Part shown: in pieces, positions 1-64,000 of the stretch
How the letters are laid out: the number at the start of each line of letters is the position of its first letter
Numbering within the stretch: the first letter of the stretch is position 1
Source: an uncultured Bacteroidales bacterium
GTDB lineage: Bacteria > Bacteroidota > Bacteroidia > Bacteroidales > F082
Direction of reading: 5' to 3'
NCBI GenBank assembly: GCA_946408345.1
Contig: CAMJRR010000001.1
Span: 1-64,000, forward strand
DNA: 64,000 nt
Translations under genes and position numbers: made by a program
Notes under the pieces: model-generated
Told to the model about the DNA's origin: nothing
Database searches by the model: none
Seen by the model: the letters and a program-made list of their open reading frames with translations, nothing else

Positions 1-35
1 CAAGCAACGCAGCTGTCTGTGATTTTGTAAGCCAT
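1..35 (-). CDS. Ferredoxin, N-terminal fragment (runs off window start)
   Basis: Only the first 11 codons plus two bases lie in the window. They read MAYKITDSCVA followed by the start of a Cys codon, the usual opening of a small bacterial 2[4Fe-4S] ferredoxin (MAYKI..SCVACG). It is divergent from korAB, whose product passes electrons to ferredoxin, so it is a plausible acceptor. A TATTTTTG box on the same strand (complement of 76-83) gives a leader of about 35 bases. The second cluster motif is outside the window, so the assignment rests on the N-terminus and context. Confidence 0.75.
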   Translation of the reverse strand, partial: MAYKITDSCVA

Positions 36-75
36 AATGTTTTTAATTTTGAGTTAGTTTTGAATTTTCGTGCCG

Positions 76-83
76 CAAAAATA
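76..83 (-). promoter_or_regulatory. -7 box of the ferredoxin promoter
   Basis: The complement reads TATTTTTG, matching the Bacteroidota -7 consensus TAnnTTTG. A CAAA (TTTG on the minus strand) at 108-111 is the nearest -33-like box, at 24 bases, slightly longer than the usual 19-21. Confidence 0.55.
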
Positions 84-212
84 CTACAACTTTCATTCCA
101 ATGCGCCCAAATCAGAAATTTTTATTCAGTCTAAATAACAATAAAGGTTAAGGTGTTGATATTTAACATGATGCAGGTTTGCTTCTAAAATGGAAAATAA
201 AAAGCGTTTTTC

Positions 213-245
213 TTTGGTTTTGCACCTTATTATTGCTTAATTTTG
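213..245 (+). promoter_or_regulatory. Promoter of korAB
   Basis: TTTG at 213-216 and TAATTTTG at 238-245 are separated by 21 bases, a full match to the Bacteroidota TTTG-N19-21-TAnnTTTG promoter. Transcription would start near 250, leaving a leader of about 130 bases before korA. Confidence 0.7.
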
Positions 246-249
246 CACC

Positions 250-382
250 GAATTTAAAAGCTGTCAGCCTTTGGCAGTCAACCATCAGCTCGGTTTAGAC
301 CGGCTGAAAGCTGATTACTGAAAGCTGAAAACTAATCTTGGAATTTTTAAATCTTGAATATTAAATCTTTAAATCAATAATC
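250..382 (+). repeat. korAB leader with short direct and inverted repeats
   Basis: The rest of the 346-base gap between ferredoxin and korA. It contains variants of CAGCTTTCAG/CTGAAAGCTGA (about 260-335) and an AT-rich run of AATCTT/AAATCTT units up to the korA start. No protein gene is seen. The same types of low-complexity repeat recur before other genes in the window. Confidence 0.5.
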
Positions 383-2224
383 ATGACAGCAAAAAGTAAG
401 GTTGTAGCCCTTGAACACGTCGTCATCCGCTTCTCCGGAGACTCGGGCGATGGTATGCAACTTACCGGAAATCTTTTTTCGGATTCAACAGCATTTGCCG
501 GAAACGATTTCGCCACCTTCCCGGACTATCCGGCTGAAATCCGCCCACCGCAAGGCACCGTGGCTGGCGTCTCTGGCTTCCAAGTGCACTTTGGACACAA
601 ACCCGTTCACACCACTGGCGACCTTTGCGACGTCCTCGTGGCCATGAATCCCGCCTCCATCAAGGCTAACATGCGCTGGCTCCGTCCCGGAACCATCATC
701 ATCTTCGACTCCGACTCGGTGACCGAAAAGGCCCTCGAGAAGGCTGGCTATGCCGATGACCCGACCGTCGACGGCACCCTCGCCGACTATCAGGTGGTGA
801 AAGCTCCCATCTCGGAACTCACCAAAGAGGCCCTGAAGGACTTCGGCATGGACAACAAGTCGATGCTGAAATCGAAGAACATGTTCGCCCTTGGTATCGT
901 GATGTACTTGTTCAACCGCGAACTCGACACCGTTTACAAGTATTTCGAGACCAAGTTCAAAGGCAAGGACCAAGTGATCAAGGCCAACCGCACCGTCCTC
1001 GACGCCGGTTACCACTATGCCGACACTTGGGAGCTCTTCACGAACACCTATCGTGTGGAAGCCGCCGACCTCGACAAAGGCAAATACCGCAACATCACCG
1101 GCAACACCGCCGCCGCTTGGGGCCTGATGGCCGCCTCCGAGAAGTCGGGCCGCCCGCTCTTCCTCGGTTCGTACCCCATCACTCCCGCCACCGACATCCT
1201 TGCCGAGTTGACGAAATACAAGAACCTCAACGTCAAGGCCTACCAGGCTGAAGACGAAATCGCCGGCATCATGTCGTCGATCGGCGCTGCCTACACAGGC
1301 TGCATGGCCGTGACGACGACTTCGGGTCCTGGCCTCTCGCTGAAGAGCGAAGCCATGGGTCTCGCCGTGATGACCGAGCTTCCGCTGGTGATCATCGACG
1401 TGCAACGTGGCGGTCCCTCCACGGGTCTGCCGACCAAGATGGAACAGAGCGACCTGATGCAGGCCCTCTACGGCCGTAACGGTGACGCTCCGCTCGTGGT
1501 CATCGCTGCCCGCAGCTCTGCCGGTTGCTTCTACACCGCTTACGAAGCCGCCCGTATCGCCATGGAGCACATGACGCCCGTCATCATGCTCAGCGACGGT
1601 TCACTGGGTAACGGCTCCGAGGTGTTCCGCATCCCCAAGATGGCCGACCTGCCGAGCATCACGCCTCCGCTGGCCAAAGCTGACGACCCGAACTACATGC
1701 CTTATCGCCGCGACGAGAAATGGCTCCGCCGCGAATGGGCTATCCCGGGCACGCCTGGCCTGCGTCACCGCGTCGGTGGTCTGGAAAAGGAAAACGGCAA
1801 GGGTAACCTGTCCACCAATCCTGAAAACCACCAGATCATGACCGAACTCCGTGAGGAGAAGATTAACCGCGTGGCCAACGACATCCCGCTGCAGGAAATC
1901 TACGGTGACAAGAACGCCGACCTCCTAGTGGTGAGCTGGGGTGGCACCTTCGGTACCGTCCGCACCGCCGTCGAGGGTCTGATGGAAGAAGGCAAGAGCA
2001 TCGCTCACGCCCACTTCGACTACATCATGCCGTTGCCTCGCAACACTGAGGAAGTGCTGAAAGGTCACAAGAAGATCGTGGTCTGCGAAATCAACCGCGG
2101 CCAGTTTGCCAAGTACCTGCGCATGAACTTCCCCGAGTACAAGTGCGAGCAATTCAATAAGGTGATGGGCCTGCCGTTCACCATCGGCGAGCTTGAAGCT
2201 AAGTTTAACGACCTTTTAAAATAA
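383..2224 (+). CDS. korA: 2-oxoacid:ferredoxin oxidoreductase, fused gamma-alpha subunit
   Basis: With the beta subunit just downstream, it oxidatively decarboxylates a 2-oxoacid (probably 2-oxoglutarate) to acyl-CoA and reduces ferredoxin in the cytoplasm. Residues about 12-190 form the gamma domain (GDSGDGMQLTGNL near the N-terminus). From about 235 onward comes the alpha domain, with YPITPATDI, QAEDEIAG, TTSGPGLSLKSE and QRGGPSTGLPT, which contact thiamine diphosphate and CoA. The length of 613 residues is normal for the fused KorA type. Codons end mostly in C or G, unlike the AT-rich genes at 3.4-4.1 kb, as expected for a highly expressed gene. Choosing 2-oxoglutarate over a branched-chain 2-oxoacid is inference. 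Confidence 0.9.
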   Translation: MTAKSKVVALEHVVIRFSGDSGDGMQLTGNLFSDSTAFAGNDFATFPDYPAEIRPPQGTVAGVSGFQVHFGHKPVHTTGDLCDVLVAMNPASIKANMRWLRPGTIIIFDSDSVTEKALEKAGYADDPTVDGTLADYQVVKAPISELTKEALKDFGMDNKSMLKSKNMFALGIVMYLFNRELDTVYKYFETKFKGKDQVIKANRTVLDAGYHYADTWELFTNTYRVEAADLDKGKYRNITGNTAAAWGLMAASEKSGRPLFLGSYPITPATDILAELTKYKNLNVKAYQAEDEIAGIMSSIGAAYTGCMAVTTTSGPGLSLKSEAMGLAVMTELPLVIIDVQRGGPSTGLPTKMEQSDLMQALYGRNGDAPLVVIAARSSAGCFYTAYEAARIAMEHMTPVIMLSDGSLGNGSEVFRIPKMADLPSITPPLAKADDPNYMPYRRDEKWLRREWAIPGTPGLRHRVGGLEKENGKGNLSTNPENHQIMTELREEKINRVANDIPLQEIYGDKNADLLVVSWGGTFGTVRTAVEGLMEEGKSIAHAHFDYIMPLPRNTEEVLKGHKKIVVCEINRGQFAKYLRMNFPEYKCEQFNKVMGLPFTIGELEAKFNDLLK

Positions 2225-2231
2225 TACGACT

Positions 2232-3263
2232 ATGGAAAATCAGAATATCGAACAAGAGGTCATGCTGACCAAAGAGGATTTTGCAAGCGATCAGGTGGTG
2301 AAATGGTGCCCCGGTTGTGGTGACCACGCCATCTTGAAGGCCGTTCAAGACATTTTCCCGAAGTTGGGTAAGAAGAAGGAAGACATCGTTGTCGTTTCCG
2401 GCATCGGCTGCTCCTCGCGCTTCCCTTACTACATGAACACCTATGGTTTCCATAGCATCCACGGTCGTGCTGCCGCTGCCGCCACTGGCGTGAAGCTGGC
2501 CAACCCGAACCTCAGCGTGTGGATGATCACCGGCGACGGCGACTGCACCGCCATCGGTGGCAACCACTTCATCCACGCCTGCCGTCGTAACATCGACATC
2601 AACCTGATCCTGTTCAACAACCGTATCTACGGTATGACCAAGGGTCAGTTCTCGCCCTGCACCTTCCGTGGCACGAAGACCAAGACTTCGCCGCAAGGTA
2701 CTTACGAAGACCCGTTCAATCCTGGCGAACTCGCCATCGGTGCCAAGGCTACCTTCTTTGCCCGTGGCGTGGACATCAACCCGAAGGAACTGAGCGAAAT
2801 CTTCATGGAGTCGTACAAGCACGATGGTATCGCCGTGACCGAAGTCCTGCAAAACTGCATGATTTTCTCGAACGGCGTGCACGAAAACATCACTGGCAAG
2901 GACGTCCGCGACGACATGCAGGTGAAATGCGTCCACGGCCAGCCGCTCATCTTCGGTAAGAACCGCGACAAGGGTATCCGCCTCAATGGCAACCAACTTG
3001 AAGTGGTGAAGATTGGCGAGAACGGCATCACCGAGAAGGACATTCTCGTCCACGACAAGACCACCGAGGACACGGGTATCCACATGATGCTGGCACACAT
3101 GATGCCGCCTCATTTCCCCGTCGCCATCGGCGTCATCCGCGACGTGAAAGCCCCGACCTTCAACGACAGCCTTGACCAAGTCATCGAAAACGAGAAGGCC
3201 AACTCGAAGATCAAGTGCATGGACGACCTGCTGAACAGCGGCTCTACCTGGACCATCGACTAA
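2232..3263 (+). CDS. korB: 2-oxoacid:ferredoxin oxidoreductase, beta subunit
   Basis: This subunit binds thiamine diphosphate and is the partner of KorA, seven bases upstream in the same operon. Visible motifs are WCPGCGDHAIL (cluster/TPP region), SGIGCSSR, HGRAAAAATGVKLANP and the TPP-Mg motif GDGDCTAIGGNH followed by NNRIYGMTKGQ. At 343 residues it matches the KorB family. A terminator follows at 3331-3359, so the transcription unit is probably korA-korB alone. Substrate choice is inferred from the korAB pairing. Confidence 0.9.
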   Translation: MENQNIEQEVMLTKEDFASDQVVKWCPGCGDHAILKAVQDIFPKLGKKKEDIVVVSGIGCSSRFPYYMNTYGFHSIHGRAAAAATGVKLANPNLSVWMITGDGDCTAIGGNHFIHACRRNIDINLILFNNRIYGMTKGQFSPCTFRGTKTKTSPQGTYEDPFNPGELAIGAKATFFARGVDINPKELSEIFMESYKHDGIAVTEVLQNCMIFSNGVHENITGKDVRDDMQVKCVHGQPLIFGKNRDKGIRLNGNQLEVVKIGENGITEKDILVHDKTTEDTGIHMMLAHMMPPHFPVAIGVIRDVKAPTFNDSLDQVIENEKANSKIKCMDDLLNSGSTWTID

Positions 3264-3266
3264 TCT

Positions 3267-3322
3267 AAGGTCCCTGAGCCTGTCGAAGGGCCGACAGATA
3301 ATGGCCTCGACCGGCCGACCTT
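3267..3322. repeat. REP-like palindrome CCCTGAGCCTGTCGAAGGG
   Basis: The sequence after the korB stop has outer arms TAAGGTC and GACCTTA and the core CCCTGAGCCTGTCGAAGGG (3273-3291). Related copies lie at 23807-23844, 32776-32839, 50911-50938 and 59839-59858. Confidence 0.75.
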
Positions 3323-3330
3323 AAAAACTG

Positions 3331-3359
3331 AAAATCCCGCTCGTTTGGGCGGGATTTTT
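3331..3359 (+). terminator. Intrinsic terminator of korAB
   Basis: AAATCCCGC, a seven-base loop, then GCGGGATTT and a T run form a typical Rho-independent terminator. Confidence 0.85.
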
Positions 3360-3379
3360 CAATATTGTTTGCTGCATTA

Positions 3380-3411
3380 TTTGTTGATATTGAGTAAAAT
3401 GTTTACTTTTG
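3380..3411 (+). promoter_or_regulatory. Promoter of the MntA/HepT-type pair, predicting a leaderless mRNA
   Basis: TTTG at 3380-3383 and TACTTTTG at 3404-3411 are 20 bases apart, the ideal Bacteroidota spacing. The ATG at 3416 begins five bases after the box, so transcription should start at or next to the start codon. Confidence 0.75.
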
Positions 3412-3415
3412 CAAT

Positions 3416-3712
3416 ATGAAGACAAAGAGTGAGTATATTGAACTTATTGAAAATCAAGAGGATGAGTTAAGGAAAAACTTCGGAATCCGTTCGCTTCGCC
3501 TATTTGGGTCTGTGTCGCGAGATGAGCAGATTGAAGGAAGCGATGTTGATGTGTGTGTGGAAATGGAGCCTCAAGCCTATTTGATGGTTCGATTAAAACG
3601 ATTTCTTGAGCGTCTTTTGGGTTGTCCGGTGGATGTGGTGAGAATGCACAAGCATATGAATCCTTACTTATTACAAGAAATCAATCGCGATGGAATTTAC
3701 GTCATTAAGTAA
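3416..3712 (+). CDS. MntA-like nucleotidyltransferase (antitoxin of a HEPN/MNT pair)
   Basis: A 98-residue minimal nucleotidyltransferase. The catalytic motif GSx10DxD is complete: G31-S32, D43 and D45, with a third acidic residue at D73 (CPVDVV). In characterised HepT/MntA systems this enzyme adds AMP to a tyrosine of the HEPN toxin and neutralises it. The downstream HEPN gene overlaps it by 23 bases, the expected translational coupling. The gene is more AT-rich than korAB, in keeping with an accessory module. The ATG lies directly after the promoter box, so the message is probably leaderless. Toxin-antitoxin function is inferred from the family and gene pairing. Confidence 0.85.
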   Translation: MKTKSEYIELIENQEDELRKNFGIRSLRLFGSVSRDEQIEGSDVDVCVEMEPQAYLMVRLKRFLERLLGCPVDVVRMHKHMNPYLLQEINRDGIYVIK

Positions 3713-4073
3713 ACGAGACAGGGTACTGGGCATTTTTCAGCAAATTGAAAATGCTATCGGACAGCTTAAGGACTGGAATGCCAATGTTGAAACGGCTGAG
3801 GATTATTATTTGTCGCCTGACGGAATGCAAAAACTTGCAGCCAGTTGCATGCTGATTGAAGCAATAGGCGAGGGCATCCATCAAATAGATAGTTTGACCG
3901 AAGGGAAATTACTGCCAGAGCGTCCGGAAATACCTTGGGAAGATGTCGTTGGCATTAGAAACCATATTGCACATGGCTATTTTGACATAGATGGTGAAGT
4001 TGTCCTTATGGTTGTTCAACAGGATCTTGACCCATTGATGGAAGCGGTCAATCATTTTATTGAGACCATTTAA
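3690..4073 (+). CDS. HepT-like HEPN ribonuclease toxin (DUF86)
   Basis: A 127-residue HEPN protein, probably an RNase toxin paired with the overlapping MntA-like gene. The active-site motif Rx4HxY is intact: R90, H95 and Y97 in RNHIAHGY. In studied systems the Tyr is the residue AMPylated by MntA. The start ATG lies inside the last codons of the upstream gene. The helical pattern and length fit DUF86. Whether it is an active toxin cannot be told from sequence, but no key residue is missing. Confidence 0.85.
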   Translation: MEFTSLSKRDRVLGIFQQIENAIGQLKDWNANVETAEDYYLSPDGMQKLAASCMLIEAIGEGIHQIDSLTEGKLLPERPEIPWEDVVGIRNHIAHGYFDIDGEVVLMVVQQDLDPLMEAVNHFIETI

Positions 4074-4085
4074 TGCATTTTCAAT

Positions 4086-4652
4086 ATGAAAATCCCCTTC
4101 AAACCCGGAACCCTGATTTATCCCTTGCCCGCCGTGATGGTCACTTGCGGCGACTGCGAGGAAAACTACAATATCATCACCATCGGCTGGACGGGCACGA
4201 TTTGCTCCGACCCGCCCATGTGCTACATCTCCGTCCGCAAGGAACGCCACTCGCACGAACTCATCATGAAAAACAAGGAGTTTGTCATCAACCTGACGAC
4301 GGAGGAATTAGCCGCCGCCACGGATTGGTGCGGTGTGCGCTCGGGCCGCGACTACAACAAGTTTAAGCAGATGCACCTGCACACTGAGCCAGCCCAAATC
4401 GTGAAGGCTCCTTTGATTGCCGAGTCACCTTTGAGCATCGAGTGCAAGGTGTTGGAGGTGAAGGAATTAGGCTCGCATGATATGTTCATCGCTGAGGTGG
4501 TGGCCGTCAATGCGGAGGAAAAGCTCATCGACAAGGGTACGGGTGCGTTCCAACTCAATCACGCCAAGCCTTTGGCCTATTCCCATGGCAAGTATTACGG
4601 CCTCGGCGAGAAGATTGGCGGATTCGGGTTTTCGGTGAAGAAAAAGAAATGA
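4086..4652 (+). CDS. Flavin reductase family protein (flavoredoxin-like)
   Basis: A 188-residue FMN-binding split-barrel protein. The segment MVTCGDCEENYNIITIGWTG, then CSDPPMCYISVRKERHSHELI and VINLTTEELAAATDWCGV, follow the flavoredoxin/flavin reductase-like pattern common in anaerobes. It probably binds FMN and takes part in cytoplasmic electron transfer; the partner is unknown. It lies 12 bases after the HEPN gene, so it may be co-transcribed, but the two have no evident functional link. Confidence 0.8.
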   Translation: MKIPFKPGTLIYPLPAVMVTCGDCEENYNIITIGWTGTICSDPPMCYISVRKERHSHELIMKNKEFVINLTTEELAAATDWCGVRSGRDYNKFKQMHLHTEPAQIVKAPLIAESPLSIECKVLEVKELGSHDMFIAEVVAVNAEEKLIDKGTGAFQLNHAKPLAYSHGKYYGLGEKIGGFGFSVKKKK

Positions 4653-4679
4653 TTTATTTTTCGGATTGTGAGGTTTTTG

Positions 4680-4687
4680 TACTTTTG
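4680..4687 (+). promoter_or_regulatory. -7 box TACTTTTG
   Basis: Exact match to TAnnTTTG, 19 bases before the ATG at 4707. It overlaps a longer in-frame upstream reading frame and so supports the start at 4707. Confidence 0.6.
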
Positions 4688-4706
4688 CAATCCATACTAT
4701 CTGAAC

Positions 4707-6158
4707 ATGAAAAAGGCGTTGTTTGTATTGGTATTTCTAGCATTGGGTTGGCAGTTGAAGGCCGAGTGTCCGCCTGAAGTTGAGGATTTTACCTTTACGG
4801 ATTGTAATGGCTTAACATACAATCTGTTTGAGTTGCTCGACGGTGGGCAATATGTCTTGGTTCACTTTCAGAATGATTTTAGCGGTTATGGGCAGACCTT
4901 GACCATGAACAATTTGTACCATCAGTATGGCTGCAATGGCAGGGATGTGTTTTTCATGGAATTGTTGACCAATGCTGATGATGCACAGTGCCAAAGTTGG
5001 GCCGAAGAATACCATGTAGAGTTCCCTTTGGTTGGCATGGATGGGGGAAGTGCCTCGTTTTATGCCCTATATCCTGATTGCATCTACGACTATGGGAACA
5101 ACCAGTTTCTTTTGTTTTTGCCTGACCATCAGATATTTCAGGAGCCGATAGTCTATCATTTTGAGGAGGTCTTTTCGGATTTGGGCATCGTGCCAAGCGA
5201 TTGCAATTTTGGTCAGTGCGAGGCACCAAGCAACTTGACGGCTCATCTTTCAGCGTCACAATTGGACCTCGAGTGGGAGGGCGTTGAAGGTGCCCAGTAT
5301 TATCATGTGTTTTCGCGGAATTATGCGGAAGAGGATTTCCATTTTGAGGCCAACACGGTTGAGCCAAACATAGAAAACGTAACGTATCATCCGACGGAGG
5401 AGAACTGTTACTTTGTGGCTTCGCGCTGTGAAGATGGCTCTGAGAACATTTCAGATACGATTTGTGTTGGTCCCGAAGCCTTGGATTTCGAGTTGGTTGA
5501 TTGTCATGGAAACGAAATCCATTTGTTTGACATTCTTGATCGAGGTCAGTTCGTTTTCGTTGATTTCTTCGGATTCACTTGCATTTCGTGCCGCGAGGTG
5601 ATGCCATACATTGTGGAATCCTATTACCGTTATGGATGCAACAATGAAGACATATTCTATATGGAAGTGACCACCGACCCCGAGGAGTTGTGTTTCCGAT
5701 GGTGCGAGGAATTTGGTGTCGAATATCCTACGGTAGGCCTGGAAGGAGGCGCTCAGAGGTTTGTGGATTTGTATCATTTCTCCTATTCTCCGCATTATTT
5801 CTTGATTGCACCAGACAGACAAATCGTACTTGACGGAGGTCATTCGGGCTTTTATATCTATGATTTGCAAACCATTATTGATGCCTTTGAGCCTTTGGGC
5901 ATAGAAGTGTATCAATGCTATTCGGATGTCTTTGATAATCAGCAAGAAGGTTGTGCGATTTACCCCAATCCAGCTGATGATGTTGTAAATATTGAGGCTA
6001 ATGGCTTGATTCAAGTTTACAACAGATTGGGTCAGTTGGTGGATGCTATTGTGTCTGATAGTCAAAAAGTAAGGGTCAATACAAATCGGTATCCCGATGG
6101 TTTGTATTTCGTTCAGGTGGACGGAAAAGGTATGGGAAAATTTGTGGTAAGGCATTGA
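4707..6158 (+). CDS. Secreted two-domain thioredoxin-like protein with T9SS C-terminal tail
   Basis: The start at 4707 gives a signal peptide (MKKALFVLVFLALGWQLKA, then EC). Two similar halves follow, each opening with D-F-x-x-x-D-C-x-G and ending in a GLEGG/GMDGG...Y-P pattern of AhpC/TSA-thioredoxin folds. The second half keeps a CxxC (FTCISCREVMP, about residues 290-300); the first has lost it. A fibronectin-III-like stretch (APSNLTAHLSASQLDLEWEG) lies between. The end has the T9SS type A pattern YPNPADDVVNIEA...GLYFVQV. It is probably exported across the outer membrane; redox function is likely only for the second domain. Confidence 0.75.
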   Translation: MKKALFVLVFLALGWQLKAECPPEVEDFTFTDCNGLTYNLFELLDGGQYVLVHFQNDFSGYGQTLTMNNLYHQYGCNGRDVFFMELLTNADDAQCQSWAEEYHVEFPLVGMDGGSASFYALYPDCIYDYGNNQFLLFLPDHQIFQEPIVYHFEEVFSDLGIVPSDCNFGQCEAPSNLTAHLSASQLDLEWEGVEGAQYYHVFSRNYAEEDFHFEANTVEPNIENVTYHPTEENCYFVASRCEDGSENISDTICVGPEALDFELVDCHGNEIHLFDILDRGQFVFVDFFGFTCISCREVMPYIVESYYRYGCNNEDIFYMEVTTDPEELCFRWCEEFGVEYPTVGLEGGAQRFVDLYHFSYSPHYFLIAPDRQIVLDGGHSGFYIYDLQTIIDAFEPLGIEVYQCYSDVFDNQQEGCAIYPNPADDVVNIEANGLIQVYNRLGQLVDAIVSDSQKVRVNTNRYPDGLYFVQVDGKGMGKFVVRH

Positions 6159-6159
6159 C

Positions 6160-7497
6160 ATGATTGATCAATTCCAAGCATATATTAATAGGTATCACTT
6201 GATTGCTGAAGGCGATAAACTCATTCTGGCTCTCAGCGGCGGCATCGACTCCATGGTTTTGGCGGATTTGCTGCTGAAAGCCAAGGTGGAGTTTGTCGCA
6301 GCGCATTGCAATTTCCATTTGCGCGGCGAGGAGTCGGACGGTGACGATTGGTTTGTGCGCACGTTTGCTGAAAAGCGTGGAATACATTGCTTTGTGAAGC
6401 ATTTTGAAACCGAGAAATATGCGGCTAATCATGGAATTTCCATTGAGATGGCTGCCCGAGATCTGCGTTATGCCTGGTTTGAGCAGTTGAGGCAGCAGTT
6501 GGGTTATGACAAAATCGCTGTGGCACACCATGCCGACGACCAAGCCGAAACTTTCTTCATCAACTTATTGCGCGGCGCAGGCCTCAACGGACTGAAAGGC
6601 ATGAAGCCACAAAATGGAGTGATTATTCGCCCTTTGCTGTGGGCTTCGCGAGAACAAATACGAAAGTATGCCGTTGAGAATCATATCGTTTGGCGGGAAG
6701 ACCATACCAATGCGGAATCGGTTTATCTGCGCAACAAAATCCGCAATCAGCTTTTGCCGGTTTTTGACGAGTTGCATCCTGAAGCACGGCAAGGATTGTA
6801 TAAGTCGTTGGAGCATCTTGCTTCTGAGAATGAACTTTATAGAGCATTGTTGAAAGAGAAGTTGGCGCAAATTGTTGAGCAAAAGGATGATGTTCAAAGG
6901 TTGCCTTATTCAGCATTCAGCATTCAGCATTCAGCATTCCAGTTATTGTTTGAATGGTTAAGAGGTTATGGCTTTAACACCGACCAATGCCGTTTCATCT
7001 ACGATTCCATCGGAACGGGTATTGGAAACCAATACTTTTCGCCTACACATTGCGTAGTAATCGGTAGAGATGAACTTCAACTCTCTGAAATTAAGGCGAA
7101 AACAGATGATGAAATCCAGATTGAAGTAGGGGAGAAGGAAGTATTTTTTCCAGTTCATCTTTGTTTTTCAAAATTGGAGAAAACTGAAGATTTCGTCATC
7201 GACAAGTCTCTCAACGTAGCTCAATTGGATTTCGACAAATTGAAGTTCCCTTTGACATTGCGCCATTGGCAACACGGCGACCGTTTTCATCCCTTGGGCA
7301 TGAAAGGCTCCAAGTTGTTGAGTGATTTCTTTGTGGATCAGAAGCTTACGGAATACCAAAAACAAAATGTCTGGCTCTTGGTTTCCGCTGAAGGCGACAT
7401 TCTTTGGGTGGTTGGCTACCGCATTGATGAGCGATATAAGGTTACGATTTCAACAAAAACTATATTTCTTTGCAAACAGACTCAGGTAGATAGATAA
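6160..7497 (+). CDS. tilS: tRNA(Ile)-lysidine synthase
   Basis: Modifies the wobble cytidine of tRNA-Ile(CAU) to lysidine, an essential reaction that uses ATP and lysine. The ATP pyrophosphatase P-loop LSGGIDSMVLADLL lies at about residues 23-36. HCNFHLRGEESDGD, HHADDQAETFFINLLRGAGL and the C-terminal TilS domain (LTLRHWQHGDRFHPLGM) follow. The start is one base after the upstream stop. Between the catalytic and C-terminal domains, 6908-6939 is a heptanucleotide repeat read in frame as SAFSIQHSAF, apparently tolerated as a linker. Confidence 0.9.
   Translation: MIDQFQAYINRYHLIAEGDKLILALSGGIDSMVLADLLLKAKVEFVAAHCNFHLRGEESDGDDWFVRTFAEKRGIHCFVKHFETEKYAANHGISIEMAARDLRYAWFEQLRQQLGYDKIAVAHHADDQAETFFINLLRGAGLNGLKGMKPQNGVIIRPLLWASREQIRKYAVENHIVWREDHTNAESVYLRNKIRNQLLPVFDELHPEARQGLYKSLEHLASENELYRALLKEKLAQIVEQKDDVQRLPYSAFSIQHSAFQLLFEWLRGYGFNTDQCRFIYDSIGTGIGNQYFSPTHCVVIGRDELQLSEIKAKTDDEIQIEVGEKEVFFPVHLCFSKLEKTEDFVIDKSLNVAQLDFDKLKFPLTLRHWQHGDRFHPLGMKGSKLLSDFFVDQKLTEYQKQNVWLLVSAEGDILWVVGYRIDERYKVTISTKTIFLCKQTQVDR
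6908..6939 (+). repeat. ATTCAGC heptanucleotide tandem repeat inside tilS
   Basis: Four exact ATTCAGC units (6908-6935) plus a partial fifth. Three units equal 21 bases, so the translated peptide has a seven-residue period (SAFSIQH). Confidence 0.9.
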
Positions 7498-7503
7498 ATT
7501 TTC

Positions 7504-7511
7504 TATTTTTG
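7504..7511 (+). promoter_or_regulatory. -7 box TATTTTTG
   Basis: Exact TAnnTTTG match 18 bases before the ATG at 7530, with no well-spaced -33 box. It separates the second HEPN/NT pair from tilS. Confidence 0.55.
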
Positions 7512-7529
7512 CAGATTAAATCTTACAAG

Positions 7530-7979
7530 ATGGAAAACACTTTGCCGAGATGGGAACAGAAACTGAATAGCTACCGAAAGGCTTTGAGCCGTTTGGCAGA
7601 GGTGATAAATGTGATGAAGGTTCGGCAATTAAATGATTTTGAGGCTGATGGCTTAATTCAACGTTTTGAGTTTACCTTTGAGTTGGCATGGAAACTGATG
7701 AAAAGCTATGCGGATTACCAAGGTACAGACAAGGAAATCATGGGCTCAAGGGATGCTGTTCGTTGGGCTTTCGAAAATAAGCTGATAGAGGATAGTGATG
7801 TTTGGATGGAAATGATAAAACGCAGAAATGATACTTCACATAATTACGATGAAGATACAGCTGCTGATGTTATAGTGCGTGTAAAAGATGCTTATTTTCA
7901 AGCGTTTGTACGTTTTTATGAAAGAATGAATAATCTGTCTAGTTATAAATCTGCCGATTTGTTCACCCAATCTGAGTAA
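7530..7979 (+). CDS. HI0074-like HEPN protein (nucleotidyltransferase-associated)
   Basis: A 149-residue helical protein of the nucleotidyltransferase substrate-binding (HI0074) family. It carries R99-x4-H104-x-Y106 (RNDTSHNY), the same Rx4HxY catalytic pattern as HepT. FEFTFELAWKLMKSY is the family's typical central helix. It forms a two-gene unit with the nucleotidyltransferase starting one base after its stop. HEPN/MNT pairs of this kind are predicted toxin-antitoxin systems; the HI0073/HI0074 type is less well characterised than HepT/MntA. The start at 7530 is chosen because the longer frame needs a TTG inside the promoter box. Confidence 0.85.
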   Translation: MENTLPRWEQKLNSYRKALSRLAEVINVMKVRQLNDFEADGLIQRFEFTFELAWKLMKSYADYQGTDKEIMGSRDAVRWAFENKLIEDSDVWMEMIKRRNDTSHNYDEDTAADVIVRVKDAYFQAFVRFYERMNNLSSYKSADLFTQSE

Positions 7980-7980
7980 A

Positions 7981-8301
7981 ATGATGGAGTTTGGACTAAA
8001 AGATAATGAGATTAACGCCTTGCGTGATACTTTGGCTTCGATTCCTGAAGTCGAGGAGACTATTATCTATGGTTCACGTGCAAGAGGTACGAATAAGGTC
8101 TTTTCTGATATTGATATTACATTGAAAGGCAGTAATTTGACTTGTCTTCAATTGGCTCTCCTTGACGCTAAGATTGATGATTTGTATCTGCCATATTTTG
8201 TTGATCTAAGTCTTTACTCTATGCTTCGAAATGAGGATTTAATTGAGAGTATTGAGCGGGAAGGTAAAGTGTTGTATAGAATCGAAAAAGCAATTAATTA
8301 A
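7981..8301 (+). CDS. HI0073-like minimal nucleotidyltransferase
   Basis: A 106-residue nucleotidyltransferase-domain protein. The motif is G31-S32, D43 and D45 (GSRARGTNKVFSDIDI), at exactly the same positions as in the MntA-like protein at 3416, though the rest differs. It follows the HEPN partner by one base, in the opposite gene order to the first pair. It probably modifies or blocks its HEPN partner. A second ATG three bases downstream is an equally possible start. Confidence 0.85.
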   Translation: MMEFGLKDNEINALRDTLASIPEVEETIIYGSRARGTNKVFSDIDITLKGSNLTCLQLALLDAKIDDLYLPYFVDLSLYSMLRNEDLIESIEREGKVLYRIEKAIN

Positions 8302-8329
8302 TTCGCTGAAAATTAAATAATTAACTTAT

Positions 8330-10393
8330 ATGAAGAAACTATTTCTCTTCCTGTTGATGGCCTTCGCCGCCATCGTCCCTATGGAGGTTAGAGCGCAGAT
8401 TATTGACCCCGTCAAGTGGTCTATCGCTATCCAAGACCTCAACGAAAATGAGTTCGATATTGTTGCCACGGCTACAATCGACCCCGAGTATCACATTTAT
8501 TCCACCAAGATGCCTGACTTGGGACCATTACCTACAGTGTTCGACATCAAGACTTCTGAGTTTTTTGAGGCTGTGGGCGAGGCCCGTGACCTTACGGATG
8601 TGCCGATGTATTACGACGACATCTTTGAAGTGGAGTACAAACAGTTTGCTGGCACGGCTTCGTTTGCCCAGACCTTCCGCAAACTGAAAGACGGTGGCTT
8701 CCCCATTACGGGAGAAATCAACTATCAAGCTTGTAAAAATGGTCAATGTGTTTCTTTGACCGAGGACGTTGACCTTACCTACGGCGAACCCGCTGTGATT
8801 GAGGCCGCTGAGCCAGAGACCACTGCTGGCAAGAAGTCCAACATCTGGGGTATGATTCTCGAAGCCATCCTTTGGGGCTTTGCCGCCATCTTGACACCTT
8901 GCGTGTTCCCCATGATTCCTATGACCGTGTCGTTCTTCATGCACGGTGAGGGTGAAACCAAGGCACAAGGTCGTTTCAAGGCCTTTATGTATTTCCTTTT
9001 CATCGTGTTGCTTTACACCCTGCCTATCGCCATCATCATCCTGGTAACCTGGCTTGTGGGTGGCAACAGCGTCACGGCCGACATCTTCAACTGGCTGGCT
9101 ACACACTGGCTGCCAAATATCATTTTCTTCCTCGTGTTTATGATTTTCGCTGCCTCGTTCTTCGGAGCCTTCGAAATCACACTAGGCAGCAATATGGTGA
9201 ACAAGAGCGACAGCAAGCAAAGCACCAAAAACCTCGGCGGTATCTTCTTCATGGCTTTGACTTTGGTTTTGGTGTCGTTTGCCTGCACGGGGCCCATCGT
9301 GGGTACGGTGCTCATCAAGTCGACCTCGGGCGAGTTCTGGGCTCCTATCGTGACGATGTTTGCTTTCGCCGTGGCCTTTGCCCTTCCGTTTGCTTTATTT
9401 GCGTTCTTCCCGAACCTGTTGCAGCGTCTGCCTAAGAGCGGTGGCTGGCTTACTTCCGTTAAGGTTGTGTTAGGTTTCATCGAAGTCGCCTTGGGATTCA
9501 AGTTTCTCAGTGTGGCCGACCAAACTTATCACTGGCACCTGCTCGACCGTGAGGTTTACCTTGGCATTTGGATTGTCTGCTTTACCTTGCTTGGCCTCTA
9601 TCTTATGGGCAAGATCCGTTTCAAGGATGAGAAGGAAGTCAAGGAGTTGGGCGTGTTTCGTCTGGTGCTCATCATCATCGACCTGACCTTCGTGGTTTAT
9701 ATGATTCCTGGCATGTGGGGCGCTCCGTTGAAGGCCCTCTCGGGTTATCTGCCGCCCAAGCAAACCCTCGATTTCGACTTGAATCGTATCATCGAAGAGA
9801 ACAGCGAAAAAGTGATTGACTATGTGGATGCCAAGTTCGCCAATATGGCGGTGGCACCGCAAGGTCAGACGGAAGCTGTTGCTGTTGGTGAGTTCAACGA
9901 AGAACCGAAATATGCCGACCTCTTCCATTTGGCCCATAACCTGAAAGGCTACTTTGACTACGATCAAGCCTTGGCCGCCGCAAAAGCTACCAACAAGCCG
10001 ATTTTCATCGACTTCACGGGTCACGGCTGCGTCAACTGCCGTGAGATGGAAGCCAACGTGTGGAGCGACCCACGCGTGAAAGACATGCTGCGCCACGACT
10101 TTGTTATCTGTGCCTTGTATGTCGACGATAAGACGGCCTTGCCTGAGAACGAGTGGTACACCTCGACCTATGATGGCAAGGAAAAGAAGACCATCGGCCG
10201 CAAATATGCTGACTTCCAAATCTCGAAGTTTGGCACCAATGCCCAACCGTATTACTGCCTCATGGACCACAACGGCAACCTGTTGATGAAGCCGCGTGCA
10301 TACGATTTGGACAAGGATGCTTTTGTGAATTTCCTGAAGGATGGTATCAAGAACTTCAAGGAAGGAACTTACTATCAGCATGTTATAGACTAA
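8330..10393 (+). CDS. DsbD-type thiol:disulfide reductase
   Basis: A 687-residue inner-membrane protein that moves reducing equivalents from cytoplasmic thioredoxin to the periplasm. In order: signal peptide (to RAQ), an N-terminal DsbD-alpha-like domain with CKNGQC (C135, C140), a CcdA-like membrane region with proline-flanked cysteines (LTPCVFPMIP, FACTGPIVG), and a C-terminal thioredoxin domain with CVNC (C567, C570) in FTGHGCVNCREME. All three redox pairs are present, so it should be functional. It may reduce periplasmic cysteines or supply cytochrome maturation. The start at 8330 opens directly on the signal peptide. Confidence 0.88.
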   Translation: MKKLFLFLLMAFAAIVPMEVRAQIIDPVKWSIAIQDLNENEFDIVATATIDPEYHIYSTKMPDLGPLPTVFDIKTSEFFEAVGEARDLTDVPMYYDDIFEVEYKQFAGTASFAQTFRKLKDGGFPITGEINYQACKNGQCVSLTEDVDLTYGEPAVIEAAEPETTAGKKSNIWGMILEAILWGFAAILTPCVFPMIPMTVSFFMHGEGETKAQGRFKAFMYFLFIVLLYTLPIAIIILVTWLVGGNSVTADIFNWLATHWLPNIIFFLVFMIFAASFFGAFEITLGSNMVNKSDSKQSTKNLGGIFFMALTLVLVSFACTGPIVGTVLIKSTSGEFWAPIVTMFAFAVAFALPFALFAFFPNLLQRLPKSGGWLTSVKVVLGFIEVALGFKFLSVADQTYHWHLLDREVYLGIWIVCFTLLGLYLMGKIRFKDEKEVKELGVFRLVLIIIDLTFVVYMIPGMWGAPLKALSGYLPPKQTLDFDLNRIIEENSEKVIDYVDAKFANMAVAPQGQTEAVAVGEFNEEPKYADLFHLAHNLKGYFDYDQALAAAKATNKPIFIDFTGHGCVNCREMEANVWSDPRVKDMLRHDFVICALYVDDKTALPENEWYTSTYDGKEKKTIGRKYADFQISKFGTNAQPYYCLMDHNGNLLMKPRAYDLDKDAFVNFLKDGIKNFKEGTYYQHVID

Positions 10394-10403
10394 CTGATCT
10401 GCC

Positions 10404-11621
10404 ATGAAGAAGCTGGTTTTGGCTCTTGCATTGGTGGCAGTCATGATGACCGAGGTGCAGCCTGTCAGGGCTTGTACCTCGGTCATTGTTTCTGGTAGGG
10501 TCACCAAGGACGGTCGCCCGATGATTTTCAAGCATCGCGATTCGAAGAGTGTGCACAATATGATGATTGTAGTCCAAGGTCAGCGGTATCGTTATCTTGG
10601 CCTTGTGAACGCTGAGGATACGAAGCCTAATGATGTTTGGGGCGGTCATAACGAAGCTGGATTTGGCATCATCAATACCGCTGCTTATAATATGAACGGC
10701 GATGGCGGCGACACCGACGGTGATGGCATCTTTATCCGTAAGGCGTTGGAATTATGTGCTACGTTGGAAGATTTCGAGCGTTTGTTGGACACGGTAAAGA
10801 AACCTCGTGAGGTTAACTCAAATTTTGCTGTGCTTGACGCCAAAGGTGGTTGCGCCTATTATGAAACGGGCAACTACGATTATGTGAAGTTCGATGTGAA
10901 CGACCCTAAAGTTGCTCCTGATGGTTATCTTATGCGCACCAATTTCGGTACGACGGGCAACCATAAGTTGGACCAGGGTGTGGAACGCTATCAAGCCATC
11001 ACCGATTTTATGGCTGAGGCTTGCAAGGAAGGCAATTTGGAGCACGACTATCTGATTACCCATATTTCACGTTATCTGAAACACGGTGTGACCAAACTCG
11101 ACATGCATGATTTCATGCCTGAGACCGAAGAAAATACACGCTACGTCTCGTTCCATGACTACATTGCCCGTTATTCTACGGCTTCTGTGGTATTGGTGCA
11201 AGGTGTCAGACCCGACGAGTCTCCACCCAATACGGTCAGTTGGACTATCATGGGCTGGCCTTTGACTACCGTTGCCATGCCCTTGGTACTTATAAAATCT
11301 GGGAGTTTGCCTGCCATCGTCACGGATGATGGATCGGGCCATTCACGATTGAATGAAATGGGTTTGAAACTGAAAGAGCGTGTATTTTCGCTCGAACGTG
11401 GCAACGTGGAGTTCTATGGTGATCTCTCCATGCTGATGAACAAAAAGGGGACGGGCATCTTACAACGTATCCTCCCGATTGAAAACGAGGTGATGCAACT
11501 TGGCGAGGAAGCCTTAATTCGCTATCGGAAGTCACAGGATGCCAATGTAATGCAGCGGTATTACGATTGGGTGGATGCCTATATCGTTGAACAGTATAAA
11601 AACATGTTTGAAATTGAATAA
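10404..11621 (+). CDS. Secreted Ntn-hydrolase (C45/linear amide hydrolase-like)
   Basis: A 405-residue protein with signal peptide MKKLVLALALVAVMMTEVQPVRA followed directly by C24-TSVIVSGRVTKDGRPMIFKHRD. An N-terminal catalytic Cys exposed by cleavage is typical of the acyl-CoA:6-aminopenicillanate acyltransferase (C45) and related C69/choloylglycine hydrolases. WGGHNEAGFGIINTAAYN and YYETGNYDYVKFD fit this fold. It probably hydrolyses amide bonds in the periplasm; the substrate is unknown. It begins 10 bases after the DsbD gene. Confidence 0.7.
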   Translation: MKKLVLALALVAVMMTEVQPVRACTSVIVSGRVTKDGRPMIFKHRDSKSVHNMMIVVQGQRYRYLGLVNAEDTKPNDVWGGHNEAGFGIINTAAYNMNGDGGDTDGDGIFIRKALELCATLEDFERLLDTVKKPREVNSNFAVLDAKGGCAYYETGNYDYVKFDVNDPKVAPDGYLMRTNFGTTGNHKLDQGVERYQAITDFMAEACKEGNLEHDYLITHISRYLKHGVTKLDMHDFMPETEENTRYVSFHDYIARYSTASVVLVQGVRPDESPPNTVSWTIMGWPLTTVAMPLVLIKSGSLPAIVTDDGSGHSRLNEMGLKLKERVFSLERGNVEFYGDLSMLMNKKGTGILQRILPIENEVMQLGEEALIRYRKSQDANVMQRYYDWVDAYIVEQYKNMFEIE

Positions 11622-11640
11622 CAATAAAAAAACAAGCAAA

Positions 11641-14508
11641 ATGAAAAAACTATTGATTCTGTTCCTGTTGGTATTAGGAACTACATTTGCATTTGCCCAG
11701 CAGAGCGACCTGAAAACCAAAACCATCCATTTGGACAATGGCTTGAAGGTAGTGATGTGTGAAGACCATTCGCAGCCCGAAATTTATGGTGCCGTTTATG
11801 TCCATGTAGGCAGCAAGAACGACCCTGTAGATGCTACGGGTATGGCGCACTATTTTGAGCATATTATGTTCAAGGGAACGGATAATATTGGTACGACCAA
11901 TTGGGAGGCCGAGAAAGTGTATCTGGACAGTATCGACCTGATGTATGACCGTTTGCACGAAACTTCTAATGTGGTTGAAAGGCAAGCCATCCAACAGAAA
12001 ATCAATGCCTTGTCGCAGAAGTCGGCAGACTACGCCATCCCGAATGAGGTGGATGTCATCTTAACTCAAATGGGCGGCAAAGGTCTGAATGCGGGTACGT
12101 CCTACGACCAAACCATGTATTTCAACACTTTTCCGTCGAATCAACTCTCCAAGTGGATGGATGTGTATGTAGAGCGTTTCCGCAACCCCGTGTTCCGTCT
12201 TTTCCAGTCAGAGCTGGAGACAGTTTACGAGGAGAAGAACATGTATGGCGATAACCCCGGTGCAGCTTTTCAGGAGTATCTCTTCAAAGAGGTTTTTGGT
12301 GAGCATCCTTACGGTCGTCCCGTTATCGGCTATACTGAACACTTGAAAAACCCGCAGACCAGCAAGATGCGTGAGTTTTATAACAAGTATTATGTGGCCA
12401 ACAACATGACCCTTATCCTTGTCGGCGACTTCGATATTGATGAAACTGAACCTATGGTGGCCGAGAAGTTTGGCAAATGGCGCAGCGGAAAACTGCCCAA
12501 GGAACCAACCTACACTTTGCCAAAATTTGACGGCCCGACAATAAAGGAAGTCAGAATGACGCCCGTCAAAATGGGTGCATTGGTGTTCCCTGGCGTAAAG
12601 AATTCGGATCCTGATATGCTTCCTTTGTCCCTCGCTTGCTCCATCTTTGCCAATGGCGAAACGGGTTTGATGGACAAACTGATGAAAGACGGTGATATCA
12701 TGGCTGCCATCTTGCTGCCCCTCTCTTTGGAAGACTATGGTGGCAATGTGATGATTTACATCCCCAAATTGTTGGGACAGTCGCACGAAAGCGCCGAGAA
12801 TCTCATCTTTGACTGCCTCGACCGACTGAAAAAAGGCGAGTTCAGTGACGACCTCTTCGAGGCCATGCGCATGAGTATGCTGACGGAACGCTTGAAAGCC
12901 ACGGAGAGTTTTGGAAGATTGTCGAGTCTTTTCTTAGAGCTAGAAACCACAGGACAGACATACGAGGATTATTTGGCCGAGACGGAACGCCTGAAGAATA
13001 TCACCAAGGCTGAAGTGGTGGCCATTGCCAACAAGTATTTCGGCAACGACTATTTGGATGTGCGCTCCAAGATGGGCTTCCCGGCCAAGGATAAAGTCGA
13101 CAAACCCAATTGGAAACCCATCGAGGCCAAGAATACTGAGGCCAAGTCTGATTTTGCCAAGGCTATCGAGGCACAAATGGTGCCCGAGGTGGAACCTCAA
13201 GTCGTCAAATTTGGCGAGGATGTTGTGATTACTGAAGTCAACGATGGCTTCAAACTCTACTCGACGGCCAATCCCCGAAACGATATCTTTGACCTGAAAG
13301 TTGTGTTCAACTATGGTTCCGCCAACGATCCCGACTTGGGTCGAGCAGTGTCTTATCTGCAAATGCAGGGCACAAAGACACAATCGCCTGAATTGTATGC
13401 GCTTCAATTACAGAAATTGGGTGCCTTGGTTGACTTCTACAGCTCTGATAACCAGTTTACAGTACACATGACGGGTTTCGAGAAAGACCTTAACACAATT
13501 ATGGCTTTGTGCATCAGTAAGTTGCAGAATCCTTCCAATGAGGAAAAATACATAAAGACCTTGGTGGATGGCGAAAAAACCGACCTCAGCGCACTACGTG
13601 AAGATGCTTCAACATGGGCACAGGCGGTCCGCGAGTATGCCATGTATGGCGACCAGTCGAACTTCTTGAACCATGCCACCTTGAAGGAATGGAAAAAGAG
13701 AAGCGGAGAGGAATTGCTTGCAGAAGTTGCCGAAGCCTTGAAGTATGACGGCTACGTGTTGTATAGTGGCAATACCCAACCAGAAATGCTAGTGAGTATG
13801 CTGAAAAACAACAAATTGGTGAAGCCAAATGCCATTAAGGGACAGGAGAAGATTCGAGTTGAGAAAAAATATACCGAGCCTCAGGTGTTTATCGCTTCCA
13901 ACAAGAATTTCCGCCAAAGCAATATCTATTTCCATGTACCAGGTGAGAAGTTGAGCGCCAAAGACGAGGCGATGGCTTCGCTGTTTAGCAAGTATTTCGG
14001 AACGGATATGTACTCCATTGTTTTTCAGGAGATCAGAGAGTTCCGCTCTTTGGGTTATACGGCTTACGCTAACTATCGGTATGACTATCTGCAACGCAAG
14101 CCAGGTCAGCTCTTTGGCTTCCTCGGTACACAATCCGACAAGACTTTGGACGGCATGACCGCCTTTAAGGACTTGATTGTCAACATGCCGGTGCGCATGG
14201 AGAAGTTCAACGCTTCCAAAGAAGCCTTGCTGAAATCACGTTCGAGTGAATATGTCGGTTTCCGTAATATGCCTGCTACGGTGCAGAATTGGATGAAGAA
14301 AGGCTATGACCACGACCCACGTGGCGAGGTGACCGAACTCATCCGCAATGCCAGTTTCGACGATGTTCAGAGTTTCTACAACCGCATGATTAAAGACCGC
14401 CCCGTGGTCATCATGATGTCGGGCAACGAAAAGCAAATCGATAAGAAGGAACTGGGCAAATTTGGTGAAGTAACAAGATTGAAATACAAGCAAATCATAA
14501 AGGAATGA
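11641..14508 (+). CDS. M16 family zinc metallopeptidase
   Basis: The start at 11641 gives a signal peptide ending in AFAQ and a 955-residue protein with the two M16 halves in one chain. The inverted zinc motif HxxEH is intact (MAHYFEHIMFKGT), with the third ligand Glu in ELETVYEEKNMYGD. The second half (from about residue 520) has no zinc motif, as usual for the inactive partner half. It is probably a periplasmic or surface peptidase. Its stop overlaps the ATG of the ABC ATPase (ATGA), so the three genes 11641-16480 are translationally coupled. Confidence 0.88.
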   Translation: MKKLLILFLLVLGTTFAFAQQSDLKTKTIHLDNGLKVVMCEDHSQPEIYGAVYVHVGSKNDPVDATGMAHYFEHIMFKGTDNIGTTNWEAEKVYLDSIDLMYDRLHETSNVVERQAIQQKINALSQKSADYAIPNEVDVILTQMGGKGLNAGTSYDQTMYFNTFPSNQLSKWMDVYVERFRNPVFRLFQSELETVYEEKNMYGDNPGAAFQEYLFKEVFGEHPYGRPVIGYTEHLKNPQTSKMREFYNKYYVANNMTLILVGDFDIDETEPMVAEKFGKWRSGKLPKEPTYTLPKFDGPTIKEVRMTPVKMGALVFPGVKNSDPDMLPLSLACSIFANGETGLMDKLMKDGDIMAAILLPLSLEDYGGNVMIYIPKLLGQSHESAENLIFDCLDRLKKGEFSDDLFEAMRMSMLTERLKATESFGRLSSLFLELETTGQTYEDYLAETERLKNITKAEVVAIANKYFGNDYLDVRSKMGFPAKDKVDKPNWKPIEAKNTEAKSDFAKAIEAQMVPEVEPQVVKFGEDVVITEVNDGFKLYSTANPRNDIFDLKVVFNYGSANDPDLGRAVSYLQMQGTKTQSPELYALQLQKLGALVDFYSSDNQFTVHMTGFEKDLNTIMALCISKLQNPSNEEKYIKTLVDGEKTDLSALREDASTWAQAVREYAMYGDQSNFLNHATLKEWKKRSGEELLAEVAEALKYDGYVLYSGNTQPEMLVSMLKNNKLVKPNAIKGQEKIRVEKKYTEPQVFIASNKNFRQSNIYFHVPGEKLSAKDEAMASLFSKYFGTDMYSIVFQEIREFRSLGYTAYANYRYDYLQRKPGQLFGFLGTQSDKTLDGMTAFKDLIVNMPVRMEKFNASKEALLKSRSSEYVGFRNMPATVQNWMKKGYDHDPRGEVTELIRNASFDDVQSFYNRMIKDRPVVIMMSGNEKQIDKKELGKFGEVTRLKYKQIIKE

Positions 14509-15290
14509 GTCTTATAAATGAGATTTTACGCGTAGAGGGCCTGAACAAGACTTTCCGACTCTCGCGCAAACAACAACAGATTGAAAGGACCGACCGCAAG
14601 GAAATCGTTGCAGTCGATAACCTTTCGTTTACCGCCAACAAGGGGGAGATTTTTGGTCTCTTGGGTCCCAACGGCGCAGGAAAGACCACTACCTTGCGAA
14701 TGTTGGCCACCCTGATACGCCCTGACAGTGGCGATGCCTTATTGGATGGCTTCAGTGTGGTGAACCAGCCCGAACAAGTGCGTGCCAAAATCGGTTTCCT
14801 GACTTCGGAATTGAAACTGGAAGACTTCTTCACGCCGAATTACCTGTTCGACTTTTTCTCGCAGTTGTACGGTATCTCTCCGGAAGTGATTGCCCAACGC
14901 AAAACCAAGATGTTTGAGCGTTTTGGCATTAACAAGTTCGCTGAGGTGAAGGTGGCCAACCTTTCCACCGGCATGAAGCAGAAACTTTCGTTAGTCATCT
15001 CACTAGTACACAATCCCGATATCATCATCTTCGATGAGCCTACCAACGGCCTTGATGTATTGACGGCCCGTACTGTTACTGATTATTTGCAAGAATTGCG
15101 CAATGAAGGCAAGACCATCATCCTCAGTACGCATATTTTCAGTCTGGTGGAGCGTCTCTGTGATCGTGTAGGCATCATCATCGATGGTCGCATGATAGCC
15201 TGTGGCACCCTTGACGAAGTTTGCAATGGCATGACGATGGAAGACCGTTTCTTCGAAATGTACAAAGAAGTGAAAGGAGGTGAAGAATGA
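14505..15290 (+). CDS. ABC-2 type exporter, ATP-binding subunit (NatA-like)
   Basis: A 261-residue ABC ATPase: Walker A LLGPNGAGKTTTLRM, signature LSTGMKQKLSL, Walker B DIIIFDEPTNGLD, and the switch His in LSTHIFS. It closely resembles NatA, the ATPase of a Na+ exporter, but that substrate is not shown. The start overlaps the M16 stop and its end overlaps the permease start (ATGA in both cases). Confidence 0.88.
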   Translation: MSLINEILRVEGLNKTFRLSRKQQQIERTDRKEIVAVDNLSFTANKGEIFGLLGPNGAGKTTTLRMLATLIRPDSGDALLDGFSVVNQPEQVRAKIGFLTSELKLEDFFTPNYLFDFFSQLYGISPEVIAQRKTKMFERFGINKFAEVKVANLSTGMKQKLSLVISLVHNPDIIIFDEPTNGLDVLTARTVTDYLQELRNEGKTIILSTHIFSLVERLCDRVGIIIDGRMIACGTLDEVCNGMTMEDRFFEMYKEVKGGEE

Positions 15291-16480
15291 AAAGCAATAC
15301 ATTGACCATCATCAAGAAAGAGTTTGCCCGATTCTTTGGCGACCGACAAATGCTGTTCACTACGGTCATTATGCCAGGTTTGCTCATATACATTATTTAC
15401 AGCATTATGGGCATGGGTATGAAAAAGATGGCCACTGAAGGAACCAATGAGTTGGTGACCCTGTGCGTGGAGAATATGCCAGCGAGTATGGCGCCACTGC
15501 TTGATGGCATACCTGCTGTTTCAATTTCACAACAGCCGATTTCGCAAGAGGGTATCGACAAATTGGAAAACAAGGATCTCAATGTAGTGCTGGTGCGCTT
15601 CCCTGATGCATTCGATGCAAAGGTGGCCATCTACGACCCACAAAGTGGCGTTGCAGCACCCAACGTGGAAATCTATTATAACTCGGCCAATAACGCATCG
15701 AGCCGTGTCTACCACATCCTCGAAGCTTCGCTCTCGGCATACGAAGACCAACTGAGCAACCGTTTTGATATCAATCGCGCCGATTCGGAAGAGGTCGCTT
15801 TTGACAAGGCTAACAAGGACGACGTGCTGGGTAGCATTTTATCCAAACTCATCCCGATGCTTATCCTCATGATGCTCTTCAGCGGTGTGATGGCCATTGC
15901 ACCAAGCAGCATTGCTGGCGAGAAGGAACGCGGCACGATTGCCACTTTGTTGGTGACACCGTTGAAGAGAAACGAACTGGCATTAGGCAAAGTGGTGTCG
16001 TTGAGTGGCATCGCGCTGCTGAGCGGTATCTCGAGTTTCATAGGCATCGTGCTTTCATTGCCCAAGATGATACAAGCCGACGAGGTAGGCGTGGAGCTAG
16101 GCCTCAACTACACGGGTGCTGACTATACAGTGTTGTTGCTCATCATCTTGTCCTCGGTACTTATCATGGCCTCAGCCGTCTGCCTGCTTTCTGCCTTAGC
16201 CAAAGATGTCAAGAACGCGGGCACGATGATTACGCCATTCATGCTTGTGGTGATGTTCTGTGGCTTGACTCCTATGTTCCAGAGCGGCACACCCGAGAGT
16301 CTGACAGCCTATCTGATTCCCTTCTACAACGCCATTCAAGTGATGACTGCCGTCTTCGCTCACGAAATGAAATGGATGCCTGTCATCGTTACTTTGGCCG
16401 CCAATGTGGTCTACACGGGCATCGCCGTCTGGGGCTTGACTCGAATGTTCAACAGCGAAAAGGTGATGTTCTCGAAATAA
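15287..16480 (+). CDS. ABC-2 type exporter, permease subunit (NatB-like)
   Basis: A 397-residue membrane protein with an N-terminal transmembrane segment (about 20-45), a large extracytoplasmic domain, and a C-terminal group of about five helices. The segment SSIAGEKERGTIATLLVTPLKRNELALGK is the conserved coupling region of ABC-2/NatB permeases. It completes the coupled operon M16-ATPase-permease. The substrate is unknown; association with a peptidase could point to a peptide or lipoprotein-related function, but this is speculative. Confidence 0.85.
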   Translation: MKSNTLTIIKKEFARFFGDRQMLFTTVIMPGLLIYIIYSIMGMGMKKMATEGTNELVTLCVENMPASMAPLLDGIPAVSISQQPISQEGIDKLENKDLNVVLVRFPDAFDAKVAIYDPQSGVAAPNVEIYYNSANNASSRVYHILEASLSAYEDQLSNRFDINRADSEEVAFDKANKDDVLGSILSKLIPMLILMMLFSGVMAIAPSSIAGEKERGTIATLLVTPLKRNELALGKVVSLSGIALLSGISSFIGIVLSLPKMIQADEVGVELGLNYTGADYTVLLLIILSSVLIMASAVCLLSALAKDVKNAGTMITPFMLVVMFCGLTPMFQSGTPESLTAYLIPFYNAIQVMTAVFAHEMKWMPVIVTLAANVVYTGIAVWGLTRMFNSEKVMFSK

Positions 16481-16505
16481 TAGGTAGAGTAAAGGTATTA
16501 TGCGC

Positions 16506-16538
16506 AAAAAAGGAAGAGCCAGTCGACTCTTCCTTTTT
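16506..16538. terminator. Bidirectional terminator between convergent genes
   Basis: AAAAAGGAAGAG, an eight-base loop, then CTCTTCCTTTTT. It serves the ABC operon (+) and the dipeptidase (-). Confidence 0.85.
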
Positions 16539-16560
16539 CATTTTAATGTGTTGCAAACGT

Positions 16561-17946
16561 TTATGCAATCTCTCCACCTTTTGCGAAATGCTGATAGAAC
16601 GCGATAATCGTCTCGATGCCTTTGTAGAAGTGGTCGAGGCGGTAGTTCTCGTTGGGCGAGTGGATGGCGTCTTCGCCAAGACCGAAGCCCATGAGGATGG
16701 ACTTGATGCCCAACACTTCCTCGAATCTGGCGATGATTGGAATCGAGCCGCCCGAACGCATCGGGATGGGCAGTTTGCCGTAAGTGTCCATGTAAGCAGC
16801 TTCGGCGGCTTTGTAGGCAGGCAAGTCAACAGGGCAGCCGTATGCCTGACCGCCATGCAACGGTGTGACTTTCACGGTGACATACTCAGGAGCGTTCTTC
16901 TCAAGGTAGTCTTTCACCAATACGGCAATCTTTTCGTTGTTTTGGTCGGGCACGAGGCGACAGGAGAGCTTGGCGTATGCTTTTGAAGGCAGCACGGTCT
17001 TGGCACCTTCGCCAGTATAACCACCCCACATGCCGCAGAGGTCGAAGGTGGGACGGATGCCGACGCGCTCAATCTTGGTGTAGCCTTTCTCGCCACGCAA
17101 AGCCTTTACCCCAAGGCTGTTCTTGTAGTTTTCCTCGTTGTAGGGAGCCATGTTGAGCAGTTCGCGTTCGCGGGCGGAGCATTCGATGACGTCGTCGTAG
17201 AAGTGCGGGATGGTGATATGGTTGTTCTCGTCCATGCATTTGGCAATCATCTCGCAGAGGGTGTTGAGCGGGTTAGCCACGCTGCCACCGAAAAGGCCAG
17301 AGTGCAGGTCGGCATTGGGACCAGTGACTTCGATTTCCCAATAGGCGAGACCACGCAAACCCGTGGTGATGCTCGGCACATCAGGGCCAATCATCGAGGT
17401 GTCGGAAACGAGGATAATGTCGGCCTTGACGAGGTCTTTGTAGTCCACAACCCACTTTGAGAGGCTGCCCGACCCGATTTCCTCTTCGCCTTCGAGCATA
17501 AACTTCACGTTGCAGGGGAGGGTGTTGGTCTTCACCATGGTTTCAAAAGCCTTGGCGTGCATAAATGACTGGCCTTTGTCGTCGTCGGCACCGCGAGCCC
17601 AGATCTTGCCGTCTTTGATAACAGGTTCAAACGGGTCGGTGTGCCACAGGTCGATGGGGTCGACGGGCATCACGTCGTAGTGACCGTAAACCAAGACGGT
17701 AGGCAGTTTCGGGTCGATGATTTTCTCGCCATAGACAATTGGGTTGCCCTCGGTGGGCATCACCTCGGCCTTGTCGGCGCCAGCAGCCAGGATGGCATCG
17801 CGCCAGTATTCGGCACAACGGATCATATCCGGTTTGTGTGCTGATTCCGAACTGATGGAAGGGATTCTGATTAAGCCAAAGAGTTCCTCAAGGAAACGGT
17901 CTTTGTTGGCTTCAATGTAGTTGTTGGTGATTTGCATTTGATTCAA
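16561..17946 (-). CDS. M20 family dipeptidase
   Basis: A 461-residue zinc dipeptidase of the carnosinase-like M20 group. Metal-binding regions are VYGHYDVMPVDPIDLWHTDPF (His and the following Asp), GADDDKGQ (bridging Asp) and LEGEEEIGS (catalytic and ligand Glu). The dimerisation domain lies at about 210-370, and the last ligand His is near IHSPNENYRLDHF. No signal peptide is seen, so it is cytoplasmic and probably completes the breakdown of imported peptides. Confidence 0.9.
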   Translation of the reverse strand: MNQMQITNNYIEANKDRFLEELFGLIRIPSISSESAHKPDMIRCAEYWRDAILAAGADKAEVMPTEGNPIVYGEKIIDPKLPTVLVYGHYDVMPVDPIDLWHTDPFEPVIKDGKIWARGADDDKGQSFMHAKAFETMVKTNTLPCNVKFMLEGEEEIGSGSLSKWVVDYKDLVKADIILVSDTSMIGPDVPSITTGLRGLAYWEIEVTGPNADLHSGLFGGSVANPLNTLCEMIAKCMDENNHITIPHFYDDVIECSARERELLNMAPYNEENYKNSLGVKALRGEKGYTKIERVGIRPTFDLCGMWGGYTGEGAKTVLPSKAYAKLSCRLVPDQNNEKIAVLVKDYLEKNAPEYVTVKVTPLHGGQAYGCPVDLPAYKAAEAAYMDTYGKLPIPMRSGGSIPIIARFEEVLGIKSILMGFGLGEDAIHSPNENYRLDHFYKGIETIIAFYQHFAKGGEIA

Positions 17947-18130
17947 GATTTAAAATTTAAAAATTCAAAATTCGAGATTCAAGATTGGTGCAAAGATAGT
18001 GATTTCTGTTGATAACACAATAACCTTTTTTGTTCTCAACAAGAGAAACTCTCACCTCTCAACTACTCTCAACTCTAAACTCTCTACTGACTCTCAACTC
18101 TAAACTCTCAACACTAAACTCTAAACTAAA
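17947..18130. repeat. Low-complexity repeats between divergent genes
   Basis: The 293-base gap between the dipeptidase and the T9SS protein gene. Bases 17947-17985 are AATTCAAAATTT/AAGATTT-type units next to the dipeptidase start. Bases 18040-18130 are CTCAACT/CTAAACT heptamers. Two opposing -7 boxes lie beside them; nothing coding is seen. Confidence 0.75.
17991..17998 (-). promoter_or_regulatory. -7 box of the dipeptidase promoter
   Basis: The complement reads TATCTTTG. CAAT at 18018-18021 (ATTG on the minus strand) is a three-of-four -33 match at 19 bases. Confidence 0.6.
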
Positions 18131-18167
18131 AAATCCCACAATCCCCTTGCAACAAACAAAAAATGGT

Positions 18168-18175
18168 TATATTTG
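18168..18175 (+). promoter_or_regulatory. -7 box TATATTTG of the T9SS protein gene
   Basis: Exact TAnnTTTG match with CTTG ending at 18149, 18 bases upstream. The leader is about 60 bases before the ATG at 18240. Confidence 0.6.
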
Positions 18176-18239
18176 CAGCGCGTTTTGCGCGCTTTTTTGA
18201 ATGAACAATCCACTTAATACTAACTAAAAGTTCAAAAAA

Positions 18240-20669
18240 ATGAAAAAAGTATCTTTACTCGTTGCGATGATTGCCTTCGTTTGTGGCAATATGTTCGCTC
18301 AAAGCTACAATTTCGACCAATATAATGTTGGTGATAAGGTAGCTCAATCAATCGGTCAACCCTGGACCACCTGGAGTAATCTGCCAGGAAGTGATGAAGA
18401 CGCTGCGTTTAGTGATGAACAAGCGGTTTCTGGCACCAACTCGGTAAAATTCACCTATGGCAACGACCAGGTTTACAACTTCAACGATGAAACGACTGGT
18501 TCGTACACACTCGATTGGAATATGTACATTCCAAGTGGAAAAGATGCCTATCTGAACATCCAGCACAATTTCACTGGTGGTCAGGACGGCGAATGGGCTT
18601 TCGGCCTTTACTTCAACACTGCTGAACAGGGTACTGCGTTGCATGTGTCAGACGCTTATCATGATTTCACTTTCCCGTTCGACACATGGTTCCCGGTTCA
18701 CTTTGACATCGACCTTGACAACGATGCCATTTCTCTGACAATCGATGGAACGGAAGTCCACTCGTGGGCTTTTAGCGAACAGGAATCTTCCGCTACTCCT
18801 GGTATGCGTGTCTTGGATGCGCTTGATTTCTACCCTCCGACCAATGCTAGCACATCGGTCTTCTACATTGACGATTTCTCCTTCGTTTCGTCGCAAGAGG
18901 ACCAAGTGCTTATTGGTGAATCCTTCGAGGAATACACCGTAGGCAATAAGATTGCTGCCGAAGCCGTTGCCGCTGGCCATGACTGGTGGACCACTTGGAC
19001 CAACCAACCTGGCGGTAATAACGATGGTACTGTCTCCAACGATTACGCCTCTGAAGGCAATAACTCTGGCTATTTCACCAACGCTACCGACCAAGTGCTG
19101 CTGCTTGGCGACTATGAGACTGGCGTTTATGACCTGAGTTTTGATGTTTACACTCCTGCCGGAAAGGATGGTTATTTCAACATCCTTCACAAATTCCCCG
19201 CTTCAGACAATGCCGACTGGGCCATGCAAGCCTATTTCAATGCTGAGTCTGATGAGACCAACAACGAGATGTGGCACAGCACGGGTCATGGTTCGGTTCA
19301 TGCCGGCGGCGCCTTGGTGGCCGACCTGCCTTGCGTCGAAGACGAATGGATGAACGTTCGCGTCCACATCGATTGCGACATTGATGAAGCCACTTTGTTC
19401 TTCAACGATCAGGAAATTTACACTTGGCAATGGAGCTTGGGCAGTTTCGGTGACGAAAGTACTAGAGTGATCGCTGGTGCCAACTTCTTTGGCCCTTTGG
19501 CTACTTCACAATTTTATGTCGACAACATCCAGTTCACGAGAATCGGTGGCGAAAGCGCTCCCTCTATGGTGGTGAGCGCAAATGCTATCTATCAAGAGCT
19601 TGATGAAGATGAAGTAACGACACAAACGTTCGTCATCTCTAACGAAGGCACCTCCATCGGCGATTGGTCGGGTTATGTCGATTTCGGTCAAGGCGAAGGT
19701 GGAACTCAACAACAAGAGATTTACTATGACAACGGTGAGCCTACCAACCTTACGGGTCTTGTGACTGCCAATTTCATTCAGATTGCCAATAAATTCACTG
19801 TTGCATCTTATGGCGGAGCAGTGATGGGAACCAAGCTGAAGAGTGTTAGTTATTTCGTTGCAACAGACTCCAACGGCATTTTGGGTATGACGGGCGATCT
19901 TTACTTGCGTGTTTATAAGGCTGGTACTACTGGTGTACCTGGTGAACTTCTTGGCGAAGTCATCATTCCTGAAAACCAAATTGTTCAGAATGACTGGAAT
20001 ACTGGCACCTTCGCTGAAGATATTTGGCTGACTGGTTACGATGTGTTTGTTGCTGCTGGTTTCCAACAGATTGATGGTGGCTATCCTGTCGTGTTTGACA
20101 ATGGTACAATGGTTCCTGGTGTCAGGTATCTGTCGGTTGGAAATGGCAATTCATGGTCATTGGTTGATGATATCTGGGATAGCAATTACAATTTCTGCCT
20201 CCATGCCGTTTGCGAAGGCACTCCTATTGCTGGTAACTGGGTCTCTATGAACAAGAATTATGGCTCCATACTCGGTGGTAACGATGACGAAATCACTTTG
20301 ACATTTAACACCGTTGGTTTGAGCAACGGAGAAGAATATCATGCCAACCTGCTCATTACCACCAACGATGTTGAAAATCCTGAATTCAACATTCCTGTCA
20401 CTTTGAAAGTGGGTGTTGATGGCGTTGAGGAGACTGCCAACCAACTTGCCAGCATCTATCCCAACCCCGCCACTTCGCAGGTCACCCTCGAAGGCGAGAA
20501 CCTGAACAGCGTGGCCATCTACAATGTGGCTGGTCAGCTTGTCCGCGTGGTGAAGCTCAACAACATGGTCAACAACATCGACATGAATGTTGAGGCTGGT
20601 GTCTACTTCTTCAGCATCTACGACAACAATGGCAACAACAATGTCCAGCGCGTTGTCATCTCCAAGTAA
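18240..20669 (+). CDS. Large secreted protein with two jelly-roll-like repeats and T9SS tail
   Basis: An 809-residue exported protein. After a signal peptide (ending MFAQ) come two homologous modules, about 20-220 and 225-440. Each has (F/Y)NVGDK/EYTVGNK, W-x-T-W-(S/T)-N-x-P-G, a DxYxPxGKD(A/G)Y core and FYVDN/FYIDD endings, resembling concanavalin A-like lectin/glucanase folds. A stretch of about 470-740 has GDWSGYVDFGQGEGG and N-terminal-anchor-like repeats seen in other T9SS cargo. The C-terminus YPNPATSQVTLEG...VYFFSIYDNNG is a T9SS type A sorting domain. A role in glycan binding or adhesion is likely; no catalytic residues were recognised. Confidence 0.75.
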   Translation: MKKVSLLVAMIAFVCGNMFAQSYNFDQYNVGDKVAQSIGQPWTTWSNLPGSDEDAAFSDEQAVSGTNSVKFTYGNDQVYNFNDETTGSYTLDWNMYIPSGKDAYLNIQHNFTGGQDGEWAFGLYFNTAEQGTALHVSDAYHDFTFPFDTWFPVHFDIDLDNDAISLTIDGTEVHSWAFSEQESSATPGMRVLDALDFYPPTNASTSVFYIDDFSFVSSQEDQVLIGESFEEYTVGNKIAAEAVAAGHDWWTTWTNQPGGNNDGTVSNDYASEGNNSGYFTNATDQVLLLGDYETGVYDLSFDVYTPAGKDGYFNILHKFPASDNADWAMQAYFNAESDETNNEMWHSTGHGSVHAGGALVADLPCVEDEWMNVRVHIDCDIDEATLFFNDQEIYTWQWSLGSFGDESTRVIAGANFFGPLATSQFYVDNIQFTRIGGESAPSMVVSANAIYQELDEDEVTTQTFVISNEGTSIGDWSGYVDFGQGEGGTQQQEIYYDNGEPTNLTGLVTANFIQIANKFTVASYGGAVMGTKLKSVSYFVATDSNGILGMTGDLYLRVYKAGTTGVPGELLGEVIIPENQIVQNDWNTGTFAEDIWLTGYDVFVAAGFQQIDGGYPVVFDNGTMVPGVRYLSVGNGNSWSLVDDIWDSNYNFCLHAVCEGTPIAGNWVSMNKNYGSILGGNDDEITLTFNTVGLSNGEEYHANLLITTNDVENPEFNIPVTLKVGVDGVEETANQLASIYPNPATSQVTLEGENLNSVAIYNVAGQLVRVVKLNNMVNNIDMNVEAGVYFFSIYDNNGNNNVQRVVISK

Positions 20670-20688
20670 TCAATCCTACGATTGAATG

Positions 20689-20720
20689 AAAAAACCGCTC
20701 CTTTTGGGGGCGGTTTTTTT
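20689..20720 (+). terminator. Intrinsic terminator
   Basis: AAAACCGCTCC, a short loop, GGGGCGGTTTTTTTT; one G-U pair in the stem. It ends the T9SS protein gene. Confidence 0.85.
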
Positions 20721-20860
20721 TGTGTTTATTTAGGATTGCTTCGCAAGAAATCCGAACAAAATCTCTTTAAAATCTCTCAATAATTGTATTTCTTTTAGAG
20801 AGATTATAATAATGATTTTTGAAAGATTTATCTGCGATGAGTGCAAAGCATTTCTTGCCT

Positions 20861-21601
20861 TTAGTCAAATTTGGTCATTTCAGCCATCAGGATGGCTCCA
20901 GCCACGGCGGCATTGAGCGATTCTGTCATGCTGTCGCCCACACGGGGTATAGTGACGGGATGCGTGATGCAAGGCAAGACATCGGCTCTGATGCCGTGAG
21001 ATTCACTCCCGATGACAAGGATACCTTCAGGCTTGGCTTGCATTTGGAAAAGGTTTTCACCATCCAACAAGGCGCCGTAAATGGACTTGCCTTCGTCCTT
21101 GGCATGGTGGAGATAAATAGCCAAATCGGACTCCCAAACTTTGACCCTAAACAGCGAACCCATGGTGGCCTGCACCACTTTAGGATTCCATAGTTCAACA
21201 CAATCTTTGCTGCATACTATGTCATGGATGCCGAACCACTCTGCAGTGCGGATAAGCGTGCCCATGTTGCCAGGGTTGGCAATGCCATCCAAGGCAAGGA
21301 TAAGTCGAGATGTGGTCTTGATTTCGCCTTGTTGTGGAATTTTCACTACGGACAAAATGCCTGGCGGTGTGTCTTGGCCACTCATTTGCTGCATTTGCAC
21401 CTCGGTGACTGTTTCGGCTTGAGCGAAGGCTGGATAATCAGAGAGGAAAGCCTCGGTGGCATACACCCCCACAATCTCGAAATCGGAGTGGAGTAACTCT
21501 TCCGTCATCTTGCGTCCTTCCACAACGAAAAGGCCAAGCTCCTTGCGGAACTTCTGCTGCTTGAGAGAAGCGATTTGCTTTATGGTATTTTTGGTAAGCA
21601 T
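20861..21601 (-). CDS. TrmH/SpoU-family RNA 2'-O-methyltransferase
   Basis: A 246-residue SPOUT methyltransferase of the RlmB/TrmH type. The N-terminal substrate-binding domain (about 1-90, FVVEGRKMTEELL) precedes the knotted SAM domain. Its motifs are DGIANPGNMGTLIRTAEWFG (motif 1, with N and R), ILVIGSESHGI (motif 2) and DSMTESLNAAVAGAILM (motif 3). It methylates a ribose in rRNA or tRNA; the exact nucleotide cannot be deduced. The start is the only ATG that includes the EGRKMTEE region. The gap to rplI has only the rplI terminator. Confidence 0.85.
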   Translation of the reverse strand: MLTKNTIKQIASLKQQKFRKELGLFVVEGRKMTEELLHSDFEIVGVYATEAFLSDYPAFAQAETVTEVQMQQMSGQDTPPGILSVVKIPQQGEIKTTSRLILALDGIANPGNMGTLIRTAEWFGIHDIVCSKDCVELWNPKVVQATMGSLFRVKVWESDLAIYLHHAKDEGKSIYGALLDGENLFQMQAKPEGILVIGSESHGIRADVLPCITHPVTIPRVGDSMTESLNAAVAGAILMAEMTKFD

Positions 21602-21728
21602 ATATGTTCTATTTTTTTGATATTTGACACTTGTAAATCACTTTCACCTCTTGTCGTCGTCGCGGATGTCCCTCCGCCATGACGCAAGGGTGATAGTGAC
21701 TCCAATCCCAGTCCCGCGTCAAAAATAC

Positions 21729-21762
21729 AAAAAAAGCCGTCCCACAAATGAGACGGCCTTTC
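21729..21762 (-). terminator. Terminator of rpsF-rpsR-rplI
   Basis: On the minus strand GGCCGTCTC, a short loop, GGGACGGCTTTTTTT; one G-U pair. Confidence 0.85.
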
Positions 21763-21787
21763 CAAAACATGAAAAAGTTTATTTTTC

Positions 21788-22237
21788 TTATTCAGCAAAG
21801 ACGTTGAAGTCGATGTCGACAGCCACTTCCTTGTGGAGTCTAATCTTGGCTTTGTAATCGCCTATTTCCTTAATGGCGTCTTCGTTGAGGACGATGTGCT
21901 TGCGGTCCACTTCGATGCCAGTGGCTTCCTTGATGGCGTTGGCAATCATGATGGTGTTGACCGAGCCGAAAATCTTACCCGTGGCGGCAGCCTTGGCGGG
22001 GATTTGCAGCTTCAGGCCTTCCAAAGCCTTGGCTTTCTCGGTGGCTTCGTCCTTGATCTTTTGTTCCTTGTGAGCCTGTTGGCGCATCTCTTCGGCCAAG
22101 ATCTTGCGGTTGCGCTCGGTGGCGAGGATGGCGATGCCCTGCGGGATGAGGTAGTTGCGGCCGTAGCCGGGCTTCACGGTGACGATGTCGTTCTTATATC
22201 CTAAATTGGTGACGTCTTGTTTCAGAATGATATCCAT
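21788..22237 (-). CDS. rplI: 50S ribosomal protein bL9
   Basis: A 149-residue protein that binds 23S rRNA. The N-terminal domain MDIILKQDVTNLGYKNDIVTVKPGYGRNYLIPQG is diagnostic of bL9, followed by the long connecting helix (about 45-75) and the C-terminal RNA-binding domain. It is third in the bS6-bS18-bL9 operon, 18 bases after rpsR. Confidence 0.97.
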   Translation of the reverse strand: MDIILKQDVTNLGYKNDIVTVKPGYGRNYLIPQGIAILATERNRKILAEEMRQQAHKEQKIKDEATEKAKALEGLKLQIPAKAAATGKIFGSVNTIMIANAIKEATGIEVDRKHIVLNEDAIKEIGDYKAKIRLHKEVAVDIDFNVFAE

Positions 22238-22255
22238 GTGTTGTCCTCCTTCAAA

Positions 22256-22531
22256 TTATTTCAAACAATCTGCTACGAATGGCATCAGGGCGAGGTGGCG
22301 GGCACGCTTGACGGCTTGGGCAACCTTGCGCTGGTATTTCGTTGAAGTGCCGGTGATGCGGCGGGGCAGGATCTTACCCTGCTCGTTGACGAACTTCAGC
22401 AAGAAGTCGGCATCTTTGTAGTCGATGTACTTGATGCGGTTCTTCTTGAAGCGGCAGTATTTCTTTCTCTTGGTATCGACTGCAATGGGAGTCAGATATT
22501 TGATGTCGTTGTTGTTGTTCACTTGTGCCAT
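22256..22531 (-). CDS. rpsR: 30S ribosomal protein bS18
   Basis: A 91-residue protein; [29 protein letters not shown] and the following [20 protein letters not shown] are bS18 hallmarks. It heterodimerises with bS6, encoded 26 bases upstream, on the 30S platform. Start chosen at the ATG that opens MAQVNNNND. Confidence 0.97.
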
Positions 22532-22557
22532 TTTTCTTCGTTTTTAATTGTTCAACA

Positions 22558-22911
22558 TTAGGCTTGGGCTTCCTCGGCGGCAGCTTCGGCTTTCTTGCGT
22601 TTCTTCTCGTTGTAGGCAATAGCGTGCTTGTCGAGCTTCACAGTGAGGAAGCGCATAACGCGCTCGTCACGCTTCAGTTCGGTTTCGACATCGGCGATTA
22701 CATTACCCTCGGCCTTGTACTCAATGAGTTGGTAAAAGCCCGTGGACTTCTTCTGGATAGGATAGGCAAGCTTACGCATGCCCCAGTTCTCTTCATGAAC
22801 GATCTCTGCACCATTGTTGGTCAGATGATCTTCATACTTCTTTACCGCTTCCTTCATCTGTTCGTCAGACAAAACGGGAGTTAAAATGAAAACGGTTTCG
22901 TACTGATTCAT
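22558..22911 (-). CDS. rpsF: 30S ribosomal protein bS6
   Basis: A 117-residue protein opening [18 protein letters not shown], with [24 protein letters not shown] typical of bS6 and a charged C-terminal tail rich in Ala and Glu. It is first in the operon with rpsR and rplI. A small hairpin in the leader may relate to autoregulation by the S6:S18 complex, which is known in other bacteria. Confidence 0.97.
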
Positions 22912-22952
22912 AATTGAATTGATTGATTATTAAATAATTAGTGTTTAATGCT

Positions 22953-22968
22953 ACGATTCTGAAATCGT
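22953..22968 (-). other. Small hairpin in the rpsF leader
   Basis: ACGATT and AATCGT form a perfect six-pair stem with a four-base loop, within a few bases of the predicted transcription start. The known S6:S18 binding leader in other phyla is also a small stem-loop, but its conserved CCG bulge/loop is not obvious here. Confidence 0.35.
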
Positions 22969-22973
22969 GGGTG

Positions 22974-23004
22974 CAAAAATACGACTTTTTTCTTAATATA
23001 CAAC
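22974..23004 (-). promoter_or_regulatory. Promoter of rpsF-rpsR-rplI
   Basis: The complement of 22974-22981 reads TATTTTTG. The complement of 23001-23004 reads GTTG, a three-of-four -33 match at 19 bases. Confidence 0.65.
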
Positions 23005-23055
23005 ATATTATGCGAAATAAATTTTTAATCTATCGTCGCATTGAACCTGGCTTTC

Positions 23056-23163
23056 GCTTTGCGTCATTGCGAGGAGGTATGACGAAGCAATCTAGGGAAT
23101 AAGTCAAATGTCTGGACTGTTTCTTCTGCTTTCACGGAATGAGGCCTCGCAGTGACGCGAAGC
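23056..23163. repeat. Inverted repeat GCTTTGCGTCATTGCGAGG, abutting the epimerase stop codon
   Basis: Arms at 23056-23074 and 23145-23163 agree at 17 of 19 positions, with CGAAGCAATCT inside. It resembles the intergenic palindromes built on TCATTGCGAGG...CGAAGCAATC that are widespread in bacteria. It fills most of the 256-base gap between rpsF and the epimerase gene. Confidence 0.8.
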
Positions 23164-23167
23164 GTGA

Positions 23168-24346
23168 CTATTGCTTTACCTGTAATATTTTTTCCAACAT
23201 GAACTCAGCTGCATGGCCGTCTCCGAAAATCTCTGGGAACACGGTAGGCGGGTTGTCCTTGAAGTGTTGCCAGGCCTGCATGATTCGCATTTCATCAGAA
23301 TCGGCGAGAATGGCGTTGCCTGTTTCCACAATCTCCACCCATTCAGTCTCAGGCCTTAAGATGATGCCAGGCTTTTTGAAGAAATAGGCCTCTTTTTGCA
23401 CGCCGCCTGAGTCGGTCATGATGAGTTGGGCATGACGCTCCAAGGCGATCATCTCCAAAAACGATACAGGCGGGATGAGTTTGATATTCTGACAACTGAA
23501 GATTTGTTTTTGCAAATTTTCATCGAGGTTGGTCTTCAAGAGCTTGGCTGTCCTTGGATGTAACGGCAGCACGACTTGACATTCCTCGGATAGTTTTATG
23601 ATGCTTCTGAAGATGGCACTGAGCCTTTCGGGGTGGTCGGTGTTGCTGTCGCGATGGATGGTGGCCAAGATATAGGGCTGGTCGCTTAACGCCAGACGTT
23701 TGATGATGTCAGTTTTTTCCTCTGCAATGTCGGCGAAATACAGACTGTTGTCGTACATGATGTCGCCGCAGTGGTAGACCTTCGGATTGTCAATGGTAGG
23801 TTTAGCGGTCCCTGAGTCCTGAGCCTGTCGAAGGGTCGAAGGGCCACCTTCATCGATAGAAAACCCTTCCCGTTTCAGATTCTCCAGTCCGGCCTTGGTA
23901 GGCGTGAAGAGCAGGGTAGAGCAGTGGTCGCACACGATGCGGTTGATTTCTTCAGGCATACTTTTGTTAAACGAGCGCAGTCCCGCTTCTATGTGGACGA
24001 TGGGTACATGGATTTTGGCGGCTGCAATGGCACCGGCTAGGGTGGAGTTGGTGTCGCCATAGAGCACGATATAGTCGGGTTGCTCCTTTATTAATAGGGC
24101 TTCAATGCCTTCGGTCATGCGAGTGGTTTGCACGCCGTGGGATGCGGAGCCGACGTGGAGGTTGTAGGCGGGACGCGGTATTTGCAGCTCGTCAAAGAAC
24201 ACCTGCGACATATTGTCGTCGTAGTGTTGCCCTGTGTGGACGATGACTTCCTGGATTTGGTTGGCATAATGGTTCCTAATGGCACGACTCAATGCTGCTG
24301 CTTTGATGATTTGGGGACGCGCCCCGATGATGGTGACAAGTTTCAT
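23168..24346 (-). CDS. wecB: Non-hydrolysing UDP-N-acetylglucosamine 2-epimerase family
   Basis: Epimerises UDP-GlcNAc to UDP-ManNAc, or a related UDP-diacetamido-uronate (WbpI-like), for surface glycans. Motifs are TIIGARPQIIKAAAL at the start, HTGQHYDDNMS, YGDTNSTLAGA, HIEAGLRSFNKSMPEEINR and MTDSGGVQKEA. The start at 24346 is chosen because the longer frame needs a TTG inside the radC stop region. About residues 165-178 (GGPSTLRQAQDSGTA) are the translation of a REP-like repeat inserted between the two Rossmann domains; normal family members have no such insert there. The frame is kept, so it is probably functional. WecB versus WbpI specificity is uncertain. Confidence 0.85.
   Translation of the reverse strand: MKLVTIIGARPQIIKAAALSRAIRNHYANQIQEVIVHTGQHYDDNMSQVFFDELQIPRPAYNLHVGSASHGVQTTRMTEGIEALLIKEQPDYIVLYGDTNSTLAGAIAAAKIHVPIVHIEAGLRSFNKSMPEEINRIVCDHCSTLLFTPTKAGLENLKREGFSIDEGGPSTLRQAQDSGTAKPTIDNPKVYHCGDIMYDNSLYFADIAEEKTDIIKRLALSDQPYILATIHRDSNTDHPERLSAIFRSIIKLSEECQVVLPLHPRTAKLLKTNLDENLQKQIFSCQNIKLIPPVSFLEMIALERHAQLIMTDSGGVQKEAYFFKKPGIILRPETEWVEIVETGNAILADSDEMRIMQAWQHFKDNPPTVFPEIFGDGHAAEFMLEKILQVKQ
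23807..23844. repeat. REP-like repeat inside the epimerase gene
   Basis: GGTCCCTGAG, then CCTGAGCCTGTCGAAGGG, with an internal duplication of CCTGAG and TCGAAGGG. It belongs to the same family as 3267-3322 and is translated in frame on the minus strand as PSTLRQAQDSGT. Confidence 0.85.
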
Positions 24347-24360
24347 GGGTGTGCGTTGTT

Positions 24361-25056
24361 TCAAAAGGTCATTTCTCCGTGGTCGCGGAAGCTGTAGTAG
24401 CGTTCGTTGCCAATGATGATATGGTCGATGACGTTGATGTCTAAGAGTTTGCCTGCGGCTACCAACTTTTTCGTCAGTTGGCGGTCGTCTTCGCTAGGAC
24501 GTGGGTTGCCCGAAGGATGGTTATGCCCTAGGACAAGGCAAGTGGCTCCGAGGTTTAAGGCATTTTTGAAGATGAGTTTCGGGTCAGCAATGACATGGGT
24601 GGTGCCGCCATTGCTGATGCATTCCACCTTCAGTGCATGGTTGCTTTGGTTGAGGTATAAAACCAAGAAATGCTCTTGCCTCATGTCATCGATATAAGGA
24701 AGAAACCGCTCAAAGGAGTCTTTCGAGTCTTTCACTTCGGTGGGCAAGTTGGCCTCTGCGCCACGACGGCGTTTGCCGAGCTCGAGGGCTGCCATGATGG
24801 TGATGGCTTTGGCCTCGCCGATGCCGGGGTGCTGTGTCAGGTCGTCAATAGTGAGGTTGGATAGCGTGATGAGGTTGTTGTCGACGCTGTCGAGGAGTGC
24901 GCGTGCCACATCCACTGCCGACATGCCTTCTTTGCCGATGCGCAAAAGTATGGCCAATAATTCGGCATTGCTGAGTGCTGCCTTGCCTTTGGCCATCATT
25001 TTTTCGCGTGGCTGGTCGTCAGCAGCCCATTCCTTGATGGATTTTTTCTTGGTCAT
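24361..25056 (-). CDS. radC: RadC family JAMM-domain protein
   Basis: A 231-residue protein with an N-terminal helix-hairpin-helix region (HPGIGEAKAITIMAALELGKRR) and a C-terminal JAB/MPN metalloprotease-like domain with the complete motif HNHPSGNPRPSEDD and its upstream Glu. Named as a DNA repair protein, though RadC function is unclear in most bacteria. It ends 15 bases before the epimerase start, and the two are probably co-transcribed without a clear functional link. Confidence 0.9.
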   Translation of the reverse strand: MTKKKSIKEWAADDQPREKMMAKGKAALSNAELLAILLRIGKEGMSAVDVARALLDSVDNNLITLSNLTIDDLTQHPGIGEAKAITIMAALELGKRRRGAEANLPTEVKDSKDSFERFLPYIDDMRQEHFLVLYLNQSNHALKVECISNGGTTHVIADPKLIFKNALNLGATCLVLGHNHPSGNPRPSEDDRQLTKKLVAAGKLLDINVIDHIIIGNERYYSFRDHGEMTF

Positions 25057-25112
25057 GGCGGTATTGTTTTGTTTCGGGCGGTAAAGATAAGCAATTTGGC
25101 ATTATCTCAACC

Positions 25113-25143
25113 AAAAAAGCCTCTTCCACTGAGTAGAAGAGGC
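25113..25143 (-). terminator. Terminator of rpsT
   Basis: On the minus strand GCCTCTTC, a loop, GGAAGAGGCTTTTTT. Confidence 0.85.
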
Positions 25144-25170
25144 ACCAACATGTATGAATAAAACTTCCAA

Positions 25171-25425
25171 TTATGCCAATTTTGCCGTAAACTTCGACAG
25201 CTTCGACTTCAGGTTGGCGGCTTTGTTCTTGTGGATGATACCGCGCTTGGCCACCTTGTCGATGATGGAGTACAACTTCGAAAGTTGACCCTCGGCTTCC
25301 GACTTGCTGGTCAAAGCTCTGAATTTCTTCACTTCGTTACGCATGTTCTTGGCGTAGTAACGGTTGTGCAAGCGTCTTTTTTCTGTCTGACGGATTCTCT
25401 TAATTGCATCTTTGTGATTTGCCAT
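25171..25425 (-). CDS. rpsT: 30S ribosomal protein bS20
   Basis: An 84-residue, Lys/Arg-rich helical protein opening MANHKDAIKRIRQTEKRRLHNR, with IDKVAKRGIIHKNKAANLKSKL near the end, diagnostic of bS20. It is a single-gene unit with its own promoter and terminator. Confidence 0.97.
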   Translation of the reverse strand: MANHKDAIKRIRQTEKRRLHNRYYAKNMRNEVKKFRALTSKSEAEGQLSKLYSIIDKVAKRGIIHKNKAANLKSKLSKFTAKLA

Positions 25426-25468
25426 ATCTCTTATTCCTTATTGCTTTTGTTCCTTTTATTTTGGGCTG

Positions 25469-25499
25469 CAAAATTACAACTTTTCTATGAATTGCCAAC
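25469..25499 (-). promoter_or_regulatory. Promoter of rpsT
   Basis: The complement of 25469-25476 is TAATTTTG and the complement of 25496-25499 is GTTG, 19 bases apart. Confidence 0.65.
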
Positions 25500-25542
25500 C
25501 TATAATTTGAATTTTTTTCATTAAAATTTGTAAAAAATTGAT

Positions 25543-26829
25543 TTATAATGCATTAAAAGCCATTTTTTCTTCATTTTCGCGATGGACGATTTCGCCGAGC
25601 CTTATATTAATATAGGTATTCTTTTCCAGGTCTTTTCCACTGACTATGACGGGAATGTAGTTTTCGCCATAGCCACGCGCGATGCCTTTGCTGTCGATGC
25701 GCTCGATAAGCATGCGTTGTGTTTTGCCCTGCATCATTTCGAAATACTTGGTCTTGTTTTCCATCGAAATCTGTCGCATTACCTCACTGCGCTCCGTTTT
25801 TACTCTTTCAGGTATTTGGTTGGGCATGATGGCAGCCTTCGTGCCAGTGCGCACCGAGTATTTGAAGGTGTGGATGTGACTGAAGCCGATTTCTCTCGCA
25901 AAGTCGCAACTTTCCTTGAAAGTCTGTTCTGTCTCGCCAGGGAAGCCGACGATGATGTCGGTAGTGAGGTTGAAGTCGGGACGGAAGGTCTTGATGCGCA
26001 GGCACATGTCGCGGAACTGAGCGACGGTATAAAAGCGGTGCATCCGTTTCAAGGTGTCGTCGGAACCGCTTTGCAGGCAGATGTGCATGTGGGGCGCAAG
26101 TTTTTCATGCAGGAAGAGTTGCAAAAAACGGTCGCTGAACTGATCAGGCTCGATGGAGGAGACGCGCACACGGAAGTCACCGTCGATTTCCAAAATGTTT
26201 TCCACAAGTTGCTCGAAATTGGTATTTCCGTATTGGTAACGACCCATGTTGACACCAGTCAGCACGATTTCCTTGAAACCGTGGGAGACAACTTCGCGCA
26301 CATTATTATAAATGTCCTCAGCGGGACGACTCGTTGCCCTTCCTCGCACCATGGGGATGATGCAATAGGAGCAGAAGTTGTTGCAGCCGTCGTGGATCTT
26401 GATGAGGCTGCGCGTATGGAAGGTGTCGAAGGCGGGTTGGTAGCTGAACAGGTCGCGGTCGTAGCCCTCAGGGTCGCTGTGACCAGTCTTGAAATGCTCG
26501 TCGATGATGTCGAAAAGGGCGGCTTTGCGCTCGTTGTCGATGACATAGTCGGCTATGCCTGAGCGGAGTAGCTCTTCTTTGCGGTGGTTGACCATACAGC
26601 CAGTGACGGCAATCAAAGCATTAGGGTGCTTGCGTCGAATCTGGTGAATGGCCTGACGGCATTTCTGGTCGCTGGTGTTGGTGACGGTGCAAGTATTCAC
26701 GACAAATACATCTGCGTCGGCATCGCTGTCGGCAATCTCATATCCCGCCGCCTTGAAACGCGAAGCCAAGGCATCAGTCTCATAGAGATTGACGCGGCAC
26801 CCTAATGTCTTGAACGCAATTCTCTTCAT
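25543..26829 (-). CDS. mtaB: tRNA t6A37 methylthiotransferase MtaB
   Basis: A 428-residue radical-SAM enzyme that adds a methylthio group to t6A37 of tRNAs reading ANN codons. The N-terminal cluster ligands are in GCRVNLYETD, NTCTVTNTSDQKCRQ and TGCMVN. The radical-SAM CxxxCxxC is CNNFCSYC, followed by IIPMVRGRATSRP. A C-terminal TRAM-like region is shorter than in MiaB. RVNLYETD and NTSDQK distinguish MtaB from MiaB. Downstream of miaB on the same strand, separated by a heptamer repeat. Confidence 0.9.
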   Translation of the reverse strand: MKRIAFKTLGCRVNLYETDALASRFKAAGYEIADSDADADVFVVNTCTVTNTSDQKCRQAIHQIRRKHPNALIAVTGCMVNHRKEELLRSGIADYVIDNERKAALFDIIDEHFKTGHSDPEGYDRDLFSYQPAFDTFHTRSLIKIHDGCNNFCSYCIIPMVRGRATSRPAEDIYNNVREVVSHGFKEIVLTGVNMGRYQYGNTNFEQLVENILEIDGDFRVRVSSIEPDQFSDRFLQLFLHEKLAPHMHICLQSGSDDTLKRMHRFYTVAQFRDMCLRIKTFRPDFNLTTDIIVGFPGETEQTFKESCDFAREIGFSHIHTFKYSVRTGTKAAIMPNQIPERVKTERSEVMRQISMENKTKYFEMMQGKTQRMLIERIDSKGIARGYGENYIPVIVSGKDLEKNTYINIRLGEIVHRENEEKMAFNAL

Positions 26830-26882
26830 CGACTCTAAACTTTAAACTCTAAACTCTAAACTCTAAACTCTAAACTCTAAAC
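26830..26882. repeat. CTAAACT heptamer array between mtaB and miaB
   Basis: Around seven units of CTAAACT (one TTTAAAC variant) fill the whole intergenic gap. The array runs into the miaB 3' end: the complement of CTA at 26877-26879 is the miaB stop codon TAG. Confidence 0.9.
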
Positions 26883-28259
26883 CAACTCCCCCTCAATCGA
26901 CAAAGGCGAAGCCGAAGTAACCTTAACCTTCACTATCTGCCCAATCAAGTTGGTGTCTCTTGACGCGAAGCGGATGACAATCTTCCCTTCCGTATGGCCG
27001 GTGAGGTAGCCGTTCTTGCGGTCTTGGCTCTCTACCAGCATTTTGACGGTTTTTCCAATGAGGCCTTGGTTGTAAACTAGGCTGTGCTTCATCAGCTCCT
27101 CGGTGAGGCGATGGTAGCGCTCGCGCTTTACTTCCTTCGGCACGTCATCGTCCCATTCCGAGGCCACGGCACCTGGACGCACACTGTACTGCGCAATGAA
27201 TGCCATGTTGTATTTGAATTCCTCCATGGCCTTGCGTGTGTTTTCGAACTCTTCATAGGTCTCATGCGTAAAGCCCACGATAATGTCGGTGAAAATGGTT
27301 GCTGTCGGCAGTTTCTCGCGAATTGTCTCGATGATATGCCTATAGGTGGCCAAGTCGTGGTGGCGGTTCATGCGTTGCAGCATGTTCTCATCGCCCGACT
27401 GGATGGGGATGTGGATCTGCTTGCCGAGGCAATCGTATTGCGCCATCACTTCGATGACATCATCCTTCATGTCGCGGGGGTGCGGAGCTGTGTAATACAC
27501 CCAGAACTCCTTGCCGCTGGCCTTTCCATATTCGCCCACGCGGCGCAATAGTTCGGCAAAGTCAATCTCTTCGCCTTTTTTATCAAGGCCGTAGGAATTG
27601 ACGTTTTGTCCGAGCAGCGTAATGCTCTTGTAGCCTTTTTCAACCAAGCCCTTCAGCTCAGCCAGGATTTCTTCAGAAGGTCTCGACACCTCGCGGCCTC
27701 GAGTGTAAGGTACGGCGCAGTAGGTGCAGAACTTGTTACAGCCGTTCTGGATTGGGATGAAGGCCTCAAAACTAGAAGTCTGTGTCGGTGTGATGGCCCA
27801 AAACTTGTCCATGTTGGCCGACGGATTGATTTTGTCGTCCTTGTGGAACAGAGGTGCCAGTGGCTTGACTACAGGTTGATATTCAATCTCTTCTCCAAAA
27901 CGCAACGAGGCTGGCGTAACGATGCCGTATTGCCGGATCATGTCGGGGAAGTTGGGCAACTCGTTCATGGCGAAGACCAAGTCGAAGAGCTTGAGAAAAC
28001 GCAGGCGGTCGGCGGGCAAAATGCAACCCGACACGAAGGTGATGACGTTCTGGCGGTTCTTCATGGCGTTCCATTTCTCGATGCGGCCATATACCTTGTC
28101 GATGCCTTTCTGGCGTACCGAACAGGCGATGATGCCGAGGATGGTGGCCTCGTCTTCATTTTCGGTCTGGACAAAGCCCATGCTGTTGAGCACCGTGCGG
28201 ACGCGTTCCGTGTCGCTCAAGTTCATCTGGCAGCCTAAGGGGAGAAGATAGTATTTCAT
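26877..28259 (-). CDS. miaB: tRNA i6A37 methylthiotransferase MiaB
   Basis: A 460-residue radical-SAM enzyme that converts i6A37 to ms2i6A37. Cluster ligands lie in LGCQMNLSDTERV, ACSVRQKGIDKVYGR and SGCILP; the radical-SAM motif is CNKFCTYC followed by AVPYTRGREVSRP. A C-terminal TRAM domain (GKTVKMLVESQDRKNGYLTGHTEGKIVIRF) is present. The N-terminal region diverges from E. coli MiaB but keeps all six cysteines. Its stop codon lies inside the heptamer array. Confidence 0.88.
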   Translation of the reverse strand: MKYYLLPLGCQMNLSDTERVRTVLNSMGFVQTENEDEATILGIIACSVRQKGIDKVYGRIEKWNAMKNRQNVITFVSGCILPADRLRFLKLFDLVFAMNELPNFPDMIRQYGIVTPASLRFGEEIEYQPVVKPLAPLFHKDDKINPSANMDKFWAITPTQTSSFEAFIPIQNGCNKFCTYCAVPYTRGREVSRPSEEILAELKGLVEKGYKSITLLGQNVNSYGLDKKGEEIDFAELLRRVGEYGKASGKEFWVYYTAPHPRDMKDDVIEVMAQYDCLGKQIHIPIQSGDENMLQRMNRHHDLATYRHIIETIREKLPTATIFTDIIVGFTHETYEEFENTRKAMEEFKYNMAFIAQYSVRPGAVASEWDDDVPKEVKRERYHRLTEELMKHSLVYNQGLIGKTVKMLVESQDRKNGYLTGHTEGKIVIRFASRDTNLIGQIVKVKVTSASPLSIEGELV

Positions 28260-28299
28260 TTAATTGATAATTGACAATTTGTAATTGAAAATTGGACTG

Positions 28300-28307
28300 C
28301 AAAAGTA
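28300..28307 (-). promoter_or_regulatory. -7 box of miaB
   Basis: The complement reads TACTTTTG. The spacer from here to miaB (28262-28297) is an AATTG/ACAATT low-complexity repeat. Confidence 0.6.
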
Positions 28308-28319
28308 CGCTTTTTTTGG

Positions 28320-29285
28320 TCAGCCGTAGATCAAATGGATGATGTCGCGGATGATTTCGTTACCTGAATCGTACTTGGGCGTGGACTTGGTGCTGGCGTC
28401 TTGCAGCAATTGTTCGGCCTGTTGGATGGTCTCAGGCTCAAGACAATCCGTTGCAATTTGAACATCTTTGATGATAGCGTTAGCTTCGTCAACTTGCAAT
28501 GCAATCTCAACGCCACCCCAGGGAAAACGAGCTTTTTTCGTGGTCTTGAATTGCTCCCAGCGGCCGAAGAGGAAGTCGTGCGACGAAATCTCCGCTTCAA
28601 TGGCCCGCACCTCGGGTTTATTAATTAAGGTGTCGAAGTCAAGGGTGATGGCCTTGCCCCCGTAAACCTTCTCAAAGGAGGAGATCAATGGATTTTTGAT
28701 GTTCTCTGAAGTCAATTCTGGCACGAGTTCGCTGAGGTTGACCACACGACTGGCCACACTCTTTACACCGTTTTTCATCAGTTTGGCCTTGTCGACGATG
28801 AGGTAACGCTGCATCATCGCGCCATCGGTCTTGATGAGGATGGTGCCATGATGCAGGTTGTTGCTTTTTCCTTTGGCAAAAGCGTTGCCACTGAATTTGC
28901 GTCCTTCGCAGGTGAGGTCGTTGCGTCCCGAAATCTCGGTTTGTAAGCCATAGGAGAGGAGTGCATCTTGAATGACGGAAAGTTGCTTCCTTACATCGTA
29001 AAGTCTTTTGTCTGTGATGAACGAGAAGTTGATGTTGCCCAAGTCATGGTAGACCGCACCTCCACCCGTGCCACGGCGCATGAGGTGTCCACCTTCATCG
29101 AGGAGCAACTTGACATTGCACTCCGAATAAGGGTTTTGGTTGTAACCGATGACAACGGTCTGCTGGTTCTTCCAGAGGTACATCGTGGTAATGCCTTCCT
29201 CTTGGTTGTCGGTGAGATACTGCTCAACGGCTCGATTGAGGAAAGGGTCGTATTGGTTGCTGACGACGACTTGTAGTTTGTTCAT
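28320..29285 (-). CDS. lplA: Lipoate-protein ligase
   Basis: Attaches lipoate to lysines of 2-oxoacid dehydrogenases or glycine-cleavage H protein using ATP. Motifs: RRGTGGGAVYHDLGNINFSF (lipoyl-AMP binding loop) and the catalytic Lys region GNAFAKGKSNNLHHGTILI; a C-terminal accessory domain from about residue 240 is present. The start at 29285 (MNKLQVVVSN) is chosen; the longer frame would need a TTG inside the tRNA terminator. Confidence 0.88.
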   Translation of the reverse strand: MNKLQVVVSNQYDPFLNRAVEQYLTDNQEEGITTMYLWKNQQTVVIGYNQNPYSECNVKLLLDEGGHLMRRGTGGGAVYHDLGNINFSFITDKRLYDVRKQLSVIQDALLSYGLQTEISGRNDLTCEGRKFSGNAFAKGKSNNLHHGTILIKTDGAMMQRYLIVDKAKLMKNGVKSVASRVVNLSELVPELTSENIKNPLISSFEKVYGGKAITLDFDTLINKPEVRAIEAEISSHDFLFGRWEQFKTTKKARFPWGGVEIALQVDEANAIIKDVQIATDCLEPETIQQAEQLLQDASTKSTPKYDSGNEIIRDIIHLIYG

Positions 29286-29304
29286 AGCACGAATAGTTGA
29301 CAAT

Positions 29305-29331
29305 AAAAAAGCCCGCTGTTTTGGCGGGCTT
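29305..29331 (-). terminator. Terminator of tRNA-Glu
   Basis: On the minus strand AAGCCCGC, a seven-base loop, GCGGGCTTTTTT, starting four bases after the encoded CCA. Confidence 0.85.
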
Positions 29332-29334
29332 GGT

Positions 29335-29411
29335 TGGTAGTCTCTCCGGGATTTGAACCCGAGTTACCAGGATGAAAACCTGACGTCCTGACCAGACTAG
29401 ACGAAGAGACC
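29335..29411 (-). tRNA. tRNA-Glu (anticodon TTC)
   Basis: A 77-base cloverleaf with CCA encoded. The acceptor stem GGTCTCT pairs with AGAGACT (first pair G-U, as in other Bacteroidales tRNA-Glu). The anticodon loop TTTTCAT gives TTC at positions 34-36, and the T arm contains GGTTCAAATCC. Its own promoter box and terminator make it a single-gene unit. Confidence 0.95.
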
Positions 29412-29434
29412 ACTTCGTGTCGTTTTTGACGCTG

Positions 29435-29465
29435 CAAAATTAGACAAAATTTCGATACCTACAAC
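29435..29465 (-). promoter_or_regulatory. Promoter of tRNA-Glu
   Basis: The complement of 29435-29442 is TAATTTTG and the complement of 29462-29465 is GTTG, 19 bases apart. Confidence 0.65.
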
Positions 29466-29531
29466 GATTTAGGTAAGAAAAATGTCAAATATTTTGTAAT
29501 TTATTGATGTATAATTGTTTGTGGAATGCTT

Positions 29532-30332
29532 TTATTCGAACAAAAACGATACTTGGAACAATTTATTGCGCAATTTGTCGATGGGAGCAGTGTAGATGAA
29601 AGCGTCGTTTTTCACGATGTCAAGGATTCCATAGCTCATTTTGACTTCGATGCCCATCTTGAACCATTGGTTATAGATGTCAAAACCGGCTCCAAGTTCT
29701 CCAGCAAAGTCGAAGCGCTTCGTGACGAGGTTATTAATGAATTCATTGCCATAACCATCGGTTTCCTTGTTGTCCTTTTGTGAGGCCAAATCAAGTTTCG
29801 GGTTGATGCCACCGAAGACATATGCTCCAATATTGTTATAGCGCTTCGAGCGGTATTTGATGTTAAGCGGAAATTCGACAAAGGTGGTGCCTATGGACTT
29901 GGTAAAGGCCTTCATGTCCATAGTGCCATCGTTGCCGACAATGGCGAGATTGTAGCGCAGACGGCGCTCGCTGAAGCTCAATGAAGGAATGAAACGCAGG
30001 TCAAAGTAACGACCTAGACGTTTGCTTCCAATGATGCCTACAGTGAAGCCAGGTGTTTGCACGGTCTCCAGGTTGTACACGAAAATATGTTGAGTGTTGG
30101 GAATGCTATAGTTGCCATTGGGCCAGGAGTTGGAAGGTTGAGGGATGTTTTGGTAGCCATCAATGGTCTTGATGGTGTAACTCATCTGATTGAAAGCCAA
30201 AAGGAATCCGAAATGATAGGGCTCTTGTTCATACTTTGGCAAATAGTGTACGACTCTGCGTTGGGCTTGTGCAGGAACAACCGTTGCAGCGAGCAACAGC
30301 ATAACAGCCAATATTCTCAATGTTTTTTTCAA
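29532..30332 (-). CDS. porT: PorT family outer-membrane beta-barrel protein (T9SS)
   Basis: A 266-residue protein with a signal peptide (ending AQAQ) followed by alternating amphipathic strands typical of an eight-stranded barrel. FTVGIIGSKRLGRYFDLRFIPSLSFSERRLRYNL and the terminal aromatic FLFE are consistent with PorT, an outer-membrane part required for type IX secretion. Its place directly after ubiE is the usual location of porT in Bacteroidota. Family is recognised from pattern and synteny rather than alignment; a generic PorT-fold protein is possible. Confidence 0.75.
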   Translation of the reverse strand: MKKTLRILAVMLLLAATVVPAQAQRRVVHYLPKYEQEPYHFGFLLAFNQMSYTIKTIDGYQNIPQPSNSWPNGNYSIPNTQHIFVYNLETVQTPGFTVGIIGSKRLGRYFDLRFIPSLSFSERRLRYNLAIVGNDGTMDMKAFTKSIGTTFVEFPLNIKYRSKRYNNIGAYVFGGINPKLDLASQKDNKETDGYGNEFINNLVTKRFDFAGELGAGFDIYNQWFKMGIEVKMSYGILDIVKNDAFIYTAPIDKLRNKLFQVSFLFE

Positions 30333-30395
30333 GGTCTTTGCTTTTTAATGTGAAATAAACGAGAGATGTATGCTTTTATTGCGGAAAACTGGCGG

Positions 30396-30403
30396 CAAAA
30401 TTA
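30396..30403 (-). promoter_or_regulatory. -7 box of porT
   Basis: The complement reads TAATTTTG in the 89-base gap between ubiE and porT, allowing separate transcription of porT. Confidence 0.5.
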
Positions 30404-30421
30404 GAAAAAAAGGTTAAATCC

Positions 30422-31117
30422 TTACGTTTTTGGTACTGAATAAAGTATAGCTATGCCATGTCCGAAAAGTCGTATTGAGCCTTCCCGTAATCCGTGCAAA
30501 GAAAGTGTCCTAAGAAAATCCCAAGGGTTTGGAAACTTTTCCACTGAAGCAGGAAGGTAGGAGTAGGCATAGGAGTCTTTGGAGACCCATTTCCCGATTT
30601 TTGGGAGAATGTACTTGAAATACAACTTGTAAACTTGTTTGATTGGAAACTTATCAGGCATGGAAAACTCTAAAATGAAGACCTGTCCCATCGGCTTAAG
30701 TACCCGATGGATTTCGGAAAGCCCTTTGTCCAAGTTCTCAAAGTTTCGTACGCCAAATGCCACCGTGACGGCATCGAACGTGTTATCTTCAAAAGGGAGT
30801 GAAGCAGCATCTCCTGTGCGCAACTCAATTTGGTGTATAAGATTTTTTTTGTCTACTTTTCTTTTTCCAATTTCCAGCATTTTTTCAGAAATATCCATCC
30901 CGATGATGTGTGCCTGTGGATTATGTTTTGCTAATAAGATGGCCAAGTCTGCAGTGCCAGTGGCGAGGTCAAGGATGCGTGAGGGATAAGCCATTGCAAC
31001 TGCTTTAGCTGTCTTCCTTCTCCATGCCTTATCTATATTAAGGGAAAGCAGATGGTTAAGCACATCGTATTTGGGCGAGATGCGGTCGAACATGTCGGCA
31101 ATGGGGGAGACACTCAT
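30422..31117 (-). CDS. ubiE: Demethylmenaquinone methyltransferase
   Basis: Catalyses the last step of menaquinone synthesis, the SAM-dependent C-methylation of demethylmenaquinone. Motifs: FDRISPKYDVLNHLLSLNIDKAWRR, ILDLATGTADLAILLAK (SAM binding), MDISEKMLEIG and TVAFGVRNFENLDKGLSEIHRVLKPMG. The length of 231 is normal. Its ATG overlaps the stop of the glycosyltransferase upstream (ATGA). Supports menaquinone-based anaerobic respiration. Confidence 0.93.
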   Translation of the reverse strand: MSVSPIADMFDRISPKYDVLNHLLSLNIDKAWRRKTAKAVAMAYPSRILDLATGTADLAILLAKHNPQAHIIGMDISEKMLEIGKRKVDKKNLIHQIELRTGDAASLPFEDNTFDAVTVAFGVRNFENLDKGLSEIHRVLKPMGQVFILEFSMPDKFPIKQVYKLYFKYILPKIGKWVSKDSYAYSYLPASVEKFPNPWDFLRTLSLHGLREGSIRLFGHGIAILYSVPKT

Positions 31118-32124
31118 TTCAAATAAGGACTTAACTTTTTAATGATTTGGCTTGGTGTGATGTCAGTCATGCAGACATAATCGCCACGCAGGCACGGCTT
31201 GTTACCATACACCGAGCAGGGACGACAAGGCAAATCCAATTGAATGCAATCAGTTTCTTTTTGGTTCCAGCCCAAGAAACCCGCGTAGGGATGAGTGCCA
31301 CCCCAGATGGAAACGACCCGAGTGCCCACCAACGAGGCCAAATGCATGTTGGCGGAATCCATGCTGAGCATCACATCCAACTGGCCCATCAGGGCAAGCT
31401 CGCCTCGTAAACCTTGCTGGCTTTTGGCAGGCTGCACGTTGTTGTATTTGGCGCAAAGGCTCTCGATCTCCTGACTCTCTTCTGCTCCGCCACCAAAAAG
31501 AAAGACGCGTGTGTTTTCCCTTTCGCTCAAGGCCTTTATGACTATCTCCATCTTTTCCAAAGGATAAACCTTGGCGGGATGCTTGGCAAAAGGTGCGATG
31601 CCGACCCAAGTCTCATTGTCTGCTTTTTGCGTCTCGCAAAAAGCTGAATAGTCGAGCTTTACGAATTGTTGCTTTGTTGGAAAACCTAGCTGTTCCAACA
31701 CCTTGGCATAACGCTCAAAGGAAGTGGCCTGCTGTACAAAAACCTTGTTTTTCTGTCGCGTCAAAGCCCGTTTTCCTTTGCGGCCTTTGTCGATTTTGGC
31801 GACTTTCTTTCGGTGCAGACATCCCTCGGTGCGTAGCCACCAAGTGCGCAGCACGTCATGGAAATCAGCGATGTAGTCGAAGTCGCTCAAATGGGCATCA
31901 CGCCAAAGCCTACAGAGACCAAACAGACCTTTGTGCTGCTCGTTTAAGTCGGCAGCGATGAAATGCACGTTGCTGGGCATGCGCTCAAACAACGGCCTCG
32001 CCATCTCCCGACTGAGCATGGTAATTTCCAAATCGGGGTACTGCACAGCTAAGTCATGGACAACGGGCACACTCATGGCGATGTCGCCTAGGGCGGAGAA
32101 TCTTATGACGAGGAGCTTTTTCAT
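31114..32124 (-). CDS. Glycosyltransferase family 9 (heptosyltransferase-like)
   Basis: A 336-residue GT-B glycosyltransferase similar to WaaC/WaaF, probably adding a sugar to the lipopolysaccharide core from a nucleotide-sugar donor. MKKLLVIRFSALGDIAMSVPVVHDLA at the N-terminus and LDVMLSMDSANMHLASLVGTRVVSIWGGTHP near the C-terminus are the family's signature donor-binding regions. A Cys-rich C-terminal segment (LPCRPCSVYGNKPCLRGDYVCM) is common in the Bacteroidota branch. Coupled to DUF4254 upstream and ubiE downstream by ATGA overlaps. Confidence 0.87.
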   Translation of the reverse strand: MKKLLVIRFSALGDIAMSVPVVHDLAVQYPDLEITMLSREMARPLFERMPSNVHFIAADLNEQHKGLFGLCRLWRDAHLSDFDYIADFHDVLRTWWLRTEGCLHRKKVAKIDKGRKGKRALTRQKNKVFVQQATSFERYAKVLEQLGFPTKQQFVKLDYSAFCETQKADNETWVGIAPFAKHPAKVYPLEKMEIVIKALSERENTRVFLFGGGAEESQEIESLCAKYNNVQPAKSQQGLRGELALMGQLDVMLSMDSANMHLASLVGTRVVSIWGGTHPYAGFLGWNQKETDCIQLDLPCRPCSVYGNKPCLRGDYVCMTDITPSQIIKKLSPYLK

Positions 32125-32732
32125 TTCTGCCCATACAGCACTGGATTCAATGCGGGGTCGTTGTACATCTTCATCTGCTTATAGACCTTCATCACCTTCT
32201 CACCGCTCTTGTAGCACTCCATCAGTTGGTCAATGGCGGTGCAAAGGTCTTTGTTCTGCTCCAAAAGTACATCCAACTTTGTTTGGCATTTCGCCTTGTG
32301 CTCATCGCTGACATCGGTGCGCTCCACCTCGGCTTTCATGTGGTAGATCTTCAGTTGCAGGATCGAAAGTCGGTCGATGGCCCAAGCGGGGCTCTCTGTG
32401 TTGAGGGTGGTGTTGGGCTGGGGCTCCACACGTTGGAACAGAAGCAAATAATAGCCATCAATCATCTCCACGATGTCTGTCCTGTCTTGGTTCGACTTGT
32501 CGATGCGGCGCTTCAAAGCCAAGGCTTCTACAGGGTCGATGTTCGGGTCGCGGATGAGATCTTCCAAATGCCACTGCACCGTGTCGATCCACACCTTATT
32601 ATAAAGATACCATTCGATGGTTAGCTTTTCGTAAGGGTTTTCACATGGATGGTTTACATCGTCAAACTTATGGTAATCGGCGATGGCTTGGTTGAAGATG
32701 GGGAGGATGGGTTCGGTGGAGAGGATGATCAT
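32121..32732 (-). CDS. DUF4254 family protein
   Basis: A 203-residue, mostly helical, soluble protein, recognised as DUF4254, which commonly lies beside LPS-core glycosyltransferases in Bacteroidota. Visible features are NPYEKLTIEWYLYNKVWIDTVQWHLEDLIRDPNI and a Lys-rich C-terminus. No catalytic motif is recognised. Overlap with the glycosyltransferase gene suggests an associated role in lipopolysaccharide core assembly; function is unknown. Confidence 0.75.
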   Translation of the reverse strand: MIILSTEPILPIFNQAIADYHKFDDVNHPCENPYEKLTIEWYLYNKVWIDTVQWHLEDLIRDPNIDPVEALALKRRIDKSNQDRTDIVEMIDGYYLLLFQRVEPQPNTTLNTESPAWAIDRLSILQLKIYHMKAEVERTDVSDEHKAKCQTKLDVLLEQNKDLCTAIDQLMECYKSGEKVMKVYKQMKMYNDPALNPVLYGQK

Positions 32733-32845
32733 AAAAGTTGATCGTTGATTGTTGAATTGTTGAATTGAGTCCGGCGTTTCGACAGGCTCAACGACCTTGC
32801 CCTATTGCCAGCAAAGGTCCTTGAGCCCGTCGAAGGGCCGACTTG
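32733..32845. repeat. Low-complexity and paired REP-like repeats
   Basis: GTTGATTGTTGAATTGTTGAATTG next to the DUF4254 start, then two copies of the TCGACAGGCTCA/GAGCCCGTCGAAGGG family in opposite orientation (about 32776-32796 and 32817-32839). Confidence 0.8.
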
Positions 32846-32847
32846 AT

Positions 32848-34056
32848 TTAATGCAGCTTGGTGAGAGCAGCCTTGATGCGCTTCACGGCTTCGATGAGCT
32901 TGTCTTCGCTGGTGGCGTACGACAGACGGATGCAGTCGTCGTTGCCGAAGGCGTTACCAGCCACGCAAGCCACATGGGCATTGTAGAGCAACCACATGCA
33001 GAGGTCGTCGCTGCCCTTGATGGTGGTCTCACCGTCAGTCTTGCCGTAGAATGACTTCATTTCGGGGAAGACATAGAAGGCACCGGCAGGTGTATTGCAC
33101 TTCACACCAGGGATTTCGTTCAGTAATTTCACGAAGGTGTCGCGGCGGTGACGGAAGGCGGCCAGCATGTCTTGGATCTCCTTCGAGTTCTCGGGGCTGA
33201 GCTCCATGGCCTTGGCGGCAGCGGCTTGCGCGATGGTGCAGATACCAGAGGTGATTTGGCCTTGAATCTTGTTGGTGGCCTTCACGATGGCTTGCGGAGC
33301 AGCAATGTAGCCGATACGCCAACCCGTCATGGCATAACCCTTGGCCACGCCGTTGACAAGGACGAGGCGGTCTTTCAGGAACTCAAACTGTCCCATGCTC
33401 TCGTGCTTGTGTTCGTACTGGATGAACTCGTAGATTTCATCAGAGATGATGATGATGTTTGGGTACTTTTTCAGCACTTCTGCAATGGCGGTCAGTTCAG
33501 CTTTGGTGAAGACGCTACCGCTGGGGTTGCAGGGTGTGTTGATGAGCAAGGCTTTGGTCTTAGGGGTGATGGCCTTTTCAAGTTGCTCGGCGGTGATTTT
33601 GAAGTCATGGGCCATGTCGCTCTTGACGATAACGGGCACGCCGCCAGCCAACTTCACCATCTCGGGGTAGGAGACCCAGAACGGGGCAGGGATGATGACC
33701 TCGTCGCCGTCGTTGACGATGGCCAAAAGCACATTGTTGATGGCTTGCTTGGCACCGTTCGAGACCAGCACATCTGTTTCTTTGTAGTCGAGGCCATTGT
33801 CGCGTTTCAGCTTGTTGGCGATGGCCTTGCGCAGTGCAGGCGTGCCCGGTACGGGCGGGTAGTGTGTGTCGTTGCCGTTGATGGCGTCGATACCGGCTTG
33901 CTTGGCCGATTCGGGTGTGTTGAAGTCGGGCTCGCCGATGCTTAGGCTGATGACATCGATGCCTTGGGCTTTCAGTTCACGACTCTTGTTGGTCATGGCC
34001 AGGGTAGCTGACTCAGCCATGTTCAAAACTCTGTTGGAAAGGATGATTTCGCTCAT
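32848..34056 (-). CDS. Aspartate aminotransferase (class I/II, PLP-dependent)
   Basis: A 402-residue fold-type I aminotransferase. Features: SLSIGEPDFNTPESAKQAG (substrate region), VSNGAKQAINNVLLAI, NTPCNPSGSVFTKAEL, ISDEIYEFIQY and the PLP lysine in NGVAKGYAMTGWRIGYIAAP; a C-terminal Arg lies in CIRLSYATSEDKL. Sequence and length match the 1-gamma aspartate aminotransferase subgroup, which makes aspartate from oxaloacetate and glutamate. Single-gene unit with its own -7 box. Confidence 0.9.
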   Translation of the reverse strand: MSEIILSNRVLNMAESATLAMTNKSRELKAQGIDVISLSIGEPDFNTPESAKQAGIDAINGNDTHYPPVPGTPALRKAIANKLKRDNGLDYKETDVLVSNGAKQAINNVLLAIVNDGDEVIIPAPFWVSYPEMVKLAGGVPVIVKSDMAHDFKITAEQLEKAITPKTKALLINTPCNPSGSVFTKAELTAIAEVLKKYPNIIIISDEIYEFIQYEHKHESMGQFEFLKDRLVLVNGVAKGYAMTGWRIGYIAAPQAIVKATNKIQGQITSGICTIAQAAAAKAMELSPENSKEIQDMLAAFRHRRDTFVKLLNEIPGVKCNTPAGAFYVFPEMKSFYGKTDGETTIKGSDDLCMWLLYNAHVACVAGNAFGNDDCIRLSYATSEDKLIEAVKRIKAALTKLH

Positions 34057-34099
34057 GATTTATGATTAGATGTTGATAATAATTATTGAATTGAAAAGG

Positions 34100-34107
34100 C
34101 AAAGGTA
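34100..34107 (-). promoter_or_regulatory. -7 box of the aminotransferase gene
   Basis: The complement reads TACCTTTG, 43 bases before the start codon. Confidence 0.5.
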
Positions 34108-34261
34108 GGCCTTTTTTCGATAAGGTCGGCAGAAATGCTGAATTTTATTCTTTTCTTAAAGGTAATGACGATTTATACGAAATACAACTTGCAATTGGAA
34201 GGTCGATCGGCATATGTTTAGTTTTTTTTCTTATTTGTTCGCATTGTGTAATGTTTTTTCC

Positions 34262-34269
34262 TATTTTTG
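34262..34269 (+). promoter_or_regulatory. -7 box of the 34333 gene
   Basis: TATTTTTG with TTTG at 34234-34237 (24 bases away). The 276-base divergent gap holds these two boxes and no coding sequence. Confidence 0.5.
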
Positions 34270-34332
34270 TCGCCAAATAGAAACGACTTTGGTGCAAAAT
34301 TTGCAAATGCCAAAGGGAAAATAGTTGAAATT

Positions 34333-34968
34333 ATGCGCAATAAAATGATAAAACATTTGATGACGGCGCTCCTGATTCTAGTTGCAGCGCCATTTGTGAA
34401 GGCTCAAGTGCATGTGGGCGACATTCTTTGCGAAGATGGTGACATTGTTAGCCCTGCCAATTATGTAATTTCAGAACATAACGCCGTTGGTGTGGTGTTC
34501 TATGTGGATGCCACAAAACATCACGGCTGGGCCGTGGCCTTGAATGACAGCGGCAAAGATCAATGGGGCCCCAACTGGTTAGACACTCCTCTGCGTAATC
34601 GCAAGAACATTCTTCAGGCTAAGAACGACCTTGATGGATATTCTAATACCAAAGTTATCGTTGAAGGTGGATACGATGTTGCGTTTCCGGCTTTTGACTT
34701 CCTTGACTTTAAAAATGGTTGGTATTTGCCAGCAATAGGTCAGTTGAAACGCCTCTATGCCAATCTTGACGAGGTCGATGAAAGCCTTTCAGCAGTTGGA
34801 GGATCGCCATTCTCAAGCAATGAAGATTGGGAATACTGGTCGTCGACTGAATACTACATCTGTGATGCTTGGAGCATGGATTCATCTGGCAAGTTGTACC
34901 ACAATGACGAGAGTTATAACGGCAATAAAGACGATAGAAAACTCATTCGTGGAGTGAAGAATTTCTGA
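34333..34968 (+). CDS. Secreted DUF1566/FGE-like protein
   Basis: A 211-residue protein with a signal peptide (MRNKMIKHLM...FVKAQ). GWAVALNDSG, FPAFDFLDFKNGWYLPAIGQLKRLYANL and YWSSTEYY are the pattern of DUF1566-like domains, related to the C-type-lectin/sulfatase-modifying fold. These domains are often displayed on Bacteroidota surface proteins; no enzyme activity is evident. The start at 34333 is chosen because upstream codons overlap the promoter box and need a TTG. No T9SS tail is present. Confidence 0.65.
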   Translation: MRNKMIKHLMTALLILVAAPFVKAQVHVGDILCEDGDIVSPANYVISEHNAVGVVFYVDATKHHGWAVALNDSGKDQWGPNWLDTPLRNRKNILQAKNDLDGYSNTKVIVEGGYDVAFPAFDFLDFKNGWYLPAIGQLKRLYANLDEVDESLSAVGGSPFSSNEDWEYWSSTEYYICDAWSMDSSGKLYHNDESYNGNKDDRKLIRGVKNF

Positions 34969-34986
34969 GGCCAAACCGAATAACAA

Positions 34987-35026
34987 AATGCCTCTGTACA
35001 CAACCTTGTGCAGAGGCATTGTTTTT
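34987..35026 (+). terminator. Intrinsic terminator after 34333 gene
   Basis: AATGCCTCTG and CAGAGGCATT enclose a second short stem (CACAA/TTGTG), followed by GTTTTT. Confidence 0.8.
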
Positions 35027-35039
35027 AAAAGAAAAGCCG

Positions 35040-35047
35040 TATTTTTG
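35040..35047 (+). promoter_or_regulatory. -7 box TATTTTTG
   Basis: 31 bases before the ATG at 35078, with ATTG ending at 35021 (18 bases). It may also serve the lpx genes. Confidence 0.55.
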
Positions 35048-35077
35048 CCGTAAAATAAATGGTAAAATTCACAATAA

Positions 35078-35596
35078 ATGAACAACTGGATTATTATTGC
35101 TTTGATGGGCACGGGACTGTTGTTGATGGTCGCCGCCATAATACTTTTGTCACGACTGATTAGGATGAAAGACGCCGAACTCCGCAATGGAAGTAAAATG
35201 GAGCTGAAGGTACAAGCCCTCAAAATCATCATGCCGCTGAAGGTGCAAGCTTACGAGCGTTTCCTGCTCTATCTTGAACGGGTACAACTGCCCCAGTTGG
35301 TGAAGCGCGTCTACACGCCAGGCATGGAAAAAGGCACGTTCCACCTTCAACTTTTGCAAAATGTGCGGGAGGAGTTTGAACATAACCTGGCTCAACAACT
35401 TTATGTTTCCAATTCCACATGGAATGCGGTTGTTAATGCCAAAGAAGAATTGGTCAATCAGATAAATACGACTTTCGAGCAACTGAAGGACGAAGAGGAT
35501 GTGTCCATTTTGGCGCAGAGCCTCGTGGCTTTGCCCAATCCCATGGTGGAGCAGGCCGTGGCTATTTTGAAACGCGATTTTGAGCGTTTGCTGTAA
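35078..35596 (+). CDS. Membrane-anchored protein of unknown function
   Basis: A 172-residue protein with one N-terminal transmembrane helix (about 4-28) followed by a cytoplasmic, helical, Gln/Glu-rich domain ([24 protein letters not shown]). No catalytic motif is recognised. Conserved proteins of this shape occur in Bacteroidota genomes. It lies 41 bases before lpxD in the same direction and may be co-transcribed with it. Confidence 0.55.
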
Positions 35597-35637
35597 TAAA
35601 TTGTAGTTTTTGCCGTTCAGTTACAAACAACAGAGCA

Positions 35638-36687
35638 ATGAAGTTTACCGCTACCCAAATCGCCGGAATCCTTGAGGGAAAGGTGGAAGGCAACCCCAAT
35701 GTCGAAGTCTGGAATGTGGCCAAAATCGAGGAAGGTGCACCTGGCATGATCAGCTTTTTGGCCAATCCGAAATATACACACTACATTTATGAGACCCTGT
35801 CGTCCATAGTCATCGTGAATGATGATTTTGAGGCGACGGCGCCTATTCAAGCCACTTTGATTCGTGTTCCTGATGCTTATGCCTGTTTTGCCAAATTGTT
35901 GGCTTTCTACGACCAGATGACGCAGAATAAACAAGGTGTTTCATCTTTGGCTTTCGTGTCCTCTTCGGCACAATGCGGAGAGAATCTGTATCTGGGTGAG
36001 TTCGCTTTTGTTGGTGAAAACGCCAAAATAGGCAACAATGTGAAATTGTATCCTCAGGTGTATGTAGGTGATGGTTGCATTGTTGGCGACAACACGGTCC
36101 TGTATCCAGGTGTGAAGCTCTATCGCAATACTGTTGTGGGCAAGAACTGTATTCTTCATGCTGGTGCAGTGCTTGGTGCAGACGGTTTTGGCTTTGCGCC
36201 CCAACCCGACGGGCATTACGAGAAAATTCCCCAGGTGGGTAACGTGGTTGTTGACGACAATGTTGAAATTGGTGCCAACACCACCATCGACCGCTCAACG
36301 ATGGGTTCTACCCATATCCATAAAGGTGTGAAACTTGATAACTTGGTGCATCTTGCCCACAATGTGGAAGTGGGAGAAAACTCTGCTTTGGCGGCTCAGG
36401 TGGGCGTCAGCGGGTCAACACATCTTGGGAAGAACTGTGTGGTTGGTGGACAGTCGGGTTTCGTTGGTCATATCAATATTGCTGATGGTTCGAAGTTTGG
36501 CGGACAAAGTGGTATCATGGGAAGCATCAAGGAGGAAAACAAGGAATTTATGGGGACTCCAATACAACCTTTACGTCAGTATCTGGTGTCCAATGCACGT
36601 TTCCGCCACATTGACGAGATGGCCCGAAAGCTTGAAAAACTTGAAAAAGAATTGGCCGAATTAAAGAGCGGTCAAACTGAAAAATAG
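35638..36687 (+). CDS. lpxD: UDP-3-O-(3-hydroxyacyl)glucosamine N-acyltransferase
   Basis: Third enzyme of lipid A synthesis; adds the N-linked hydroxyacyl chain. A 349-residue left-handed beta-helix protein with an N-terminal uridine-binding domain (about 1-100) and hexapeptide repeats (110-310). [22 protein letters not shown] and the catalytic His region [14 protein letters not shown] are LpxD signatures. A C-terminal helix with Lys/Glu repeats ([15 protein letters not shown]) is typical. Confidence 0.93.
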
Positions 36688-36704
36688 TCCCAATAGAGTT
36701 TTTT

Positions 36705-36735
36705 TTTGCTGGTGATAGAATATTTTCTATCTTTG
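36705..36735 (+). promoter_or_regulatory. Promoter of lpxC-lpxA
   Basis: TTTG at 36705-36708 and TATCTTTG at 36728-36735, 19 bases apart. The leader is about 40 bases. Confidence 0.65.
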
Positions 36736-36778
36736 CACGTTTTTTGTGGAAAGCTATCCACAATGTTGATATATTTTT

Positions 36779-37690
36779 ATGGAGAAACAATGTACGCTCA
36801 AAAATAGAGTCAGTGTCAAAGGAGCAGGCCTTCACACGCGTCAGTGTGGCACCCTCACCTTCAATCCGGCTCCCGTAAATTCTGGAATTCGTTTTCGTAG
36901 AATTGACCTTGAAAACCAACCTATCATCGAAGCAGATGTAGATAATGTCATCGATACAGCCCGTGGTACCACCCTCGGAAAAGGTGGCGTAAAAATTTAC
37001 ACCGTTGAGCATGTTTTGGCTTCTTTGCGTGGTATGGGTGTTGATAATGTGTTGATTGACATTGATGTGGAGGAGACACCCATCATGGATGGTAGCGGTA
37101 AGTATTTTGTTGAGGCTATCCATAAGGCGGGCATTGTTGAGCAGAATGCACCTCGTAACTATCTCGTCATCGAAGAACCAATTTCCTATAAGAATGAAGT
37201 TTTGGGTATCGAGTTGAAGATTGAGCCGGCGGATTCCTTCCAAATCGATGTGAAGGTGAAATATAACACCAGAGTACTTGACGAGCAACATGCCTCGCTG
37301 TATGATTTGAAAGACTTTGAAAGCGAGATTGCACCTTGCCGTACCTTTGTTTTCCTCCATGAGTTGGAAACCCTTATTAGTCGTAACCTGATCAAAGGCG
37401 GCGATCTCACCAACGCTATCGTGTTCGTTAACCGCAATGTTTCCGCTGAGGAACTTGACCATATTGCTGCTTTCTTTAAGAAACCCAAAGTCACGGTAAA
37501 AGAATGCGGCATCTTGAACAACGTAGAGCTGTATTTTGACAATGAACCTGCTCGTCATAAACTGTTGGATGTTATTGGTGACCTCACTTTGGTCGGCCGT
37601 CCCATCAAGGGTAAGGTGACCGCTGTCAAACCCGGTCATTTCTCCAACACTGCTTTTGCAAGAAAGATTAAGCACACCTTATTATATTAA
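36779..37690 (+). CDS. lpxC: UDP-3-O-acyl-GlcNAc deacetylase, lacking the FabZ fusion
   Basis: Zinc deacetylase, the committed step of lipid A synthesis. Zinc ligands: VEHVLASLRGMGVDN (first His), ARHKLLDVIGDL (His and Asp); the acid-base His is GHFSNTAFA near the C-terminus. CRTFVFLHELETLI and ETPIMDGSG are also diagnostic. In most Bacteroidota LpxC is fused to a C-terminal FabZ dehydratase and is about 460 residues; here it is 303 and ends straight after the LpxC domain, two bases before lpxA, with no FabZ remnant. FabZ must be encoded elsewhere. Confidence 0.93.
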   Translation: MEKQCTLKNRVSVKGAGLHTRQCGTLTFNPAPVNSGIRFRRIDLENQPIIEADVDNVIDTARGTTLGKGGVKIYTVEHVLASLRGMGVDNVLIDIDVEETPIMDGSGKYFVEAIHKAGIVEQNAPRNYLVIEEPISYKNEVLGIELKIEPADSFQIDVKVKYNTRVLDEQHASLYDLKDFESEIAPCRTFVFLHELETLISRNLIKGGDLTNAIVFVNRNVSAEELDHIAAFFKKPKVTVKECGILNNVELYFDNEPARHKLLDVIGDLTLVGRPIKGKVTAVKPGHFSNTAFARKIKHTLLY

Positions 37691-37692
37691 AC

Positions 37693-38484
37693 ATGAACCA
37701 GCCTTTAGCCTATATCCATCCTAATGCCCGCATCGCAGAAGATGTAAAGATTGAGGCTTTCGCATGGATTGGCGAAGACGTTGAAATCGGCAGCGGCACT
37801 TGGATTGGCCCCAATGTCACTATAATGGACGGTGCACGCATCGGGAAGAATTGCAAGATTTTTCCTGGAGCGGTTATCTCAGCCATTCCACAAGATTTGA
37901 AGTACAAAGGTGAAACCACCTATTGCTATATCGGTGACGGCACTACGGTGCGTGAGTCGGCGACAGTGAACAAAGGCACTGCGGCTTCGGGCAAGACCTT
38001 AGTCGGCAAGGACTGCCTGCTTATGGCTTTCACTCATGTAGCGCACGACTGCTACCTTGGTGATCATGTTATCATGGCCAATGCAGCCACATTGGCGGGC
38101 CATATCACCGTTGACGACTGGGCTATCTTTGGAGGGTTGGCTGCGGTGAGCCAGTTCTGTCGTATTGGCTCTCACGTGATGATATCGGGTGGTGCCTTGG
38201 TCAACAAGGATATTCCGCCGTTTGTGAAGACGGGTCCTGGCTATCCGGTTTGCTATGCTGGTGTCAACTCCATTGGCTTGATGCGCCGCGGTTTCTCGCG
38301 TGAACGTATCAACGCCATCCAAGATGTGTATCGCGTGATCTACAGCGTGGGTATGAATGTCACCCAGTCGGTGCAATACATCCGCGAAAACCTTCCTATT
38401 TCGGAAGACCGCGATTTTATCCTTGATTTCATTGAGAGTTCGAAGATCGGCATTATGAAGAATGCTGTCGGTAATGAAGAATGA
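37693..38484 (+). CDS. lpxA: UDP-N-acetylglucosamine O-acyltransferase
   Basis: First enzyme of lipid A synthesis. A 263-residue hexapeptide-repeat protein with the catalytic His in AFTHVAHDCYLGDHVIMAN and family sequences NKGTAASGKTLVGKDCLL and GGLAAVSQFCRIGSHVMISGG; the C-terminal helical domain starts near 195. Starts two bases after lpxC. Its terminator has been separated from it by the insertion sequence at 38520. Confidence 0.95.
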   Translation: MNQPLAYIHPNARIAEDVKIEAFAWIGEDVEIGSGTWIGPNVTIMDGARIGKNCKIFPGAVISAIPQDLKYKGETTYCYIGDGTTVRESATVNKGTAASGKTLVGKDCLLMAFTHVAHDCYLGDHVIMANAATLAGHITVDDWAIFGGLAAVSQFCRIGSHVMISGGALVNKDIPPFVKTGPGYPVCYAGVNSIGLMRRGFSRERINAIQDVYRVIYSVGMNVTQSVQYIRENLPISEDRDFILDFIESSKIGIMKNAVGNEE

Positions 38485-38519
38485 GCAAGTTCTCATTAGC
38501 ATTGAAATACGAAAAAAAA

Positions 38520-38546
38520 GGTAATGTTGCCAAAAATGGTTGGTGA
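38520..38546 (+). repeat. Left terminal inverted repeat of the IS
   Basis: 22 of 27 positions match the right repeat; the inner 16 (CAAAAATGGTTGGTGA) and outer GGTA are identical. Confidence 0.92.
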
Positions 38547-38598
38547 CGGAGGTCAAGAAACGACAAAATATGATAGGCAGAGATAAGTCAAAAAGGCG

Positions 38599-38606
38599 TA
38601 TCTTTG
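38599..38606 (+). promoter_or_regulatory. Promoter-like box inside the IS non-coding end
   Basis: TATCTTTG, an exact TAnnTTTG match pointing toward the 3' end of the transposase gene. No TTTG -33 box lies at the standard distance. Confidence 0.4.
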
Positions 38607-38608
38607 CA

Positions 38609-38729
38609 GTGCGAGCTGAAACGGAGGAAGGCTCTGCTGGGGAGCAACCTTCCAAGGGATAGGTTCGTGTGATATCACAGCATATCAAAGGGGCGGTCGA
38701 GAAGGCCGTCCCACTTGTTTTTGATATGC
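38609..38729 (+). other. Structured non-coding region of the IS, possible small RNA
   Basis: Follows the box at 38599. Two strong hairpins: GGAAGG(CTC)...(GAG)CAACCTTCC at 38626-38653, and a 50-base structure at 38680-38729 with outer arms GCATATCAAA/TTTGATATGC stacked on GGGGCGGTC/GGCCGTCCC (two G-U pairs, GAGAA loop). A perfect palindrome TGTGATATCACA lies at 38668-38679. No protein frame of note. It could be a small RNA antisense to the transposase end, or a transposase mRNA 3' structure; expression is unknown. Confidence 0.45.
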
Positions 38730-38763
38730 CGGATTTTCACCAATGCCTTAAAAAACCCAAGCG

Positions 38764-39777
38764 TCATTCGTTCGGTCGGCTTGGCGTGATCCTCTTGGTT
38801 TTGTTGTCCCTTTCCCTGAAGTAGATGTACCATTTGACATAGTTGCGGTAATGCTTCTTCGACAGTCCTCTATGGAGCGAGACGTTCTCCTTGAGGTGGC
38901 CGAAGTAGGATTCGAGAGCGTTTGTGGTTTTAGGTATTCTCGGGTTGTCGAGGAAGCGGAACATGTCGGGCAAAGCCCTTCGGATGTGCACATAGGCCTT
39001 CCTGACCATCTTGTGGGTGAACCACTCGGCATGCGATGACTCGCTGACGGTCTTGTCGTTGAGGTAGCCGACGTGTTGGTCGTGCCATTCGCTGAGCATC
39101 TGCTTCCAATAGAGCATATCATTGCGTGTCTGTATCTTGCAGACGAGCGTGACGATTCTCCTGAGCGATTGTCCGGCCTCGCTCTTCGGGTGCTTTGTAA
39201 GCCATGTGAGACACTCGCGCTGGATGTGGGCCAGGCAACGCTGCCTTGTCGCGTTTGGGCACGCTTTGCGCACCGCCTTGATGATGTTGGCTCCACCGTC
39301 GGAGGTGACGCTCTCTATCTCGATGCCGAGACTTTGTATGTTCCTTAGATCCTCCACCATCTCATCCTCCCACTCGTCATCGGTCAGCCTATAGAACAGC
39401 GTGGACTTGACAGTCTCGTTTCGGTACAGCACGAGGCAAAGCTTGTTGGGGAACCATGTGCCGTCTATCAGCAGGTTGACCTTCTCGTGGAATTTGATTC
39501 TCCAGACGGGACAGTTGTCAAGGTACTCGTCGAACCATCGGGACAATTGCCTCGTGCTGTACCCGCTCAGTGCGGATATCTGCTCAAGCGTCTGCTTGCC
39601 AAGTATCCACCACTCGAACCACACGAAGCGGTTACTCTTGCCGATGTCCTTCCGCCTGAAGGTGAAAAGGCTACCGCAGTTCTTGCACTTGTACCTCTGG
39701 TGTCCGTCACGTTTGCCCCATTTGACGACATCCAAAAAGCCGCATTGGGGGCATCTTTCTCTTCTAGTTTTTGGCAT
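38764..39777 (-). CDS. IS256-like transposase, zinc-ribbon variant
   Basis: A 337-residue DDE transposase. An N-terminal zinc ribbon (C9-x2-C12, C31-x2-C34) precedes a helix-turn-helix-like segment (LEQISALSGYSTRQLSRW, about 64-81). Catalytic residues are D105 (LIDGTWF), D160 (TSDGGAN) and E289 (TTNALESYFGHLKE), with the RCLAHIQR motif (C181-x-x-x-H185 region) typical of Mutator/IS256 enzymes. All key residues are present and there is no frameshift, so it should be active. The start codon directly follows an intrinsic terminator in its leader. Confidence 0.9.
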   Translation of the reverse strand: MPKTRRERCPQCGFLDVVKWGKRDGHQRYKCKNCGSLFTFRRKDIGKSNRFVWFEWWILGKQTLEQISALSGYSTRQLSRWFDEYLDNCPVWRIKFHEKVNLLIDGTWFPNKLCLVLYRNETVKSTLFYRLTDDEWEDEMVEDLRNIQSLGIEIESVTSDGGANIIKAVRKACPNATRQRCLAHIQRECLTWLTKHPKSEAGQSLRRIVTLVCKIQTRNDMLYWKQMLSEWHDQHVGYLNDKTVSESSHAEWFTHKMVRKAYVHIRRALPDMFRFLDNPRIPKTTNALESYFGHLKENVSLHRGLSKKHYRNYVKWYIYFRERDNKTKRITPSRPNE

Positions 39778-39817
39778 AAAAAAAGCAATTAGATGAAAAC
39801 GCTTTCATCTAACTGCT
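39778..39817 (-). terminator. Leader terminator immediately before the transposase start
   Basis: On the minus strand AGCAGTTAGATGAAA, loop, TTTCATCTAATTGCT then a T run ending at the ATG; 14 of 15 stem positions pair. It should stop read-through transcription into the transposase. Confidence 0.75.
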
Positions 39818-39863
39818 TTATATCGCTTTTATGCGTCTTATTGTCAGTGATTTACATTATATC

Positions 39864-39890
39864 TCACCAACCATTTTTGTCTATTATACC
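39864..39890 (-). repeat. Right terminal inverted repeat of the IS
   Basis: Complement of the left repeat, ending TATACC next to the A8 target duplication. Confidence 0.92.
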
Positions 39891-39924
39891 AAAAAAAACG
39901 CTGCCAGATTTGGCAGCGTTTTTT
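39891..39924. terminator. Bidirectional terminator interrupted on its left side by the IS
   Basis: A8-CGCTGCC, loop AGATTT, GGCAGCG-T6. The matching outer ATACG is now at 38507-38511, left of the IS. It still serves the serpin gene. Confidence 0.88.
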
Positions 39925-39949
39925 CGTATGTTTTGGCTGTTTTGGGGAC

Positions 39950-41173
39950 TTATTTTCCTGTGTATTTTCCAATGAAGAAAATGGCCCCTGTCGATTGCTC
40001 GCTGATTACATAGAGAAAGCTACGATCGGCGTGAAACACGGCGTAAGGCAGTTCTGGCTCTTCTTCAACAGAAGTGGTGTTCATACCTGTTACCGTAACT
40101 GCAGCAGCCTCAGTGCCTTCTTCGTCCAATTTGATTTTGGCCACTTGTTTCATGAGTTCGATATAAGTGGGGGCGTTGCAGAAATCATCAAAATGGGCTT
40201 GGTTGGGGTCAAAAGCAGTCGGCATACCTAGTCTTGACATGATTTCTACTAGATTCAAGTCCGTGTTGGTCTCGAAACGTGGAAGTTTCACGTCGACGAT
40301 GTGGGTGTACATCTGATGGAGGTTGTTGTTCCAGCTTTGTCCGTTCAACTGATTGAGGATGTCGTCAGTGGTCTTGCCTTCGTGAGGCAACATGACGGTC
40401 ATGTAATAGGCACCGTTACCGTAGGGCAGGTTGAGTGATTGGTATGTGTCGTTGTCAGTATAAGAAAGTTCGCATTCCTGGTGCATCATCGGCACTTTTT
40501 CTCCCTTGTTGAAAGGCTCGTTTTGGGTCTCGCTCTTGTTGAATTTCATGCTCCATTCTCCTTTGAAATAGATGGCGTTGAGCAGATAACTCACCGCTTC
40601 GGGATCGAATTCGTTTTCCTCAAGGGCTTTCTTGATCATTTGTTCGGTGTGGTCGCTGGCCCATTGGTTGATGGCATCGAGCGTGCGCCCGTCTTTGAAG
40701 TCGCGCGATTCGGGCTTGGCATCGTAATAGGTGTTGGCATTCTCGACAAAAGATGGTTTCAGTACATAGCCTAGGCTGCTGTTGACAAAGATGGTGTTGG
40801 CAATCATCACTTTTGTCATTTTGTCGAGGGTAGGGGCTTGGGACAGCATCTTTTTGCAGAAGTCGTTGATGGCATCGGTGCCCGCGTCACCAAAACCAAG
40901 CACGGTATTGATTTCTTGTTGGGTTTGGCCAGTAGCTCCATTGTTGAGCATTCCCAAAGCGTAGGTGATGCTCAGTGGCGAAATGATTTGGCTCCCCTCG
41001 TTTTGCGCATTGCGGAAAAGGTTGAAGGCGAAGTCGTTGTTGTCGCTGACCAATTGTCTCTCGGTATTGGTCAATTGGATGTCAGCTCTTGGGTTGTCGT
41101 TAGGCTTGGGCTCTTTCTTGCAGCCCGTCATGGCCACCATAAAGGCGATGGCAATCAATGCAATCTTTTTCAT
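39950..41173 (-). CDS. Serpin, surface or periplasmic lipoprotein
   Basis: A serine/cysteine protease inhibitor of 407 residues from the start at 41173. The N-terminus MKKIALIAIAFMVAMTGCKK has a lipobox (MTGC), so it is lipid-anchored. Serpin signatures: NDFAFNLFRN, ANTIFVNSSLGYVLKPSF, LLNAIYFKGEWSMKF and the C-terminal FHADRSFLYVISEQSTGAIFFIG. The hinge EEGTEAAAVT is canonical for an inhibitory serpin. Counting 17 residues from the hinge Glu puts the scissile bond at Thr-Ser in MNTTSVEE. It may protect against host or own proteases, as miropin does in Tannerella. Confidence 0.9.
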   Translation of the reverse strand: MKKIALIAIAFMVAMTGCKKEPKPNDNPRADIQLTNTERQLVSDNNDFAFNLFRNAQNEGSQIISPLSITYALGMLNNGATGQTQQEINTVLGFGDAGTDAINDFCKKMLSQAPTLDKMTKVMIANTIFVNSSLGYVLKPSFVENANTYYDAKPESRDFKDGRTLDAINQWASDHTEQMIKKALEENEFDPEAVSYLLNAIYFKGEWSMKFNKSETQNEPFNKGEKVPMMHQECELSYTDNDTYQSLNLPYGNGAYYMTVMLPHEGKTTDDILNQLNGQSWNNNLHQMYTHIVDVKLPRFETNTDLNLVEIMSRLGMPTAFDPNQAHFDDFCNAPTYIELMKQVAKIKLDEEGTEAAAVTVTGMNTTSVEEEPELPYAVFHADRSFLYVISEQSTGAIFFIGKYTGK

Positions 41174-41259
41174 TGGATTGAACTTTAGAGGATAATACGA
41201 TAATGCTGTTTGCTGTATTAACAACAAAAATGGAATAATATTGTGTGAAGTGGATTTTT

Positions 41260-42912
41260 TTATTTTAAAAGCACTTCGGCGGCTTTCAAAGCTTCAGGCG
41301 TCACTTGGTCGTTGCTCAGCATCTTGGCGATTTCAGTGATGCGATCTTCGCGTTGTAAAACGCGAATATGAGATTGCGTGCGTTCGCCTTTGTTGTCCTT
41401 GTAAATGAAATAATGATGCTCTGCTTGACTGGCCACTTGGGGCAGGTGGGTAATAGAGATGAGTTGAAGCGAATGTCCCATTTGTCTCATGATGCCTCCA
41501 ATTTTGGCAGCCACTTCGCCCGAAACGCCCGTGTCGATTTCGTCAAAAATGAGGGTGGGGATGTAGTTGTACTCCGACACTGCACTCTTGATGGAGAGCA
41601 TCAATCTTGATAATTCGCCGCCCGAGGCCATGCGACGGAGGTCGTCAACGGCGATGCCTTTGTTGGCGGAGAAGAGGAACCGGATTTCGTCACTGCCTTT
41701 GCTCCCAAAGCTGTCCTGACGCTCCACACTGACTTGGAACTGGGCAAAAGGCATGGCCAACTGCTGTACCAATGTCGTGACCTTTTCTCCAAATATTGTA
41801 GCGGCTTCGCAGCGCTTATCGTGCAGGGTCTTGGCCAAGACCGAAAGCTGTTTCTCGCTGTTTTTCAGATTCCTTTCGGCTTGTGCTATAGTCTCATCAA
41901 TGTTCTCGAAGGCATTCACTTTTTCCTTCAGGTTGTCGCGCAAGGTGATGAGCTCCTCAAAACCACTGACATGGTGTTTCATCATTAAGCGGCTGAGTAG
42001 GTCGTAGCGTTCTTGAAGGCTTTGCAGTTGCCCTTCATCAAATTGGGTTTCGTCTTCCTTGCGGCGTAGGTCGTAGGCGATGTCTTTCAGCTCCACTTTC
42101 AGGTTTTCGACACGTTCGGCCAATTCCTCGGTGTCGGGCAACAGATGCTTCATCTTTTGCAGCGTGGAGGTCAGTTCGTTAACTTGCCCCAAGATGGCGT
42201 TCTCCGAGTCGTCCATCAGTCCGTTGGCCGTGACGAGCAGGGTCTTGATTTCCTCAGCATTCTCCATCACGCTGAGGGTCTGCTCGATGTCGGCATATTC
42301 GCCTTCTTTCAAGTCAGCTTTGTCAAGCTCGTCCAATTGGAATTTCAGATAGTCGTTCTCGGCAGTGTTTTTGGTCGCAATTTCTTTCAGTTCGTTTAAT
42401 TTTCGCTTTAAGGCATTGTATTGGCCATATTTGGTCTGGTATTCTGCCAAGATAGTACCGTTTTGTGCAATCTCGTCCAAAAGTTTCAACTGAAAATCTG
42501 CATCGGTGAGTAGGAGAGAGTCGTGTTGTGAATGGATGTCAACCAGCTGGTTTCCAATCTCTTTCATCGTCTGCAAGGCTACGGGTGTATCGTTGATAAA
42601 AGCACGGCTTTTCTTTTGGGGATTGAGTTCGCGACGGAAGATGCACTCGGTTTCAAAGTCGAGGTCGTTTTCTTCAAACAAGGGTTTTAGAGTTGCATTG
42701 GTCAGCACAAACTGTGCTTCAACCACGCATTTTTTTTCTTTGTCGTAGAGTATGTTAGTGTCAGCCCTGTCGCCTAAAGCAAATCCTAAAGCCCCGAGCA
42801 AGATGGACTTACCCGCCCCTGTTTCGCCAGTAATGACATTGAAACCGCTCTCAAAACTGACATTCAACTCGTCAATTAAGGCGTAATTGCTGATGTGCAG
42901 TTGCTTGAGCAT
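41260..42912 (-). CDS. recN: DNA repair protein RecN
   Basis: A 550-residue SMC-like ATPase acting early in double-strand break repair. Walker A GETGAGKSILLGALGFALGDRAD at about 29-50, central coiled coil (about 155-370), and C-terminal RMASGGELSRLMLSIK and LIFDEIDTGVSGEVAAKIG (signature and Walker B). Normal length. It is last in the bamD-rpoZ-DUF4835-recN group. Confidence 0.95.
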   Translation of the reverse strand: MLKQLHISNYALIDELNVSFESGFNVITGETGAGKSILLGALGFALGDRADTNILYDKEKKCVVEAQFVLTNATLKPLFEENDLDFETECIFRRELNPQKKSRAFINDTPVALQTMKEIGNQLVDIHSQHDSLLLTDADFQLKLLDEIAQNGTILAEYQTKYGQYNALKRKLNELKEIATKNTAENDYLKFQLDELDKADLKEGEYADIEQTLSVMENAEEIKTLLVTANGLMDDSENAILGQVNELTSTLQKMKHLLPDTEELAERVENLKVELKDIAYDLRRKEDETQFDEGQLQSLQERYDLLSRLMMKHHVSGFEELITLRDNLKEKVNAFENIDETIAQAERNLKNSEKQLSVLAKTLHDKRCEAATIFGEKVTTLVQQLAMPFAQFQVSVERQDSFGSKGSDEIRFLFSANKGIAVDDLRRMASGGELSRLMLSIKSAVSEYNYIPTLIFDEIDTGVSGEVAAKIGGIMRQMGHSLQLISITHLPQVASQAEHHYFIYKDNKGERTQSHIRVLQREDRITEIAKMLSNDQVTPEALKAAEVLLK

Positions 42913-42926
42913 AATAATGTGAAAAC

Positions 42927-43847
42927 TTATATCTTGCCATTATTCTGCAACATGGCATCGTAACGTGAGGTCTGAGAAGGATCAATAGCTTTCATAATAT
43001 TGGCAGCCTCGGTCCTGACTTTCATATCGCCTTGCGAGAAGATTTGAATGATTTCATCACGCTTGCTTTCGATGATCAGCTGTAGGAAATAGCACATGGA
43101 GTTGCGTTCGTAAACCGCCTGAAGGTTGCCAATGGCATTGAGGATGGATTCACGGGCTTGCTCAGGCTTCTCTGCCATCATATCCAAGCCTTGACGGTGA
43201 TAGTCGTAAATGAACTGGCGTAGAGGCTGGTAGGTCGCATTGTTGATGTCGCTGATGAGAGCATAGCGGTTTTGGCGGTCTGTCGAGCTCCAACCGTTTT
43301 CTGTTCCAGCTTCTTGAGGCGCAGCATTGGCGATGTTCTCAGCAATGGCAAAGAAAGGGTCGCCGCCATTGGGGGAGAAAGAGTCGAAGTCAAGGCCTAG
43401 GAAGAGGTAGACGTAAAACCCAATGGTACTAGTGATATTGGAGATGTATGTGGTTGGGTTGAAGTCCAATGCCTGTCCGTCTGTGTATTCAAAATAGAAT
43501 TTGCGGTCGATGTAATTGAACATCGGGGTGCTATAGTTCGACTTGTAAACCGGACGACGTAATGCCAGATTGATTTCAGCAGAGAAATAGTTGCCTTCAC
43601 GGCTGGTCACGTCGACGAGCATCGAACATTCTATCTTTTCCGCCTGCCGGAAGTTGATTTCCGTGAATTTTGTGTTGTTGATAAATTCATAAAGGGAGGT
43701 TTGGAGGTTCTGGTAGATGGTTTTGTCGCTACCTTGCACCTTGTTGGAACTGACGCGTACGTCGCATTGTAGCTCCTGCGCCTGCAATGAGCTGAAACCC
43801 ATTGTGCAGCCGAGGAAGATAAGCAGTGTGGCAAAGAATCTTTTCAT
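42927..43847 (-). CDS. DUF4835 family protein (PorD-like)
   Basis: A 306-residue periplasmic protein with a signal peptide (ending LQAQ), opening ELQCDVRVSSNKVQGSDKTIYQNLQTSLYEFINNTKFT. This is the DUF4835 family, universal in Bacteroidota near recN and annotated by some sources as the T9SS protein PorD. The name is from memory and functional evidence in this organism is absent. A coaBC gene often precedes it in related genomes; here rpoZ precedes it directly (35 bases). Confidence 0.75.
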   Translation of the reverse strand: MKRFFATLLIFLGCTMGFSSLQAQELQCDVRVSSNKVQGSDKTIYQNLQTSLYEFINNTKFTEINFRQAEKIECSMLVDVTSREGNYFSAEINLALRRPVYKSNYSTPMFNYIDRKFYFEYTDGQALDFNPTTYISNITSTIGFYVYLFLGLDFDSFSPNGGDPFFAIAENIANAAPQEAGTENGWSSTDRQNRYALISDINNATYQPLRQFIYDYHRQGLDMMAEKPEQARESILNAIGNLQAVYERNSMCYFLQLIIESKRDEIIQIFSQGDMKVRTEAANIMKAIDPSQTSRYDAMLQNNGKI

Positions 43848-43882
43848 GTTTTCTCCCTTTTTTGTGTTATTGTGTTGGAAAA

Positions 43883-44221
43883 TCAGAAGGCTTCCTGGTT
43901 CTCTTTGGCAGGGTTGCGGAAGTAAATCTGGTCGTGAAGGAATTCGTGAATGGCAATCAGCGTAGGCTTGGGCAGACGCTCGTAGAACTTGGCGATTTCA
44001 ATCTGTTCCTTGTTCTCAAACACTTCCTCCAAACTGTCGTTGGTGGCGGCTGCAAACGACTCAATCTTCTCGTTGAGTTCGGCTTTCATCTCAGAGGCAA
44101 TTTGATTGGCCCTGATGGAAAGGATGGCGACAGTCTCGTAAATGTTGCCAGTGCCTTTGTAGAATTGGTCTTTCTGACGGGTGACCACCGTCGTTTCGGT
44201 TTTAATTTTCTTGAAATCCAT
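43883..44221 (-). CDS. rpoZ: RNA polymerase omega/Rpb6-like subunit
   Basis: A 112-residue protein of the Bacteroidota omega-like family: GNIYETVAILSIRANQIASEMKAELNEKIESF is the conserved omega/Rpb6 core. It stabilises the RNA polymerase beta' subunit. Two bases after bamD, so translationally coupled. Confidence 0.85.
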   Translation of the reverse strand: MDFKKIKTETTVVTRQKDQFYKGTGNIYETVAILSIRANQIASEMKAELNEKIESFAAATNDSLEEVFENKEQIEIAKFYERLPKPTLIAIHEFLHDQIYFRNPAKENQEAF

Positions 44222-44223
44222 GG

Positions 44224-45021
44224 TTATTTGATGTTTTCTAATTTCTTTCTTGCTTTGGCGGCAATGCCGTTCACGTCTTGCAGGTATTTGCTCTGAGGGT
44301 AAAGGTAGGTCAGAGTGTTACATTGCTCGACGCATGATTCATAACGCTCACGTTGTTTTTCCGCGATGCTGTTCTCTGCATAGTCGTAATAGGTCTTAGC
44401 CATATCATAGAGTATTTCCTCGCGGTGTGTCGTGTTGGGGTATTTTTTCAGCATGTTCTCAAACGAGGTGATAGCTGCACTATAGTTTTCCATGCGGTAG
44501 AACAGACGGCAAACATTGTAGTCCTTCTCTTCCAACTTGTTGTTGAGATCGGTCAACAACTCTTGGGCACGATTTAGACTGTCGCTGTTAGGATAACGAT
44601 CGATGAAAGCGTTAAGTTGTTTGATGGCACTGTGGGTGTTGGACTGGTCTAATCCCGATTCAGGTGAGAGTAGATAGCTGCAATATGCGTTCATATAATT
44701 GGCTAACTCGGCATCTTTAGAGAAGGGATAGGTTTGCGTGAACCTGTTGAAGTAATATCCTGCAATCTCGTAGTCGTTTTGCTTGTAATAGCACAAAGCA
44801 GTTTTGTAGGTAATAGATTCACCCTTAGGCGTGTTTCGGAATGAGGCTTGCAGCAGGTCGAAAAGTTGAAGGGCATGGTTGTAGTCGCCACGTTCATAAT
44901 AGTCCATAGCAACCTCGTACTTCATTTCGTTGTCAGTGCTTTTCACCAATCGGTTGAAATCGTTGCACGAAGTGAAGGCTATAAGGCCCAAAACTGCCAA
45001 TATCAAAAGTCTATTTTTCAT
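44224..45021 (-). CDS. bamD: Outer-membrane assembly lipoprotein BamD
   Basis: A 265-residue lipoprotein (lipobox FTSC at about 16-19) with five tetratricopeptide-like repeats: YEVAMDYYERGDYNHALQLF, ALCYYKQNDYEIAGYYFNRF and so on. Part of the BAM complex that inserts barrels into the outer membrane. First gene of the group; a -7 box eight bases before the ATG predicts almost no leader. Confidence 0.88.
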   Translation of the reverse strand: MKNRLLILAVLGLIAFTSCNDFNRLVKSTDNEMKYEVAMDYYERGDYNHALQLFDLLQASFRNTPKGESITYKTALCYYKQNDYEIAGYYFNRFTQTYPFSKDAELANYMNAYCSYLLSPESGLDQSNTHSAIKQLNAFIDRYPNSDSLNRAQELLTDLNNKLEEKDYNVCRLFYRMENYSAAITSFENMLKKYPNTTHREEILYDMAKTYYDYAENSIAEKQRERYESCVEQCNTLTYLYPQSKYLQDVNGIAAKARKKLENIK

Positions 45022-45028
45022 CGGGCTG

Positions 45029-45036
45029 CAAAATTA
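45029..45036 (-). promoter_or_regulatory. -7 box of bamD
   Basis: The complement reads TAATTTTG, ending seven bases before the ATG, so the mRNA is almost leaderless. Confidence 0.6.
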
Positions 45037-45071
45037 CTCATTTTTACCTTACTAACGAGCGGATTCTGTTA

Positions 45072-47378
45072 TTATTTTTCGATGACGAGTTTTTCGACGC
45101 AACAGCTTTGTCCTCCATTGAGTTGAAGGAAGTAGATGCCTGGTTGCAAGTTGGTTGTGCTGATTTGGGTCTCTTCCTTGAATGTGCCTGAAACTATACG
45201 TTGGCCGAGACAATCGTATAGGCTGTAATGCATGTCGCCCTCAGCCTCGATGGTAAAACTGTTCTGGCAAGGGTTGGGATAGACTTTTGTCTTTACGGAA
45301 GAATCTTCGTTTATTGATTCGCCACCTGTGCAAGTCAATTTGGCTACCCATCCAGAAAAGTTGACATACTCACTGGAAACGAAAGTGAAAGTCAACGCGC
45401 CATCGGGATTGGTGGCGGTGATGCTGTCGGGAAGTTCAAAGCCAGAGAAATGGCCGATGAGTGAGGAACTGGTTGAGAGGCCGTCATAAACGGAAAGTTC
45501 ATCAACTGTAGGTTGAGTTCTGAAAACCAAGAAGTTGACATGGATTTTTTGACCGTAGTTCTCAGGCCTGACTGTCATCTTGAAGCTCTCGTTATTGCCG
45601 TAATGCCCACAATCGCCACCCGAAGGAAGGAATAAGCCTTTGCCATCGGAAAGCGTCACGTCGCCATCTTGAATGGGCATGGAGTGATACACATCGATGA
45701 GCTCGTTTTTAGTGATGGTGTTGGTCTGTCCACTGGCATCGGTTACGGTTAACGTAACATCAAACAATCCTGGAGCATCATAAAACACCGTAGGAATTCG
45801 CTCGTTGGAGGTGGTCGGAGTGCCGCCTTCAAACTGCCATTCCCAACTGACGATGCGTAACCCTTTGCTGAGGTCGTTGAACCTGACGGGTGAACCTACT
45901 GTAACCAACTCTTTTTCAGCCTCAAAGTCGGCGAATAAAGGAGTGTTGGGCGTAGGTGTCAGCTGAACATCTTGATAAACGGCTTCATTATCGTTGATGT
46001 TTATGGTAATTGTTTGAGGCTCATAACCGTATGCAGAATAAGTGACATCGTAGGTCCCTCCTTTGATGGGACGGTGGTAGTCGCCCGCAGGCAGATGCGA
46101 ACTGACTTCCGAGCCATGGTGGTCGTGTCCCGCAATGAAGACGGTGGCTTCAATCGCCTCGCCCGTCTCGGCATCGGTGATGGTACCGTGTATCCCGTTG
46201 AGGCACTGCTCCATGTAGCTCAACAAACTGTTATGGTTGTAGTTCCAATACATGGGCATCGTCGTAGCGTTGGGTACATAAGTGTTGGAAGTCTCAATCG
46301 TCACTTCACGGCATTGAGCGTAATAGTTCATATAATCTTGTCGGCTGCCCGAGATGGTGTACCATTGGTAACCATTGATGATGCCGTTTTCGGCGTCTTG
46401 GTGCTGCATGTTCATATAGTTGGTGTCCCATTCATGGCATTGGTCGGCGTATTCGTGGCATACCAATTTCCACCAATCGTCGTCGGCGTGGAGCGAAGGA
46501 TGGGTGTCCCAAGGGTAATTGACCACCTCTGAACCTGTATGGAAATTGGCCGCCATGGTGAACTTGTAGTCTTGAGCAAGGTTCATCAGCCATTGGGTCT
46601 CCTTCTGATAGCACCAGTTGTTGTCGGGGTGCGGACCTTTGTCGAAGTCGGGGTAATGACGGTTGAGGTCAATTTCGTTGGAATTCTCGCGACGGGCACC
46701 ATCAACCGTTTGGTTGCCGCCATGATAAGTGCCGTCAGGGTTGGTGTTGGGGCAGATGAAGATGTCCAAATTATTCACTATGTTCACGATGCGGGCATCA
46801 TTGCTCGTGCAAAGCTCGTCAATGAGGCGAAGCATGAGCATGAAGCCGGTCGTCTCGTTGCCGTGCATGGTCGATGTGTAAAGGAACTTGGGTTTGCCAT
46901 CGGTCTGCCCGTTGTTGATGCGGCAAAACATAAGTTTGCGGCCACTATCCAAAGTGCCGAGTTCGAAATAGGTGCAACGGTCGGGGTGCTCAGAGGCAAA
47001 TTGTTGCATCATGCTTTCGTAGGCTTCGTATGTCGGGTAAGCGTCCCAGTCGTATGCTTCGCGGTGGCTACCGTCCCACATGATGGGCTCTTCAAGCATC
47101 GAAGGCGGCGTTTGCAACTGTGGATGATAACCGAGTTCAACAAGGATGTCGTACTGGTTAGGATTGGCGAAGCAAACCACGGTTCTTCCGTCAGTGCCGT
47201 CAACGGAACATAGCTCGCTGATGGCTTGGATTTCGGAGGGCTGGTTAACCGTGAGGGTGAAGAAATACTCCCCATGGTTGCGCATGAGTTGTTCCAAGTC
47301 TTTTTGGCTGTTTTGGGCCAAAAGGTTGCCGCATATCGCTACGGATAGAATCAGGATAAAGTGCCGCAAGTATCTCAT
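45072..47378 (-). CDS. Secreted M14 carboxypeptidase with PKD, CUB-like and T9SS domains
   Basis: A 768-residue zinc carboxypeptidase. Signal peptide (ending LLAQ), propeptide-like region (to about 115), then the M14 domain with zinc motif HGNE in YTSTMHGNETTG, substrate region NPDGTYHGGNQTVDGARREN and catalytic Glu in VTIETSN. C-terminal parts: a carboxypeptidase-regulatory-like domain (HGTITDAETGEAIEATVFI), a PKD domain (ADFEAEKELVTVGSPVRFND), a CUB-like domain, and a T9SS tail (VYPNPCQNSFTIEAEG). It degrades peptides at the cell surface. Tandem paralog of the next gene, eight bases away. Confidence 0.88.
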   Translation of the reverse strand: MRYLRHFILILSVAICGNLLAQNSQKDLEQLMRNHGEYFFTLTVNQPSEIQAISELCSVDGTDGRTVVCFANPNQYDILVELGYHPQLQTPPSMLEEPIMWDGSHREAYDWDAYPTYEAYESMMQQFASEHPDRCTYFELGTLDSGRKLMFCRINNGQTDGKPKFLYTSTMHGNETTGFMLMLRLIDELCTSNDARIVNIVNNLDIFICPNTNPDGTYHGGNQTVDGARRENSNEIDLNRHYPDFDKGPHPDNNWCYQKETQWLMNLAQDYKFTMAANFHTGSEVVNYPWDTHPSLHADDDWWKLVCHEYADQCHEWDTNYMNMQHQDAENGIINGYQWYTISGSRQDYMNYYAQCREVTIETSNTYVPNATTMPMYWNYNHNSLLSYMEQCLNGIHGTITDAETGEAIEATVFIAGHDHHGSEVSSHLPAGDYHRPIKGGTYDVTYSAYGYEPQTITININDNEAVYQDVQLTPTPNTPLFADFEAEKELVTVGSPVRFNDLSKGLRIVSWEWQFEGGTPTTSNERIPTVFYDAPGLFDVTLTVTDASGQTNTITKNELIDVYHSMPIQDGDVTLSDGKGLFLPSGGDCGHYGNNESFKMTVRPENYGQKIHVNFLVFRTQPTVDELSVYDGLSTSSSLIGHFSGFELPDSITATNPDGALTFTFVSSEYVNFSGWVAKLTCTGGESINEDSSVKTKVYPNPCQNSFTIEAEGDMHYSLYDCLGQRIVSGTFKEETQISTTNLQPGIYFLQLNGGQSCCVEKLVIEK

Positions 47379-47386
47379 TTTGAGTT

Positions 47387-49933
47387 TTATTCGATGATAA
47401 GTTTTTCAACCTTGCTACCGCTTTCATTGCTGAGGCGGAGGAAATAAATGCCTCGCTGCAAGCTTTGTGCTTCGATTTGGCTCTTGCCTTCGCAAACGCC
47501 TGAAAGGACGACTTGGCCAAGGCTGTTAAAGAGTTTATAGCTAGCCTTGCCTTCAATGGTGAAGTTTCCATGGCTTGGATTAGGGTAGACTATGGGCTTG
47601 ATAGAGTTCTCTGAAATCGATAAGGGACTGACCGTGATGGTGATGTCGTCGGAGGCCATGTTACCTTCGCTGTCTGTGACTGTGACTTTATAGGTCGATT
47701 CCGGTGTGCCCAAAGGACGGACAATTGGGTTGGCAATCGTGGGGTCGTCGATGGTGCCTTCGTTGATGGCATCGGCAGGCTCCCAAAGGTAGGTGTAGAC
47801 ACCTGTACCGCCTGTGGCGACAACATTTAATTGGCAAGGCTCGCCTTCCTCGATATTTTCAGGGTCTGCGGAGAGTTCCAACTCAATCGGGTCGTAGGTA
47901 CCAACGCAATGCACGGTGGCTTTCCAGCCAGGTTCATTGACGGCATAGTCGGAGGAGAAGCGGAAGGTCAAAGCACCTTCGCTGTTGGTGGCTGTCACCG
48001 TGCCTGGATTGTTGAAGCCCGTGAAGGTACCCAGTGAAGGAGCCGAAGTGGAAGCGCCGTCATAGATATAAAGGAAGTCATAATTGTCTTCTAAGGAGAA
48101 TTCTTCGAAAACGGCTTCCAAAACGCCTCCAGGGTTGGCAGGCATAAAGGTCATGGTGTAGTCTTTTCTATCGTGGTAATAGCCATTCGGGCCGCCATCA
48201 TCATAAAACAGGGCGTTGCAGGTGGTGACAGTACCGTTTTGCATGTTATACATCTCACTTACATGAATGTAATTGTGCTTTGTAATGGACTCCGTTTGGC
48301 CTTCGCTATTGGTGACAGTCAGGGTGACATCGAAGTTGCCTATTTCATTATAAATGATGCCTGAAGGATTCTGCTCATTGGAAGTGGCAGGTTCGCCGCC
48401 TTCAAAAGTCCATTCCCAGCTGACGAGGTTGGCACCCCATGTGTTATCACTGAAGTTGACACTGCCGCCGAGGGCGACATCAGTGGTGTTGGCGTTGAAG
48501 TCGGGAATGAGACCTTCGCCTGCTTCCAGTTGGACGTCTTGGATGACTGTCTCGTAGTCAGCTATGGTTATAGTAAAGGTCTGGGGGTAATAGCCGTTGC
48601 AAGCGTAAGTTACATCATAAATGCCTCCCTTGATGGGGCGATGGTAGTCGCCCGCAGGCAAATGGCTCTCAACAATTGAGAACGTGTCGTCATGATTGGC
48701 AATAGTAATGGTGGCGTGGAGAGGTTGTCCATTGGCAGCATCGGTTACGGTGCCGTGGATGCCGTAAATACATTGCGTCATGAAAGCGAAGATGGAGTTT
48801 TTGTTGATGTTCCAGAAGGTGGGAAGTTGGCTGGGATTCGGCAGCTTCGTGTTCGAGCATTCGATAGTCAGTTCGCGACACTGGGCATAGCCGTTCATAT
48901 AATCCTGACGGCCACCGCCAATCATGTACCACTGTGCGCCGTTGATGATACCGTTGTTGTATTGGTTCATATAGTTGGGGCTCACCTCATGGGTGAGGTC
49001 GGCATATTCGTGGCTGATGAGTTGGTACCAAGCATCGTCGGCATGGAGCGTGTAGGTGTTGTCCCAAGGGTAGTTCATCACCTCGGCACCGCCGTGATAG
49101 TTGGCGCCCATCACGAAGGCATTCTCTTCGGCAAATTGCATGAACCATTGGGTTTCGGTTTGGTATTCATAACCATCGGGATGAGGACCGCCATGAGGGT
49201 CGGCATAGTTGCGGTTCATGTCAACGCCATTGGCATTTTCACGCGTGGCACCATTCACGTTATTGTTGCCAGCATGGTAAGTGCCGTCAGGGTTGGTGTT
49301 GGGGGCGATGTAAAGGTCGATGTTCTCCATCACTGTTTGCACTTCAGGCTCGTCTGGATTCTCAAGCAGATAGTCGATGAGGCGGAGCATCAGGATCCAG
49401 CCTGTGGTTTCGTCGCCATGGATGGTGCTAGTGTAGAGGAACTTGGGCTTGCCTTCGCCTGAACCATTGTTGAGGTGGGCAATCATGATTTTACGTCCAG
49501 AAGGTAACGTTCCAAGGGTAATGATTTCGCACTTGTCAGGGTGGTTGGTTTGAAATTCAAACATCATGTCTTCGTATGCTTCATAAGTTGGGTAGCTGTC
49601 CCAATCGTATGAGGCACGGTTGCTGCCGTCCCACATGGCGACTTTCTCCATCAGCGAGGGAGGTGTCTGAAGTGTCACCTCATAGCCAAGTTTTTGGAAA
49701 TTGGCAAATTCCTTGTTATTGGCGTATGCGGTAACCAATTGACCTTCAACGCGGTCAACCGAAATGGCATGGGCGATGGCATTCAGGTCATCGTTGCCAT
49801 TCAGCGTAAAAGTAAAATAGTACTCATTGCGCTCTTGCATGAGCTGGTTCAGTTCTTGTTGGCTCTTCTGAGCGAAAATGCTGCCACTAATCACAGTGGC
49901 CAATAGGATGATAAAATAGCGGAAAAACTTCAT
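47387..49933 (-). CDS. Secreted M14 carboxypeptidase, paralog with extra Ig-like domain
   Basis: 848 residues with the same order as the downstream paralog: signal peptide (ending FAQ), M14 domain (zinc motif HGDE in YTSTIHGDETTG, NPDGTYHAGNNNVNGATREN, catalytic Glu in LTIECSN), regulatory-like domain, PKD domain (FNANTTDVALGGSVNFSD), CUB-like domain, and T9SS tail (VYPNPSHGNFTIEGKA). It has an extra SprB/Ig-like domain (LSADPENIEEGEPCQLNVVATGGTGVYTYLWEP) that the other lacks. The pair arose by tandem duplication; they are probably co-transcribed. Confidence 0.88.
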   Translation of the reverse strand: MKFFRYFIILLATVISGSIFAQKSQQELNQLMQERNEYYFTFTLNGNDDLNAIAHAISVDRVEGQLVTAYANNKEFANFQKLGYEVTLQTPPSLMEKVAMWDGSNRASYDWDSYPTYEAYEDMMFEFQTNHPDKCEIITLGTLPSGRKIMIAHLNNGSGEGKPKFLYTSTIHGDETTGWILMLRLIDYLLENPDEPEVQTVMENIDLYIAPNTNPDGTYHAGNNNVNGATRENANGVDMNRNYADPHGGPHPDGYEYQTETQWFMQFAEENAFVMGANYHGGAEVMNYPWDNTYTLHADDAWYQLISHEYADLTHEVSPNYMNQYNNGIINGAQWYMIGGGRQDYMNGYAQCRELTIECSNTKLPNPSQLPTFWNINKNSIFAFMTQCIYGIHGTVTDAANGQPLHATITIANHDDTFSIVESHLPAGDYHRPIKGGIYDVTYACNGYYPQTFTITIADYETVIQDVQLEAGEGLIPDFNANTTDVALGGSVNFSDNTWGANLVSWEWTFEGGEPATSNEQNPSGIIYNEIGNFDVTLTVTNSEGQTESITKHNYIHVSEMYNMQNGTVTTCNALFYDDGGPNGYYHDRKDYTMTFMPANPGGVLEAVFEEFSLEDNYDFLYIYDGASTSAPSLGTFTGFNNPGTVTATNSEGALTFRFSSDYAVNEPGWKATVHCVGTYDPIELELSADPENIEEGEPCQLNVVATGGTGVYTYLWEPADAINEGTIDDPTIANPIVRPLGTPESTYKVTVTDSEGNMASDDITITVSPLSISENSIKPIVYPNPSHGNFTIEGKASYKLFNSLGQVVLSGVCEGKSQIEAQSLQRGIYFLRLSNESGSKVEKLIIE

Positions 49934-49990
49934 TTTATTTCAAGATTTAATGCAAATTCAAAATTCAAAATTTAAGATTTAAAATTCAGA
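49934..49990. repeat. AATTCAAAATTTAAGATTT-type repeat before an M14 gene
   Basis: Low-complexity units of ATTCAAA/ATTTAAGATTTAA between dapA and the peptidase start; similar to 17947-17985. Confidence 0.7.
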
Positions 49991-49997
49991 TGTTCAA

Positions 49998-50885
49998 CTA
50001 AATAGCTTTCAACTTTTCCCATTCTTCAATAATGTCAGCTTCAACCTTCTCATTCGCAGTAACCAAAGGAAGGCGTAACACATTCTGGCACAAGCCCATG
50101 TGGCTCATCAAACACTTGATTCCAGCGGGATTGCCATCGGCAAAGATGAGTTGGTTCATGCGAAGCATGGCGTAATGCAAACGCAGAGCTTTTTCGGTGC
50201 GACCTTCTTTCATGGCATGCATCATGTGGCTGAAGGGCTTTGTATAGGCGTTGGCTGCCACCGAAATCACACCTTGAGCGCCAAGGGCCATCAAAGGTTG
50301 TGTGATGCCATCGTCGCCCGAAAGCACATCGAAGTTGCTGGGCTTGTCGCGCAAGATTTCCATGATTTGCTGCAAATTGCCCGAAGCCTCTTTCACGGCG
50401 ACGATGTTAGGATGCTTCGCCAGTTCCACACAGGTGGCGGCTTGCAGGTTGACGCCCACACGGCCTGGCACGTTGTAGACCACGACGGGCACAGGGCTGG
50501 CATCGGCGATGGCCTCGAAATGGGCCTTCATGCCGCGTTGGTTGGGCTTGTTATAATAAGGTACGACACTCAAAATGCCGTGGATGCCCTCGAAGTTTTG
50601 GGCTTTGATGGCTGCAATGACGGCTTGCGTGTTGTTGCCGCCCATGCCGAGTAAAATGGGAAGGCGGCTATTGTTGGCTTTTAATATCGTGTTGATTACT
50701 AAGCTCTTTTCTTCTGCGGTAAGGGTAGGAGCCTCAGAAGTAGTACCTAATACAACCAAGAAATCCGCGCCATTGCCGATGACATGGTTGACGATTTTTG
50801 TCAAGGCTTCTGCGTCAACGGAGAAGTCAGTTTTGAAAGGGGTGATTAAGGCAATTCCTGTGCCTTTGAATATGTTTTTTTTCAT
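49998..50885 (-). CDS. dapA: 4-hydroxy-tetrahydrodipicolinate synthase
   Basis: First step of the diaminopimelate/lysine branch: condenses pyruvate with aspartate semialdehyde. A 295-residue TIM barrel: FLVVLGTTSEAPTLTAEEK, YYNKPNQRGM (active-site Tyr), VVYNVPGRVGVN and the Schiff-base Lys in IVAVKEASGN. The start at 50885 (MKKNIFKGTGIALITPF) is chosen; the longer frame translates the REP-like repeat at 50911-50938. Confidence 0.95.
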   Translation of the reverse strand: MKKNIFKGTGIALITPFKTDFSVDAEALTKIVNHVIGNGADFLVVLGTTSEAPTLTAEEKSLVINTILKANNSRLPILLGMGGNNTQAVIAAIKAQNFEGIHGILSVVPYYNKPNQRGMKAHFEAIADASPVPVVVYNVPGRVGVNLQAATCVELAKHPNIVAVKEASGNLQQIMEILRDKPSNFDVLSGDDGITQPLMALGAQGVISVAANAYTKPFSHMMHAMKEGRTEKALRLHYAMLRMNQLIFADGNPAGIKCLMSHMGLCQNVLRLPLVTANEKVEADIIEEWEKLKAI

Positions 50886-50910
50886 TGTTTTATTGATTAC
50901 AAAGTTAAGG

Positions 50911-50938
50911 GTCCCTGAGCCCGTCGAAGGGCCCGTGT
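50911..50938. repeat. REP-like repeat upstream of dapA
   Basis: GTCCCTGAGCCCGTCGAAGGGCCC; same family as 3267-3322. Confidence 0.8.
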
Positions 50939-50955
50939 CCAAAAGTTACGTAAAA

Positions 50956-51498
50956 TTATTGTGGTCCCGACAAAGCCTTTAAATAATTATGCAGGACATG
51001 AATGTTCGAAACAGGGTCGGTGGCACGCGGATTCTCGATGAGCAAGTCATAGATGCTTTGGTTCTTGCTCTTGTGGAAACAAATCCTGAAGTCCGACTTA
51101 GGCAAGGTGCAGAGGTAGTCGCTGATTTCGGCGTTTTTGCTTGCCATATTGATGAGTATGTTGCTGAAAGGCAACTTTCTGATGAATTCATGCTTATCGG
51201 GCTTCAGTACATTCATGAAGCCGAAGTCCTTGGGCGTGATTTCACTATAAAGGTCGCTTTGCAGGATGGTGTCCGACATTTGGTTGCAAAGGATGATGAA
51301 GCCGCATCGACCGATACCGAAAAGGCTTTTTACGCTGCTTTCGATATTCTTATGAATGCTCTTGTCGTTCTCGTCAAGGATGATGAGAACGGAGCTAAGC
51401 CTTTGAAGGTTAGGCATTTTTGCCGTCGGTTTCTCGTTGAGGAACTGCTCCAAAGCCTTGTTTAATGCCCTATTTCTGAGGTATGATGAAAAATTCAT
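50956..51498 (-). CDS. DUF6913-like protein of unknown function
   Basis: A 180-residue soluble protein with an alternating alpha/beta pattern (SVLIILDENDKS, GFIILCNQM, FRICFHKSKN). Recognised as the small Bacteroidota family often called DUF6913, commonly next to dapA. No catalytic motif is seen. It precedes dapA on the same strand. The start at 51498 lies only five bases after a -7 box, so the message may be leaderless. Confidence 0.6.
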   Translation of the reverse strand: MNFSSYLRNRALNKALEQFLNEKPTAKMPNLQRLSSVLIILDENDKSIHKNIESSVKSLFGIGRCGFIILCNQMSDTILQSDLYSEITPKDFGFMNVLKPDKHEFIRKLPFSNILINMASKNAEISDYLCTLPKSDFRICFHKSKNQSIYDLLIENPRATDPVSNIHVLHNYLKALSGPQ

Positions 51499-51502
51499 GC
51501 GG

Positions 51503-51510
51503 CAAATGTA
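51503..51510 (-). promoter_or_regulatory. -7 box of the DUF6913-like gene
   Basis: The complement reads TACATTTG, four bases before the ATG at 51498. Confidence 0.5.
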
Positions 51511-51566
51511 GGGAAATTCTATGAGATAACACGGTTTTTACTCAAAAAACGCTAATTTTGCAGTAT

Positions 51567-51574
51567 TATTTTTG
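51567..51574 (+). promoter_or_regulatory. -7 box of the MBL gene
   Basis: TATTTTTG, preceded by a second exact match TAATTTTG at 51553-51560; either could drive transcription. Confidence 0.55.
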
Positions 51575-51609
51575 CAGCGGCTTTTTTGCTCCTGAAGAAA
51601 ACTAAAGAT

Positions 51610-52371
51610 ATGATTGTCACTGTTTTAGGAAGTGGAACTTCGCAAGGCGTACCTGTCATTGGCTGCACTTGTCCCGTGTGCCAATCCAAGGACCCGCGCG
51701 ACAAACGGCTCCGCACTTCCATTTTGATTCAGACCGACGAAGTGACGGTGGCTGTCGATGCCGGCCCCGACTTCCGCCAGCAGATGTTGCGCGAAAACGT
51801 CACCAAACTCGATGCGGTGATTATCTCGCATGAACATAAGGACCATATTGGCGGTTTAGACGATCTGCGTCCTTTTATTTTCATGCAGAAAAATCCCATG
51901 ACGCTCTACGTGGCCGACACTGCACTTCCTGAAATCAAAAGAGAGTATTCCTACGCCTTTGAGGAACATCCTTATCCTGGTGCACCAACCTACGATATCC
52001 GCCGTCTTGATGAAACGCCCTTTGACTTTGGCGATTTGCACATCGTTCCTATCAAACTGAAGCATTTCACCTTGACTTGCTATGCCTTCCGCATTGGCAA
52101 TTTTGCCTACGTAACCGACTTGAGCGAGATTTCCGAAGAAGCGATCAATAAGCTGCAAGGCATTGAATACCTGATTATTGAGGCGCTGCAAAAGAAAAAA
52201 CATTATTCGCATCTTACCTTGGATGAGGCGATTGAGATTTCCCGAAGGGTAGGGGCGAAGAAGACTTGGTTCACGCATTGTAGCCACAGCATGGGTCTCG
52301 CCGCTGAAGTCAACCGCGAACTCCCCGAAGGCATGATGCTCGCTTATGATGGACTGAAAATAAAGATATAG
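51610..52371 (+). CDS. MBL-fold metallo-hydrolase (PhnP/Lrp-type)
   Basis: A 253-residue metallo-beta-lactamase-fold hydrolase. It opens MIVTVLGSGTSQGVPVIGCTCPVC, then VDAGPDFRQQML, the metal motif SHEHKDHIGG (HxHxDH variant), FAYVTDLSEIS and WFTHCSHSMG. The CxCxxC near the start and GTSQGVP match PhnP-like phosphodiesterases. Probably a cytoplasmic cyclic-phosphate hydrolase; substrate unknown. The start at 51610 is chosen because it opens the family's conserved N-terminus and follows the promoter. Confidence 0.85.
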   Translation: MIVTVLGSGTSQGVPVIGCTCPVCQSKDPRDKRLRTSILIQTDEVTVAVDAGPDFRQQMLRENVTKLDAVIISHEHKDHIGGLDDLRPFIFMQKNPMTLYVADTALPEIKREYSYAFEEHPYPGAPTYDIRRLDETPFDFGDLHIVPIKLKHFTLTCYAFRIGNFAYVTDLSEISEEAINKLQGIEYLIIEALQKKKHYSHLTLDEAIEISRRVGAKKTWFTHCSHSMGLAAEVNRELPEGMMLAYDGLKIKI

Positions 52372-52478
52372 CTATCAGCCATCAGCAGTCAGCTATCAGC
52401 TCCGATTTACCCAAGCTGTAAGCTGACGGCTGACAGCCAAACAATTCAACGATTAAACAAATTAACAATTCAACAATA
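52372..52478. repeat. CAGTCAGCTATCAGC and ACAATTCAAC repeats
   Basis: AGCTATCAGCCATCAGCAG-type units (52373-52440) then AACAATTCAACGATTAAAC units up to the thioesterase start. The first type resembles the korAB leader. Confidence 0.7.
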
Positions 52479-52937
52479 ATGAAATCTACTTGTTCCCAAA
52501 GATTAATCAAACTCGCCGACCTCAACCATCACCAGACTTTCTTCGCAGGTCGTTGCTCCGAGTATTTTCTGGAAAGTTCCTATTTCGCTGTGGCGCAGTA
52601 TGTTGACACGAAAGACACCGTCCTTCTTGTACTCCATGGCATTGATTTCAAATTCCCGATTTTTGCGGGCGACATCGTCACTTTCGAGAGCAAGGTCGTG
52701 AATGTCGGTCGAAGCACTTTGACGGTCTACACAAAAATGTACCGTAGTCGCGAGCCCGAAAAAATCGCCGCCGACGGCTTCGCCACTTTCTCCTATTTGG
52801 ACGAGAATCACCATTCCAAGCCGCATGGCATCACCATTGAACCTGAAACGGAGGAAGAAAGGTTCTTGCAACAGCAGGCTTTGGAAGTAATGGAGGATTC
52901 TAAGCGCCGTGCCAAAGCTATGAATCAAAGGTCTTAA
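52479..52937 (+). CDS. Acyl-CoA thioesterase (hotdog fold)
   Basis: A 152-residue hotdog-fold protein. LADLNHHQTFFAGRCSEYFLESSYFAVAQYV and FPIFAGDIVTFESKVVNVGRSTLTVYTKMY resemble YciA-type acyl-CoA hydrolases, which release CoA from acyl chains in the cytoplasm. The substrate is not known. It stands alone between two repeat-rich gaps. Confidence 0.78.
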   Translation: MKSTCSQRLIKLADLNHHQTFFAGRCSEYFLESSYFAVAQYVDTKDTVLLVLHGIDFKFPIFAGDIVTFESKVVNVGRSTLTVYTKMYRSREPEKIAADGFATFSYLDENHHSKPHGITIEPETEEERFLQQQALEVMEDSKRRAKAMNQRS

Positions 52938-52951
52938 TGCTTGTTTGGTTT

Positions 52952-53088
52952 ATGAGATTCCCTGTGGGAATGGAGTAATTCATTCTGTTTCCAACGGCGG
53001 CTTGAGCATGTTACCGGAGGATAATTCATGCTAGCCGCCGATCTACAATTATTTTCTGACTCCATTCCCGCGTCAGCGGGAATCTCAT
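52952..53088. repeat. Nested palindromic repeat, copy 1
   Basis: Outer arms ATGAGATTCCC/GGGAATCTCAT, next GGAATGGAGT/ACTCCATTCC, and innermost CGGCGGCTTGAGCATG/CATGCTAGCCGCCG. About 137 bases, in the gap between the convergent thioesterase and HD genes. Copy 2 is at 56085. Confidence 0.85.
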
Positions 53089-53103
53089 CTGCATAAAACC
53101 TCC

Positions 53104-54342
53104 CTACAACTCCAGTTCCTTCGGATAGCAAATAAAATGTTTCACCACAGGCTGAGAGAGCACCGAAATATTCAGTTGGTCGGAAGCCTCGCTGATGTCT
53201 TTCATCGTGCCGTCTTTGTATAAGATGTTGATAGCTGGTTTCTTGGGATGATAGGCGTGGTTGGATGAAACACCTTGCAACAACAGAAAATCTGCCTCCT
53301 CCAGCGACCAACCATACATTTTTGCAATCTTGTTCCGAATCTCCTCGATATAGTTTGGGTCAAATGCACTTTCGCGCATCTCAATTCTGAACAAATGTCT
53401 GTCCGTAAGTCTTTTGCAAAGTTCAGAAAGCACGCGGTCAGTGTCGTCGCGCCAGGCTTTCACGGCAGTCATCACGTCGTAGTCGTCCAGCTGGCAGAAC
53501 TTGTCCATGACAAAATCGGGATACTGACCATCGGCGAAAGGCGTTGGGTTTTTCAAAAAGAACGATAGGGCAGGAGTGGCAAACAAGTCGCGTTCTTGGC
53601 TGAGCATTTTGGCGCGTTTCAGCACCTTCATCAGCGTGTATTCCGCGCTCAACACGGCCTTGTGCATATACACCTGCCAATACATGATGCGCCGCGCCAC
53701 CAAAAAGCTCTCCACGGAATAGATGCCCTTCGCCTCGATTGCGAGTTCGTTGCCGACGACTTCCATCATCTCCAACAGTCGCTCCGCGTTCACGCTACCT
53801 TCGGCTACGCCAGTGAAGAAACTGTCGCGTTTCAGATAATCGATTCTGTCTACGTCCAATTGGCTGGAAATGAGTTTTGTAAGAAAGCCTTTCTCGTATT
53901 CTCCTTTGAACATTTGAATGGCCATGTCGAGTCGCCCATTGTGGATCTTGTTGAATTTTTGCATCACCATCAGAGACAATTCCTCGTGCGAAACGCCCTG
54001 CACGATGCTGTTTTCCAAGGTGTGCGAGAACGGCCCGTGACCGCTGTCGTGGAGCAAAATGGCCAATGAAGCGGCCTCAAGTTCCTCGTCCGTAATCTCA
54101 TAGCCCTTGCCGCGAAGCAGTTGAATGGCGCGTCGCATAAGGTGCATGGTGCCGAGGCTGTGGGCGAAACGGGTGTGGTTGGCACCTGGATACACCAAGT
54201 TGGTCATGCTAACCTGTTTGATGCGCCTAAGCCGTTGGAAATAAGGGTGTTCTATGATGTCGAAATGCAGTTCGTCCGGGATGCTGACGAAGCCATAGAT
54301 GGGGTCGTTGAAGATTTTCTTTTTGTTGGATGCGCTTGCCAT
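53104..54342 (-). CDS. HD-domain phosphohydrolase (dNTPase-like)
   Basis: A 412-residue protein of the YdhJ/SAMHD1-like HD family. HTRFAHSLGTMHLMRRA (first His), LLHDSGHGPFSHTLE (HD pair) and LISSQLDVDRIDYLKRDSFFTG (final Asp) give a complete metal site. It probably hydrolyses dNTPs or another nucleotide; the precise substrate is unclear. The start follows a -7 box at 54361. Confidence 0.87.
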   Translation of the reverse strand: MASASNKKKIFNDPIYGFVSIPDELHFDIIEHPYFQRLRRIKQVSMTNLVYPGANHTRFAHSLGTMHLMRRAIQLLRGKGYEITDEELEAASLAILLHDSGHGPFSHTLENSIVQGVSHEELSLMVMQKFNKIHNGRLDMAIQMFKGEYEKGFLTKLISSQLDVDRIDYLKRDSFFTGVAEGSVNAERLLEMMEVVGNELAIEAKGIYSVESFLVARRIMYWQVYMHKAVLSAEYTLMKVLKRAKMLSQERDLFATPALSFFLKNPTPFADGQYPDFVMDKFCQLDDYDVMTAVKAWRDDTDRVLSELCKRLTDRHLFRIEMRESAFDPNYIEEIRNKIAKMYGWSLEEADFLLLQGVSSNHAYHPKKPAINILYKDGTMKDISEASDQLNISVLSQPVVKHFICYPKELEL

Positions 54343-54360
54343 GTGCCGCTAATTTTGCCG

Positions 54361-54368
54361 CAAAGGTA
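54361..54368 (-). promoter_or_regulatory. -7 box of the HD hydrolase gene
   Basis: The complement reads TACCTTTG, 18 bases before the start codon. An opposing TAATTTTG at 54350-54357 overlaps the same region. Confidence 0.5.
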
Positions 54369-54388
54369 ATGCTTTTTTCGTTTAATCA

Positions 54389-54455
54389 GCTTTCAGAAAG
54401 CATGTCATTCCTGCGCGGGATTGTGGGATGGCTGGAATCTATGCTTTCTGAAAGC
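54389..54455. repeat. 37-bp-core palindromic element, copy 1 (intergenic)
   Basis: Perfect 15-bp arms GCTTTCAGAAAGCAT/ATGCTTTCTGAAAGC around a 37-bp core that begins GTCATTCC and ends GGAATCT. Confidence 0.9.
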
Positions 54456-54526
54456 GGCCCAAAAAAGTTGTTCCCTGTAAAACAAATTGCCCTCTTTCGC
54501 GTTACATATCCAAACACACACAAACT

Positions 54527-56080
54527 ATGGACAAAACCACAATTCTTTGGGCTGACGACGAGATTGATCTCCTGAAGCCCCATATCATGTTTCTGGAACA
54601 GAAAGGCTATGAAGTAGTTACGGCCAACAACGGCTCCGATGCCATCGACAACGTGCGCCAACGCCATTTCGACATCGTTTTCCTTGACGAGCAGATGCCT
54701 GGCATTTCTGGTATCGAGGCACTTGAAGTCATCAAGCGCGAATATCCTAATCTCCCCGTGGTGATGATCACCAAGAGTGAGGAGGAACGCATTATGGAAG
54801 ATGCAATCGGTTCTAATATAGCGGATTACCTTATTAAACCCGTCAATCCTAACCAAATCCTGCTTTCGCTGAAACGCAACCTCGAGAATAGGAAACTCCG
54901 CGACGAGAAGTCGACGATGGGTTACCAACAGGAATTCCGCAAGATTAGCATGGACCTCAACAACAACCTCAACTTCGATGAGTGGGTTGACCTCTATAAG
55001 AACTTGGTGCGCTGGGAGTTGGAACTCCAAAAGTCGACCGACGATGGCATCAAGGGCATCCTTGCCAATCAAAAACAGGAAGCCAACACGCAATTCACGC
55101 GTTACATTGAACGCAACTATGTGGACTGGATCCAAGGCAAGTCAGAGAAACCCGTCATGTCACATACTGTAGTGCGCGACAAGGTGATTCCCCGCCTCGA
55201 TGGCAGCGACAAACCCTTGTTCCTCATCGTCATTGATAACCTGCGCTACGACCAATGGAAGGCTATCCAGCCGCTGATTGAGACCTATTTCCGTGTGGAG
55301 GCTGACGACATCTATTACAGCATCCTGCCAACGACAACGCAATATGCCCGCAATTCTCTCTTTGCCGGATTGATGCCCCTTGAAATCCGCCGTCGCTACC
55401 CCAAATGGTGGGTCGACGAGGAAGACGAAGGCACCAAGAACCAGTTTGAAGGCGAACTTTTGGGCGAACAACTGAAGCGTTTCGGCAAGAACATCAAGTA
55501 CTCTTATAATAAGGTGCTGAACTTGCAAGCGGGCAAGAAACTCTACGAACAGATGGCCAACCTGATGCCTAACAAGCTGAATGTCATCGTTTACAACTTT
55601 GTGGATATGCTCTCTCATGCCCGCACGGAGATGGAAATCATTCGCGAATTGGCCGACGACGAAGAAGCCTACCGCTCGCTGATGTACTCGTGGTTCGAGC
55701 ATTCCAGCCTCTTTGACATGATGCGCTTCATCGCCGAGAAGGGCTGCGACATGATCATTACCACCGACCACGGTTCCACCTACGTCGAAAAACCTGTCCG
55801 CATCTTGGGCGACCGTGAGGTGAACACCAACCTGCGCTATAAGTACGGCAAAAACCTGAAATACAACCCGAAGGAAGTCTTCGAGGTGAAAGACCCCGAG
55901 AAGATATTCCTGCCAAAAGTCAACCTCAGCACAACATACGTCTTTGCTGGCGAAAGTGACTTCTTTGCTTACCCGAACAACTACAACTATTACGTCAGTT
56001 ACTACCGCAACACCTTCCAGCACGGCGGCATCTCCATGAGCGAAATGCTGATTCCGGTGACGCATCTCACGGCGAAGTAG
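54527..56080 (+). CDS. porX: PorX-type response regulator with PglZ domain
   Basis: Regulator of type IX secretion. The 517 residues have an N-terminal receiver domain with phosphoacceptor Asp in FDIVFLDEQMPGISG (about residue 55) and the conserved Thr/Lys (MITKSEEE, DYLIKP), a three-helix linker, and a C-terminal PglZ domain (about 205-510) with LFLIVIDNLRYDQWK, TTTQYARNSLFAGLMP and ITTDHGSTYVEKPVRI, the metal-binding residues of an alkaline-phosphatase-like phosphodiesterase. This architecture is diagnostic of PorX. The partner kinase porY is not in the window. Confidence 0.95.
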   Translation: MDKTTILWADDEIDLLKPHIMFLEQKGYEVVTANNGSDAIDNVRQRHFDIVFLDEQMPGISGIEALEVIKREYPNLPVVMITKSEEERIMEDAIGSNIADYLIKPVNPNQILLSLKRNLENRKLRDEKSTMGYQQEFRKISMDLNNNLNFDEWVDLYKNLVRWELELQKSTDDGIKGILANQKQEANTQFTRYIERNYVDWIQGKSEKPVMSHTVVRDKVIPRLDGSDKPLFLIVIDNLRYDQWKAIQPLIETYFRVEADDIYYSILPTTTQYARNSLFAGLMPLEIRRRYPKWWVDEEDEGTKNQFEGELLGEQLKRFGKNIKYSYNKVLNLQAGKKLYEQMANLMPNKLNVIVYNFVDMLSHARTEMEIIRELADDEEAYRSLMYSWFEHSSLFDMMRFIAEKGCDMIITTDHGSTYVEKPVRILGDREVNTNLRYKYGKNLKYNPKEVFEVKDPEKIFLPKVNLSTTYVFAGESDFFAYPNNYNYYVSYYRNTFQHGGISMSEMLIPVTHLTAK

Positions 56081-56084
56081 GGTG

Positions 56085-56217
56085 TGAGTTTCCCCTTCGG
56101 GGAATGGAGTTCAATAATAATGTACCACGCGGCGGCTTGTGACGTTTACGATTAGTAAGCGTTACCTGCCGCCGCTGGCCGCTTTTTACTTGACTCCATT
56201 CCTGAAAGGGAATCTCA
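56085..56217. repeat. Nested palindromic repeat, copy 2
   Basis: TGAGTTTCCC...GGGAATGGAGT, GCGGCGGCTTG...GCCGCCG, TGACTCCATTCC...GGGAATCTCA. Same architecture as 52952-53088, in the gap between porX and tsaE. Confidence 0.85.
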
Positions 56218-56234
56218 ATAATTGACAAAATTAT

Positions 56235-56242
56235 TATCTTTG
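56235..56242 (+). promoter_or_regulatory. -7 box of tsaE-aroB-aroA
   Basis: TATCTTTG, 19 bases before the tsaE ATG. Confidence 0.6.
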
Positions 56243-56261
56243 CAGCGCAAATACCAATGAA

Positions 56262-56699
56262 ATGAATTCCAAAGAGTTTCATATTAACAGCGTGGAGCAA
56301 CTTTCGGAAGTGTCTGAATATTTGCTCTCCATGCGCGACGAAGCCGACATCATCGCGTTCTATGGCTCGATGGGTGCAGGTAAGACCACGCTCATCAAGA
56401 ATCTGTGCCACAAAATGGGTGTCACCGACGAGGTGAACAGCCCGACTTTCGCCATCGTGAATGAATACGTTACGGAAGAAGGTGAGTCGGTCTATCATTT
56501 TGATTTCTATCGTATTAAGAAGTTGGAGGAAGCCTACGACATCGGTTACGAGAACTATTTTGATAGCGGCAACCTCTGCCTCATTGAGTGGCCTGAAATG
56601 ATAGAGCCATTGCTACCCGAAAAGTATATTCGCGTGGAGATTCTTCATGGTGAGACGGATGATGAACGGGTGATTCTTTGTCAAGTGGTCGAAGAATGA
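56262..56699 (+). CDS. tsaE: tRNA t6A synthesis ATPase TsaE
   Basis: A 145-residue P-loop protein required for threonylcarbamoyladenosine at tRNA position 37. Motifs: FYGSMGAGKTTLIKNLC (Walker A), SPTFAIVNEY (switch), HFDFYRI and IEWPEMIEPLLPE. MtaB at 25543 acts on the product of this pathway. Its stop overlaps the aroB ATG. Confidence 0.95.
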   Translation: MNSKEFHINSVEQLSEVSEYLLSMRDEADIIAFYGSMGAGKTTLIKNLCHKMGVTDEVNSPTFAIVNEYVTEEGESVYHFDFYRIKKLEEAYDIGYENYFDSGNLCLIEWPEMIEPLLPEKYIRVEILHGETDDERVILCQVVEE

Positions 56700-57820
56700 G
56701 AAAAGTGATGGATATGACCCAAGCCTCAGAATGCATAGATTCCCGCCTGCGCACAGGCCAACCTTGGAATGACATGCATCCTGAGGCTTTAGAAAGCATG
56801 TCATCCCTGCGGGGGGATGAGCGGGGCATGGGATCTATGCTTTCTAAAGCCTCCCAAGTCTTCATCCTGACCGATGAAAACGTAGCCCCGTTTTGGCTGT
56901 CCGAAGTAGCCCATTGGCTGCACTGTGAGTCGGTGGTTGACATCATCATTAAGCCTGGCGAGCAGCACAAAAACCTGCAAACCGTCCAACGGATTTGGAA
57001 AACCCTGATGAAACATCACGCTGACCGCAATGCTTTGTTGATCAACCTCGGTGGCGGCACAGTTTCCGACTTAGGCGGCTTCGCAGCCTCGACTTACAAG
57101 CGCGGCATCAAGTTTATCAACATTCCGACGACTTTGCTTGCCATGGTTGATGCTGCAATAGGAGGGAAGACAGGCATCGATTTCGGTGGTGCCAAAAACC
57201 AAATCGGCACCTTTGCCGAGGCGGAAGAGGTGCTTATAAATCCAGTGTTTTTGGAAACTTTGCCCGAGCGGGAAATCCGTTCAGGTATGGCAGAGATGTT
57301 GAAATACGGCTTTATTGCTGATTCTAATCTCCTAGGAATCAATTTGGAGAATTATCAAAGCTACATTAGATGTGCTGGTGAAATCAAGCGTGAAATTGTT
57401 GAAAAAGACCCTTTGGAGAATGGCTTGCGTAAAATACTAAACTTTGGTCATACTATCGGCCATGCGATTGAAAGCCATTGTCTTACAACAAATTTCTCAT
57501 TGCTTCATGGGGAAGCTATAGCCTTAGGCATGGCTGCAGCTTTGTGGCTCTCAATAAAATTGTGCGGTTTGGATGAAAAAGTGTTGCAAGATTTTGAAAG
57601 CCAATTGCCGATGCTGCTTTCTGAGGCTGAAATCAAGCTTTCTGAAGTCGATATTAAGCCTATTATGACCTATCTTGTACACGACAAGAAAAACAAAGGT
57701 GAAAAACTGCAATTCGTTTTGCTTGAGGCCGTTGGAAAACCTGTTTGGGATGTGGAAGTTCCTAAAGATACACTGAGAGTGTCCTTGGAGTACATTATTA
57801 ATAAGGTGTCAAAAAGATGA
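56696..57820 (+). CDS. aroB: 3-dehydroquinate synthase with repeat-derived N-terminus
   Basis: Converts DAHP to 3-dehydroquinate using NAD and a metal ion (shikimate pathway). The conserved part begins at VFILTDENVAPFW. NLGGGTVSDLGGFAAST and KFINIPTTLLAMVDAAIGGKTG bind NAD; the metal ligands are E and H in SGMAEMLKYG, LNFGHTIGHAIE and LLHGEAIALGMA. From the ATG at 56696 (overlapping the tsaE stop) it has 374 residues. About residues 10-53 are the translation of two 69-bp palindromic elements, read through without a stop. An ATG at 56837 inside the second repeat would skip them but would also drop the usual N-terminal strand. Confidence 0.9.
   Translation: MRKVMDMTQASECIDSRLRTGQPWNDMHPEALESMSSLRGDERGMGSMLSKASQVFILTDENVAPFWLSEVAHWLHCESVVDIIIKPGEQHKNLQTVQRIWKTLMKHHADRNALLINLGGGTVSDLGGFAASTYKRGIKFINIPTTLLAMVDAAIGGKTGIDFGGAKNQIGTFAEAEEVLINPVFLETLPEREIRSGMAEMLKYGFIADSNLLGINLENYQSYIRCAGEIKREIVEKDPLENGLRKILNFGHTIGHAIESHCLTTNFSLLHGEAIALGMAAALWLSIKLCGLDEKVLQDFESQLPMLLSEAEIKLSEVDIKPIMTYLVHDKKNKGEKLQFVLLEAVGKPVWDVEVPKDTLRVSLEYIINKVSKR
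56721..56852. repeat. 37-bp-core palindromic elements, copies 2 and 3, in the aroB N-terminus
   Basis: Copy 2: 56721-56789, arms of 16 bp with one mismatch, core 56737-56773 (37 bp, reverse orientation). Copy 3: 56784-56852, perfect arms AGGCTTTAGAAAGCAT/ATGCTTTCTAAAGCCT, core 56800-56836 (37 bp). Each is 69 bp, i.e. 23 codons, and the two share six bases. Confidence 0.9.
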
Positions 57821-59025
57821 ATCTGTACTGCGACATCACACTCCCTGCCAGCAAAAGCGAGAGCAATCGCGCTTTGATGATTGCGGCATACGGCGGGTTT
57901 GAGCCTGATTTTGAGAATCTTTCGGATTCAAAAGATACCTGCATTTTAAAGGAAGTGCTGCAAGGACTGCCTCCTGTAGATTCCAGCGCGTCCACATGCC
58001 AACGCTGGAATGACCTAGGTGGAAGCCCTTGCGTTATCAATATCGTTGACTGTGGCACGGCAGCCCGTTTCTTAACCACTTATCTGGCTTGTCATGAAGG
58101 TAACTGGATCCTGACGGGCTCGGAGCGTATGAAGCAACGCCCAATGTCGCCTTTAATAGAGGCATTGCGTGCTTTGGGCGCGGACATACAATATGTTGAA
58201 AAAGAAGGCTTTCTTCCACTGGAAATCCATGGCAAATCTCTTGAAGGCGGCAAAGTGTCCATCGACATGACCCAGAGCAGCCAGTTTGCCTCGTCTTTGC
58301 TGTTGGCCGCTCCTATGTGGCCTCAAGGCCTCGAAATGGAAATGCTCGGCGATCTCAGCTCCTTGCCGTATCTCGAAATGACTTTAGAGATGATGCAGCA
58401 TTTTTCCGCTCGGGTCAAACGGGTTGGAAGAACTTTCGTAGTGGAGCCAATATCTTATCAGAGCCGTTCTTTTACCATCGAACCTGATTGGAGCGCAGCT
58501 TCCTATTGGTATGAAATGGCAGCGTTCAGCGAAGCGTGCGAAATTAGATTGCGTGGATTAAGCGCCCCTTCGATAGGCTCGGGGATTGCGAGTCTTCAAG
58601 GCGATGCTGTCATTGCCGAATGGATGCAACAGCTGGGCGTCGGCACCTTTGTTGACGGGCGTGATATTGTTTTAAAAAAAATCCCAATTGAGAAGCGTCC
58701 GTTGAGCTTTGATTTCTCTCAACATCCAGACCTATATCCTACAATTGCCGCCATATGCACTGGATTAAATGTTGAAGCTAATTTTACGGGCCTTGATAAC
58801 CTCGCTCTAAAAGAATCGGATAGGGTGGAGGCAATGCAAACGGAATTGGCAAAATTGGGTAGCTGCCCGATTCGCTTTTCAGCCCACAACGACCATCGAA
58901 TCGTGATGGCATTGGCACCCCTTTCTATGCTTGTAGGCCCTGCTTTTATTGACCATCCCGAGGTGGTGAAAAAATCCTATCCAGGCTTTTGGAAGGATGC
59001 CTCTTTTTTGGCAGTTAAACGGTAA
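57817..59025 (+). CDS. aroA: 3-phosphoshikimate 1-carboxyvinyltransferase with in-frame repeat insertion
   Basis: EPSP synthase of the shikimate pathway; joins shikimate 3-phosphate and PEP. 402 residues. ITLPASKSESNRALMIAAYGG (catalytic Lys and Ser region), VDCGTAARFLTTYL, LTGSERMKQRPMSPLIEALRALG, SSQFASSLLLAAP and the C-terminal LKESDRVEAM and NDHRIVMALAPL are family motifs. A stretch near residues 50-70 (PVDSSASTCQRWNDLGG) is a palindromic-element insertion in a region that is otherwise short. It overlaps aroB by ATGA. All catalytic motifs are present. Confidence 0.93.
   Translation: MNLYCDITLPASKSESNRALMIAAYGGFEPDFENLSDSKDTCILKEVLQGLPPVDSSASTCQRWNDLGGSPCVINIVDCGTAARFLTTYLACHEGNWILTGSERMKQRPMSPLIEALRALGADIQYVEKEGFLPLEIHGKSLEGGKVSIDMTQSSQFASSLLLAAPMWPQGLEMEMLGDLSSLPYLEMTLEMMQHFSARVKRVGRTFVVEPISYQSRSFTIEPDWSAASYWYEMAAFSEACEIRLRGLSAPSIGSGIASLQGDAVIAEWMQQLGVGTFVDGRDIVLKKIPIEKRPLSFDFSQHPDLYPTIAAICTGLNVEANFTGLDNLALKESDRVEAMQTELAKLGSCPIRFSAHNDHRIVMALAPLSMLVGPAFIDHPEVVKKSYPGFWKDASFLAVKR
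57978..58014. repeat. 37-bp-core palindromic element, copy 4, inside aroA
   Basis: Core AGATTCC...GGAATGAC, exactly 37 bp, with an internal CCAGCG/CGCTGG stem. The flanking arms (about 57964-57977 and 58015-58028) match at only 9 of 14 positions, suggesting an older, decayed copy. Same orientation and reading frame as copy 2. Confidence 0.85.
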
Positions 59026-59072
59026 ATTGTCCAGTTTTTTAGAATTATTGGGCTTGGTATAGAGAAATTCCG

Positions 59073-59080
59073 TACTTTTG
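59073..59080 (+). promoter_or_regulatory. -7 box TACTTTTG of the LutA-like gene
   Basis: 24 bases before the ATG at 59105; ATTG ends at 59050, 22 bases upstream. Confidence 0.55.
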
Positions 59081-59104
59081 CACGATTTTTTTGTAAAGAA
59101 AGTT

Positions 59105-59827
59105 ATGAAAGTTGAGCTGTTTGTGCCTTGTATCATCGACCAGTTCTATCCCATGGTGGCCTCTAATACCATGAAGGTCTTGGGACGAGCTGGTGTTGAG
59201 GTGGATTACAATCCTGAGCAGACCTGTTGTGGGCGCTTCGCCTATCACGCTGGTTTTCTGGAGGAAGCCAAAGAGTTGGGCGACAAGTTTCTCAACGACT
59301 TTTCCTACAACGGACCAGTGGTGGCTCCTTCTGCTGCCTGCGTGCATTACATTAGGAAACGCTACCCGCAATTGTTTTTCAATACGGCCAATCATCTGAA
59401 CTATAAACGAATGGTGGCCAATATTTATGAGTTGACCGATTTTCTGGTCAACAAATTGCATTTTGATGATTTTGGTGCCGAGTTTCCCCATAAGGTGACT
59501 TTCCATGACAGTTGCAGTGCCTTGCGGGGGATGGGGCTTGGCAAGGAAGCGCGTCAGTTGCTCTCCAAGGTAAAGGGATTGGAATTGGTGGAGATGAAGC
59601 AGACTGATATGTGTTGCGGCGCCGATTTCTCTTTGGAAGTCAATCATGAGACGCTGGCCATGGGAATGGCGAGCCATAAGGTGAAAAACGCGATGAATAC
59701 AGGTGCGGAATATATCGTTTCGACAGATATGACCTGCCTGATGCATCAAAAAACATATATTGAGAAGGAAGGACTGCCCATTAAGGTGATACATATCGCC
59801 GATGTGCTAGCCTCGGGGTGGATTTAA
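59105..59827 (+). CDS. LutA-like Fe-S oxidoreductase subunit
   Basis: A 240-residue protein with two CCG domains: C41-C42-G in EQTCCGRFAYHAGF and CCGADFSL near residue 172, plus PSAACVHY and HDSCSALRG. Such pairs bind a [4Fe-4S] cluster in LutA/YkgE and heterodisulfide reductase B subunits. LutA normally acts with LutB and LutC in L-lactate oxidation; neither is adjacent here, so the role is open. The start at 59105 opens the conserved MKVELFVPCIIDQFYP; the longer frame begins inside the promoter. Confidence 0.83.
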   Translation: MKVELFVPCIIDQFYPMVASNTMKVLGRAGVEVDYNPEQTCCGRFAYHAGFLEEAKELGDKFLNDFSYNGPVVAPSAACVHYIRKRYPQLFFNTANHLNYKRMVANIYELTDFLVNKLHFDDFGAEFPHKVTFHDSCSALRGMGLGKEARQLLSKVKGLELVEMKQTDMCCGADFSLEVNHETLAMGMASHKVKNAMNTGAEYIVSTDMTCLMHQKTYIEKEGLPIKVIHIADVLASGWI

Positions 59828-59838
59828 TAATAGGGCGA

Positions 59839-59858
59839 TTCTTCGACGGGCTTAGATC
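59839..59858. repeat. REP-like repeat, reverse orientation
   Basis: CTTCGACGGGCTTAGATCC, a divergent copy of the CCTGAGCCTGTCGAAGG family in the gap between the LutA-like and acyltransferase genes. Nothing else is seen there. Confidence 0.6.
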
Positions 59859-59911
59859 CAGCGAAAGTTAAGGTCGTAAGCTTGTTGAAACGCCATCAAA
59901 AACGAATTTGA

Positions 59912-60475
59912 ATGAACAACGACTATTACATACACGAAAGCAGTTACGTTGACGACAACGTGAGTATTGGTAAAGGCACAAAAATATGGCATTTCTGCCA
60001 TATCCAGTCGGGGGCCCAAATTGGTGAAGGTTGCTCATTTGGACAAAACGTAAATGTGGGCAACAACGTGAAGATTGGCAACCATGTGCGTGTCCAAAAC
60101 AATGTCTCCATCTACGAAGGCGTAGAGATTGAGGACAATGTGTTTTGTGGACCAAGCTGCGTATTCACCAATGTGACCACACCGCGGGCGCATTTCCCGG
60201 TTCATGGTGTGTATGCTAAGACCAAGATTTGCGAAGGTGCTTCATTGGGTGCCAACAGTACCGTGGTCTGTGGCCATACGGTGGGCAAAAGTGCTCTCAT
60301 CGCTGCTGGTGCCGTGGTGACCAAGGACGTGAAGCCTTACGCTTTGATGGCGGGTGTGCCCGCCCGGCAAATCGGCTGGGTCTGCGAATGTGGTAAACGC
60401 CTTGATGCCACATTGAAATGTGATTGCGGCCGGTGTTATGAAGAAAAAAACGGCAATTTAATAAAACTATTATAA
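59912..60475 (+). CDS. WbpD/WlbB-like sugar N-acetyltransferase
   Basis: A 187-residue left-handed beta-helix acetyltransferase with hexapeptide repeats (about 10-140). The sequence [23 protein letters not shown] and [14 protein letters not shown]...[15 protein letters not shown] is close to WbpD/WlbB, which N-acetylates a UDP-3-amino-uronate. The C-terminus has CxCx(9)CxC ([16 protein letters not shown]), probably a zinc knuckle. It lies next to the aminotransferase that would supply its substrate. Confidence 0.85.
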
Positions 60476-60489
60476 AATAGGAAGGGTAT

Positions 60490-60541
60490 GTGGATTCGCT
60501 ACAACAACTCTAAACTCTAAACACTAAACTCTAAACTGACA
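60490..60541. repeat. CTAAACT heptamers before the aminotransferase start
   Basis: Four or so CTCTAAA/CACTAAA units directly before the ATG; same family as 26830-26882. Confidence 0.85.
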
Positions 60542-61672
60542 ATGCAATTCAGAGATTTAAAAACACAATATAACGTTCTGAAGGACGAAATGGACAAAGC
60601 CATTCTTGATGTGGTCGCTTCCAGTGCCTATGTCATGGGGCCGAAAATCAAAGAGATGGAAACCGCTTTTGCCGAGTATGTCGGCGTGAAGCATTGTGTG
60701 GCCTGTAATAGTGGCACAGATGCCTTGCTGCTCGCATTGAAGGCTTGGGATGTCAAACCAAACGATGCTGTGTTTGTACCAAGCTTCACCTTCTTCGCCT
60801 CAGCCGAAGTGATTGCCATGCAGGGCGCGACACCGGTTTTCGTCGATGTCGACAAGGAGACCTTTAACATGGATGTGCTTGACCTCGAACGTAAAATCGA
60901 GCAAACCTTGAAGGTCGGTAAACTAACGCCACGTGTTATCATTGCTGTTGACCTGTTTGGTCTGCCAGCCGATTTCAATGCCATTCGCAAGGTGGCTGAT
61001 AAATATGGTCTTTATGTCCTTGAAGACGGTGCCCAAGGCTTTGGAGGCCGCATCGGAGACCGCAAAGCTTGCACTTTTGGCGACATCTCTACGACCTCTT
61101 TCTTCCCTGCCAAGCCTGTAGGTTGCTATGGCGATGGAGGAGCAGTGTTTACGGACAATGACGAGTGGGCTGAGTTGATGGAGTCTTACCATATCCATGG
61201 TAAAGGTAGTGACCGTTATGACAATATCCGTATTGGCATGAACTCTCGTTTGGACAGCATCCAGGCAGCCATTCTGCTGGTGAAGCTGAAGGCTTTCAAG
61301 GAATATGAGTTGATCGATGTCAATAAGGTGGCGAAACGCTATACTGAGAAGCTGAAGGACGTTGTTAAGACACCTATTGTGCCCGAAGGCTTCTATTCCA
61401 GTTGGGCACAGTATACGCTTCAAGTTGAGAATAAGGAAGTTAGAGCGGGATTGCAGGCCGCTTTGAAAGCCCTTGACATTCCGACAGCTATATATTATCC
61501 CATTCCGATGCACCGTCAGACCGCATTTAACAATTTGAATCTGGACGACAACCGTTGTCCAGTTTCCGACCAGTTGGCCGACACGGTTATCTCTTTGCCG
61601 ATACATCCTTATCTTTCGGAAAAGGATCAGGATATGATTTGCGAAGCCGTTCGTGAGTTCTTGAAGAAGTAA
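60542..61672 (+). CDS. DegT/DnrJ/EryC1 aminotransferase (WbpE/PorR-like)
   Basis: A 376-residue PLP aminotransferase of nucleotide-sugar synthesis. Features: FAEYVGVKHCVACNSGTDALLLALKA, VPSFTFFASAEVIAMQGATPVFVDVD, LEDGAQGFGGRIGDRKACTFGDISTTSFFPAKPVGCYGDGGAVFT (the PLP lysine in FFPAKP) and GMNSRLDSIQAAILLVKL. It matches WbpE/WlbC, which transfers an amino group to UDP-3-keto-uronate. In Porphyromonas the homologue PorR is needed for A-LPS, the anchor of T9SS cargo; whether this gene has that role is inference. Confidence 0.88.
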   Translation: MQFRDLKTQYNVLKDEMDKAILDVVASSAYVMGPKIKEMETAFAEYVGVKHCVACNSGTDALLLALKAWDVKPNDAVFVPSFTFFASAEVIAMQGATPVFVDVDKETFNMDVLDLERKIEQTLKVGKLTPRVIIAVDLFGLPADFNAIRKVADKYGLYVLEDGAQGFGGRIGDRKACTFGDISTTSFFPAKPVGCYGDGGAVFTDNDEWAELMESYHIHGKGSDRYDNIRIGMNSRLDSIQAAILLVKLKAFKEYELIDVNKVAKRYTEKLKDVVKTPIVPEGFYSSWAQYTLQVENKEVRAGLQAALKALDIPTAIYYPIPMHRQTAFNNLNLDDNRCPVSDQLADTVISLPIHPYLSEKDQDMICEAVREFLKK

Positions 61673-61685
61673 ATTGTTGAAAAAC

Positions 61686-62807
61686 ATGGGCATTAGGTCA
61701 TTCATTAGCAACATGATTGCTCGCGACAATTACGACGAGGTAATGGAATATCTTGCCGTGACTGAGACCCAACATGCTCCTATGTTTGAGTTTGACAATG
61801 CTCCCGAACAGTTACGTGAGTTGATTTCAATGGCCGAAACGCCCCGGAGTACGGAGCGCTCACAATGGTTGAACGATTATGCCGATAAGGCTTGGGCGCT
61901 TCCTGATGGTGAAGTAGAAGTTCTTTTAGCCAAGGACCATCTTAATGTTGTCCGATACCTAAATCGGTTCTTGCGTAGTGCAAATGCAAAATTGAAGCAG
62001 GACGGCTATTTTGTGTGCGCATTCGATACGGCACAAAAGCGTCGCGCCCAAATATTTAGTCGATACCCTAGATTTTTTGCATACATCATTTATTTCTTTG
62101 ACTTTTTGTGGCATAGGGTATGCTCGAAAATCAAGTTGACACGTCGATTTTATTATTTTTGCACCAGGAAGGTAAGAAAAGTGTTTCCAAGGCCTGAGGT
62201 GTTGGGAAGATTGTATTATTGTGGCTTCGATGTGGTAAGCGAACAGTATATTCACGATAGGTATGTCGTCATTGCCCAAAAGAAACGTGAACCTAGCAAG
62301 GAACAACCTACTTACGGAACATTGATTCGGCTGAGGAGATACGGTAAAGATGGGAAACTCTTTAATGTGTTCAAGTTCCGCACCATGTATGCCTATTCGG
62401 AGTACTTGCAAACCTATATCTACGAGAACAACGACTTGGATATTGGGGGCAAGTTTTTTGACGATTATCGAATAACCGAGTGGGGACGTTTCCTGCGCAA
62501 AACCTGGCTTGATGAGCTTCCCATGGTCATCAATATGATGAAAGGACAAATGAAGTTGGTGGGAGTGCGTCCTTTGAGTCAACAGTATTTTAGTTTGTAT
62601 AGTAAAGAACTACAAGAACTTAGGATTAAGACCAAGCCAGGCTTGTTACCTCCTTTCTATGTTGACATGCCTGAAACGCTTGATGAGATTCAAGAGAGTG
62701 AGAGACGTTATTTGGAAGCTTATTTAGAACATCCGTTCCGCACCGACTGGAAGTATTTTTGGAAGATTCTCGGTAATATTGTATTTAAAGGCAAACGCTC
62801 CAAATAA
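61686..62807 (+). CDS. Sugar transferase with unusual N-terminal half
   Basis: A 373-residue protein whose C-terminal half (about 205-360) is a bacterial sugar transferase (phosphoglycosyltransferase) domain: KFRTMYAYSEYL, RITEWGRFLRKTWLDELPMVINMMKGQMKLVGVRPLS. The N-terminal half does not have the usual KRxFD membrane helix of this family; it resembles the C-terminal part of a SAM-methyltransferase-like domain (VVRYLNRFLRSANAKLKQDGYFVCAF, LYYCGFDVVSEQY), with a hydrophobic patch FFAYIIYFFDFLW. It probably starts glycan assembly on undecaprenyl phosphate. Start at 61686 rather than the TTG at 61674. Confidence 0.75.
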   Translation: MGIRSFISNMIARDNYDEVMEYLAVTETQHAPMFEFDNAPEQLRELISMAETPRSTERSQWLNDYADKAWALPDGEVEVLLAKDHLNVVRYLNRFLRSANAKLKQDGYFVCAFDTAQKRRAQIFSRYPRFFAYIIYFFDFLWHRVCSKIKLTRRFYYFCTRKVRKVFPRPEVLGRLYYCGFDVVSEQYIHDRYVVIAQKKREPSKEQPTYGTLIRLRRYGKDGKLFNVFKFRTMYAYSEYLQTYIYENNDLDIGGKFFDDYRITEWGRFLRKTWLDELPMVINMMKGQMKLVGVRPLSQQYFSLYSKELQELRIKTKPGLLPPFYVDMPETLDEIQESERRYLEAYLEHPFRTDWKYFWKILGNIVFKGKRSK

Positions 62808-62831
62808 AATAATATCAAATCAGCTTTTTTA

Positions 62832-62864
62832 ATTGCTTTTTATAAAAAAATATTCGTATTTTTG
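62832..62864 (+). promoter_or_regulatory. Promoter of the ABC polysaccharide exporter genes
   Basis: ATTG at 62832-62835 and TATTTTTG at 62857-62864, 21 bases apart. Confidence 0.6.
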
Positions 62865-62867
62865 CAG

Positions 62868-63002
62868 CTTGTAATTTTAGGCATTTTTGTGTCGAGATTA
62901 CATGCGAATCATTTTGTCACATGTTCATGACAAATGGTTTAATTATAGATAGTTATGCTTTCTTGATGTGAGTCAAGACGCGAAGCTTTACCCTTTTTTG
63001 AA
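62868..63002 (+). other. Long structured leader of the exporter operon
   Basis: About 135 bases without an ORF of note. 62910-62936 forms CATTTTGTCA, loop, TGACAAATG, a nine-pair stem with one bulge. No T-run follows, so it is not a simple terminator; a processive-antitermination site, as found before capsule operons in Bacteroides, is possible. Confidence 0.35.
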
Positions 63003-63881
63003 ATGAAAGAAGTGTCAGGAAACGAAAATTGGACCACTGTTATTAAGCCTCGTAATGGTCTTTTTGAGGTGAATTTAAAAGAGATTTGGGACTATCGTGA
63101 CTTATTAGTCATGTTTGTAAAGCGTGACATCACGGTGGCTTATAAGCAAACCATTTTGGGTCCATTGTGGTGGGTGATACAACCCGCTTTGACGGTTATA
63201 ATGTATATGGTAGTGTTTGGCGGCATCGCTGGCATTCCTACCGATGGCGTACCTCAACCTTTGTTCTATCTCGGTGGTGTTTGTATGTGGCAGTATTTTG
63301 CGGATTGCTTGAACCGTACGGCTAACACTTTTGTTACGAACGCTGGTATTTTTGGTAAGGTGTATTTTCCTAGACTGATTATGCCTATCGCCAATGTCAC
63401 GAGCAACTTGGTGCGTTTTGGCATCCAGTTTGGGCTGTTTGTGATAGTGTATATTTACTATGCTTGTATCGGCATGGCGCCAAGCCCCAACTGGTACTTC
63501 CTGCTCTTCCCCTTGTTGGTGCTCATGATGGCTGGATTGGCTTTGGGTTTCGGTATCATCATCTCATCGATGACAACCAAGTATCGTGACTTGCAGATCC
63601 TATTCTCTTTCGTGGTTCAACTGTGGATGTACGGCACGCCTATCGTTTATCCCTTGAGCCAAGTGGCAGGTAAGAAGGTGTTGGGGTTGGATCTAACCAC
63701 CATAATGTGTATCAATCCTGTGACGCCTGTCATCGAGTCCTTCAAACATGGTGCGTTAAGTGCGGGTGAATTCATCGGATGGGGCTGGCTCGCTTACAGT
63801 TTTGTCTTCATGCTGGTCGTTTTGGCTCTTGGCGTCTTGATATTCAACAAGGTGCAGAAGAGCTTTATGGATACGGTGTAA
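63003..63881 (+). CDS. Polysaccharide ABC exporter permease (Wzm-like)
   Basis: A 292-residue ABC-2 permease with six predicted membrane helices. DYRDLLVMFVKRDITVAYKQTILGPLWWVIQPALTVIMYMVVFG is the conserved N-terminus of O-antigen/teichoic-acid exporters (Wzm/TagG), and the C-terminal helices include MWMYGTPIVYPLSQVAGK-type sequence. The partner ATPase (Wzt) is expected downstream, beyond the window. It exports a completed lipid-linked glycan. Confidence 0.9.
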   Translation: MKEVSGNENWTTVIKPRNGLFEVNLKEIWDYRDLLVMFVKRDITVAYKQTILGPLWWVIQPALTVIMYMVVFGGIAGIPTDGVPQPLFYLGGVCMWQYFADCLNRTANTFVTNAGIFGKVYFPRLIMPIANVTSNLVRFGIQFGLFVIVYIYYACIGMAPSPNWYFLLFPLLVLMMAGLALGFGIIISSMTTKYRDLQILFSFVVQLWMYGTPIVYPLSQVAGKKVLGLDLTTIMCINPVTPVIESFKHGALSAGEFIGWGWLAYSFVFMLVVLALGVLIFNKVQKSFMDTV

Positions 63882-63908
63882 GGCTGTCGTTTGTATTGAT
63901 GGTTATCC

Positions 63909-64000
63909 ATGTTGATTTCGTTCATTATTCCTGCCTATAATGCTTCTGCAACAATTAGACGTTGCTTGGATAGCATTTATGCATTACCTATTGAAGAATC
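63909..64000 (+). CDS. Glycosyltransferase family 2, N-terminal fragment (runs off window end)
   Basis: The first 30 codons read MLISFIIPAYNASATIRRCL...: the strand, PAYNAS and following helix are the opening of the GT2 nucleotide-sugar binding domain. It starts 27 bases after the permease and fits the polysaccharide locus. The catalytic Asp residues are outside the window. Confidence 0.8.
   Translation, partial: MLISFIIPAYNASATIRRCLDSIYALPIEE

Follow-up and report, generated by a model that had tools for sequence, protein, structure and literature searches.

What kind of element places palindromic DNA, in frame, inside two adjacent shikimate-pathway genes of an uncultured Bacteroidales bacterium, and how did it come to be there? 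The question arises in a stretch of 64,000 nt (the window) with which contig C1 begins; the genome (G000) measures 3.07 Mb and is assembled in 74 contigs. An earlier note, made from the letters of the window, had proposed four copies of an element with a common 37-bp core, one of them intergenic. Their positions are confirmed: the pattern GTCATYCCN{18,28}GGRATCT has exactly four matches in the window and none in 100 dinucleotide shuffles, and a covariance model of the family (R1) likewise puts copy 1 between genes. The copies and the genes around them are listed below, with R1 bit scores that are to be read in the knowledge that all four copies belong to the R1 training set.

53104..54342, minus strand: gene flanking copy 1
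54388..54456 (core 54404-54440), plus strand: copy 1, intergenic, with paired arms; 76 bits
54527..56080, plus strand: response-regulator/PglZ (PorX-like) gene flanking copy 1
56696..57820, plus strand: aroB (3-dehydroquinate synthase), PF01761, longest plausible frame, with ATGA overlaps with tsaE and aroA
56721..56789 (core 56737-56773), minus strand: copy 2, within the 5' region of aroB; 73.1 bits
56784..56852 (core 56800-56836), plus strand: copy 3, the GTCATCCC/GGGATCT variant; 72.4 bits
57817..59025, plus strand: aroA (EPSP synthase), PF00275, with copy 4 between '..KEVLQGLPP' and 'INIVDCGTAARF'
57962..58030 (core 57978-58014), minus strand: copy 4, in a variable AroA loop, with imperfect arms; 54.1 bits

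Copies 2 and 3 stand head-to-head in aroB and, rather than merely abutting as first described, have 6 bp in common; arms had been recognized in three copies only, and these are indeed armed, but so, imperfectly, is copy 4. Each copy, folded as a single strand, is more stable than its shuffled versions (z-scores -3.95 to -6.19; 0/200 shuffles equally stable); in its most stable fold copy 3 pairs its interior otherwise than in the inner stem of the family. On the plus strand copy 2 is predicted to read IDS...WNDM and copy 4 VDS...WNDL, which bears out the (I/V)DS...WND reading proposed for them, and copy 3 would in addition be read through as MSS...GSM in the frame of copy 2. Because the hairpin pair lies very close to the start of aroB, translation of AroB could begin at an ATG within the right arm of copy 3. 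A search of the window against Rfam returned only tRNA, with no family at gathering score in 53800-59200, and the terminator-like sites in that interval (nine, against a chance mean of 6.4, sd 2.4) are not above chance; both results argue against the possibility that these are hairpins selected by the host for mRNA stability, termination or nucleoid/gyrase binding rather than mobile DNA. Other inverted repeats (CCCCTTCGGGG, CCGCCG...) occupy 56080-56220, between the PorX-like gene and tsaE, and have a diverged partial copy at 53034 (53034-53068).

The core of the family mostly reads GTCATTCC-22 nt-GGAATCT and is usually 37 nt long (22-nt interior, in 93/126 distinct pattern-extracted elements). 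An unpaired tag, GTC, leads into an inner stem, AT(T/C)CC...GG(A/G)AT, which starts with AT and is 5 bp as we defined it; the stem encloses a variable interior, most commonly of 22 nt, and is followed by an unpaired tail, CT. Outside these lie arms of about 9-16 bp, paired in most copies and differing in sequence between copies. In an alignment (A1) of 42 of the 44 non-redundant 37-nt elements, the two left out having a mismatch or an extra base beside the tail, GTC is present in 42/42 rows and TGTC in 41/42, window copy 4 with GGTC being the exception. The five inner pairs form in 100% of A1 cells and the 12 outer-arm pairs in 87.1%, the three outermost being broken in 13-20 of the 42 rows. 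The covariation score of A1, 0.538, compares with 0.161 for shuffles (0/500 as high) and 0.097-0.157 for slid alignments, and four of five pairing measures beat all 500 shuffles; pairs changed on both sides (11 versus 10.0 in shuffles, 83/500) are not above them. Since pairing is kept and sequence is free, the outer arms amount to conserved structure without conserved sequence.

Copies also vary in size and arrangement: G000 holds short cores (19-20 nt), and longer cores with a nested 24-nt piece occur as well. Among 22 neighbor pairs, two of which (C2, C67) look like one sequence on two contigs, 14 are tail-to-tail, four head-to-head and four head-to-tail; of the three such pairs within genes, those of aroB and a topoisomerase gene are head-to-head and that of a group-1 glycosyltransferase gene is head-to-tail. 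The nested piece of about 24 nt, AATGCTxxGCATTCGACGxAGTC, sits in one stem of the element, in frame, in several species and genes (L180, L195, L229, L047/L077; reversed in L160, L196, L213), where it is predicted to encode peptides such as KCSAFDVV or IDWLRRMQSIS; longer forms are found in other G000 copies.

The further copies that the earlier note proposed to look for are plentiful, in this genome and in its relatives. An exact search for GTCATTCCN{12,32}GGAATCTA gives 31 matches in G000 and none for the reversed control, and R1, with 150 of 714 candidates scored, finds at least 75 copies there (E<=0.01), spread over 26 contigs. A loose pattern matches in 41/99 genomes of the genus, with up to 48 copies each and none for the reversed control, a count that includes other REP types with the same ends (most of those in G035, and some in G070 and G078). 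The strict pattern occurs in 2/4 same-genus genomes versus 1/291 Bacteroidales genomes of other genera, where the single match is a different sequence, so that by sequence search the family looks lineage-specific. The local spread between neighboring genes that had been suggested for aroA and aroB is not supported: the matches are scattered over 26 contigs, and the window cores are little alike, agreeing at 9-14 of 22 interior bases beside a between-site mean of 0.46. A viral vector was also considered and dropped, the element having no exact match in IMG/VR. The host bacteria are apparently a ruminant-gut group, judging from the names of AroA relatives: these belong to Bacteroidales assemblies, RUG, yak or red deer figuring in several of the isolate names, and to 'bacterium F082'. 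Could fast-diverging protein loops simply be palindromic by chance or base composition? The AroA loop is variable within the genus and short in distant homologues, as that would have it, but the same core recurs in unrelated genes and between genes, shuffled and reversed controls yield no match, and the arm covariation is equaled in 0/500 shuffles; already contradicted by these controls, the proposal is in our estimate extremely improbable.

Fourteen of the 75 G000 copies lie in frame within 10 genes. Two copies each are carried by aroB and by the genes for a PMT_2-type glycosyltransferase, a group-1 glycosyltransferase and a topoisomerase; single copies are carried by aroA and by GH20, Mfd-like, radical SAM, GHMP kinase (at the C-terminus) and ATPase-like genes, the last of which lacks a Pfam match, has orthologues and is labeled from its GGGKDS motif. 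Insertion into shikimate genes, as originally described, is thus correct for aroA and the 5' end of aroB, but it is not peculiar to them. The count draws on Pfam searches of 16 ORFs over G000 copies plus the two aro genes, other copies being called intergenic from the absence of a long frame; it omits long frames over further copies that lack a Pfam match, as well as a methyltransferase with a Pfam match and a copy at its contig-cut N-terminus. The frame itself is constrained by the core: in the minus orientation ATA GAT TCC..AAT GAC is the sole phase of the 37-nt core free of built-in stops, and the same phase is stop-free in the plus orientation (ATG TCA TTC..GAA TCT). This phase is used by 13 of the 14; only the GHMP copy, with a core longer by one base, departs from it. 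The frame-keeping unit is therefore not the 69 bp (23 codons) of the whole element, as had been supposed, but 39 nt (13 codons), the 37-nt core with its flanking AT.

In relatives the same loops, as assigned from the alignments, are empty, filled, filled in the opposite orientation or occupied by other repeats, and it is from the empty sites of related species that we infer placement by insertion; the comparison is one of presence and absence between species, no insertion event itself having been observed. Empty orthologues exist for AroB, AroA, radical SAM and several other genes, and the empty aroA and aroB sites in some same-genus species, with the short AroA loop of distant homologues, uphold the earlier claim of an insertion family in these genes. 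In AroB, where the species compared are at best 81% identical, both hairpins are present in at least 11 loci among the 33 listed of 43 scanned, L037 with L075 and L038 with L073 each appearing to represent a single assembly. The N-terminus is short in L066 and L072, and its ATGCTTTCTAAAGCCTC, identical to the right arm of copy 3, resembles a deletion scar. At the site of copy 4 the loop is far shorter in distant AroA homologues (L078-L092, 40-48% identical). Within the genus the loop is empty in, for example, L043, L045, L071 and L074, holds a minus copy in the window and seven others and a plus copy in L036, L046, L068 and L070, and in L037 and L072 is occupied by nested hairpins or ones of GTCATACC type. 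In L072, L075 and L076 there are also residues that seem to be hairpin-encoded (HVMPTDEG..) in a second AroA loop, which follows the RL(K/R)xL stretch.

Other genes repeat the picture. The radical SAM site is occupied by this family in 12 of 20 sequences, by another family in two and by none in six; the second glycosyltransferase site, as we read its 17 sequences, holds this family in seven, other repeats (CCCCCTTAAAAGGGGG-like, GCCCTGAAAGGGC, GATTGCTTCG..CATTGCGAG) in nine and a short form in one. Such mixed occupancy suggests that the loops select for tolerance and not for one particular repeat. Several neighboring observations belong here: AACTCT-type heptamer repeats lie in frame at the GH20 and GT39 loops (e.g., L158, L161; NSQLSTLNSQL) and recur in the window at 18071, 26813 and 60481; other GTCAT-type repeats encode VIASEAKQS, CFVPRxDA and similar peptides, which we take to be known REP-derived sequences, in frame at the GT39b site in L184, L194 and L196 and at the Mfd site in L166, L175 and L181; and an insert-free group-1 glycosyltransferase gene (L203) has a perfect hairpin, CCGTTTGGGC-TTC-GCCCAAACGG, at the same codons, with similar hairpins in the insert-free L198, L200 and L202. 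Measured against the MITE pattern of terminal inverted repeats with target-site duplication, the element has arms, and no consistent duplication was seen, short direct repeats occurring by our reading at AroB and radical SAM and none at GH20 and Mfd.

Inside genes the end bases of the element are held at the DNA level by synonymous constraint. In five orthologous insertions 25/25 end-codon columns are unchanged, whereas 194/731 invariant-residue columns in the flanks are unchanged and 537/731 vary, a difference with a naive product of about 6e-18 that ignores tree structure. The rows are those of proteins still reading IDS..ND, with changed-end rows (e.g., L142, L221) outside and only synonymous change considered, and number 9/11, 7/7, 10/11, 8/8 and 5/6 after near-identical ones were dropped; the one differing end codon, TCA in L207, stands in a dropped row. 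Frozen end codons imply that the ends are recognized by something or that cores are renewed from active copies, and the interiors of the five insertions (0.68-0.81 identical), which at Mfd and the ATPase-like gene look inherited, would favor recognition over renewal. The same constraint, with flanks that drift, is what hairpins serving the host would display, as are the many compensatory changes that keep the arms paired and the tail-to-tail arrangement of 14/22 neighbor pairs. Against host selection, occupied sites are not the same from species to species, many stand empty and other repeat families take up the same loops; together with the chance level of terminator-like sites and the lack of a gathering-score Rfam match around the window copies, this leads us to rate the proposal as unlikely.

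At three sites the left arm of an element resembles its own right arm more than the left arms of other species: 0.88 versus 0.51 in AroA, 0.92 versus 0.72-0.76 in radical SAM and 0.89 versus 0.79 at GT39b, the comparison covering elements caught by regular expression (12 distinct ones in AroA; the diverged plus copy of L065 was missed). At the other five of the eight sites there is not enough arm variation for co-evolution to show. Interiors, for their part, can be inverted: the radical SAM genes of two species (L144/L145) have similar arms around one double core of 82 nt that faces opposite ways in the two, with 75/82 interior bases identical after reverse complementation and 36 in direct comparison, and at AroA L036 and L069 are in opposite orientation with an interior identity of 0.82, which barely exceeds 0.79, the 99th percentile between sites. 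The ATPase-like site was rejected as a clean flip, interior identity being only 0.36-0.45. That the arms are wholly copied from the host target, a notion prompted by the AroA and radical SAM sites, at which host codons run on into one arm, was also set aside; by our reading the arm TCGCCCAT is common to the unrelated GH20, Mfd and GT39 sites and missing from empty sites, so that the core moves together with some of its arm sequence. In yeast genes, according to PMC8604942, template switching homogenizes arms and inverts spacers; as arm homogenization and interior flips are the outcomes seen here, we invoke the same mechanism, by which the arms are probably kept paired.

How does the element relate to known repeats? 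The nearest relatives appear to be the CGTC/TGTC-tagged REPs reported from five phyla including Bacteroidetes (Di Nocera et al. 2013, PMC3733652), whose unpaired tag is CGTC, TGTC or CCTC; these have the unpaired TGTC tag, the AT-initial stem, the short unpaired tail, the dispersal, the frequent pairing and some intragenic copies in common with our element. No dedicated transposase is known for them, and R1 has no match at the 33 Y1 transposase loci examined here. By the same source the inner stem is 5 bp here versus 8-9 bp there, the loop usually 22 nt versus 4-5 nt, the tail CT(A) versus CCA and the dominant dimer tail-to-tail versus head-to-head, and outer arms pairing beyond tag and tail are found here and not there. 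In view of the differences in stem, loop, dimer type and outer arms we do not assign the element to any of the four families of that paper. Its tag, stem and in-frame copies, and the want of a linked transposase at the Y1 loci examined, place it near both CGTC/TGTC REPs and Rickettsia elements; that paper equates R. conorii RPE-4 and RPE-6 with CGTC-4 and CGTC-1. The likeness to Rickettsia palindromic elements drawn in the earlier note is supported: in both, palindromic units lie in frame in many unrelated, probably functional proteins (here 14/75 copies in 10 genes, with empty orthologues), though the host phylum is different and here several repeat families reuse the same loops. The inverted repeats inside translated genes of Nematomorpha mitochondria, described in PMC6649704, have both arms encoding conserved protein, whereas the repeat here is an added, variable insert. 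A literature search, mostly without subscription papers, turned up no published account of in-frame palindromes in rumen Bacteroidales.

GTAG REPs, also short hairpins, dispersed and paired, are hypothesized to be mobilized by RAYTs (PMC3733652), and our element might be an ordinary REP/BIME moved by a Y1 transposase (RAYT/IS200-type) of the genomes that carry it. Pfam Y1_Tnp matches occur in 70/99 genus genomes, and in 26/26 element-bearing genomes versus 44/73 others (Fisher p 3e-5), element-bearing meaning at least six copies mostly of this type by our classification, which excludes G035 with its 13 copies mostly of another REP type. Phylogeny and genome size confound this association. The tag is GTC(AT) in 42/42 A1 rows, never GTAG, and R1 has no match (E<=1) at the 33 Y1 loci examined, which represent 32 distinct genes (L033 and L260 are the same) and only some of those in the genus. 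Nor does the one orthologue group followed through the genus genomes, that of the Y1 gene on C23 of G000 (>=80% identity; 16/99 genomes, G000 included), track the elements: it is present in five genomes with 0-1 elements (G094, G095, G099, G102, G105) and has no match at >=80% in the element-rich G033, G066, G082 and G109. After a survey of G000 and the 99 genus genomes for Pfam Y1_Tnp, and of the C23 orthologue, with no linkage at the 33 loci examined, we rejected RAYT mobilization and regard a Y1-driven REP as improbable. The C23 gene itself (22430-22882; L033, L260) overlaps the start of a neighboring frame that reads like DAHP synthase/chorismate mutase, a name taken from its sequence, and is possibly a domesticated transposase.

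We therefore favor, and consider reasonably probable, a lineage-specific mobile hairpin repeat that is related to TGTC/CGTC REPs, behaves like the Rickettsia elements and survives in tolerant protein loops. We posit that the element spreads genome-wide by insertion, as the empty sites suggest, and that genic copies would persist where the frame stays open, the core with AT at either end making 13 codons with one phase open both ways, and where some 10-45 additional residues can be accommodated in a loop or linker, a matter of survivorship. Thereafter a polymerase switching template between the inverted arms would keep them complementary and sometimes flip the interior, and the ends are probably still recognized, either as the substrate of a putative mobilizing enzyme or as a hairpin used by the host. 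A bolder version, to which we give a rather low probability, holds that the ends are actively recognized DNA within genes, that a putative dedicated enzyme or host protein swaps, flips and nests cores, and that the loops are long-lived docking sites; were this true, unrelated palindromic repeats would succeed one another in the same loops with the enzyme unbroken.

An arrangement best known from Rickettsia is thus met in a Bacteroidales genus, and annotators should be warned that IDS...NDM or MSF...ESM peptides in these proteins are repeat-derived. The genus offers a natural experiment: in the 20-30 or so genomes examined the same loops can be found empty, filled, flipped and refilled. It opens to direct test both the upkeep of arms through template switching and how well core enzymes tolerate added hairpin-encoded peptides.
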